36,144 nucleotides of DNA from positions 1 to 36,144 of the forward strand of contig JAJECY010000001.1 in assembly GCA_022821775.1 (NCBI GenBank), given 5' to 3'. Every line of letters starts with the position of its first letter. The stretch's first letter is position 1. This document shows positions 1 through 36,144 of the stretch, in pieces. A model generated the notes under the pieces. The model had not been told where the DNA came from, ran no database searches, and saw only the letters and a list, made by a program, of their open reading frames with translations. A program made the translations under genes and the position numbers. This DNA comes from Acidobacteriota bacterium. GTDB lineage: Bacteria; Acidobacteriota; Terriglobia; Versatilivoradales; Versatilivoraceae.

Positions 1-263
1 GACATCACTACAGGCCAAGGTGTTCCGAATGCTCAAAATCGACCCCAAGAAAGGTGTTGCCATAAACAAGACAGGTTGATCCTACGTAAGCTCCTCTTTT
101 ACATTCAATTACGCTTGTTTTGCTCGTGAAGTTCCGGTTAATCCTGTGCATCCTGTGCATCGATGTTAATAATTCATTCCATTGAAGCCCCGGGTTACGA
201 CACGTCGGACCGGCAAGAGCAATCCTGAATGTCCGGTCCATCGATGCAAATAATTCCTGCACC
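1..263. other. Intergenic region at left edge, repeat-bearing, no gene seen
   Basis: No convincing gene is visible here. An 84-residue open frame on the minus strand (8-262) has no recognisable domain and runs through a dispersed repeat, so it is not called. The stretch is less GC-rich than its surroundings. It holds one copy of the 30-bp repeat (141-170). It also has a local imperfect duplication: the CATCGATG..AATAATTC motif occurs near 159-176 and again near 240-257. It lies downstream of hyuB and could hold that operon's end, but no strong terminator was seen. Confidence 0.5.
141..170 (-). repeat. 30-bp dispersed repeat, copy 1
   Basis: These 30 bases are the exact reverse complement of 15241-15270, about 15 kb away. 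The core is a direct doubling of GATGCACAG (GCACAGGATGCACAGGAT), preceded by ATTAACATC. Read in one frame the unit gives the peptide INIDAQDAQD. The same kind of short intergenic sequence is known as a high-copy repeat in many environmental bacterial genomes; its copy number here cannot be judged from one window. Confidence 0.85.
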
Positions 264-2066
264 TCACGAGTCGGGCAAAACCCGTCCTCTGCCCTCGCCT
301 CGCCGCTGCAGCCTCAACTCCTCCGTGGCTGCCGCATCCACCTTTCCGGTTTGCTCATCGATTGCCACCCCGTACTCCCGCCGGGCGGCTGCCGGGGAGA
401 CCTTGCCGTTCCTGACGTCGCGCTCCACCGCCTCGGGGGACCGCTCCAGCGGGTTGCCCCAGCCGCCGCCGCCCGCCTGCCGGTGGTAGATGCGTTCGCC
501 TTTCTCGATGGAAGTCGAGATCATGGTCGGCAGGATTCTGGTTTCCTCTTTCCCCCGCAACTCGTTGATGGAGCCCCTTCCCGGCAGGCCGCCGGAGAGG
601 CCGTAGGGGGGATGGTCCCGGCGGTCGGAGCGGATGGCCAGGTGGGCTTCCCCTTCCAGCAGGCGCCACTCCCGCTCGATGCCGAGACCCCCGCGGTAGC
701 GGCCGGCGCCTCCGCTGTCGGTCACCATTCCGTAGCGTTCGATGTGGACGGGATATTCGCATTCGGCCTGTTCCACCGGAATGTTGGCGGCCACGTTGGC
801 GATGTTGCACAACCCGTCGTTGCCGTCCCGGTCGGGGCGGCCTCCCCAGGTCCCCGAGAGCAGCTCGTAGTAGACATAGGGCGCGCGGCGGCCTGCCTGT
901 TCCCGCAGTCCGCCGATGATCACCAGGGTGTTGCCTCCCTCGCTGGCCGCAAAGACGCGGTCCGGCAGAATGCCGGCCAGGGCGCCGAACATGGTATCGG
1001 CCAGGCGGAACCCGGTGATTCCCCTCATGGAGGAAGCTGCCGGCATGACCCCGTGCACCACCGTGCCCGGCGGAGCCACGATGCGCAGCGGCTTGAAGAG
1101 TCCGGCGGTGTTGGGGACCTCCTCCCGCATGACCGAACGGACCGAGAGGGCCACCACCGAGGCGGTGAAGGAGAGCGTGCAGTTGATGGCTCCCCGCACC
1201 TGGGGAGCCGAGCCGGTGAAATCGGCGGTCAGGGAGTCACCCTCCACCGTCAAGGTGACCTTCAGAGGTACAGGCGGGCCGCCCACGCCGTCACTGTCCA
1301 TGTGGTCGGTAAAGGAGTAGCGGCCGTCCGGCCAGGAGGCGATTTCCCGCCGAAGCAGCCGTTCTGTATAAGCAATCATGTCGGCCGCGCAGCGGGTGAA
1401 GGTCTCCAGCCCGTAGCGCCGGATGAGCTCGTGGATGCCCTTCTCCCCGATGTGGCAGGCGGCGATCTGGGCCTGCACGTCCCCGATGGTCATGCGCGGC
1501 ACCCGCACGTTGGTTCTGAGCAGGGCGAAGAGGGCCTCGTCGGGCTCTCCCCGCCGGTAAAGCTTCAACCAGGGAATCCGCAGGCCGTCCTGAAAGATTT
1601 CGGTGTTGTCGCAGGCCGAGCTGCCGGGGAGGCGTCCTCCCAGGTCGAGGTGGTGAGCCGTGCTCACGGCAAAGGCGGCCAGGCGGTCCTCCCAGAAGAC
1701 GGGTTTCACGATGAAGATGTCCGGGATGTGCATGCCCCCGTCGAAGGGGTCGTTGAGAATGAAGATGTCTCCCGGGCACATGCTCTCTCCATACTTCCGG
1801 AAGAGGGTCTCCATGGCATAGGGAACCGTGCCCAGGTGCAGGGGAGTGGTGACTCCCTGGGCGATCATTTCTCCTTCGGCGTTGCAAAGAGAAGTGGAGT
1901 AGTCCAGGCAATCGCGCACGATGGTGGAGTAGGCGGTCCGGTAGAGAGCCAGCGCCATCTCGTCGGCGGCGGAGGCCAGGGCGTTCTGAATGATCTCCCG
2001 GGTGATGGGATCGACGGGGGCCTTCCCGGCGGATCCGATACCGGCTGTCATGTCAGCATTACTCAT
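264..2066 (-). CDS. hyuB: Hydantoinase B / oxoprolinase family protein (HyuB subunit)
   Basis: A 600-residue protein matching the usual HyuB size. It is the B-type partner of ATP-dependent hydantoinases, 5-oxoprolinases and acetone/acetophenone carboxylases, and acts in the cytoplasm. Visible family signatures are the start region DPITREIIQNALASAADEM, the NDPFDGGMHIPD motif near residue 105, the STAHHLDLGG segment with probable metal-binding His and Asp near residue 135, and the C-terminal glycine-rich GGGGWGNPLERSPE. The ATG at 2066 has a GGAGGT ribosome site 5 nt upstream, and its ATGAGTAA overlaps the stop of the A-subunit gene by 8 bases, implying translational coupling and a fixed subunit ratio. 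Substrate cannot be read from sequence; hydantoin, 5-oxoproline or a ketone are the family options. Confidence 0.93.
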   Translation of the reverse strand: MSNADMTAGIGSAGKAPVDPITREIIQNALASAADEMALALYRTAYSTIVRDCLDYSTSLCNAEGEMIAQGVTTPLHLGTVPYAMETLFRKYGESMCPGDIFILNDPFDGGMHIPDIFIVKPVFWEDRLAAFAVSTAHHLDLGGRLPGSSACDNTEIFQDGLRIPWLKLYRRGEPDEALFALLRTNVRVPRMTIGDVQAQIAACHIGEKGIHELIRRYGLETFTRCAADMIAYTERLLRREIASWPDGRYSFTDHMDSDGVGGPPVPLKVTLTVEGDSLTADFTGSAPQVRGAINCTLSFTASVVALSVRSVMREEVPNTAGLFKPLRIVAPPGTVVHGVMPAASSMRGITGFRLADTMFGALAGILPDRVFAASEGGNTLVIIGGLREQAGRRAPYVYYELLSGTWGGRPDRDGNDGLCNIANVAANIPVEQAECEYPVHIERYGMVTDSGGAGRYRGGLGIEREWRLLEGEAHLAIRSDRRDHPPYGLSGGLPGRGSINELRGKEETRILPTMISTSIEKGERIYHRQAGGGGWGNPLERSPEAVERDVRNGKVSPAAARREYGVAIDEQTGKVDAAATEELRLQRRGEGRGRVLPDS

Positions 2067-4155
2067 CCTCCACCTCCATCACCACGTTCCCGTGCTCGTC
2101 CCGACAAGCCGACATGAAGGGGGGGACGACGATGGTGGAGTCGGATTCGTCAATCAGCAGGGGCCCCCTGGTGGTTTCGGAAAGGTCCGAGCGGGCCACC
2201 ACCGGAGTGTCTATGAGGCCGTAGTCGGAGCCGAAGTAGGCCTGCCGGCGGGACTGGGCTGCAAAGGCGGAATCCCTGGGTCTGAACCCCGCCTCCCGCC
2301 CCGGGGCGGCTATCTGGCCCACCAGGCGCACGGCAATGATTTCAGTGGGATTCTCGGGGTCCGACCGGTAGCCGTAAAGCCGCTCGTGCTCGGCTTCGAA
2401 GGCCTCGTTCAAGGCCTGGATCCCGGGTCCGTCCAAGGGGCCGCCTGGAAGTTCCAGTCGGATCTCGGAGGCCTGTCCCTGAAAGCGCAGGTCAGCGCTC
2501 CAACTCAAGGCGACCCGGGAGGCGGCGTAGCCCTCGGCTTCGAAGCGTGCCAGCATCTTCTGCCTCAACTCCTGCCGAATGCGCTCCAGGCTTGCCGCCT
2601 CGGCGCCGGCGGCGGAAAGCAGGCAACTCCTGACGTCATGGTGCTCCACTCCCGAGGCCAGCAGACCCAGGGCGCTGAACAGTCCCGGCAGCGGTGGAAC
2701 GATGACCTTGCGGATGTGCAGTTCCCGGGCCAGACCGGCCGCATGGACGGGGCCGGATCCCCCGAAGGCCATCAACACGAACTCTCGTGGGTCGCGGCCC
2801 CGCTCGGTGGAGACGGCGCGCAGGGCCCGCATGGTCCTGGCGTTGGCAATCCGGTGGATACCCTCGGCCGCTTGCAGCAGATCCATGCCCAGAGGGGTGC
2901 TGATCCGGTCCCGAACGGCGCTGGCGGCGGCATCCGGGTCGATGGCGATGTCCCCGTTGGCCAGTCGGCCCGGGCGGATGTACCCCAGCACCACGTTGGC
3001 GTCGGTCACGGTCGGTTCCTCCCCGCCGCGGGAATAGCAGGCGGGTCCGGGGACCGCCCCGGCGCTGCGCGGGCCCACCCGGACCCCGCCGGCCCCGTCC
3101 AGATGGGCGATGCTGCCCCCGCCGGAGCCCACCTCGGCGAGGTCGATGCTGGGAGCCCGAATGAGCTCGCCGCCTCCGCCCGTCAGGCGGTTGCCGGCCG
3201 AGAGGGAAGCGCCGACCTCGTATTCGGGGCTGTAGCGCACCCGGCCCTCCTCGATCAGGGAGGCCTTGGCGGTGGTTCCCCCCATGTCCAGCGTAATGAC
3301 GTTGTCCAGGCCCAGGTGGCGGGCCGTGGCCTGGGAGGCCAGCACCCCGGCGGCGGGTCCCGATTCCAGCATGTAGACCGGACGGCGGGCCGCTTCCTCT
3401 TCCGGGGTCAGCCCCCCGGCGGACTGCATGATCAGCAGGGGAGAACGGATGTCCAGGTCTTCCAATCCCGACCTCATGGCCGCCAGGTAGCCGCGCATGA
3501 CCGGCCGCACGTAGGCGTTGACCACGGTGGTGGCGGTGCGCTCGTATTCCTTGCGTTCGCGAAGCACCTCCGAGGAGAGTGAGAGCTGAACCTCGGGCAG
3601 TTGTCGGCGCAGAAATTCTCCCACCAGGTTTTCGTGCCGGGGCCAGGCGTAGGCGTGCAGCAGGCACACCGCTACCGATTCGACCTTCTCTTGCTTGAGG
3701 CTGCGGGCAATGCGGTTCAGGTCGTTGGGGTCCACCTCGGCCAGGACCTCGCCCCGGGCGGAAAGACGCTCCCCCAGCTCGAACCGCAGGCAGCGCTCCA
3801 CCAGCTCAGGAGGCTTCTGGAAAAAGAGGTCATACATCTGGGGCGCCCGGATGCGGCGCAGCTCCAGCACGTCCCGGAACCCCCGGGTGGTGATCAGGGC
3901 CGTCAACGCCCCGCGCCGCTCCAGGATGGCGTTGGTGGCCACGGTGGTCCCGTGAACCACTTCGGCCACCTCCGATCCGGAAGCCGCGGTGTTGCGGAGC
4001 AACTGCGAGATGCCGTTGAGCACGGCGGTTTCGAAGTCGGGCGGCGTGGAGGGGACCTTGGCGGTCCAGACGTTTCCCCCGGCATCGGCCAGGACTACGT
4101 CGGTGAAGGTTCCTCCGACGTCGGCTCCCACCCGGATCGAACCTTGCGGTTTCAT
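2059..4155 (-). CDS. hyuA: Hydantoinase / oxoprolinase A-type ATP-binding subunit (HyuA)
   Basis: A 698-residue actin-fold ATPase subunit that should activate the substrate carbonyl with ATP and work with the HyuB product encoded just downstream. The N-terminal phosphate loop GADVGGTFTDVVL (about residues 10-22) and the second loop DMGGTTAKASLI near residue 290 are both intact. The adenosine-side segment FGGSGPVHAAGLARELHI and the following PPLPGLFSALGLL are typical of the family. The start ATG at 4155 has GGAG 6 nt upstream. A 60-nt gap separates it from the acyl-CoA ligase gene upstream on the same strand, so the three genes are probably one transcript. A and B subunits are separate proteins, as in bacterial hyuA/hyuB, not fused as in eukaryotic 5-oxoprolinase. 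Confidence 0.94.
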   Translation of the reverse strand: MKPQGSIRVGADVGGTFTDVVLADAGGNVWTAKVPSTPPDFETAVLNGISQLLRNTAASGSEVAEVVHGTTVATNAILERRGALTALITTRGFRDVLELRRIRAPQMYDLFFQKPPELVERCLRFELGERLSARGEVLAEVDPNDLNRIARSLKQEKVESVAVCLLHAYAWPRHENLVGEFLRRQLPEVQLSLSSEVLRERKEYERTATTVVNAYVRPVMRGYLAAMRSGLEDLDIRSPLLIMQSAGGLTPEEEAARRPVYMLESGPAAGVLASQATARHLGLDNVITLDMGGTTAKASLIEEGRVRYSPEYEVGASLSAGNRLTGGGGELIRAPSIDLAEVGSGGGSIAHLDGAGGVRVGPRSAGAVPGPACYSRGGEEPTVTDANVVLGYIRPGRLANGDIAIDPDAAASAVRDRISTPLGMDLLQAAEGIHRIANARTMRALRAVSTERGRDPREFVLMAFGGSGPVHAAGLARELHIRKVIVPPLPGLFSALGLLASGVEHHDVRSCLLSAAGAEAASLERIRQELRQKMLARFEAEGYAASRVALSWSADLRFQGQASEIRLELPGGPLDGPGIQALNEAFEAEHERLYGYRSDPENPTEIIAVRLVGQIAAPGREAGFRPRDSAFAAQSRRQAYFGSDYGLIDTPVVARSDLSETTRGPLLIDESDSTIVVPPFMSACRDEHGNVVMEVEDE

Positions 4156-4215
4156 CCCGGTCTCCGGTTGTTGCAGTCCATGGGTTTTTTCTCCCCTGTC
4201 GGTTACAAATGAGGG

Positions 4216-5763
4216 TCAATCCGCGGTGCCGAAGCGTTCCCGCAGTTCCCGCCGCAGCGTTTTTCCGTAGGCGTTCTTGGGAATCTCATCCACGAAGACC
4301 ACCCATCGCGGCTTCTTGAAGCTGGCGATACGCTCCCGGCAGAAGGCAATCAGCTCCCCGGCCGTGGGCGGGGCTTGCGGATCGCGGGGTCTGACGGCGG
4401 CCTTCACCGATTCCCCCCACTCCGGATCGGGCACGCCGAACACGGCCACCTCGGCCACCTGGGGGTGCTCCATCAGGGCCTCTTCCACCTCTCGCGGATA
4501 GATGTTGGATCCCCCGGAGAGGATCATGTCGTTCTTGCGGTCCACCAGGAAGAGATACCCCCGTTGGTCCAGGTAGCCGATATCCCCGGTGTGCAGCCAC
4601 CCCCCGCGCAACGTCTCGGCCGTCGCCTCGGGGTTGTTCCAGTAACCCTTCATGACCACGCCCCCCCGCACCAGGACCTCACCGGGGCTTTTCGCGGGCA
4701 GCGGTTGGCCGGCATCGTCCACAATCCGGACTTCCACGTCGGTTCGAGGCAATCCCGCGGTGAGCAGCGCCGGCGCCTTCTCCAGTTCCACCGCCATGGC
4801 CCGCCGGCTGAGGGCGGTGATGGTCATGGGGGACTCTCCCAGTCCGTACAGCTCGGTCAGGATGGGTCCGAACCGGGCGGCGGCGCGGCGGGCGTCTTCC
4901 ACGTACATGGGGGCTCCGCCCCAGGCGATGGCGCGCAGGCTGCCGAGGTCATGGCCGGGACCGATCGGTTCCTCGGCCAGGCGCTTGACCTGGGTAGGCG
5001 CCAGAAAGGGAATGAAGGTGACCTTCCAGCGGGTGATTTCCTCAAAAACCAATTCAGGGCTGAACCCCACCGAATCGTGAAGGATGTTGGTGACGGCCCG
5101 GGCCACCAGGGGAAGCGCATAGAGGCCGCTGCCGTGAGAGAGAGGCGCCGCATGGAGCGCCACGTCGGTCTCGTCGGGGACGTAGTGGTCGGCGAAGAAG
5201 CTCATGGTCATGGCCAGCAGGTTGCGGTGGGAAAGCATGGCTCCCTTGGGCTTGCCGGTGGTGCCGGAAGTGTAGAAGAGCCAGGCCAGAGCATCCTCCT
5301 TCAGCTCGACATCGTTCAGGACTTCGGGCGCCTGAGCCAGCAGATCCTCGTAGCCGAGGGAGTCGGTGGAAGCACCCTCGCCGGTATTGATCCAGTGACG
5401 AACCGAGGTTTCCCGGCGTGCTTGCGGAATGCGGGGGTTGATGAAGTCGCCGTGGATCACGGCCGCGGCCTGGCTCTGCTCCAGGATGTAGCCAACCTCG
5501 CGCGGATGGAGCCGGACGTTGATGGGGACGGCCACGGCCCCCAGGCGGAAAAGAGCGAACAGGGTCTCCAGAAAGGGGGGGGCGTTGTGCTGAAGGATGG
5601 CCACCCGGTCCCCCTGCCGGACACCCAGGTCTCTCAAGGCCCCGGCCAGTCGGCCGGCCCGCCGGTTGAACTGCTCGTAATTCAGGATCCTGTCGCCCTG
5701 AACCAGGGCCGGCTTGTCAGGGTGGGCCCGGGCGGCGCGGTTTAACAAGAGGGAGAGATTCAT
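4216..5763 (-). CDS. AMP-dependent acyl-CoA synthetase / ligase (ANL superfamily)
   Basis: A 515-residue cytoplasmic enzyme expected to adenylate a carboxylic acid and transfer it to coenzyme A. The phosphate-binding motif YTSGTTGKPKGAMLSHRN lies at about residues 164-181, YGLGES near 295, the adenosine-binding HTGDIGYLD near 400, the hinge-type DRKNDMILSGGSNIYP after it, and the catalytic C-terminal lysine in PKNAYGKTLRREL. Length and motif order fit medium/long-chain or aromatic acyl-CoA ligases; the exact acid is not readable. It is the first gene of the probable ligase-hyuA-hyuB operon. That combination recalls acetophenone degradation, where an HyuA/B-like carboxylase makes benzoylacetate and a CoA ligase activates it, but that link is an analogy only. 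Confidence 0.92.
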   Translation of the reverse strand: MNLSLLLNRAARAHPDKPALVQGDRILNYEQFNRRAGRLAGALRDLGVRQGDRVAILQHNAPPFLETLFALFRLGAVAVPINVRLHPREVGYILEQSQAAAVIHGDFINPRIPQARRETSVRHWINTGEGASTDSLGYEDLLAQAPEVLNDVELKEDALAWLFYTSGTTGKPKGAMLSHRNLLAMTMSFFADHYVPDETDVALHAAPLSHGSGLYALPLVARAVTNILHDSVGFSPELVFEEITRWKVTFIPFLAPTQVKRLAEEPIGPGHDLGSLRAIAWGGAPMYVEDARRAAARFGPILTELYGLGESPMTITALSRRAMAVELEKAPALLTAGLPRTDVEVRIVDDAGQPLPAKSPGEVLVRGGVVMKGYWNNPEATAETLRGGWLHTGDIGYLDQRGYLFLVDRKNDMILSGGSNIYPREVEEALMEHPQVAEVAVFGVPDPEWGESVKAAVRPRDPQAPPTAGELIAFCRERIASFKKPRWVVFVDEIPKNAYGKTLRRELRERFGTAD

Positions 5764-6211
5764 GAGCTTCGACAGACCGGCACGGCGGTCCCGTGGCGGG
5801 AGTCGTTGAGGAGCAGATCAAGGGCCGGCCGGGCTTTCCGGTGGGGCCGGTTTGCCGTCGTAACATATCCTGCAACTCCGGTTGCGTCAACCGGGCGCTT
5901 GAACCTCCACGGGAGTTGAGAGCCGGTCCGCGGCGGAGGGCCGGAACAGGACCGAGCGCAACTCTGGGGCAACCTCGGCTCGGCTTTCCATTGCCTTGAA
6001 TTTCCGCTATTCTGCCGCGAAGCTGGGCCTGGGCGTTGGCCCTCCACCGCAGAAGCCTTCGCCTGCAGGTTGGCTGGTGCGAACCCGGGACGGCGCACAA
6101 GATCTCGCCCTTGGCTCGCCTTGTGCGAACCCCCCACCGCGGAAGCCCTCGCCATTCGGCTCGGGCTTCTGCGACTCCCCCTCAAGGGGGGAGTGATACT
6201 GGTTGATTTCC
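5764..6211. other. Divergent intergenic region with repeats, no gene
   Basis: This stretch separates the minus-strand ligase operon from the plus-strand ABC ATPase, so both promoters should lie in it; no convincing -35/-10 pair was found. The right half is repeat-derived. A CCACCGCAGAAGCCTTCGCC block near 6044 recurs in altered form near 6134. Between them an 8-bp perfect inverted repeat, CGCACAAG (6094-6101) with CTTGTGCG (6120-6127), could form a hairpin. The 29-bp GC palindrome repeat closes the region. Confidence 0.5.
6172..6200 (+). repeat. 29-bp palindromic dispersed repeat, copy 1
   Basis: The sequence contains ACTCCCCCTCAAGGGGGG, a near-perfect palindrome with a two-to-four base centre. 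The whole 29 bases recur exactly, in opposite orientation, at 17868-17896. Homology appears to extend to the 5' side of the palindrome, as both copies have a CCCCCCACCG block about 40 nt away. Short GC-rich units translating to peptides such as SPLEGES are known in many genomes. This copy ends immediately before the ABC ATPase gene and supplies a GGGGGGAG stretch that may act as its ribosome site. Confidence 0.85.
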
Positions 6212-7411
6212 ATGGCCGAGATCAGGCTGAAAAACTTGACCAAGCGGTTCGGCGAGGTGACGGCGGTGGACGACCTGAACCTGGAGATCGCCGATAGGGA
6301 GTTCCTGGTGCTGGTCGGGCCCTCGGGCTGCGGCAAGAGCACGGTGCTGCGCTGCATTGCCGGCTTGGAAGAGCTGACCCGGGGAGAGGTCTTTATCGGG
6401 GAACGCCGGGTGAGCACCCTCTCTCCCAAGGACCGGGACGTGGCCATGGTGTTCCAGAACTACGCCCTCTATCCCCACATGAACGTTCGCGAGAACCTGG
6501 CCTTCGGCCTGCGGCTGCGAACGCCTCCCCATGGACCCTTGGCTTGGATGCTGGATCGCCGTGCCTGGAAGGGGAAACGCGAGGGCATCGAACGGCAGGT
6601 CCGGTCGGTCGCCAGGATGCTGGAGATCGAGGAAGTGCTGGGTAGGCGTCCCAAGCAGCTTTCGGGCGGGCAGCGCCAGAGGGTGGCCCTGGGGCGGGCC
6701 ATCGTCCGCCAGCCCAAGGCATTCCTGATGGACGAGCCCCTCTCCAACCTGGACGCCAAGCTGCGGGTAGCCACCCGGGCCGAACTGGTCAAGCTCCACC
6801 GCAGGCTGGGAGTGACCACCGTTTACGTGACCCATGACCAGGTGGAGGCCATGACCATGGGGCACCGCATCGCCGTCATGAACCAGGGGGTCCTGCAGCA
6901 GGTGGATACTCCCCTCAACCTCTACAATCGGCCGGCCAACCGGTTTGTGGCCGGGTTCCTGGGGTCGCCGGAGATGAACTTCCTGGAGGGGCGGGTAGCC
7001 GCCCGGGACGGGGAGCTCCGGCTGGAAACCGAAAGCCTGCGGCTGCCGCTCTCAGAGCTGAATCTTCATCGGGACTGGAGCGGCCGACAGGTCGCGTTGG
7101 GCATTCGCCCGGAACACATTCTCAAGTGCGGGGCCGGGCCGGACGGGAACTCGAGACTTGTGCGGCTGGAGATCGAGGTGGAGGTGGTGGAGCCGATGGG
7201 CAGCAGCGTCCTTCTCTATCTCAAGGCCGGCTCGCATACGCTGCTGGCGCTCTGGGGGCCCGAAGCGGTGGGCCAGCCCCCACCCGAGTGGGTGAGTCTG
7301 GATCTGTCCAAGGCCCACCTGTTTGACGCGGGCAGCGGCCGTTCCCTCTGTCAGCCGGAGGGGCCGGCCACGAACTTCTGGACCCGCCGGCCCAGCACGT
7401 CACAGACGTAG
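6212..7411 (+). CDS. MalK/UgpC-type ABC transporter ATP-binding protein
   Basis: A 399-residue ATPase of the carbohydrate-uptake (CUT1) class that would energise import of a sugar or glycerol-phosphate-like solute at the inner membrane. It shows Walker A GPSGCGKS near residue 36, Q-loop VFQNYALYPH, signature LSGGQRQRVALGRA, Walker B FLMDEPLSNLD, switch VTHDQVEA, and the FVAGFLGSPEMNFL bridge to a C-terminal TOBE/MalK regulatory domain. Compared with MalK there is an insertion of roughly 17 residues between the Q-loop and signature (around HGPLAWMLDRRAWKGK). ATG at 6212 fits the family N-terminus; a TTG at 6203 is better spaced (9 nt) from GGGGGGAG and remains possible. No permease or binding-protein gene is adjacent, so it is an orphan ATPase. 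Its last 20 codons lie inside the convergent gene. Confidence 0.92.
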   Translation: MAEIRLKNLTKRFGEVTAVDDLNLEIADREFLVLVGPSGCGKSTVLRCIAGLEELTRGEVFIGERRVSTLSPKDRDVAMVFQNYALYPHMNVRENLAFGLRLRTPPHGPLAWMLDRRAWKGKREGIERQVRSVARMLEIEEVLGRRPKQLSGGQRQRVALGRAIVRQPKAFLMDEPLSNLDAKLRVATRAELVKLHRRLGVTTVYVTHDQVEAMTMGHRIAVMNQGVLQQVDTPLNLYNRPANRFVAGFLGSPEMNFLEGRVAARDGELRLETESLRLPLSELNLHRDWSGRQVALGIRPEHILKCGAGPDGNSRLVRLEIEVEVVEPMGSSVLLYLKAGSHTLLALWGPEAVGQPPPEWVSLDLSKAHLFDAGSGRSLCQPEGPATNFWTRRPSTSQT

Positions 7412-8301
7412 ACCTCGCCGGTCGGTGATACCGCCACGTCGTGGGCCCAGTAGAACTGTCCGTCGTACCTTCCGAAGGAGCCCCACAGATCCAGCAACTT
7501 GCCCTCGGGACTGAACTTCAGGATCCGCTCCTTCTTGTCCCGATGGACCAGGTCCCCTCCGTCGGCCACGAAGACCGATCCGTCGGCTCCGATGTCCAGG
7601 CCCCAGGGGCGGCGCATGCGGGGACTGCTCCAGTGGCGGAGCAGCCGTCCCTCGCCGTCGAACACCTGGACGCGCTGGTTGCCCCGGTCGGCCACGTAGA
7701 CTTTGCCGTGGCCGTCGACGGCGATGCCGTGAGGCGTGTTCAGTTGTCCCGGGCGGTCGCCCTTGCTTCCCCAGTCCATCAGGAATTTGCCCTCGGAGGA
7801 GAATTTCGCCACCCGGCTGTTCACATAGCCGTCGGCCACGTAAATCTCCCCGCCAGGGGCCACGGCCACGTCGGTGGGCTTGTTGAAGAGCGCGGGTCCC
7901 AGGCCGGGAGTTCCCCGGGTCCCCAGGGTCATCAACAGCTCTCCCCGAGGGCTGAACTTGAAGACCTGGTGGTGGATCACGTCCACCACCCAGACGTTGT
8001 CCCAGGGATCGACCTCCAGGCCGTGGGCCGCCTCGGTGAACCGGCCCTCGCCCCAGGAAGCCAGCAGTTTGCCGGTGGCGCCGTCAAAGCAGAGGATGGG
8101 CGGGTCGGTGCGCTGGAAGATGAAGACGCGGTTTCGTGAATCCACGTCCACGCCGGCCACCCCGGCAAAGGGGGAGCCTTCGGGAGCCAGCGGCCAGCCG
8201 TGGACGACCCGGTATTTTGAGACAGCAAACGGGTCCTGGGCCGACCACAGGGCCGTTCCCGCCAGCACTGCATAAGCGGCTGCCAACCACAGGCGTTGCA
8301 A
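7351..8301 (-). CDS. NHL-repeat protein of the peptidyl-alpha-hydroxyglycine alpha-amidating lyase (PAL) family
   Basis: A 316-residue secreted beta-propeller with an N-terminal signal peptide (LAAAYAVLAGTALWSA). PAL is the second enzyme of peptide C-terminal amidation, cleaving alpha-hydroxyglycine peptides to amide and glyoxylate. Aligned by eye to rat PAL, the three zinc histidines correspond to His93 (AHGLEVD), His191 (TPHGIAV) and His287 (WAHDVAV). The catalytic Tyr corresponds to Tyr159 in ADGYVNSRV and the catalytic Arg to Arg64 in FQRTDPP. The Met two residues before the last His is replaced by Trp. A TTG start at 8301 is chosen because GAGGAG sits 6 nt upstream and it leaves a 10-nt gap from the preceding dehydrogenase; a GTG at 8337 would overlap that gene. 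Whether it truly acts on peptides is unknown; many bacterial relatives are uncharacterised. Confidence 0.82.
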   Translation of the reverse strand: MQRLWLAAAYAVLAGTALWSAQDPFAVSKYRVVHGWPLAPEGSPFAGVAGVDVDSRNRVFIFQRTDPPILCFDGATGKLLASWGEGRFTEAAHGLEVDPWDNVWVVDVIHHQVFKFSPRGELLMTLGTRGTPGLGPALFNKPTDVAVAPGGEIYVADGYVNSRVAKFSSEGKFLMDWGSKGDRPGQLNTPHGIAVDGHGKVYVADRGNQRVQVFDGEGRLLRHWSSPRMRRPWGLDIGADGSVFVADGGDLVHRDKKERILKFSPEGKLLDLWGSFGRYDGQFYWAHDVAVSPTGEVYVCDVLGRRVQKFVAGPSG

Positions 8302-8311
8302 GGAACTCTCC

Positions 8312-9340
8312 TCAGTCCTCCCAGGTGAACAGGACACCCAGCATGGTTTTTTCCCGATGGTAGATCATCTCGTAGGCTTCCACCATCCGGGTGTAGTGGA
8401 AGCGGTGGGTGATCAGCTTTTTGGGTTCCAGCGAGGCCGTCTCCATCAAAAAGAGAACGTGTTCGGCGGCTCGATCGTTGGAGAAGCGGTTTTCCATGGT
8501 GGGCCCGCCGTTTCCGTCCGGATAGAGATATCCCGTCGGTCCCGAAACGGCGTGCAGGGTGATGCCCCGGGTGTAGAACAGGGACATGGACAGCGGATTG
8601 AAGTCCAGGGGAGTTTCTCCCCTCCCCAGCAGGCTGACAATGGACACTCGGCCGTGCAGGCGCACAATCTCGAGGGCGGTGCGGTAGGCGGGCCAGGGAT
8701 TGGCAGTCAGGATCACCAGGTCGATGCCGGCGCCTCCGGTGACGTCGTCCAGCTTGGCCTTCAGGTCCGGGTCGTTGTAGAGGAAGCCGTTGTGAGCTCC
8801 CATGCGCCGGGCCATCTCCAGGCGTGTGGGGCTGTTGCCGATCGCAATCACCCGCCCACCGAACAGCGGCCCCAGGGCCACCGCTCCCAGGCCCAGCACT
8901 CCCAGCCCCACCACGGCCACGTTTTCCCCCGGCTCGAAATGGGCCTTGCGGTAGCAGAGGGAACTGAGCCCGTAGAGGTGGCACCACACCGCGTCCTCGT
9001 CGTCCACGCCCTCGGGAACCTTCACCAGGCTGGCCGACTCGTTGGTGATGTATTCCGACTGGTGAGGCTGCCGGGTCACCACCCGGTCCCCCACCTGGAC
9101 CCGGCGGACCGCACTTCCCACTCCCATCACGATTCCCAGGTTGCTGTCCCCCACCCAGCGGGGATATACCGGGGCTCCGGGGACGTGTTCGGCCCCCTCG
9201 TAGTTGCCTCGGTCGGTCCCGATCTTCAGGGCGCTCACCCGGGTCCGGATCCAGATTTCGTCCGGCTTCAGGTTGCTGGTATCCAGGGGGTGCTCTTCGA
9301 TATGCAGGTCTCTGGGACCGCGAAGCATGGCGATCTTCAT
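8312..9340 (-). CDS. Medium-chain dehydrogenase/reductase (MDR, alcohol-dehydrogenase-like)
   Basis: A 342-residue cytoplasmic NAD(P)-dependent oxidoreductase of the MDR superfamily. A GroES-like N-terminal domain (GDRVVTRQPHQSEYI) is followed by a Rossmann fold with VGLGVLGLGAVALG. The position that carries the catalytic zinc Cys in classical alcohol dehydrogenases reads SALKIGTDRGNYEG, without Cys, and the four-Cys structural zinc lobe is absent, so it is probably zinc-independent. The start at 9340 is set by AGGAG 5 nt before ATG; an upstream in-frame ATG at 9442 would add 34 low-complexity residues and is disfavoured. The next gene, the PAL-like propeller, begins 10 nt after its stop, so the two are probably co-transcribed. 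The substrate is not readable from sequence. Confidence 0.88.
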   Translation of the reverse strand: MKIAMLRGPRDLHIEEHPLDTSNLKPDEIWIRTRVSALKIGTDRGNYEGAEHVPGAPVYPRWVGDSNLGIVMGVGSAVRRVQVGDRVVTRQPHQSEYITNESASLVKVPEGVDDEDAVWCHLYGLSSLCYRKAHFEPGENVAVVGLGVLGLGAVALGPLFGGRVIAIGNSPTRLEMARRMGAHNGFLYNDPDLKAKLDDVTGGAGIDLVILTANPWPAYRTALEIVRLHGRVSIVSLLGRGETPLDFNPLSMSLFYTRGITLHAVSGPTGYLYPDGNGGPTMENRFSNDRAAEHVLFLMETASLEPKKLITHRFHYTRMVEAYEMIYHREKTMLGVLFTWED

Positions 9341-9551
9341 GGCGGCTCCTTTAATTTCTCCGGATGGATCGGGGGCGTCGGCCCCGGCACTGGGGACCGT
9401 CCCTGGCGCGGGCATGGTCCGCGTGCCGCGTAAGTCTATCACGGACGAGGATGGTGGCAGGAGGAGAGCGGCGGCCGGCGCAGGGAGTTCATTCTGTTTG
9501 ATAAGACTTGGCCTTCTGCAAGGTGAATTAACGGGGAGCGGTGTAGTCTCA

Positions 9552-9567
9552 GTTGACGCGGGTCAAC
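9552..9567. promoter_or_regulatory. Possible operator: GTTGAC-4-GTCAAC palindrome
   Basis: A perfect 6-4-6 inverted repeat, GTTGACGCGGGTCAAC, sits about 212 nt upstream of the dehydrogenase start and just downstream of the previous operon's terminator, where the promoter of the minus-strand pair should lie. Both arms contain a TTGAC -35-like element, but no good -10 was found at the right spacing. The regulator is unknown. Confidence 0.3.
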
Positions 9568-9634
9568 AGCGGAAACATCTCCTACAGAGCTTCCTTATCC
9601 AGCCAGCGGTAAAAGGCGAGTTCAATACCGTCCC

Positions 9635-9704
9635 AAAAAAATGACCCTCCTGACTACTCCGTTTCCGGAGAGAGCACCCGTGGCGCTCTTGTCATCAGGA
9701 GGGT
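9635..9704 (-). terminator. Branched intrinsic terminator of the Lol-like operon
   Basis: Read on the minus strand, a 10-bp perfect outer stem (arms 9695-9704 and 9644-9653) encloses two smaller 5-bp hairpins (arms 9685-9689/9671-9675 and 9666-9670/9657-9661). Seven T residues follow (A-run 9635-9641 on the plus strand). It lies about 120 nt after the stop of the outer-membrane protein gene and before the dehydrogenase pair, as expected for a Rho-independent terminator. The three-way shape is unusual for a simple terminator. Confidence 0.65.
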
Positions 9705-9825
9705 ACCTTTACTTGAATGCTACCACGTTCTTGGCTCAACGCCGGAAGATTTCCCCCCATCTTCCCCCCATGCTCCCGTACGTCCTTACCAGCGCCAAGT
9801 CCCTTGTAACTGTCTCTTTCTGACT

Positions 9826-11031
9826 TCAGAAGAAAATGCTCAGCGAGAGGTAGGCAGTAGTGCCCAGGCTGCCGTACTCGGAGGCGGGCGGTCCCTCGGA
9901 GCCCGGGGAGACGTCGCCGAATCCCTTGAATAGGCCGCCGGTGAGGGTGACTTCGTTGCTGGCCGAGTAGGAGAGGCTTGGAGCCAACAGGGAGCTGCGG
10001 TCGTTGAGGTTCGACAACCAGAGAAGCGAGAGGCTCCACAAGGGATGGAGCTGATATTGGGCCTGGGCGGCGGCCTCGTCCCGCCCCAGCACCTGCAGCT
10101 CGCCCCGGGTAAAGGCCTCGGACTCCAGAACCGACGAGGTTTCGCCGGCATTGGCGGCGCCCAGGCCGTCGTGCTGGTACTCGGCCACCAGGTAGAGGTC
10201 CCGGTTGGACAGGGTGAGGCGGCGGTCGATGCCCAGGGTCCCTCTCACCATGGTTTTACCATGTATCCTGCGCAGTGCGGCCTCGCCGCGCAGCGCCAGC
10301 GGGCCCAGTGAGCCGGACACGGCCCCGGCCGCGGCGGGCTCGTCGAAGAGGGCTCCGGCCCAACCCGAGATTTCCCAGTTCTTCCAGGTGGTCAGGCCTC
10401 GCCCCAGTGCGGTGAGCTCCCTGCCGGCGCCCGATCGGGTGGGCCGCACCACAACCTCCACCTGGCTGAGGGGGCCCGGGTGAAATTGAAGCCGGGCTGC
10501 GTCGATTCCTCCGCGGTAGGCACGAAAAGGGTCGGCGGGATTGAAGGGGGAAAAGGGGTCGGCCGGAGTGAGAAAGAGCGTAGTTGCCCAGGAGGCGGTC
10601 TGTCGCCCCAGCGTCAGGTCCAGATTTCCGGTGGGCGCCCAACTCAGGTTGAGGCGATCGAAGCGGTGCTGCCAGCTCACATGGTCTCTTTCCCAAAGGT
10701 TCCACTGGAGGTCCAGCCAGGGCCTGATTTCGGGGACGCCGGCGATCGCAAGGGCGGGGGAGGTCGGCAGCCGGTTCAAGCCGAGGGTGTGCTCGTAGGC
10801 GATTTCCGCCGAGAGAGGTCCCCAGCGAGGCTCGCTCATCAACCGGATGCGGTTGAAGTCGCCGAAGAACCCGCGCCGGGAGGGGGTGGCCCGGCTCCAC
10901 AGCGGGAGGTTGTGATAGTAACCCCGGATCAGGGGCGTCTGGGCCGCTGCCGGTCCCGGGCCGCCTTGGTTTACCCCCATCGTCAGGAGGAATGCCGCGG
11001 AAACTATGATTCGCGCCGGGGCTCTTGCCAT
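9826..11031 (-). CDS. Predicted outer-membrane beta-barrel protein, last gene of the Lol-like operon
   Basis: A 401-residue exported protein that I cannot assign to a named family. It opens with a signal peptide (RIIVSAAFLLTMG, cleavage near PAAAQ-TPLIRG). The mature part alternates polar and hydrophobic residues with many aromatic strand ends, for example NLDLTLGRQTASW, SLSLLWLSNLNDRSS and NEVTLTGGLFKGFGD, and it ends in YLSLSIFF with the terminal Phe typical of barrels inserted by BamA. The ATG at 11031 overlaps the ATPase gene by 28 bases. The open frame continues far upstream in the frame opposite to the ATPase, but that part is only its shadow. Operon position suggests it is the outer-membrane endpoint of the exporter. 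It resembles DUF1302-type barrels in general character only. Confidence 0.82.
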   Translation of the reverse strand: MARAPARIIVSAAFLLTMGVNQGGPGPAAAQTPLIRGYYHNLPLWSRATPSRRGFFGDFNRIRLMSEPRWGPLSAEIAYEHTLGLNRLPTSPALAIAGVPEIRPWLDLQWNLWERDHVSWQHRFDRLNLSWAPTGNLDLTLGRQTASWATTLFLTPADPFSPFNPADPFRAYRGGIDAARLQFHPGPLSQVEVVVRPTRSGAGRELTALGRGLTTWKNWEISGWAGALFDEPAAAGAVSGSLGPLALRGEAALRRIHGKTMVRGTLGIDRRLTLSNRDLYLVAEYQHDGLGAANAGETSSVLESEAFTRGELQVLGRDEAAAQAQYQLHPLWSLSLLWLSNLNDRSSLLAPSLSYSASNEVTLTGGLFKGFGDVSPGSEGPPASEYGSLGTTAYLSLSIFF

Positions 11032-11711
11032 TGGTCGGAGGCTATTTGACCGTCGACCAGATGGATCAGGCGACGGGACCGTTCCATCAGTCGGGAGTCG
11101 TGGGTGGCAAAGAGAAAGGTGGTGCCCAGGTCCCGGTTGAGTTCCTCCATCACCGTCAGCAGGATGTCGCTGGCAGCCGAGTCGAGGTTGGCGGTGGGCT
11201 CGTCCGCCAGGACCAGGGCGGGTTCTCCCACCACCGCCCGGATGACGGCCACGCGCTGCTGCTGGCCCCCCGAAAGCTTGCCGGGACGGCGGTGCTCCAG
11301 CCCCGCCAGTCCGGTGCGCTGGAACAGTTCCCGGACCCGATGCTCTCTTTGGCCGCGTTCCAGGCCGCGCAAGAGCAGCGGGAACTCGGCGTTCTCCAGG
11401 GCCGAGAGGACCGGCAGCAGGTTGTAGGACTGGAAGATGAAGCCCAGCTTCTCCAGGCGCATCCGGGCAAGCTCGCGACTGCTCATCCGGGTCAGTTCCA
11501 GTCCGTCCACCCACACCCTGCCGTCGGTGGGCCGGGTCAATCCGCCGATCAGGTTGAGCAGGGTGGTCTTGCCCGAACCCGAGGGTCCGGCCAGTACGAC
11601 GAACTCTCCTGGCTGGATGGTGAGGGTGACCCCGCGCACGGCCCGCACCTTTTCCGCTTCCTGATGAAAGACCTTCCATACCGCTTCGGTTTGCAGGGCC
11701 GGGTTGCCCAC
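11004..11711 (-). CDS. LolD/MacB-type ABC transporter ATP-binding protein
   Basis: A 235-residue ATPase that should power the two FtsX-type permeases encoded just upstream. It has Walker A GPSGSGKT near residue 42, Q-loop FIFQSYNLLP, signature KLSGGQQQRVAVIRAVV, Walker B LVLADEPTANLD and switch FATHDSRLM. Together with the size and lack of a regulatory domain, this places it in the LolD/MacB/FtsE group of mechanotransmission or extraction transporters. The start is GTG at 11711, with AAGGAG 7 nt upstream. It lies 12 nt after the second permease and overlaps the barrel gene by 28 bases, so the operon is tightly packed. Confidence 0.95.
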   Translation of the reverse strand: MGNPALQTEAVWKVFHQEAEKVRAVRGVTLTIQPGEFVVLAGPSGSGKTTLLNLIGGLTRPTDGRVWVDGLELTRMSSRELARMRLEKLGFIFQSYNLLPVLSALENAEFPLLLRGLERGQREHRVRELFQRTGLAGLEHRRPGKLSGGQQQRVAVIRAVVGEPALVLADEPTANLDSAASDILLTVMEELNRDLGTTFLFATHDSRLMERSRRLIHLVDGQIASDQWQEPRRES

Positions 11712-11723
11712 GATCTCGCTCCT

Positions 11724-13001
11724 TCAGCGCTCGAACTTCATGGTTTCGGCCACGTCGATGCGCATGGCTCTCAGGGCCGGGTAGAGGGAGGCCAGCATGC
11801 CTATGAGGAAAATGAACGACAGCCCCTGAACCATCCGGGCCACCCGAAAACGGGGCACCACCACCGGGTCCATCACCACCCCCGAGAAAGTCCACTCATT
11901 GTCCATCATGGAGGACAGGTCGAGTCCCTCTCCCCAGAGGAACCAGGTGACCGACAGGCCCAGGGCAATGCCGATGGTCCCGCTGAGGACGGTCAGAATC
12001 AAACCCTCCACCAGGACCAGGCTGGCCGATTGGCCGGGAGTCAGACCCAGGGCCTGCAGCACGCCGAACTCCCTGCGCCGGTACATCACCGACATGAGCA
12101 CGGTGTTGACGATTCCCAGGGCGATGATGCTGAAGAGGATCCCTTGAAAGAGGTAGTTGGAGAAGTCGTCGATCTTCACGGCGGCGTCCAGTTCCGGCAG
12201 GGATTCCCGCCAACTCAATGCCAGCAGCGCTTCCGTCCCGTGAGTTTCCGAGAGCCTCTGCTGCAGCGAGCGCCGAGCCTGGGGCACCTGCTGGCTGTTC
12301 TCCAACAGCAGCCCCAGGGAGGTGACATCGCCGCTGCAGCCCAGCCAGGCCCCGGCGGTGGAGAGCGGAATATGCAGGAGCGAGCGGTCCGCCTCGGGAA
12401 TGCCCGTACGAAAGGTCCCTACCACCCGAACCAGTTGGCCTGCGATCTCCCCGCCGGCATCCTGGGCGGTGAGGACAAACTTGGAGCCCAGCCGCAGATC
12501 GAGCGCTTCGAGGAGCCCGATTCCCACATAGGCGGCCAGCCTGTCGCCGGGCCGGAGGTAGCGTCCCTGCTGCAGCTTTTCGTCCAGGAGGGAAAAGGCG
12601 GCCTCGCCGGCGGGCTCGACCCCCAGGATCCGAGCCGGCCTTGCCCCGGCAGCGGAGCTGGCCATGCCGGTGACGGCGAGCCGAGGGGCCACGGCTCGGA
12701 TCTCCCCGGGAATGCCGCCTTGACGCAGGGCTTGCTCCACCGCGGCCCGGGATTCGGCGGGCATTCGGTCCTTCAGGGCGCGGCTGGCCCGGAATCGGGG
12801 CGACAGGATTGAAAGGTGTCCGTCAGCCATGCGCACGGCCGAGTCGATCCATTGCTCGTGGGTTCCATCCCCCAGGATCAGGCTGAATATCAGCAGGGCG
12901 CTGCCCGCAATCATGGAGGCAGCCGTCAGCAGGCTGCGCCGGGCCTGTCGTCGCAGGTTGCGCAGGGCCAATCTGGCGATGACGGTGGTTTTGAACCTCA
13001 T
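11724..13001 (-). CDS. FtsX/LolC-type ABC permease, second of two
   Basis: A 425-residue inner-membrane permease. One N-terminal membrane segment (SLLTAASMIAGSALLIFSLIL) is followed by a large periplasmic MacB-PCD-like domain (about residues 45-270). Three C-terminal segments form the FtsX fold, with the cytoplasmic coupling sequence RRREFGVLQALGLTPGQ and the end ALRAMRIDVAETMKFER. Its ATG overlaps the stop of the first permease as ATGA (12998-13001), indicating coupled translation and a probable heterodimer like LolC/LolE. A longer open frame reaching 13688 is only an extension into the antisense of the first permease and is rejected. Expected role: extraction or export of a lipid, lipoprotein or amphiphile with the LolD-type ATPase. 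Confidence 0.9.
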   Translation of the reverse strand: MRFKTTVIARLALRNLRRQARRSLLTAASMIAGSALLIFSLILGDGTHEQWIDSAVRMADGHLSILSPRFRASRALKDRMPAESRAAVEQALRQGGIPGEIRAVAPRLAVTGMASSAAGARPARILGVEPAGEAAFSLLDEKLQQGRYLRPGDRLAAYVGIGLLEALDLRLGSKFVLTAQDAGGEIAGQLVRVVGTFRTGIPEADRSLLHIPLSTAGAWLGCSGDVTSLGLLLENSQQVPQARRSLQQRLSETHGTEALLALSWRESLPELDAAVKIDDFSNYLFQGILFSIIALGIVNTVLMSVMYRRREFGVLQALGLTPGQSASLVLVEGLILTVLSGTIGIALGLSVTWFLWGEGLDLSSMMDNEWTFSGVVMDPVVVPRFRVARMVQGLSFIFLIGMLASLYPALRAMRIDVAETMKFER

Positions 13002-14257
13002 AGGCCGGAGAGTGTGTCCGCCGGCGGCAGCCATGCGGCTCGGGCGGCGGGGTAGAGACCGGCGGTCACCGCGGTCAGCAGCAGCGCCAGGCCGGTCCAC
13101 AGGGACACGGGAAGGTTGTACTCGACCCTGAGCACGGGACGTATCAGCGCTCCCAGCATGGTGAGATCGCCGTAGATCCAGCTCATGTCGATCGGGGAAT
13201 GGTGCCACCAGGCAATGAGCGGGAAGGTGACGGCCACGCCCAGGACCAGGCTGATCCATCCCAGCGCGGTCGCCTCCGAAACCACCGTGAGCAGTATCTG
13301 ATGGGGCCTGGCTCCCAGAGCCAGCATCACCGAGAACTCCCGCCGTCGCTCGTAAGTGGACATGAGCATGGTATTGGCGACGCCGAAAAGCACTATGGAG
13401 AAGACGATGAGCACCACGATGGAGTACCAGGAATCCATCAACAGGGCGTATTCCAGCATTTCCGGTCGCAGCCCGGTCCAGTCGAGGACCTCCAGTTCCA
13501 CCCCCAGCGGCGCCAGGCCGCCAACCAGCCGTAGTCCGGCTTCGGGGGCCAGCCAGGGATCGGCGGTGGAGAGGGCGATCTCGTGGACCCTCTCCGGATC
13601 GAGAGCCAGCAAACGCTGCAGCGACCGGATCGGGATCAGGGCGAAGGCGCCGTCCAGATCGGCCATGCCGGTGCGGTAGAGGCCGCATACGCGGAAAATG
13701 TCGTTGCCCATGGAGCCGTCGGCCGCGGGAGCCACCAGGATGACTTCATCGCCCACCTGCAATTCGAGCCGGCGGGCCATTTCGGTCCCGATCATCAATT
13801 CCTTGGCTGCCGGGGCGGGAGCCCGCCCTTGCCACAGGGAATTCATGAGGCGGCTGACCCGGGGCTCGCGATCGAGGTCGATGCCCATCAGCATGCCGCC
13901 CCTGGTGGATTGTCCGGAGCTGAGCAGACCCGCTCCGTAAACGCGGGGAGCGGCCGCAACCACGGCAGGGTCTCGGACCACCGTCCGGATTACGGCTTCG
14001 AAGTCGGCTCCGGCACGCCCCCCGATGGTCTCGTAGAGGCTGCGGTCCGGCCTGTAGCGGGGCGAGTGGATCTGTATCTGCCCCGTCATCAGGCCGGTGC
14101 CGTTGTCGATCATCTCCACCTTCAGTCCGTCGGCGAACCCGACCATGAAGATGACGGCAAAGTAGCCGGCCGCCAGGCCCAGGGCCGTGATGAAGGTGCG
14201 TCTCGGGTTGCGTCCGAGATTGCGCCAGCCGATCAGCCACCAGGAAGGAAGGGCCAT
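12998..14257 (-). CDS. FtsX/LolC-type ABC permease, first of two
   Basis: A 419-residue inner-membrane permease with the same plan as its neighbour but clearly different sequence. A first membrane segment near residues 21-42 is followed by a periplasmic domain (about 45-270) and three C-terminal segments. The coupling motif is ERRREFSVMLALGARPHQ. The ATG at 14257 has GAGGTGAG about 5 nt upstream and lies 6 nt after the LolA-like gene. Paired with the second permease through an ATGA overlap, it probably makes a heterodimeric channel-less extractor of the LolCDE/MacB class. No fused ATPase or lipoprotein signal is seen. Confidence 0.92.
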   Translation of the reverse strand: MALPSWWLIGWRNLGRNPRRTFITALGLAAGYFAVIFMVGFADGLKVEMIDNGTGLMTGQIQIHSPRYRPDRSLYETIGGRAGADFEAVIRTVVRDPAVVAAAPRVYGAGLLSSGQSTRGGMLMGIDLDREPRVSRLMNSLWQGRAPAPAAKELMIGTEMARRLELQVGDEVILVAPAADGSMGNDIFRVCGLYRTGMADLDGAFALIPIRSLQRLLALDPERVHEIALSTADPWLAPEAGLRLVGGLAPLGVELEVLDWTGLRPEMLEYALLMDSWYSIVVLIVFSIVLFGVANTMLMSTYERRREFSVMLALGARPHQILLTVVSEATALGWISLVLGVAVTFPLIAWWHHSPIDMSWIYGDLTMLGALIRPVLRVEYNLPVSLWTGLALLLTAVTAGLYPAARAAWLPPADTLSGL

Positions 14258-14263
14258 GACCGC

Positions 14264-15004
14264 TCACCTCCCGCGCCGGAGCGTCCGCAGGGAGAAGAAG
14301 GACTTGTCGATGTCCAGGTCGAACTGCAGCTCGTCGTAGCTCACGCTGGTTCGCTCGCCGGGTTTGTCTTGAGGTTGCATTTCCATGTGGGCCGGAACCA
14401 GGCGGTCTCCCATGCGCCGGAAGTCACTGAAGGTGAGGGTTCGCACGAGTTCGCCCTCCTCGTCGAAGTAGCGCGCTTGCAAGGGCATGAAGTCCCGTTG
14501 ACGGACCCGGTATTCGATCTTTCCCCAGACCACGGCGGCTTCCGGCCTGGGGGTCAGGGTGAATTCCCAGACCTTGACGGATTCACGGGTTCCTTCGAAA
14601 GTGGTTTCTATTTCGTAATCCTCTACCAGGCGGCTCTCCTTGACCAGGTCATCGTTGGTGAAGTGGGATCCCATCCAGGACCCCATCATCATGGAGGCGG
14701 GAATCTTGATGGTGCGATCCACCTTGGGCAGGTAGTTCCAGATATCCCTGGAGGCCTTCAGCGTGCCTGTGCCGGCTTCCTTGGCTGGAGACAGGACCCG
14801 GACCAGGGAGTAGTCGGCGCCCAGGGACCAGACCTCCATGGTCAGGCTCCGTTCCCAGTGACGGGTGATCACCCTCATGGTGGCCACGCCGCGGCTGGAG
14901 GCCCCTAGCAACACGCGGTCCACCCGGTCGATGATCGCCCGAGGCGAATGCCGATCGCTGGCCGCGAGGCCCGTGGAGGTCAGAACCAACACCAGTAGCG
15001 GCAT
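14264..15004 (-). CDS. Outer-membrane lipoprotein-sorting (LolA-like) periplasmic protein
   Basis: A 246-residue protein with a short signal peptide (LLVLVLTSTGLAASD). The mature part fits the LolA-like fold family annotated as outer membrane lipoprotein-sorting protein. The DIWNYLPKVDRTIKIPAS stretch and the MMGSWMGSHFTNDDLVKES motif (about residues 105-135) are hallmarks of this group, which is often found beside lipid or RND-type exporters. It would carry a hydrophobic cargo across the periplasm. It is the first gene of the operon, 6 nt before the first permease. ATG at 15004 is chosen because it directly precedes the signal peptide; no strong ribosome site is visible. A longer frame to 15229 adds 75 residues without character. 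Confidence 0.85.
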   Translation of the reverse strand: MPLLVLVLTSTGLAASDRHSPRAIIDRVDRVLLGASSRGVATMRVITRHWERSLTMEVWSLGADYSLVRVLSPAKEAGTGTLKASRDIWNYLPKVDRTIKIPASMMMGSWMGSHFTNDDLVKESRLVEDYEIETTFEGTRESVKVWEFTLTPRPEAAVVWGKIEYRVRQRDFMPLQARYFDEEGELVRTLTFSDFRRMGDRLVPAHMEMQPQDKPGERTSVSYDELQFDLDIDKSFFSLRTLRRGR

Positions 15005-15222
15005 CCGCAGAGTGTTGAGAACCCGCCTGCCACGCCCTTGGTGTTCGGTTCGTTTCAACCCTATCCTCCCGATTCCCGACCGGCTGCTCGCAACTTGGTT
15101 TGTAGCCTGTCGGAGTCCGGCTCCGGCACTACTGTAACCCTTGATTGGAGAGAGGCGCAACGATTCCCGGCTCCATGATTCCCTGCCCCTCTCCCAACCC
15201 ACAAATCCGTTGCCTGCGGAAT

Positions 15223-15237
15223 TATGCAAAAGGCTCC
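15223..15237 (+). repeat. TTTTGCAAAAGGCTC-type motif, diverged copy
   Basis: The sequence reads TATGCAAAAGGCTCC, preceded by ATTA. It matches the ATTTTGCAAAAGGCTCA motif found at 17994-18010 and 22415-22431 except for changes in the left half. It lies three bases before copy 2 of the 30-bp repeat, so the two repeats may travel together. Confidence 0.6.
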
Positions 15238-15240
15238 ATC

Positions 15241-15270
15241 ATTAACATCGATGCACAGGATGCACAGGAT
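15241..15270 (+). repeat. 30-bp dispersed repeat, copy 2
   Basis: Exact reverse complement of 141-170. The frame here reads INIDAQDAQD and continues NQDG. Beyond the 30 bases both copies share a weak continuation (AACC, then a CACGAGCA block about 20-30 nt later), suggesting that a longer ancestral unit has decayed. Confidence 0.85.
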
Positions 15271-15411
15271 AACCAGGACGGGACGCTGCTGCACGAGCAG
15301 CCGGCTCCGGCAATGATCGTGAGCGGATTATCTGAATGATCTATCCGGCACGGCGGCGGCAAAAACTTGCAGGGAAGGGCAGCGTCGGTCGGGGACGAGT
15401 CGCCCCGGTCC

Positions 15412-17817
15412 TCACAGCGCCTGTCGTCGGAGGCGCAGGGCGTTGCCGATGACCGAAAGGGAACTGAACGTCATGGCGGCGGCGGCAATCATGGGGTTCA
15501 GGAACAGGCCGAAGAGCGGATAGAGGAGGCCGGCGGCAACCGGGATGCCCAGCAGATTGTAGACAAAGGCCAGGAACAGGTTCTGGCGAATGTTGCGCAT
15601 GGTCCGACGGCTCAGGCGGAAGGCCCGAACCAGGCCTCCCAGGTCTCCTCCCAGCAGGGTGATGCCGGCGCTCTCGATGGCCACGTCGGTGCCGCCTCCC
15701 ATGGCGATGCCCACTTGCGCCTGGGCGAGCGCGGGGGCGTCATTGATGCCGTCACCGGCCATGGCCACCCGCTTGCCCTCCTCCTGCAGTTGTTTGACGA
15801 TCATTGCTTTTTCGGCGGGATTCACTTCTGCCTTGACCTGGTCGATTCCCAATTCGTACGCGACTCTCTCGGCGGACTTTCGGTGGTCCCCGGTGGCCAT
15901 CAGGATGCGCAGTCCTTCCTGTTGCAACTGGTACAGGGCCTCCTTGGCAGAGCGTTTGACGGGATCTTCCACTCCCAGCCATCCGGCCAATCGGCCGTCG
16001 GCAGCCACCAGCACCACGGCCTGGCCCGACTCCCTCACGCTGTCCCGCTGGTGAGGGGGCGTCTCCGTTTCGATCCCCAGCTCCTCCAGCATTCTTGCGT
16101 TGCCCACCGCCAGGGACCGCCCTAGCACGCTTCCCCGAATCCCTCTCCCTGGAACGGCCTGGAAGTCCTGGACGGGAGCCGGGTCGAGGCCGCGGCTCCT
16201 GGCCGCTTCCAGGATGGCCCCTGCCAGGGGGTGTTCGCTGGCTTGCTCCAGGCCGGCCACCGACGACAACATCTCCTCTTCGCTCCAGCCCGGCAGGGCT
16301 ACCAGTGTCCGCAGCCCGGGTTTGCCCTCGGTGAGAGTTCCCGTCTTGTCCACCACCAGGGTGTCCACGCCGGCCAGGGCTTCCAGGGACGCGGCCTTCT
16401 TTACCAGCACGCCGGAGCCGGCTCCCCGTCCGGTGGCCACCATGATCGACATGGGCGTGGCCAGGCCGAGGGCGCAGGGGCAGGCGATAATCAACACGGC
16501 CACGGCATTGACCAGGCCGTAAGCCATGGCGGGCTGCGGTCCCAGCAGGCTCCAGACCACAAAGGTCAGCAGGGCGGCCAGGAGGACCGCGGGAACAAAG
16601 CGGGCAGAAACCGCGTCGGCGAAGCGCTGGATGGGCGCGCGGGTCCTCTGGGCTTCGGCCACCATCTGAACGATCCGGGCCAAAACGGTGTCCTGCCCCA
16701 CCCGGGTGGCCTGCATGACGAAACTGCCGGTCTGATTCATGGTGCCCCCGGTCACCCGGTTGGCGGGAAGCTTCCGGACCGGCAGGGGCTCACCGGTAAT
16801 CATGGATTCATCCACCGAGCTGGCGCCCTCCAGGACCACGCCGTCCACCGGAATGCGCTCGCCCGGACGAACCCGCAGTCGAGCATCCACCTCGACGAGA
16901 TCCAGCGAGACCTCCTCCTCGGTTCCATCCTCGCCCAACCGGCGTGCGGTCTCGGGAGCCAGCCTCAGAAGCGAGCGGATGGCGCTGCCCGTTCGCTGCC
17001 GGGCCCGAAGCTCCAGCACCTGTCCCAGCAGGACAAGGGTGGTGATGACGGCCGCCGCTTCGAAATAGACGGGAACGGCTCCGTCCGGACCTGTAAAGGC
17101 TTCCGGGAAGCGGGAAGGAGCCAGGATGGCCGCCAGGCTGTAGAGGTAGCTGGTGGCCGTGCCCAGACCGATCAGGGTAAACATGTTGGGGCTTCGGTGG
17201 ACCAGGGAAGACCACCCCCGCTGCAGCAGCGGCCATCCCCCCCAGAGAACCACGGGGGTTGCCAGCAGGCATTGAATCCAGGCCGAGACCTCGACCAGCC
17301 GGTGCGGCAGCAGGGAACCGCCGGCAATCATTTCCGACATGGCCAACAGGAAGATGGGAAGCGTCAGAACCAGGCTGACCCTGAAGCGACTGCTCATGTC
17401 GGACAATTCCGGATTGTCGGGCTCCTCCAGGGAAACCGCTCGGGGTTCGAGGGCCATGCCGCATAGGGAACAGGCTCCGGGTCGATCGGCCAGGACTTCG
17501 GGGTGCATGGGGCAGGTGTAGCTCGCCGGCTGCCGGCCGTGTTCCCCCGCTTCCGGTGTTCCGCACCCGGAGGCCGGGACCGCGGGGGCCTCCGGGCTGC
17601 CCAGGTAACGATCGGGATCGGCCTCGAATCGGACCCGGCAGTGCGAGCGGCAAAAGTAGTAGGTCCGGTCGCCGAACCTGTATGAATCGGCCGCGGTCTC
17701 GGGGTCGACCCACATGCCGCACACCGGGTCCCGCACGGACCCGGGCCGGGGGTGTGAAGGTCCATGGCCGGTTGGCTCATCCTCGTCCGGAAGAATATTG
17801 AATTTGAGAGGATCCAT
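15412..17817 (-). CDS. copA: Copper-translocating P1B-type ATPase with YHS and heavy-metal-binding domains
   Basis: An 801-residue inner-membrane Cu+ exporter. The N-terminus has a YHS metal site (DPVCGM near residue 30 and YYFCRSHC near 55) and a second metal-binding domain (YTCPMHPEV and [10 protein letters not shown], residues 100-125) instead of the usual HMA domain. The core has eight predicted membrane segments, phosphatase-loop TGEP, the transport motif CPC in IIACPCALG, phosphorylation motif DKTGT, ATP-site SEHPLA, and hinge [12 protein letters not shown] in the penultimate segment and the M..SS pattern in MTFSSLS fit Cu+ (P1B-1) selectivity. TGES is TGEP and TGDN reads TGDH, both seen in this branch. 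It stands alone; no chaperone or CueR-like regulator is adjacent. Confidence 0.95.
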
Positions 17818-17867
17818 GGCCTGTCAACATGCCCGGGATTCGGCCAAGACGCCTGGTTCAGCGCTCA

Positions 17868-17896
17868 AGTATCACTCCCCCCTTGAGGGGGAGTCG
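17868..17896 (-). repeat. 29-bp palindromic dispersed repeat, copy 2
   Basis: Exact reverse complement of 6172-6200. Beyond the palindrome, a CGGTGGGGGG block (about 17923-17932) matches the CCCCCCACCG block flanking the other copy. The repeat unit is therefore about 60-70 bases with a variable middle. Both copies sit in the promoter-side gap of a plus-strand gene. Confidence 0.85.
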
Positions 17897-17993
17897 GAGA
17901 GACGGCGCAGTTTGCCGTCGATCCGGTGGGGGGCCAACGCCTCCTCCCAGAAATCGCAACCCTTCCCGGTAATAGATCCCGCTTACTGAAGAA

Positions 17994-18010
17994 TTTTGCA
18001 AAAGGCTCAA
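17994..18010 (+). repeat. ATTTTGCAAAAGGCTCA motif, copy
   Basis: A 17-base motif with the 10-bp palindrome TTTTGCAAAA at its left end. It is identical to 22415-22431 and close to 15221-15236. All copies are intergenic and in the same orientation. It could be a regulatory site or the conserved end of a larger decayed repeat. Confidence 0.75.
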
Positions 18011-18181
18011 CAATAAACCACTGGTCTATTCTACACGCCCGCACGGGCTCTGCCTGCCTTCGGAAACACCTCCACGACGGTGGCGGCCCCGGGGTCTCTT
18101 GATTGAATCGCCTGGAATTATGCTATTGTTCCGTCGAGTTGGCTGATCCTGAGAGCTGCCGGATCGATCAAGGAGTCCCTG

Positions 18182-19216
18182 GTGCACAGGCGGGTTGTCT
18201 CCCACCCTCATCGGCGCTTCTGGAAAACGGCGGTTGCCCTGGTCGGCCTGCTGCTGCTGGGTGCGACGGGGTTCTGGCTGCTGGAGGACATGGCAGTTCT
18301 GGATGCCCTCTACATGGCCGTGATCACCTTGAGCACGGTCGGCTTCGGCGAAGTCCGGCCCCTGTCGTCGGGTGGCAAGCTCTTCACCATCGTGCTCATT
18401 CTGGGAGCCGGCTGGCTGGCCATGTACCTGCTGAGCGGCATGGCCGATTTTCTGCTCTCCGGCGAAGGACGGGCCTACCTCCAAAAGCGACGCTTGCTCC
18501 GAATGCTGGACAAACTCTCCGATCACGTCATCGTTTGCGGCTACGGGCGGGTGGGCCGCCACGTGGCTCAGGAGCTGGCCGCCCAAGGCCTCCCCTTCGT
18601 GGTGATCGATCCCTCGGCCGAAAAAACTAGCCAAGTAAGCCTTTCCGGTTTCCTGGCGCTGCAGGGGGACGGGGCCAACGAGGCTCTGCTGGCTCAAGCC
18701 GGAATCGAGCGGGCCCGCGGTCTGCTGGTGGCCGCCGATTCCGACGCCCAGAACGTGTTCATCGTGCTCAGCGCGCGCAGCGTGAGGTCGGACCTCCTGA
18801 TCGTGGCTCGGGCCATCGACGAGCAGTCTGAAAGCAAGCTGGTGAAAGCCGGCGCCAATCGGGTGATCCTGCCCTATCAGTTCAGCGGCCGCAGGATGGT
18901 CACCATGCTGATCCGGCCCGAAGTGGCAAACTTTCTGGATGAAGTGGCCTACGGGAGCGGCCTCGAGCTCCACATGGAGCAGTTCCGACTCTCGCCGGAC
19001 TCTCCCCTTGTGGGCCAGACCCTGGAGCAGTGCCGGTGGCGCGCCCGCTTCGGCGTCACGGTGCTGGCCTGCAAGCTGGCCGATGGCGGGATCAATGCCA
19101 GCCCCTCCGCCGATACCCATTTGACCGCCGGTCTGAGGATGATCGTTCTCGGAACCCGGGAGCAGCTCCGAAACCTGCCCGAACTGGCCCGGGGGAAGCT
19201 CGAGGCCTTTAGTTAG
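18182..19216 (+). CDS. Potassium channel with RCK (TrkA-N/TrkA-C) domains
   Basis: A 344-residue inner-membrane K+ channel of the MthK-like type. TM1 (about residues 17-35), the pore helix and filter TVGFGE (52-57), and TM2 (about 66-88) are followed by a TrkA-N Rossmann domain (VIVCGYGRVGRHVAQEL from residue 116, binding NAD or nucleotide) and a TrkA-C ligand domain (about 255-340). The filter has Phe in place of the more common Tyr and ends in Glu instead of Asp. The GTG start at 18182 is supported by AAGGAG 6 nt upstream. It stands alone on the plus strand. Four subunits should assemble, with RCK domains gating the pore. Confidence 0.93.
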   Translation: MHRRVVSHPHRRFWKTAVALVGLLLLGATGFWLLEDMAVLDALYMAVITLSTVGFGEVRPLSSGGKLFTIVLILGAGWLAMYLLSGMADFLLSGEGRAYLQKRRLLRMLDKLSDHVIVCGYGRVGRHVAQELAAQGLPFVVIDPSAEKTSQVSLSGFLALQGDGANEALLAQAGIERARGLLVAADSDAQNVFIVLSARSVRSDLLIVARAIDEQSESKLVKAGANRVILPYQFSGRRMVTMLIRPEVANFLDEVAYGSGLELHMEQFRLSPDSPLVGQTLEQCRWRARFGVTVLACKLADGGINASPSADTHLTAGLRMIVLGTREQLRNLPELARGKLEAFS

Positions 19217-19385
19217 TGGAGAGTGAAGAGTGGAGAGTGGAGAGTGGTCGGCGGAGGATCCCAGGAGCAGGCAAGTACCTCGTAACCTGATTGCACTCAT
19301 TTTCCGGCCTATACGGCTGCGCCAAGATCAACAAGACGCTTGACGCATCGATTCAATCACTCTCCACTCTCCACTATTCACCTAG
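19214..19385. repeat. Small intergenic element A flanked by inverted GTGGAGAGTGAAGA-type repeats
   Basis: The left side (19215-19247) is a stretch of GTGGAGAGT/GAAGAGTGGAGAGT units. The right side (19358-19375) is its inverted form (CACTCTCCACTCTCCACT). The right interior (19325-19357) reads as AKINKTLDASIQSLSTL in one frame and aligns with both ends of the element at 25329-25590. No complete gene lies inside. The element begins exactly at the stop codon of the potassium channel gene. Confidence 0.7.
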
Positions 19386-19445
19386 CCCCGCCCCAGTCCG
19401 ATACCACGCGGCCGCTCGTTCGAAGCGCAACAGACCTGTCCCAGA

Positions 19446-20462
19446 CTAGCGGTACCGGCTCTTGATTCGAGGGATCAGGTACTCGCCGAAGGCAGCCTCC
19501 TTGTCGTAGCGGGGCGCCCAACCCCAATCGGCGCGGGCCGCCGAATCGTCCACTTCAGCCGGCCAGGAATCCACGATGGCCTGACGCTTGCGATCGGGCT
19601 TGAAGTCGATCTCCGCCCGAGGCCATTCCTCGAGGATGCGTCGATGTATTTCCGCCGCCGTCATGCTGAAGCTGCTGACGTTGTACTCGGTCTGACGGAG
19701 CTTTTCCCTTGGGGCCTTTTGGAGTTGCAGCAGGGCGTTGACGGCGTCCGGCATGACGATGAAGGGGAGTCGGGTGTCGGGAACAACAAAGCAGCCGTAC
19801 TGCTTGCCGCTGGCGGCGGCATGGATCATTTCCGGAGCATAGTCGGTGGTGCCGCCGCTGGGCAGGGTGACGGCGCTGATCAGTCCGGGGAAGCGGATGC
19901 AGCGGAAGTCGATGCCGTGGCCCGATGAATCGGCTGCCAGTTGCCGGTAGTGGTTGGCGTAATAGCGCCCCAGGTGCTCGCAGTAGAGCTTGTTGCACCC
20001 ATACATGGTGGTGGGGAAGTTCCACTCGGTTTCCCGGACCCTGCCGGTGGTTTGCTTGACCTCCCGGCCAGGCAGTCCGTAGGCGGCGATGGAGCTGGGG
20101 AACATGAATTTCACCGGACGGCCGTGCCATTGAGACTGCTCGACGGCCATCTGGAGCAGTCTCAGCGTGCCGCCCGCGTTCACCCGGTGGGCGGCATCGG
20201 GGGTGAACTCGGCCCGTGTGGACAGCAGAGCCGCCAGGTGATAGACGGTGTGGATTTCGTACTCGCTCTGCATCCGCTCCAGCATCCTCTCGTCCAGAAT
20301 GTCTCCGTTGACGCAGGCCTTGCACCGGCTTCCGATCCGGCTGTCGATGGGCCGGATATCCAGGGCCACCAGGTCCTCGACACCTTCCTCGGCCAGCCGG
20401 CCGATGAGCCCATGCCCCACTTCACCGCTGGCTCCGGTGATCAGGGTGGCGGTCTGTCTCAT
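19446..20462 (-). CDS. NAD-dependent epimerase/dehydratase-family SDR, L-threonine 3-dehydrogenase-like
   Basis: A 338-residue extended short-chain dehydrogenase. The NAD loop TLITGASGEVGHGL is at the N-terminus, and the catalytic set is PSSIAAYG with YGCNK (Tyr-x-x-x-Lys). The RFPGLISAVTLPSGGTTDYAPEMIHAA segment is typical of SDR-type threonine dehydrogenases, which oxidise L-threonine to 2-amino-3-ketobutyrate. Related nucleotide-sugar epimerases lack the TTDYA element, so TDH is favoured but not proven. The ATG at 20462 overlaps the stop of the ASPIC/UnbV gene by four bases (ATGA), implying translational coupling to that very different secreted protein. Confidence 0.85.
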   Translation of the reverse strand: MRQTATLITGASGEVGHGLIGRLAEEGVEDLVALDIRPIDSRIGSRCKACVNGDILDERMLERMQSEYEIHTVYHLAALLSTRAEFTPDAAHRVNAGGTLRLLQMAVEQSQWHGRPVKFMFPSSIAAYGLPGREVKQTTGRVRETEWNFPTTMYGCNKLYCEHLGRYYANHYRQLAADSSGHGIDFRCIRFPGLISAVTLPSGGTTDYAPEMIHAAASGKQYGCFVVPDTRLPFIVMPDAVNALLQLQKAPREKLRQTEYNVSSFSMTAAEIHRRILEEWPRAEIDFKPDRKRQAIVDSWPAEVDDSAARADWGWAPRYDKEAAFGEYLIPRIKSRYR

Positions 20463-22195
20463 CGGTTCACGCTCCCGTTCTTGTCCTTGCCGTCGCTGGA
20501 GGCTTTTGTCTCACCGCCGGGGACCTCGCCGGACTCGACTATTCTATGGTAGCGGTTGATCTCGAGCCCGGGAACCGTCTGGACTCTCCCGCTGGGCCAG
20601 CGGATCTCGAGGCGGCACTCTTCATTCACTGGACTCCCCAGCCCAAAGACCACGCGTTTGTCATGGGAGGCCAGGAAACTGGCCCCACCGGTCAGCCATC
20701 TGGTGTAACGCTTGTCGCCTGACATCAGGGACAACTTGCTGCCGATAGCGTCTCGGTTACTCTGGCGGCCCTGCAGCTCGAATCCGATCCAGGCCCCTTC
20801 CTGTCCGGTGTTGTTCCGTAACAGCACCGGCCTCTCATTCAGCCGGACAAAGACCACATCCATGTCCCCGTCATTGTCGTAATCCCCCAACGCCATACCC
20901 CTGGCGGAGTGCCTGGTGCGGAACACCGGTCCCGCTTGAGCAGCCATGTTCCGGAATTTCAGGTCGCCGACGTTGGCCAGCAGCAGGGGAAGCTGGCGGT
21001 AATGGATGTCCCTGCGCGACAGCTCGATGGTTTGACTCACGTGGCCGTTGACGATGGCCAGGTCCAGGTCGCTGTCGTTGTCGTAGTCGATGAAGCGGGC
21101 GCCCCAGCCCACGAACGGCCGAGTGAAGCCGGCCAGCCCGGAGGGCCGGGTCCACTCGCGGTAGAGCAACTGCGGGGTGCTCAAATAGAGGGCGTGGTAC
21201 TCGTCATGGAAGTTGGTCACGATGAAATCGGGGCGGCCGTCTCCATTGAGATCGGCGGCATCCACTCCCATGCCGGCCCGTGCTTCTCCGTTGACGCTAT
21301 AGGCGATTTCCGCGTCGAACCCGCGGTCTTCGAAGGAGCCGTTCCCGCGGTTCAGCAGCAGCAGGTCGGGCGAGGCGTCCCCCGCCACGAACAGGTCGTC
21401 CCAGCCGTCGTCGTCGATGTCCACGCTGACGACTCCGAAGGCCCGCCCCAGGTGCCGGGCCACTCCCGACGAACGGCTCACGTCGCTGAAGGCGCCGGCG
21501 CCGTTGTTGCGAAAAAGCTTGGGGCGCCGTGGAGGGTAGGCTCGCTGCGAACAGTATTCGGGCTTGCCGGCAAAGTTGCAGGGGCGGGGATGGGAAAAAG
21601 ACAACCCGGCATAGTTGCAAACGAAGAGATCCAGCTTCCCGTCGCGGTCGTAGTCGAACCAGACCGCGCTGGCCGCCCATTCGCCGGCGTTTTCCAGACC
21701 AGCCTGTCGGGTAACTTCACGGAAGGTGCCGTCTCCTTCATTGTGAAACAGGGCGCTGGTGGGAAAACCGGTGACATACAGGTCCTGAAGCCCGTCATTG
21801 TCATAATCGGCGCTGGCTGCACCCATGCCATAGAAGGGCATCTCGGCCACCCCCGTGCTCTGGGCGACGTCCTCGAACTTGCCGTTGCCCAGGTTGCGGT
21901 AGAGGGCGTTTCGGACCGGGGACGGGCTCTTGCCGTTCGGAGTTTCACCGCCGTTGACGAAGTAGATGTCCAGCCAGCCGTCGTTATCGAAGTCCAGAAA
22001 GGCGACCCCGCCGCAGGAGGCCTCAATGAGAAAGCGATCGTGGGACTGGCCGTTGAAATGTTTCCAGGTGATGCCGGCCTGGAGGGAAACGTCGGTGAAG
22101 AGTTCCGGGGTGGATTGCCCGGCAGGTTCAGCCCATAGGTGCCAAGAAGGGGCCAAGAGGAGGGCAGCGGCGATTCGTACCAATGATTGAGACAT
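20459..22195 (-). CDS. CRTAC1-like secreted protein with VCBS/FG-GAP repeats and ASPIC/UnbV domain
   Basis: A 578-residue exported protein. The signal peptide is RIAAALLLAPSWHLWA. Then come repeated calcium-loop FG-GAP/VCBS units (DFDNDGWLDIY, DYDNDGLQDLY, DYDRDGKLDLF, DIDDDGWDDLF, DLNGDGRPDF, DYDNDSDLDL, DYDNDGDMDV) that should build a propeller. The C-terminal ASPIC/UnbV domain is marked by NRDAIGSKL and EIRWPSGRVQTVPGL. ATG at 22195 is chosen because it directly precedes the signal peptide; an in-frame extension to 22378 runs through a CACAAAA-rich repeat and is rejected. No Shine-Dalgarno is evident. Such proteins often sit beside TPR and TonB-receptor genes in Acidobacteriota; their role is undefined, probably binding at the cell surface. 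Confidence 0.93.
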   Translation of the reverse strand: MSQSLVRIAAALLLAPSWHLWAEPAGQSTPELFTDVSLQAGITWKHFNGQSHDRFLIEASCGGVAFLDFDNDGWLDIYFVNGGETPNGKSPSPVRNALYRNLGNGKFEDVAQSTGVAEMPFYGMGAASADYDNDGLQDLYVTGFPTSALFHNEGDGTFREVTRQAGLENAGEWAASAVWFDYDRDGKLDLFVCNYAGLSFSHPRPCNFAGKPEYCSQRAYPPRRPKLFRNNGAGAFSDVSRSSGVARHLGRAFGVVSVDIDDDGWDDLFVAGDASPDLLLLNRGNGSFEDRGFDAEIAYSVNGEARAGMGVDAADLNGDGRPDFIVTNFHDEYHALYLSTPQLLYREWTRPSGLAGFTRPFVGWGARFIDYDNDSDLDLAIVNGHVSQTIELSRRDIHYRQLPLLLANVGDLKFRNMAAQAGPVFRTRHSARGMALGDYDNDGDMDVVFVRLNERPVLLRNNTGQEGAWIGFELQGRQSNRDAIGSKLSLMSGDKRYTRWLTGGASFLASHDKRVVFGLGSPVNEECRLEIRWPSGRVQTVPGLEINRYHRIVESGEVPGGETKASSDGKDKNGSVNR

Positions 22196-22237
22196 GGGAA
22201 AGGGAGGGAAACTTCTGGTTGACCTGCAGCTCAATGG

Positions 22238-22328
22238 CCACAAAAGGCACAAAAACACAAAAAGAACCATCGAATCGGCAAGACTGGAAATCAAGAGACT
22301 TATTTTGTGCCTTTTGTGCTTTTTGTGG
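22238..22328. repeat. CACAAAA-rich inverted repeat (hairpin-forming)
   Basis: Left arm CCACAAAAGGCACAAAAACA (from 22238 to about 22262) and right arm (22303-22328) are near-perfect reverse complements of about 25 bases around a 40-nt loop. The arms consist of short A-rich units separated by CAC or GGCAC. Peptides such as NHKKHKRHK and CFLCFLW result from translating it and appear in wrongly extended start sites. The repeat is transcribed as the leader of the ASPIC gene if its promoter lies further upstream. Confidence 0.8.
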
Positions 22329-22414
22329 TTTCTGTTGTTTCCTGGGATTTTTGTGGTGCACGCCGAAGCCTGCAGCACATCACCTTTGTCGCCTCAAGGT
22401 CATTCCCGATTGCA

Positions 22415-22431
22415 ATTTTGCAAAAGGCTCA
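22415..22431 (+). repeat. ATTTTGCAAAAGGCTCA motif, copy
   Basis: Identical over 17 bases to 17994-18010, in the same orientation. It lies 39 nt downstream of the TPR gene stop and beyond the CACAAAA inverted repeat, inside a gap made mostly of repeats. Confidence 0.75.
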
Positions 22432-22469
22432 TCCCTTCTTTACCCGTCGGCCTCCAAACTTGCGGCTCC

Positions 22470-25223
22470 CTACGGCGGCGTTCCCTGAGCTTCCTCGGCG
22501 GCCTTGAGCCGGCGATATCTTCCGGCCTGTTCCCGGGCTTGCTGCTGGCGTCCCAAACGCCGGTAGGCCCGGACCAGGCCGTAGCGCAGCTTGCTCTCGC
22601 GGGGCGCCAGATGCACGGCCGATTCGAAGTGGCGGGCCGCTTCTTCTGGGTTTCCCTGCGCCAGGGCCAGTTGGCCCAATTGGTAGCGGGGCTCGACCAG
22701 GGAGGCATCCAGGTCGAGGGCTTTCCTGAGCAGAGCGGCTGAACGGGTTCGGGCCGCTTCATCTCCCGAGTCTCCCGCTTTGGCCAGCAGAAGTCCATAC
22801 TCCTGGTAGAAGGAGGCATCCCCGGGGAACTGCCGGATGCCCCGTTCGAAGGTCTCTCCGGCTTGGCGGGTATTGCCTGCCAGCCTCTGCGACACGCCCA
22901 GACCCAGGTGCGCCTTGGCGGAATCGGGATCCAGTTCCAGGGCCCGGGAATAGGACTGTATGGCCTGCCGGGTATAGTCCAGCTTGGCTTGAACGAAACC
23001 CCTGGTTTCAAAGAGGCGAGCGGAAGCCGGGAGCTTCTCGACGCCCCGGTCGAGAGCCTGGAGTGCCAGGTGCCATCGTAGTCGGGGGCCTCTGCTGGCA
23101 TCGAGCCAGTATTCCGAAAATCTTTCGTCTGCGAGAAGCCGGACCAGGTCCAGGTAGTTGGATTCCTCGGTCTGATTCCGGCTTATAGCTCTTTGAAAGG
23201 CTGCCAGGGCCTCCCCCACCTTTTCCTCTCCCTGGTAGCAGTGGCCGAGAAGATTTTGGATCTTGCCGTTTCCCTGCCCATCGGACAGGGTCTCGAGCAG
23301 GGTCTGCCGGCATTCGGCGAACCGGCCGGTGCGGAATTGCACCAGGCCGAGATGGTAGCCGACGGTGACGGGTTGGGGATGACTCGACCCGATGGAGACG
23401 AAGAGCTTCTCGGCGGTTTCGTAGTCCCCCGCATCGCCGGCAATCCGGCCATAGAGCAACCGGGTCTGAGGGTCCACCGATGTCTTCTCGGAAATCTCAG
23501 CCAGGATCCGGCGGGCCTTGTCTCTTTTTCCCTGCTTGTAGTTGTGGCTCAGGACCGCTGCGAGGGCTTGGGGGTCCTGAAGCGGCAGTTCATCGGCCGT
23601 CGTGGGCGGTTCGGGTCCTGCGCCGGGCTCTTCCCTGGCCTCCTCGGCCGCCTTCATGCGGCGAAAGGTCTTCAAGTGGGACCGCGCCTCCTCGCTCCGC
23701 CCCAGGCGGCGATAGGTCCGGGCCAGCAGGTAGTGAACCCTGCTCTGATCGGGACTCAACCTGGCGGCAGTTTCCAGATGGTGGAGCGCCTCGCCGGCTC
23801 GATCTTCCTCCAAGGCCAGCCGACCGAGCTGGTAGTGCGCTACGGGAAGAGAGGCATCCAGCTTGACGGCTTTCTGCAGCAGGGCAACGGCCCGTTTCAG
23901 GGCTCCGTCGTCCCCGGTATCTCCGGTCTTGAGGAGCATCAGGCCATATTCCTGATAGTGGGCTCCATGGTCGGGGAACTTCCGGATACCTCTTTCGAAG
24001 GTGGCGGCGGAATCCTCCCGACTTCCCGCGGTTCGCTGGGCTATGGCCAGCCCCAGGTTGGCTTTGGCCGAGGCGGGATTGATTTCGAGAGCGCGCCGGT
24101 AGGATCGCACGGCATCCTCGCTGTAGAGCATGGCTGTTTCGGCCAGTCCCTTCATTCGATAGAGACGGTCGGAACGAGGGATGCGAGCCACTCCCTCTTC
24201 GGCAATTCGGATCAGGACCCGCCAAATCTGATGCTCAGCCAGCAACTGCACGGCGTTCAGATAGTGGGACTCCTCGGCCGGTTCCAGATCGATGGCCTGC
24301 TCGAAGGAGGCGACGGCGCTCTGCAGCCGGTTCCGGGCTGCATGGCATTGGCCGAGCAGGTTGTATATCGATCCGGAGTGCTGGCCCTTGTCGATGGCCT
24401 CCAGGAGGGTTTGGCGGCTGCGGTCGATCCTGTCGGCCCGAAACTGCATGAGGGCAATCTGGTAGCTCAGGGCCGCGGCGTCGGGATAGGTGGAACGGAT
24501 GGACAGGAAGAGTGTCTCGGCGGTGGCGAAATCTTCGGCATTGGCAGCCGCCGTGGCGCAGGCAAAGACATCGCCGGAGGGCAATGACCGGTTGAGCGCC
24601 ATCGATTCCAACGTAGCCCGGGCCTGTTCCTTCTGGCCCAGGGCGTATTGGGCCCTGGCCAGTGCAGCCACTGCTTCGCCCTGGCCGCGCACCCGTTCCG
24701 GCACCGACTCCAGCAACTCCACCGCACGGGCATATTCTCCGGAATTCACCAGAATCATTCCCAGCAGGAACCGAGTGAGCTGGTCGCCGGGAACTCTGGC
24801 CAGCACCTTCTCCAGATTGGCTTTGGCTTCCGCAAACCGGCGCCGGGACCATTGGGTCAGCGCCAGATTGCGGCGAATGGCCACGTTGTCGGGTGCCAGT
24901 CTCAAGGCCCGACGGTAGTAGCGGCCGGCTTCCTCCATTCTGTTCTGCATTCCCAGAACCTGGCCCAGCCTGGCCAGATAAGCGGGATTGTCGGGGACCA
25001 GGTCCACTGCCCGGCGCAGCTCGGTCTCGGCATTACGAAGGTCTCCGTCCCGAATGAGCCGTGCGGCGTTGGCCAGGTGCATTTCGGCTTGGGCATCCGC
25101 GGGGGATGAGTCAGCGGAAAGGGTTGCTGAGGCTAGGACTAGTGTGAGGGTGAGCGAAACCGCCGCGCCGCGCCAACGCTTTCCGGCGGCCCTGAACCTG
25201 TCGGTTTTGCCGGGACCGGTCAC
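22470..25223 (-). CDS. Secreted/periplasmic TPR protein with large internal duplication
   Basis: A 917-residue protein. An N-terminal export signal (residues 17-37, VSLTLTLVLASATLSA) is followed almost entirely by tetratricopeptide repeats, such as AGRYYRRALRLAPDN and AVRSYRRALEINPAS. Residues about 222-533 and 592-913 are two copies of one roughly 320-residue block. Matching stations include AETLFLSI/AEKLFVSI, RQTLLEAI/RQTLLETL, TFERGIRKFP/TFERGIRQFP, YQEYGLMLLKTGDTGD/YQEYGLLLAKAGDSGD and MKAAEEA/LKAAEEA. A Pro/Glu-rich linker (about 531-550) joins them. The start is GTG at 25223, without a strong ribosome site. TPR proteins scaffold other proteins; placement between an ASPIC/UnbV protein and an Oar-type receptor suggests a shared envelope role. 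Confidence 0.92.
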   Translation of the reverse strand: MTGPGKTDRFRAAGKRWRGAAVSLTLTLVLASATLSADSSPADAQAEMHLANAARLIRDGDLRNAETELRRAVDLVPDNPAYLARLGQVLGMQNRMEEAGRYYRRALRLAPDNVAIRRNLALTQWSRRRFAEAKANLEKVLARVPGDQLTRFLLGMILVNSGEYARAVELLESVPERVRGQGEAVAALARAQYALGQKEQARATLESMALNRSLPSGDVFACATAAANAEDFATAETLFLSIRSTYPDAAALSYQIALMQFRADRIDRSRQTLLEAIDKGQHSGSIYNLLGQCHAARNRLQSAVASFEQAIDLEPAEESHYLNAVQLLAEHQIWRVLIRIAEEGVARIPRSDRLYRMKGLAETAMLYSEDAVRSYRRALEINPASAKANLGLAIAQRTAGSREDSAATFERGIRKFPDHGAHYQEYGLMLLKTGDTGDDGALKRAVALLQKAVKLDASLPVAHYQLGRLALEEDRAGEALHHLETAARLSPDQSRVHYLLARTYRRLGRSEEARSHLKTFRRMKAAEEAREEPGAGPEPPTTADELPLQDPQALAAVLSHNYKQGKRDKARRILAEISEKTSVDPQTRLLYGRIAGDAGDYETAEKLFVSIGSSHPQPVTVGYHLGLVQFRTGRFAECRQTLLETLSDGQGNGKIQNLLGHCYQGEEKVGEALAAFQRAISRNQTEESNYLDLVRLLADERFSEYWLDASRGPRLRWHLALQALDRGVEKLPASARLFETRGFVQAKLDYTRQAIQSYSRALELDPDSAKAHLGLGVSQRLAGNTRQAGETFERGIRQFPGDASFYQEYGLLLAKAGDSGDEAARTRSAALLRKALDLDASLVEPRYQLGQLALAQGNPEEAARHFESAVHLAPRESKLRYGLVRAYRRLGRQQQAREQAGRYRRLKAAEEAQGTPP

Positions 25224-25328
25224 CGGGTCAACCCTGGATTGGAGTTGGGGTAGCAGTCACAAATCCCAGTATAAAAACCCGGTCGATCCGGTGTCAAACG
25301 GCGCCTGAAACACGGGTGTGCCCGGCAA

Positions 25329-25590
25329 GTGGAGAGTGAAGAGTGGAGAGTGAAGAGCTACTTGATCGACACGCGAAGCATCTTGTCGGTCTCCGCGCAG
25401 TCCTTCAAGTAAGTCTGGACCCCGCCCCCCGCGACGGGGCGAATCATCCAAAGGTGAAGAAACAAGGGTTGTTTCGCGCGAGCGCCTTGTGACGTGGCCG
25501 CGCTCTTATAACATCTGTGTCAGGATCAACAAGGTGCTGAACGTGTCGATCACGAGACTCTTCACTCTCCACTAGCCACTCTTCACTGTT
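25329..25590. repeat. Small intergenic element B with imperfect terminal inverted repeats
   Basis: Left arm (25329-25390) and right arm (about 25525-25588) are imperfect inverted repeats of about 55-60 bases. Each has an outer GTGGAGAGTGAAGAG simple-repeat part and an inner TGATCGACACG..AGCA.CTTGT part. Inner parts translate outward to similar peptides: DKMLRVSIK on the left (minus strand) and RINKVLNVSITRLFTLH on the right (plus strand). Element A at 19214-19385 carries a third version. The arrangement looks like a small mobile or formerly mobile unit, with no transposase. Confidence 0.7.
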
Positions 25591-25647
25591 GTTTTAAGCA
25601 GACAACCTCATGATGGCCTGCTCCCGTAACGCTTTACAACACACTAA

Positions 25648-25673
25648 CCACTGACCACTAGCCACTGACCACT
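25648..25673. repeat. 12-bp direct repeat CCACTGACCACT
   Basis: CCACTGACCACT occurs at 25648-25659 and 25662-25673, separated by AG, directly before the 3' end of the TonB-receptor gene. It resembles the simple-repeat edges of elements A and B and may be a further piece of that repeat family. Confidence 0.6.
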
Positions 25674-25677
25674 GTCT

Positions 25678-28600
25678 TCAGAGGCCGATGCGCAGGCGAA
25701 TCTGAATGTTGCGGGCGCCACCCAGGCGAAACTGACCGAAGGCCGGGCTGGTGATGTTGGTCGAGCTCGGGCCTCCGCGGTTGGGGTGGTTCAGGATGTT
25801 GCGTATGTAGGCCTCCAACTGGAAGTAGGGCCCACTCTCGCCGTAGCCGAGATGCCAGCGCTTGAAGGCATTGATGTTGAGGTCCCACACGTAGAACCCT
25901 CGCATCATGCCCCGCGGCGCCGTTCCGAAGCGTCCGTTGGGAGGTACGGCGAAGCAGCCGGCGTTCCACTTGAATTCGGTCTCCCCGCCGACATTGGGAT
26001 TGCAGCCGGGCAGCAGGTCGGGACGGCCGCCGGATCTGCCGACGTTGGCGGTGTCCGCACCGGAGAAGGCCGGCGTGAACCGGGTTCCGTTGCGGTCCCT
26101 CCATTCCGGCGCCAGGGTCCAGCCACCGATGATGTTCTGCAGGAACCGGTTTGCGTTGGAGCCGTACTTCTGGTTCTTGCCGAAGGGTAGCGGATAGACG
26201 GCCACGATCCGGGCCTGATAGGGATTGAACCCGTTCTGATGGCCCTTCTCGTTGGAGCGATCGTAGGGATCCTCGATGAACAGACCCACCGTGGAGCCGA
26301 AAAGGCCGCCCTGGATGTCGTTCAGCGTATTGAGCCGGGCAATCCAGCCTCTCAGGTAGAGTCCGCTGGAGAACTGGCGGGTAACTTCAAACTCGAACCC
26401 GTGGTGGCTGGAGTTGCCTCCCAGGTCCAGCAGGCCCACCGTGCTGAATCCGGGGCCGAAGGGAAACTGGTCGTGACGCTCGGCAAAGGGTATGGGGCCG
26501 GGAGCCGGCCGCTGCAGGTCCCGAATAACCGGCCAGTTGGTGCCCTTGGTGCCCACATAGGACGTTCGCATGGCGAAGCCGTGCCCCAGTTCCTGCTCGA
26601 TGGTGAGGTTCCACTGCTGGTCATAAGGCCAGTCGTTCTTGCGCAGATCGGGGTCCATGGCATAGACCAACTGTCGCCCCAAGGTGCCGGTCAGTTGCGG
26701 AAACCCTCGCAGGGTGGTGAGTTCCGCCGCTCCGTCCACGATCTGGTTGGGGCCGAACTCCTCCACCAACTGGTAGGGCCCCCGAACCCGAGCCGCCAGC
26801 AGGCCGGCCCGGTCGATGCCGAACCCGCCCACCGGGAAGCCGGCGGCCTGAGCCGCATGGGTGGCGTAGGGAACCGAGTAGATGCCGTAGCCGGTACGAA
26901 TCACCGTTCCTTCCCGGGGACGGAAAGCGATGCCGATCCGCGGATCCACCAACACGGACTTGAAGTTGATCAGCTTATCGGGATAGCCGGCCTCGCGGGC
27001 AGTGACCACCGGGATGGGATAACCCGGGACCACCTGGCGCAAGGCTTGATCGCTGGGCACCACCACCTGTCGGTTGGCCAGATCGAAGTTGTACCAGCGG
27101 TCGTCCTTTTCATAGGGGGTGCCGTAGTGCTGGAAGCGGACTCCCAGGTTGAGGGTCAGGTCCGGCCGGATCTTCCAGTCGTCCTGAATGAAGAAGCCGA
27201 ACTCCCATTGCCGTGCTTCGGCTCGGGGGGTGATGGCCTCGATCTTGGTGGTGAAAGGCAGGCCCAGCAAGAGGTCGCCGAAGTCGTAGCCGGTGAAATT
27301 CCCGGTAAAATCCCAGCGGCCGAACTCGTTGGTGTTTCGATCCCCCTCCTTGTGGGGAAACTGGTGACGCAGCTCGATGCCGGTCTTGATGAGGTGGCTG
27401 CCTTTCTGGATGGAGATGGTGTCTCGTATCTGCCACACCGCGGCTTCGGTGAAGTCGATCAGCGGCGAAGTGCCCAAGCCGCCCATGAGGTTGGCGGGTC
27501 CCACGTTGAAGGATGCCGAGGAGGCGCCGGATTGCCGCCCCAGGGTCCGAACCACGAAGCGGGGATTGCCGGAGCCGTTGGGCAGTAGCTTCTCGCGGCC
27601 GCCCAGGTCGGATATGCCCAGCAGATCCAGGTACTGGCGGCCCGGAAAGTCGCCGCTTCTCCACACGCTGCGTTGACGGTTCCAGCCGAAGCTGAACTCG
27701 TTGATCACCTGCGGATTGAAGGTGTGGGCATCCTGCAGGGCGAAGGCGCGACGGTTGTCGTCTCCAAACAGACCCTTGCCGTTGATGAAAGGACTGCCTC
27801 CTCCTTCATCGAACACCCAGCGCTCCCACCAGATGGTCGCGGTCACCCGATTGTCTTGGGTGATCTGGTGGTCGAAACGCATATGGGTGGTGTCGCGTTC
27901 ATTGGCGTTGGAGTCGATGAAGTCGAAGTTGTCGTAGAGTCGATCTCTATGGGCCAACGGCAGAATCCCGCGGGAGGGATCCAGCAGGTTGGCGGCCACC
28001 GGGCTCCACCGCTCCCGGGGGATCATGTCGTTGGGGAAGGGCTGGCCGGTGAAGGGATCGATGATGTTGAAGTCCGGGTTCCCTTGGGTCGTCCGCTGGA
28101 ATCGGGCGAATTCGGACAGGTCCCCCTGGCGCATTTTGGTGGTCGGCAGGATCCAGTTCTGACTCAGGAAGTAGTTGACGTTGCTGGAGGGCTGGTAGTT
28201 CCAGTGAAAGAAGGTCTTGTTCCTGCCGTCGTACACGCGGGGGATGTACACCGGTCCGCTGGCCTCGTAGGAGATGCGCCGATTGGGACGGGAGGGCGGC
28301 CTGGGCCGGCCGTTCTGACTCGGTTGCAGCGCATTGAGTCGGGGATGGTTGAGGTGATAGAAGATCTCCCCGTGAAATTTGTTGGTGCCTCCCCGGCCGA
28401 TGGCCATCACCGTGGTTGAGGTGCGGTACTCGGCGGGGGCATTGAAGGAGGTCTGAATCAGTTCCTGGGTGGTCTCGGTATAGTCCCGGCCCGACCCGCC
28501 GTAGGCGTTGGTGGCCAGACCCATGTGCTCGGTGTTGGTATTGTTGGCGTAGCTGCCGTGCACCTGGCTGCGGGGCTCGTTGCCGGGATTGAGGCCGATG

Positions 28601-29121
28601 GTATAAATCAGGGCGGCATTGGTGTTGAAACCCACCATTTCCGTCATGGCCGTGGTCTGCTTGATGGTGGGCGTGTCGGTGTCGATGACGTAGCCCTCTT
28701 CCTCGACGGTGATGGTGTCGGCCACCTCACCCACCTCCAGCGTGATATCGATTCGCCGGGCCTGTCCGGCGTAGACCACCAGGCCGGAGTTGACGAATTT
28801 CTTGAAGCCCGACAGTTCGACTTCCAGGGTGTAGGACCCCGGCGACAGTCCCCTCAGCTCGAAGTCTCCCACCTCGTTGGTCACGGTGCTGTTGCCCAGT
28901 CCGGTGCTTTCCGAGGTCGCGGTCACGTCTGCGCTGACCACGATCGCCCCGGTGGGATCGGTCACTCTTCCCCGAAACCCGCCATACTCCTGGGCGATCG
29001 CCAGGGGCGCCGCCAGAATAAGAGCGGCCAGGGCGGTCAGCACAACCGACACGCCCGTCGGAGTTGACCGACTGATCCGATGGATCAACCGCAAAGCGAT
29101 CCCTTCAGTTCGCGGAATCAT
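25678..29121 (-). CDS. Oar-type TonB-dependent receptor with N-terminal carboxypeptidase regulatory-like domain
   Basis: A 1147-residue outer-membrane protein. A signal peptide ending near LAIAQEY is followed by a carboxypeptidase-regulatory-like Ig domain (about residues 45-135: FRGRVTDPTGAIV, TNEVGDFELRGLSPGSYTLEV). Then come a plug domain (about 150-270) and a long barrel with strands such as GFEFEVTRQFSSGLYLRGW. The C-terminus is RNIQIRLRIGL. Length and order fit the Oar/OmpA-related TonB receptors that are amplified in Acidobacteriota and probably bind large carbohydrates or peptides. The ATG at 29121 is set by GAGGAGG 4 nt upstream; an in-frame extension to 29217 is disfavoured. A strong promoter with overlapping palindrome lies about 120-150 nt upstream. 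Confidence 0.95.
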   Translation of the reverse strand: MIPRTEGIALRLIHRISRSTPTGVSVVLTALAALILAAPLAIAQEYGGFRGRVTDPTGAIVVSADVTATSESTGLGNSTVTNEVGDFELRGLSPGSYTLEVELSGFKKFVNSGLVVYAGQARRIDITLEVGEVADTITVEEEGYVIDTDTPTIKQTTAMTEMVGFNTNAALIYTIGLNPGNEPRSQVHGSYANNTNTEHMGLATNAYGGSGRDYTETTQELIQTSFNAPAEYRTSTTVMAIGRGGTNKFHGEIFYHLNHPRLNALQPSQNGRPRPPSRPNRRISYEASGPVYIPRVYDGRNKTFFHWNYQPSSNVNYFLSQNWILPTTKMRQGDLSEFARFQRTTQGNPDFNIIDPFTGQPFPNDMIPRERWSPVAANLLDPSRGILPLAHRDRLYDNFDFIDSNANERDTTHMRFDHQITQDNRVTATIWWERWVFDEGGGSPFINGKGLFGDDNRRAFALQDAHTFNPQVINEFSFGWNRQRSVWRSGDFPGRQYLDLLGISDLGGREKLLPNGSGNPRFVVRTLGRQSGASSASFNVGPANLMGGLGTSPLIDFTEAAVWQIRDTISIQKGSHLIKTGIELRHQFPHKEGDRNTNEFGRWDFTGNFTGYDFGDLLLGLPFTTKIEAITPRAEARQWEFGFFIQDDWKIRPDLTLNLGVRFQHYGTPYEKDDRWYNFDLANRQVVVPSDQALRQVVPGYPIPVVTAREAGYPDKLINFKSVLVDPRIGIAFRPREGTVIRTGYGIYSVPYATHAAQAAGFPVGGFGIDRAGLLAARVRGPYQLVEEFGPNQIVDGAAELTTLRGFPQLTGTLGRQLVYAMDPDLRKNDWPYDQQWNLTIEQELGHGFAMRTSYVGTKGTNWPVIRDLQRPAPGPIPFAERHDQFPFGPGFSTVGLLDLGGNSSHHGFEFEVTRQFSSGLYLRGWIARLNTLNDIQGGLFGSTVGLFIEDPYDRSNEKGHQNGFNPYQARIVAVYPLPFGKNQKYGSNANRFLQNIIGGWTLAPEWRDRNGTRFTPAFSGADTANVGRSGGRPDLLPGCNPNVGGETEFKWNAGCFAVPPNGRFGTAPRGMMRGFYVWDLNINAFKRWHLGYGESGPYFQLEAYIRNILNHPNRGGPSSTNITSPAFGQFRLGGARNIQIRLRIGL

Positions 29122-29242
29122 CGTTCCTCCTCGCGCAGCCGGCCCTGGGCTGCGGCATGGATGGACCACCACCAGCTTCAGGAAGGACAAGTCACCTCCT
29201 GACGTCAACGGCGGCAATGTTGTGAGTTGGATACTTGAATTG

Positions 29243-29271
29243 ACTATAAACCCACACGTTTACAATGTAAA
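29243..29271 (-). promoter_or_regulatory. Sigma-70-type promoter of the TonB-receptor gene
   Basis: On the minus strand, -35 TTTACA (29266-29271) and -10 TATAGT (29243-29248) are separated by exactly 17 bases in an A/T-rich island of an otherwise GC-rich window. Transcription would start near 29236, leaving a leader of about 115 nt before the receptor start. Confidence 0.7.
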
Positions 29272-29272
29272 C
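29258..29272. promoter_or_regulatory. Operator-like 7-1-7 palindrome overlapping the -35 box
   Basis: GTTTACAATGTAAAC is a perfect inverted repeat (GTTTACA / TGTAAAC around one central A). It covers the -35 element of the receptor promoter, so a bound protein would block RNA polymerase. Its TACA/TGTA half-sites recall BlaI/MecI operators, though those usually have a two-base centre. The regulator gene is not in this window. Confidence 0.6.
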
Positions 29273-29397
29273 AACAAAAACTATCAACAAACACTATCAG
29301 AGGATTGTGGGTAGAGATCCGGCGCCGACTCCGGAGCTCGGACGGGCCGCGAATGGGTTCAGCTTGATTTTGGGGAGGGAGTGCGTTTCGGGGGGAA

Positions 29398-30162
29398 TCA
29401 GGATTCTTTCTTCAGGCTCATGATGGCGTCGATGAGATTGAGGGGAAGGGGAAAGACCAGGGTGTTGTTCTTCTCGACGCCGATTTCCGTCAGGGTCTGG
29501 AGGTAGCGGAGTTGAAGCGCCACCGGCTGGCGGGACACCACCCGGGCCGCGTCGGCCAGCTTGGCGGCGGCCTGAAACTCACCGTCGGCGTGAATGATCT
29601 TGGCGCGCTTTTCCCGCTCCGCCTCGGCCTGTTTGGCCATGGCCCGCTGCATCTCCTGCGGCAGGTCCACCGCCTTGACTTCCACCAGGGAAACCTTGAT
29701 TCCCCAGGGGTCGGTTTGCTTGTCCAGGATCGCCTGGAGCTTCATATTGAGGGTCTCCCGTTTGCTGAGCAGGTCGTCCAGCATGACCTCGCCCAGCACG
29801 GAACGCAGGGTGGTCTGGGAGAGCTGGGAGGTGGCGTAGAGAAAGTTCTCAACCTCGACCACCGACCTGATGGCGTTGAGCACGCGGAAGTAGACCACGG
29901 CATTGACCTTCACCGAGACGTTGTCGCTGGTAATAATGTCCTGGGTGGGCACGTCCAGCGCCACGGTTCGCAGGGATACCCGAACCATGCGATCGATGGG
30001 CCAGAAGACGAAGATCAGGCCAGGGCCCTTGGGTTTCGACAGCAGGCGTCCCAGTCTGAAGATGACCCCTCGTTCATATTCCCTCAGAACATTGATCGAG
30101 TTGATCAACCACAGGACAACCACCAGAATAAAGAAAACGGTGACAGGATTGACGCCCCACAT
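29398..30162 (-). CDS. SPFH/band-7 (stomatin-like, slipin) membrane protein
   Basis: A 254-residue protein with one N-terminal membrane segment ([19 protein letters not shown], residues 8-26). Directly after it comes the SPFH/PHB domain ([25 protein letters not shown] through [12 protein letters not shown]), then a helical, Ala/Glu/Lys-rich coiled-coil stretch ([19 protein letters not shown]) and the conserved end [14 protein letters not shown]. Slipins oligomerise into membrane microdomain scaffolds and often pair with NfeD proteases; no NfeD gene is adjacent. The ATG at 30162 has GGAGGGGG about 4 nt upstream. It is divergent from the glutamate dehydrogenase gene, and their promoters share 30163-30432. 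Confidence 0.95.
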
Positions 30163-30432
30163 GAGTCCCCCTCCGGTTCAACGCCATGGTTGGCTCCAGT
30201 GTATCTCAATCGATCTCGAAAGGCGATGGGATTGCAGGCGAGGGCTTCCGGCCGGGGACGGCGGAGGGTTTCCCCTCGGCCCTCGCCAGAACGAACCGGA
30301 ACGCCGGCGAAACCCACAGGGGGCGGTAGATTTATGCGGGGGGAGTTCTTGGCCTCCCCATGCGTAGCAAACCGCGGAAGACGGATTGCATCCCTATGAT
30401 CGAATGGCTGGTTCATGAAAGGAGGAATCTCC

Positions 30433-31686
30433 ATGAGTGAAGAAAATCAAAGTGTATTCGACAATGCTATGGAACAGTTCGAGGCGGCGGCCGACCTCCT
30501 GCAACTGGACGACGACGTGAGGAACAAGATCAAGTACCCGGAACGCTGCCTGATCGTTTCCGTTCCCGTCAGACTGGACGACGGCCGTATCCGGCGTTTC
30601 GAGGGCTACCGGGTGCAGCACAGCACCGCCAGAGGGCCTGCCAAGGGAGGCCTCAGGTACCATCCCAGGGTGAACCTGGACGAAGTGAAGGCGCTGGCGA
30701 CCTGGATGACCTGGAAATCGGCGATCGTGGACATCCCCTTCGGCGGTGGAAAGGGCGGGGTCTGCTGCAATCCGAAAAGCATGAGCAACGGAGAGTTGGA
30801 ACGGCTGACCCGAAGGTTTACCAACGAGATCCTTCCCTTTATCGGCCCCGAAAAGGATATCCCGGCGCCTGATGCCTATACCAATCCCCAGGTGATGGCC
30901 TGGATCATGGATACCTACAGCATGAACAAGGGCTACTGCGTTCCGGGAGTGGTCACCGGAAAACCCCTGGAGCTGGGAGGGTCCATGGGACGCATCCAGG
31001 CCACCGGTCGGGGAGTGTTCTTCACCATTGGGTGTGCAGTGGAGCACCTCGAGCTGAAGCTGGATGGGCTGAAGGTGTGCGTTCAGGGATTCGGGAATGC
31101 CGGCTCGGTGGCTGCCCGGCTTTTGCACGAAGCCGGGGCCAAGGTGATTGCGGTCAGCGATTCCCGTGGGTGTGTCTATAACGGAAACGGGCTGCCGCCC
31201 GGCAAGCTCATCGAGTACAAGGAGCGGACGGGGAGTGTTTCGGGATTTCCGGAATCGGAGCCGATGCAGGCCGAGGACTTGCTCCATTGTTCCTGTGATG
31301 TTCTGATCCCGGCTGCGCTGGAAGACGCCATCACCGAGAAAAACGCCGCCGGGATCCAGGCCAGGATCGTTGCCGAGGCGGCCAACGGCCCCACCACCCC
31401 TGCCGCGGACAAGATCCTGCAAGCCAAGGAGGTATTCCTGATCCCGGACGTGCTGTGCAACGCAGGGGGAGTCACGGTCTCCTATCTGGAGTGGGTGCAA
31501 TCCATTCAACACCTCTTCTGGGAGGAGGCTGATGTTTCCAGGAAGCTGCAATCCATCATGAGGCACAGCTTCAAGTCGGTTCTGGACCTCTCCGTCGGGA
31601 GAAAGGTGCCCATGCGGACGGCAGCCAACATGGTCGGCATCGAACGAGTGGCGAGGGCCACCAGGCTGAGGGGGCTCTATCCCTGA
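30433..31686 (+). CDS. Glutamate dehydrogenase (Glu/Leu/Phe/Val dehydrogenase family)
   Basis: A 417-residue cytoplasmic enzyme that interconverts glutamate and 2-oxoglutarate plus ammonia. The substrate lysine lies in RGPAKGGLRYHP (Lys71) and the catalytic lysine in PFGGGKGG (Lys107). The GGGKGG form is that of glutamate dehydrogenases; leucine and phenylalanine enzymes usually read GGGKAV. The NAD(P) Rossmann loop is QGFGNAGSVAA near residue 215. Length matches the hexameric RocG/GudB class. Start at 30433 is chosen because AAAGGAGG ends 7 nt upstream; the ATG at 30415 precedes that site and cannot use it. An AIR-synthase-like gene follows 15 nt after the stop. Confidence 0.95.
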   Translation: MSEENQSVFDNAMEQFEAAADLLQLDDDVRNKIKYPERCLIVSVPVRLDDGRIRRFEGYRVQHSTARGPAKGGLRYHPRVNLDEVKALATWMTWKSAIVDIPFGGGKGGVCCNPKSMSNGELERLTRRFTNEILPFIGPEKDIPAPDAYTNPQVMAWIMDTYSMNKGYCVPGVVTGKPLELGGSMGRIQATGRGVFFTIGCAVEHLELKLDGLKVCVQGFGNAGSVAARLLHEAGAKVIAVSDSRGCVYNGNGLPPGKLIEYKERTGSVSGFPESEPMQAEDLLHCSCDVLIPAALEDAITEKNAAGIQARIVAEAANGPTTPAADKILQAKEVFLIPDVLCNAGGVTVSYLEWVQSIQHLFWEEADVSRKLQSIMRHSFKSVLDLSVGRKVPMRTAANMVGIERVARATRLRGLYP

Positions 31687-31701
31687 TAGGAGGTCTTGAA
31701 A

Positions 31702-32739
31702 ATGTCCCTGGACGATTCCCGGCCTCTGCCGGCCGGCAAGCTGCCCAACCAGTTGTTGGACCGATTTCTGAAAACACTGGATTGCACGGATCCCTCCGTG
31801 CTGGTGGGTCCGCGGGTGGGGGAGGACGTGGCGGCCGTCAGCCTCTCGGGAGAAGACACGCTGGTGCTCAAGTCCGACCCCATCACCTTTGCCACCGACG
31901 CCGTCGGCTACTACGCCATGGTGGTCAACGCCAACGACCTGGCCACCTGCGGCGCCAAGCCGCGCTGGATGCTGGCCACTCTGCTTTTCCCGCCGGGGAC
32001 ATCACCGGGCCGAGTCCGCCAGGTCATGGTCGAGCTGCATCAGGCGGCCTCCCAATTCGGGGTGAGCCTGTGCGGCGGCCATACCGAGATTACCGATGCG
32101 GTCACCCGGCCCGTGGTCGTCGGGCAGTTGGCGGGTACGGTGTCCCGATCCCGCTTGATCGACAAGCGACAGATGCGTGCAGGAGACCGGGTCCTTATCA
32201 CCAAGGGCGTAGCGGTGGAAGGGACGGCCCTGATTGCCCGTGAATTCGCACCACGGCTGTTGGAGCTGGGGCTGCGCCGGAAAGAGGTCGAGCAGTGCCG
32301 GGGGTTCCTGACCGATCCGGGGATCAGCATTCTGCGGGAGGCCGAGATTGCCGCCGGCTGCAAGGAGGTTCGGGCTCTTCACGACGTCACCGAAGGCGGC
32401 GTGGCCACGGCCGTTGGGGAACTGGGCGCGGCCGGCGGGCGTCGCCTCCGGGTCTATCCGGGTCGCATCCCGATTTTCGGGCCAACGGCCCGGATCTGTA
32501 AGCTCTTGGATCTCAATCCGTTGGGGTTGATCGGTTCGGGAAGCCTGCTGATAGCCTGCGGTCCGGAAGCCTGCGGGGATATTTGCGATGCCCTGCGGGA
32601 CGCCGGAATTCCGGTGGCTGCCATTGGCGAGGTCCTGGAGGAGGGAAGCGGCGTCGAGGCCCTGGAGAGGGAGGACGGCCGACCGGCCGCGTGGCCGGCC
32701 TTCGAGACCGACGAGATCGCCCGACTGTACTCCCGTTGA
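31702..32739 (+). CDS. AIR synthase-related protein (PurM/HypE-like fold)
   Basis: A 345-residue protein with the two-domain PurM/HypE/ThiL ATP-binding fold. The N-terminal GPRVGEDVAAV carries a conserved acidic nucleotide site, VNANDLATCGAKPRWML is the typical second motif, GGHTEITD is a probable phosphate loop, and ALHDVTEGGVATAVGEL is the C-domain signature. HypE proteins end in a cysteine that carries the carbamoyl group; this one ends in IARLYSR and no other hyp genes are near, so it is not a hydrogenase maturation factor. ATG at 31702 is supported by TAGGAGG 8 nt upstream. It is almost certainly co-transcribed with glutamate dehydrogenase; the substrate is unknown. Confidence 0.85.
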   Translation: MSLDDSRPLPAGKLPNQLLDRFLKTLDCTDPSVLVGPRVGEDVAAVSLSGEDTLVLKSDPITFATDAVGYYAMVVNANDLATCGAKPRWMLATLLFPPGTSPGRVRQVMVELHQAASQFGVSLCGGHTEITDAVTRPVVVGQLAGTVSRSRLIDKRQMRAGDRVLITKGVAVEGTALIAREFAPRLLELGLRRKEVEQCRGFLTDPGISILREAEIAAGCKEVRALHDVTEGGVATAVGELGAAGGRRLRVYPGRIPIFGPTARICKLLDLNPLGLIGSGSLLIACGPEACGDICDALRDAGIPVAAIGEVLEEGSGVEALEREDGRPAAWPAFETDEIARLYSR

Positions 32740-32922
32740 CCCGCACTTCCCTGGCAGCGAGCGCAGATCAGTCCCACCGCCGCGGGCTTCAACAAGGGCG
32801 ACGATTCCAGCCTATCCTACCCACCTGTCAACCAGCCGGAACCGCGCGAACGAAAGCCGGTCGCTCCGGAGATCCCCGCTGAATTTCGAAAGTTCGTCGG
32901 GCACCGGAACGGTGGCATTCAG

Positions 32923-32928
32923 TATAAT
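32923..32928 (+). promoter_or_regulatory. Possible -10 box upstream of the binding-protein operon
   Basis: A perfect TATAAT lies 76 nt before the ATG of the binding-protein gene in the 265-nt gap after the AIR-synthase-like gene. No matching -35 at 16-18 nt was found, so this is a weak call. Confidence 0.35.
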
Positions 32929-33004
32929 GACCCTACTGATCAGGCTCGGCACAATGAGAGTATCGGAAATCTGAAATCAACAGTTCATTAGCGAGGTGTT
33001 TGCC

Positions 33005-34348
33005 ATGCGGCGGATGACGAGACGGGAGGTGCTGGGCTCCGGTCTTGGCGGATTCATGGCCATCCCATGGCTGTTCCGTCCCAACGCCTGGGCGGAACCG
33101 GACGACCTGACTGACCAAAGGAGGAAACAAGAAATGAACGGAGAAACAAATCCCGATGCGCGTACCGAGCAGACCGGGGTCACCGATGCCGAGATTGTTC
33201 TCGGTGTATCGGCGGCTTTCTCCGGTCCTTCACGCGGTCTCGGCATTGAGCTCTACCGAGGCGCCAATGCCTATTTCGAGCACGTTAACCGAGCCGGTGG
33301 CATCCAGGGACGCAAGGTCGTACTCAAGACCTACGACGACGGCTACCAGCCGAATCCGGCAGTCACCAACACCATGACCCTGGTGCAGCAGGATCAGGTC
33401 TTTGCCCTGTTCGGCTACGTCGGCACGCCAACCGTCACCCGTGTTCTTCCCATGCTCAAGAAGTTTCAGGGAAAGAACGCCTACCTGTTCTTTCCATTCA
33501 CGGGCGCCCAGCCCCAGCGGGAACCGCCTTACGGGGATTTTGCCTTCAACCTTCGTGCCTCCTATCGCCAGGAAACCGCCGGGCTGGTCGACAATTTCGT
33601 CTCGATCGGCAACAAGCGCATCGCCGTGTTCTACCAAGCCGATGCCTATGGCCGCAGCGGATGGGCCGGAGTGCGACTGGCAATGAGTCGATATGGCTTG
33701 CAGATCGCCGGGGAAGCTACCTATCGTCGGGGAGCAAAATTTTCCGGCAGCATGCGGCGCCAGGTGGAGATATTGAAGCAATCGAACCCAAGCGCGGTCA
33801 TCTGTATTGGCTCCTATGCCGCCTGCGCGGCCTTCTTGCGTGACGCTGTCGACCTCGGACTGGAAGTGCCCATCGCCAACCTGTCCTTTGTCGGGAGCGA
33901 GAACCTGCTGAAGTTGATTACGGAAGGTCGGGATGACAGCCGGCGCTACACCAATCTGCTGGTGAATTCTCAAGTCGTCCCCAGCTACGAGGACACCTCC
34001 ATCCCGGCGGTCAAGCAGTATCGGGAGATGATGGACCGGTATGATCCTCAACCTCCGTCGCACGTGCTCAAGGAAGACTACACGTCGTTCTCCTACAGCT
34101 TTGTCAGCCTGGAGGGATTTCTCAATGCCAAGCTGATGGTCGAGATCCTTCGGCGCTTGGGCGACCAGCCGGATCGAAACAAGCTCGAGGATGCGGTCTT
34201 TACCATCAGCGATTTCGACATCGGCATCGATGAGCGCGTTTCCTTCGGCCCCGATCGGCGTCAAGGGCTGCAACAGGTCTACTACACCGTTGTCGAATCG
34301 GGTCGCTTCGTTACCTTGAAGAGCTGGGAGGGCAGGTTTGCATCATGA
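33005..34348 (+). CDS. Type-1 periplasmic ligand-binding protein (LivJ/AmiC-like), Tat-exported
   Basis: A 447-residue substrate-binding protein of the branched-chain amino acid/amide/urea class. The N-terminus has a twin-arginine signal (TRREVLGSG then a hydrophobic GGFMAIPWLF and AWA). The mature protein starts near VTDAEIVLGVSAAFSGPSRGLG. It contains GANAYFEHVNRAGGIQGRKV and FALFGYVGTPT, typical of Peripla_BP_6 proteins, with two lobes following. ATG at 33005 has GAGGTG 6 nt upstream. No ABC permease or ATPase follows; its stop overlaps the next gene, a HAMP membrane protein, as ATGA. It may therefore serve as a sensor subunit instead of an uptake subunit. Confidence 0.93.
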   Translation: MRRMTRREVLGSGLGGFMAIPWLFRPNAWAEPDDLTDQRRKQEMNGETNPDARTEQTGVTDAEIVLGVSAAFSGPSRGLGIELYRGANAYFEHVNRAGGIQGRKVVLKTYDDGYQPNPAVTNTMTLVQQDQVFALFGYVGTPTVTRVLPMLKKFQGKNAYLFFPFTGAQPQREPPYGDFAFNLRASYRQETAGLVDNFVSIGNKRIAVFYQADAYGRSGWAGVRLAMSRYGLQIAGEATYRRGAKFSGSMRRQVEILKQSNPSAVICIGSYAACAAFLRDAVDLGLEVPIANLSFVGSENLLKLITEGRDDSRRYTNLLVNSQVVPSYEDTSIPAVKQYREMMDRYDPQPPSHVLKEDYTSFSYSFVSLEGFLNAKLMVEILRRLGDQPDRNKLEDAVFTISDFDIGIDERVSFGPDRRQGLQQVYYTVVESGRFVTLKSWEGRFAS

Positions 34349-35085
34349 AAATTCAGAAGCTGTTTCAGAAGACCCTGGTCGGCATCTTCTTCCTGTTTGC
34401 GGTGATCAGTCTCTCGACCTCCGCCCTGTGCATCTATACGGTCGATACCCACCTCTCCGCCGAGTATGAGAGCAACAGCCGTGGGATCGCAAAGACGATC
34501 GCGGATTCAAGCGTCGACATCCTGCTGAACCGCGACTTGTCCGCCCTGCAGTCCCTGATCGACCAGTTCATCGAAATCCAGGGAATCAGCTACATCTACA
34601 TCACCAGCGAACACGGCGAGTTTCTCGCCCACACGTTCGTGCCCGGAATTCCCACTGAAATCGCCCAGAGCGATCATTCGTCCAGGGCGACAGTGGAGCG
34701 CAATCTCCCTGGAATGGGCGACTTCGTCGAGGTCAGCAGCCCCATCCTTGCGGGTGTCGCCGGGGCCGTTCATATCGGAATGGATACGGGACTGATCGCG
34801 CTCAAGATTCAACGGGCGGTCGGACAGCAGGTATACCTGATCTCCTCCATCTTCATCATCGGCGTCTTTTCCGCCATCTGGCTGGTCAGACTTGCCGCGA
34901 AACCGATCGACTCGGTGATCGCCTATGCCGCACGACTGGCACGGGAGCGCAACAAGGACAGCTCCGACGACACGCTGCTGGCTCGTGACGATGAGGTCGG
35001 ACAACTGGCTCGCCTGTTTCTCTATTTCTCGATGGTCATGGATTTTGACAAGGCGCGAGGCACTCCGCCTGGGGAGAATACCTGA
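34345..35085 (+). CDS. Membrane sensor with periplasmic (Cache-like) domain and HAMP, no output domain
   Basis: A 246-residue protein. TM1 is at about residues 9-31, a periplasmic domain at 32-160 (with SYIYITSEHGEFLAHTF and the hairpin VSSPILAGVAGAVHIGMD, as in Cache-type sensors), TM2 at about 164-184 and a HAMP domain at about 185-235 (AKPIDSVIAYAARLARER to DDEVGQLARLF). The protein stops about 10 residues later: no kinase, GGDEF, cyclase or methyl-accepting domain follows, and none is seen in another frame before the next gene. ATG overlaps the binding-protein stop by four bases (ATGA), so the two are made together. The family of the periplasmic domain is inferred from its layout only. 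Confidence 0.82.
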   Translation: MKIQKLFQKTLVGIFFLFAVISLSTSALCIYTVDTHLSAEYESNSRGIAKTIADSSVDILLNRDLSALQSLIDQFIEIQGISYIYITSEHGEFLAHTFVPGIPTEIAQSDHSSRATVERNLPGMGDFVEVSSPILAGVAGAVHIGMDTGLIALKIQRAVGQQVYLISSIFIIGVFSAIWLVRLAAKPIDSVIAYAARLARERNKDSSDDTLLARDDEVGQLARLFLYFSMVMDFDKARGTPPGENT

Positions 35086-35099
35086 TCGGAGGCAGTGAG

Positions 35100-36144
35100 A
35101 TGGCCATGCCGCGTGTCGTACTTCCACGCACGGCGATCGTCCTGCTCTGCACTCTGCTGCAGATCTGTTTCGGTACGGTGTATGCCTGGAGCTTTTTCCA
35201 GACGCTTCTGGTCCAGGACTACGGTTGGACCTTCACCGAAACCGCCATTGCTTTCAGCGTCGTCATTTTCACACTGGGGCTTTCAGCGGCCTGGGCAGGC
35301 ATGATTCTGCCCAAGACCGGACCCCGACTGTTGGCGACGGCCGGCAGCCTGATGTTTTCGTCGGGCTATGTTATCGGCGGACTGGCCCTGCATCTGGACA
35401 ACCTGATCCTGTTCTACCTGGGTTATGGAGTGATCGGGGGGGCAGGGATCGGGCTTGGCTATGTCACTCCGGTCGCGACGACGGCGAAATGGTTTCCGGA
35501 CCGCAAGGGGCTGGCAACCGGCATTGTGGTCATGGGCTTCGGCATCGGAGCCTTTCTGCTCAGCAAGGTGCTGGCGCCCGTTCTCATGATGTATTTCACC
35601 GGAGGCAACCTGGCGCTCCTCTTCACCTGGCTGGGCGCCATATTCGCCTGCATCCTGATCCCGTCCAGTCTTCTGCTCTCCGATCCACCCGCCCCTGCAG
35701 TCCCCACTTCCGCGAGCGCCGGGGCAAGCGGTGTCGTTCCGGAATCGGAATCCGTGGGGCAATGCCTGCTCTCGTCCAGGTTCATTGTCATGTGGCTGGT
35801 CTTCTTCTTCAACATCTCCGCCGGGATCTCGGTGATCAGCTTCCAGTCTCCGCTGTTGCAAGATGTGTGGGGATTGTCGGATCCTACGATCGAGCCTGCG
35901 ATGCTGGTTGCCTACGGCGCCACCTTGATTGCCGTCAGCTCGTTGTGCAACGGGGCGGGACGACTGTTCTGGGGGCTGCTGTCGGATCGTATCGGCCGTA
36001 TCCGGGTGTTCCGCATCATTCTCGCCAGCCAGATGGTGGTCTTCGGCATACTCATGACCGAGCGCAACCCCTGGGTCTTCTCGGTGCTCGTCTGCTACAT
36101 CCTGCTCTGCTTCGGAGGAGGCTTCGCCACCATGCCTTCCTTCA
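35100..36144 (+). CDS. OFA-family MFS transporter (oxalate/formate antiporter-like), 3' end cut by window edge
   Basis: At least 348 residues of an inner-membrane major facilitator. N-terminal half: TAIVLLCTLLQICFGTVYAW, YGWTFTETAIAFSV, then GYGVIGGAGIGLGYVTP followed by AKWFPDRKGLATGIVVMGFG, the standard OFA signature. A central Pro/Ser/Ala-rich loop (about residues 200-225) leads to the second half with GAGRLFWGLLSDRIGRIRVF. The ATG at 35100 is supported by GGAGG 7 nt upstream; the gap after the HAMP gene is 14 nt. OFA proteins exchange small carboxylates such as oxalate and formate. As third gene after a binding protein and a HAMP sensor, it may transport the sensed ligand. Confidence 0.92.
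   Translation, partial: MAMPRVVLPRTAIVLLCTLLQICFGTVYAWSFFQTLLVQDYGWTFTETAIAFSVVIFTLGLSAAWAGMILPKTGPRLLATAGSLMFSSGYVIGGLALHLDNLILFYLGYGVIGGAGIGLGYVTPVATTAKWFPDRKGLATGIVVMGFGIGAFLLSKVLAPVLMMYFTGGNLALLFTWLGAIFACILIPSSLLLSDPPAPAVPTSASAGASGVVPESESVGQCLLSSRFIVMWLVFFFNISAGISVISFQSPLLQDVWGLSDPTIEPAMLVAYGATLIAVSSLCNGAGRLFWGLLSDRIGRIRVFRIILASQMVVFGILMTERNPWVFSVLVCYILLCFGGGFATMPSF

Follow-up and report, generated by a model that had tools for sequence, protein, structure and literature searches.

The locus described here raises the question of what a Lol-like set of envelope genes that encodes its own outer-membrane barrel would carry, and in which direction. The window, that is, the whole stretch of 36,144 nucleotides that was analysed, corresponds to contig C87 in a genome of 4.4 Mb from an Acidobacteriota genus that also includes the MAG Candidatus Versatilivorator vitaminiformans (L062). 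On its minus strand, between positions 9826 and 15058, five genes are tightly packed: a LolA_like periplasmic carrier (14264 to 15058 or 15004, with a TTG or an ATG as start, respectively), two FtsX/MacB-type permeases of a type VII ABC transporter, hereafter FtsX1 (12998 to 14257) and FtsX2 (11724 to 13001), a LolD-type ATPase (11004 to 11711) and an outer-membrane beta-barrel (9826 to 11031). The carrier and FtsX1 genes are 6 nt apart, the two permease genes share a 4-nt ATGA overlap, the ATPase gene follows FtsX2 after 12 nt and overlaps the barrel gene by 28 nt, and no extra gene was found within the operon. On the same strand, a terminator-like branched hairpin lies at 9628 to 9705, with an outer stem enclosing two inner hairpins and seven T after it (MFE of -40.8, z of -4.5 against shuffles). 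Simple promoter and terminator scans of the window gave nothing exceeding chance, and a simple hairpin scan misses a branched structure of this kind. The five genes, their spacing and the single terminator are those that a sequence-only reading of this DNA had proposed. Within the genus, differences are mainly synonymous in all five genes, the barrel gene included. Elsewhere in the window, the operon is preceded by a copper-type P-ATPase (15412 to 17817, recognised by inspection), and an outer-membrane receptor of large size with an OMP_b-brl_4 domain lies further along (25681 to 29217); neither has an apparent link to the operon.

The carrier matches the PF17131 (LolA_like) family at 179.4 bits against a curated cut-off of 30 (E = 7e-53), whereas PF03548, the LolA family, gave no match to it. 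Its relatives in the PDB (3buu, 9tp6 and 3bk5) have the LolA fold, and LolA folds bind acyl chains. The earlier assignment of a LolA-like protein was thus correct, but the start given to it, the ATG at 15004, was not retained: this codon is not shared across the genus, whereas a TTG at 15058, preceded by a GGGAGG-type Shine-Dalgarno sequence about 7 nt upstream, is common to the window and six genus-mates (seven genomes), so that translation probably begins there. A signal peptide is present in the carrier.

Both permeases contain MacB_PCD and FtsX domains (PF12704 and PF02687), and these domains, together with the AF2 model and the Foldseek comparison of FtsX1, agree on the type VII arrangement, a four-TM FtsX fold in which TM1 and TM2 are separated by a large periplasmic domain. 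FtsX1 was modelled as a confident type VII fold (pLDDT 92.3) with LolE and LolC as its top Foldseek matches (TM about 0.68) and MacB next; FtsX2, which was also placed in the permease tree, has LolF, LolE and LolC as relatives. The ATPase (ABC_tran, E = 1.2e-33) finds its best NCBIfam match in LolD, and the two distinct FtsX/LolC-type permeases coupled by ATGA and the LolD-type ATPase that had been claimed are indeed present. However, the ATPase reaches 214.1 bits where the LolD cut-off is 307.75, and the permeases score 94.7 and 112.6 bits with the LolCE family against a cut-off of 362.45, below which the genome's own LolC/E falls as well (328.9 bits), though by far less. In the permease tree, a branch with 96% support separates the operon permeases from E. 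coli LolC and LolE and from the genome's own LolC/E. The region of the LolC Hook, which recruits LolA and is taken here as residues P167-P179, spans 21-22 residues in all 58 operon permeases compared with 26-27 in LolC, LolE and the genome's own LolC/E; judged by sequence, both operon permeases lack the Hook.

A search for housekeeping Lol genes elsewhere in the same genome, which the sequence-only reading had suggested, found a LolC/E gene accompanied by LolD on contig C217 and a canonical PF03548 LolA on contig C276. These genes rule out that the operon is the only Lol system of this genome and, because they are separate from it, lipoprotein sorting does not need the operon. Set beside LolCDE-LolA-LolB, the operon shares a type VII ABC built on a pair of FtsX-type permeases (with FtsX1 nearest in fold to LolE/LolC), a LolD-like ATPase and a LolA-fold carrier; it differs in that a barrel replaces the lipoprotein LolB, the carrier belongs to PF17131 and not PF03548, the Hook-less permeases form a clade of their own, and a housekeeping Lol coexists with it. 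The operon would work like Lol but is a separate type VII lineage and not LolCDE. Folding the carrier together with the permease, as a single read-through polypeptide, was also considered and dropped because the permease N-terminus is cytoplasmic, which makes the fusion topologically false.

The last gene product has no Pfam, NCBIfam or PDB match at the sequence level. Its AF2 model consists of nearly all strands (mean pLDDT 87.3, pTM 0.85), and Foldseek returned outer-membrane barrels, with the alginate exporter AlgE first, together with Occ/OprD porins (OccAB1). DSSP lists 19 strands, and the model likely represents 18, one of them broken. A signal peptide, recognised by inspection, and a C-terminal Phe, which is found in 51 of 56 complete barrel relatives, complete the features of an outer-membrane protein, as had been predicted for this gene. 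The best-conserved stretch among the 61 aligned sequences (alignment A2) reads GRQ..SW/G..P.D.F.PF.P.D..REYR.GVDA. The earlier view that the barrel has no recognised family holds for the window protein itself, but not entirely for its relatives, 7 of 61 of which match DUF1302 (PF06980; best E = 4.6e-6), a family with no match in the window barrel. Since, in addition, the barrel profile aligns through a WG motif region with the barrel of an MMPL operon in the same genome (hhalign E = 1e-4), we regard the protein as a remote relative of the DUF1302-like group that belongs, by cut-off, to no known family. Plain phmmer had reached the genus only (7 of 101 genomes), which would have made the barrel an orphan gene, a reading rejected once the profile showed wide conservation. 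In one genus member (L055 in G004, 7600 to 9572), the barrel gene is split across two frames, through either assembly error or decay.

To what extent do the five genes travel together? With the carrier as sole query, we searched the genomes of 84,980 species and read the gene order at the best 80 loci with profiles for the other four genes; the resulting figures describe the nearest clade of carriers (80 of 549 relatives). Because the loci were chosen by similarity to the carrier and not to the barrel, the linkage of the two is not a selection effect. Among these best 80 of 549, the barrel was present in 62 of the 64 loci with an ABC gene and a continuing contig, three of the 62 coming from the window's own genus. 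The order carrier-permease-permease-ATPase-barrel was found at 56 loci, plus one with a frameshifted barrel, while one locus has three permeases and four show a variant order; in this Proteobacterial variant (L094, L102, L125 and L133) the ATPase is second, a single long frame holds both permeases, either fused or side by side, and the barrel comes after. L087 is an ABC locus without the barrel, and L078 has carrier and barrel with no ABC. At a gammaproteobacterial locus (L111, 12507 to 15559), a TonB-dependent receptor stands after the ABC gene, in the place of the barrel. Going by record titles, sets with the barrel among the best 80 of 549 carrier relatives cover at least 11 phyla and come from Gemmatimonadota, Acidobacteriota, Thermodesulfobacteriota, Pseudomonadota, Bacteroidota, Rhodothermota, Chlorobiota, Calditrichota, Zixiibacteriota, Poribacteria, Chrysiogenota and Deferribacterota; all five genes, in unchanged order, also occur on a replicon of Vibrio campbellii. 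Conversely, a search of 396 Acidobacteriota genomes with the barrel profile gave matches at 1e-10 in 80 of them, and FtsX and ABC genes lie directly upstream in all 19 non-self loci examined among the strongest matches. The barrel is therefore conserved with the other four genes. The two outcomes that the sequence-only reading had named as refuting it, a soluble or inner-membrane fold for the barrel and a barrel gene that is not conserved with the rest, were thus both looked for and not found.

Within the class, a close carrier occurs only in the genus and in one distant genome (G184), other matches being weak. The window carrier and both permeases group with Gemmatimonadota (64-69% identity), so the genus probably acquired the operon horizontally from that phylum, with moderate support for the exact branch. 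The only recurrent neighbour is a TetR gene (15 of 65 upstream proteins sampled); among the sampled neighbours we found no recurrent link to biosynthetic or catabolic genes. Glycosyltransferase and Kdo-transferase neighbours were discarded as a biosynthetic link, being confined to a few related Gemmatimonadota loci. Since TetR is the sole recurrent partner, regulation of the efflux or stress type is favoured, and with it an inducible function in export or stress rather than the constitutive sorting of lipoproteins. The same genome also holds the MMPL operon mentioned above (C248, 33500 to 38000; L052), with an MMPL/RND pump where the five-gene operon has its ABC transporter, a PF17131 carrier that is also DUF1329-like, and a barrel-like protein of about 500 amino acids with no Pfam match. 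A third PF17131 copy (C40, 10175 to 10729; L147) lies just downstream of the end of an apparent RND/MMPL-type membrane protein.

The reading that we favour, with somewhat better than even confidence, is that the operon encodes a self-contained, ATP-driven trans-envelope shuttle for the export of an amphiphile or lipid other than a lipoprotein, both the direction and the class of substrate being our inference. The two permeases and the ATPase would form a heterodimeric ABC transporter that extracts a molecule from the inner membrane and loads it into the greasy cavity of the carrier; the carrier would then cross the periplasm and hand the molecule to the co-encoded barrel which, as receptor in the role of LolB, may insert it into the outer membrane or pass it through. 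This sequence of extraction, loading, ferrying and hand-over is the simplest model, because those type VII ABC transporters whose function is known act at the periplasmic side, by extraction, efflux or mechanotransmission (PMC12646458), and carrier and barrel belong to one transcription unit. Export is supported by the gene order kept in both search directions, the fold likeness to LolE/LolC, the LolA-fold carrier and the outer-membrane barrel; the proposal that the five genes form one unit with a barrel as end-point in place of LolB is likewise supported by fold and by co-occurrence across phyla. By analogy, the recurrence of the carrier and barrel with an MMPL/RND pump, both in this genome and in AmeABCD, would also support export. 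AmeABCD of Castellaniella defragrans comprises an RND HAE3 pump with DUF1302 and DUF1329 proteins, and its deletion lowers monoterpene tolerance (PMC6394551). There too a LolA-fold periplasmic protein and a DUF1302-type barrel are co-encoded with an inner-membrane energiser, but the pump is an HAE3/MMPL-type RND protein where our operon has an ABC with FtsX permeases, AmeC is an extra periplasmic component, and the barrels are merely remotely similar. Against lipid export in particular, the solved barrels nearest to our model, AlgE and Occ, move polar solutes and not lipids, and the want of a recurrent biosynthetic gene, together with the few loci that have no barrel (L087, L111) or no ABC (L078), weighs against the favoured reading as a whole.

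The same parts could be read differently. The operon might be a second Lol machine, specialised for some lipoproteins only, e.g. those of the cell surface, in which the barrel would stand in for LolB or act as a surface flippase. The fold of FtsX1, the best score of the ATPase with LolD and the name of PF17131 as a lipoprotein-sorting family would all agree with this, as would Borrelia BBJ23-29, an ABC, LolA-like and Omp85 system for which lipoproteins were considered a possible cargo (PMC13078400). BBJ23-29 has a single (homodimeric) permease, an Omp85 barrel and two TPR proteins where our operon has an AlgE/Occ-type barrel and no further gene, and the operon's carrier had no match on Borrelia plasmids at 1e-5. 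Scores far under the LolCE and LolD cut-offs, the separate clade, the missing Hook in both permeases, the presence of a housekeeping Lol and a patchy, TetR-linked distribution make such a machine rather unlikely. Uptake seems to us less probable still: here the barrel would admit hydrophobic compounds, which the carrier and the ABC would bring to the inner membrane. In Pseudomonas putida, growth on Tween 20 requires DUF1302 and DUF1329 proteins, for which a complex is predicted (PMC10866462); by analogy, this would fit uptake and speak against export, as would the induction of an MMPL/LolA-like protein by C28 alkane (PMC6304351) fit uptake. On the other hand, the periplasmic-side activities of characterised type VII ABCs point the other way, and catabolic genes are not recurrently linked among the sampled neighbours. 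Very improbable, finally, is a dedicated chaperone pathway in which carrier and ABC assemble the barrel, itself the cargo; barrel and carrier do strictly co-occur, even without the ABC in L078, but the signal peptide of the barrel is ordinary and its C-terminus carries an aromatic beta-signal, as expected for BAM, and acyl chains are what LolA folds bind.

We return, then, to export of an amphiphile or lipid. The general logic of an inner-membrane engine linked by a LolA-fold carrier to a barrel in the outer membrane already has published parallels, of which AmeABCD and Borrelia BBJ23-29 are the closest; for the ABC-LolA_like-barrel operon itself we found no description in the openly accessible literature, a weak negative given that most subscription papers were outside this scope. 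We would give about even chances to the view that it represents a widespread, undescribed mode of ABC-driven export to a barrel of its own, in which a non-lipoprotein lipid or amphiphile is moved and the carrier docks in a manner unlike that of the LolC Hook. Apart from LPS and lipoproteins, little is understood of how lipids travel to the outer membrane, and the operon is a compact and complete candidate for such a route, conserved from Gemmatimonadota to Vibrio and present in culturable, non-pathogenic bacteria such as Mangrovibacterium marinum DSM 28823, Pontibacter anaerobius and Reinekea sp. It also shows that the pairing of a LolA-fold carrier with a dedicated barrel has been combined with an ABC as well as with an RND engine, which are unrelated to each other.
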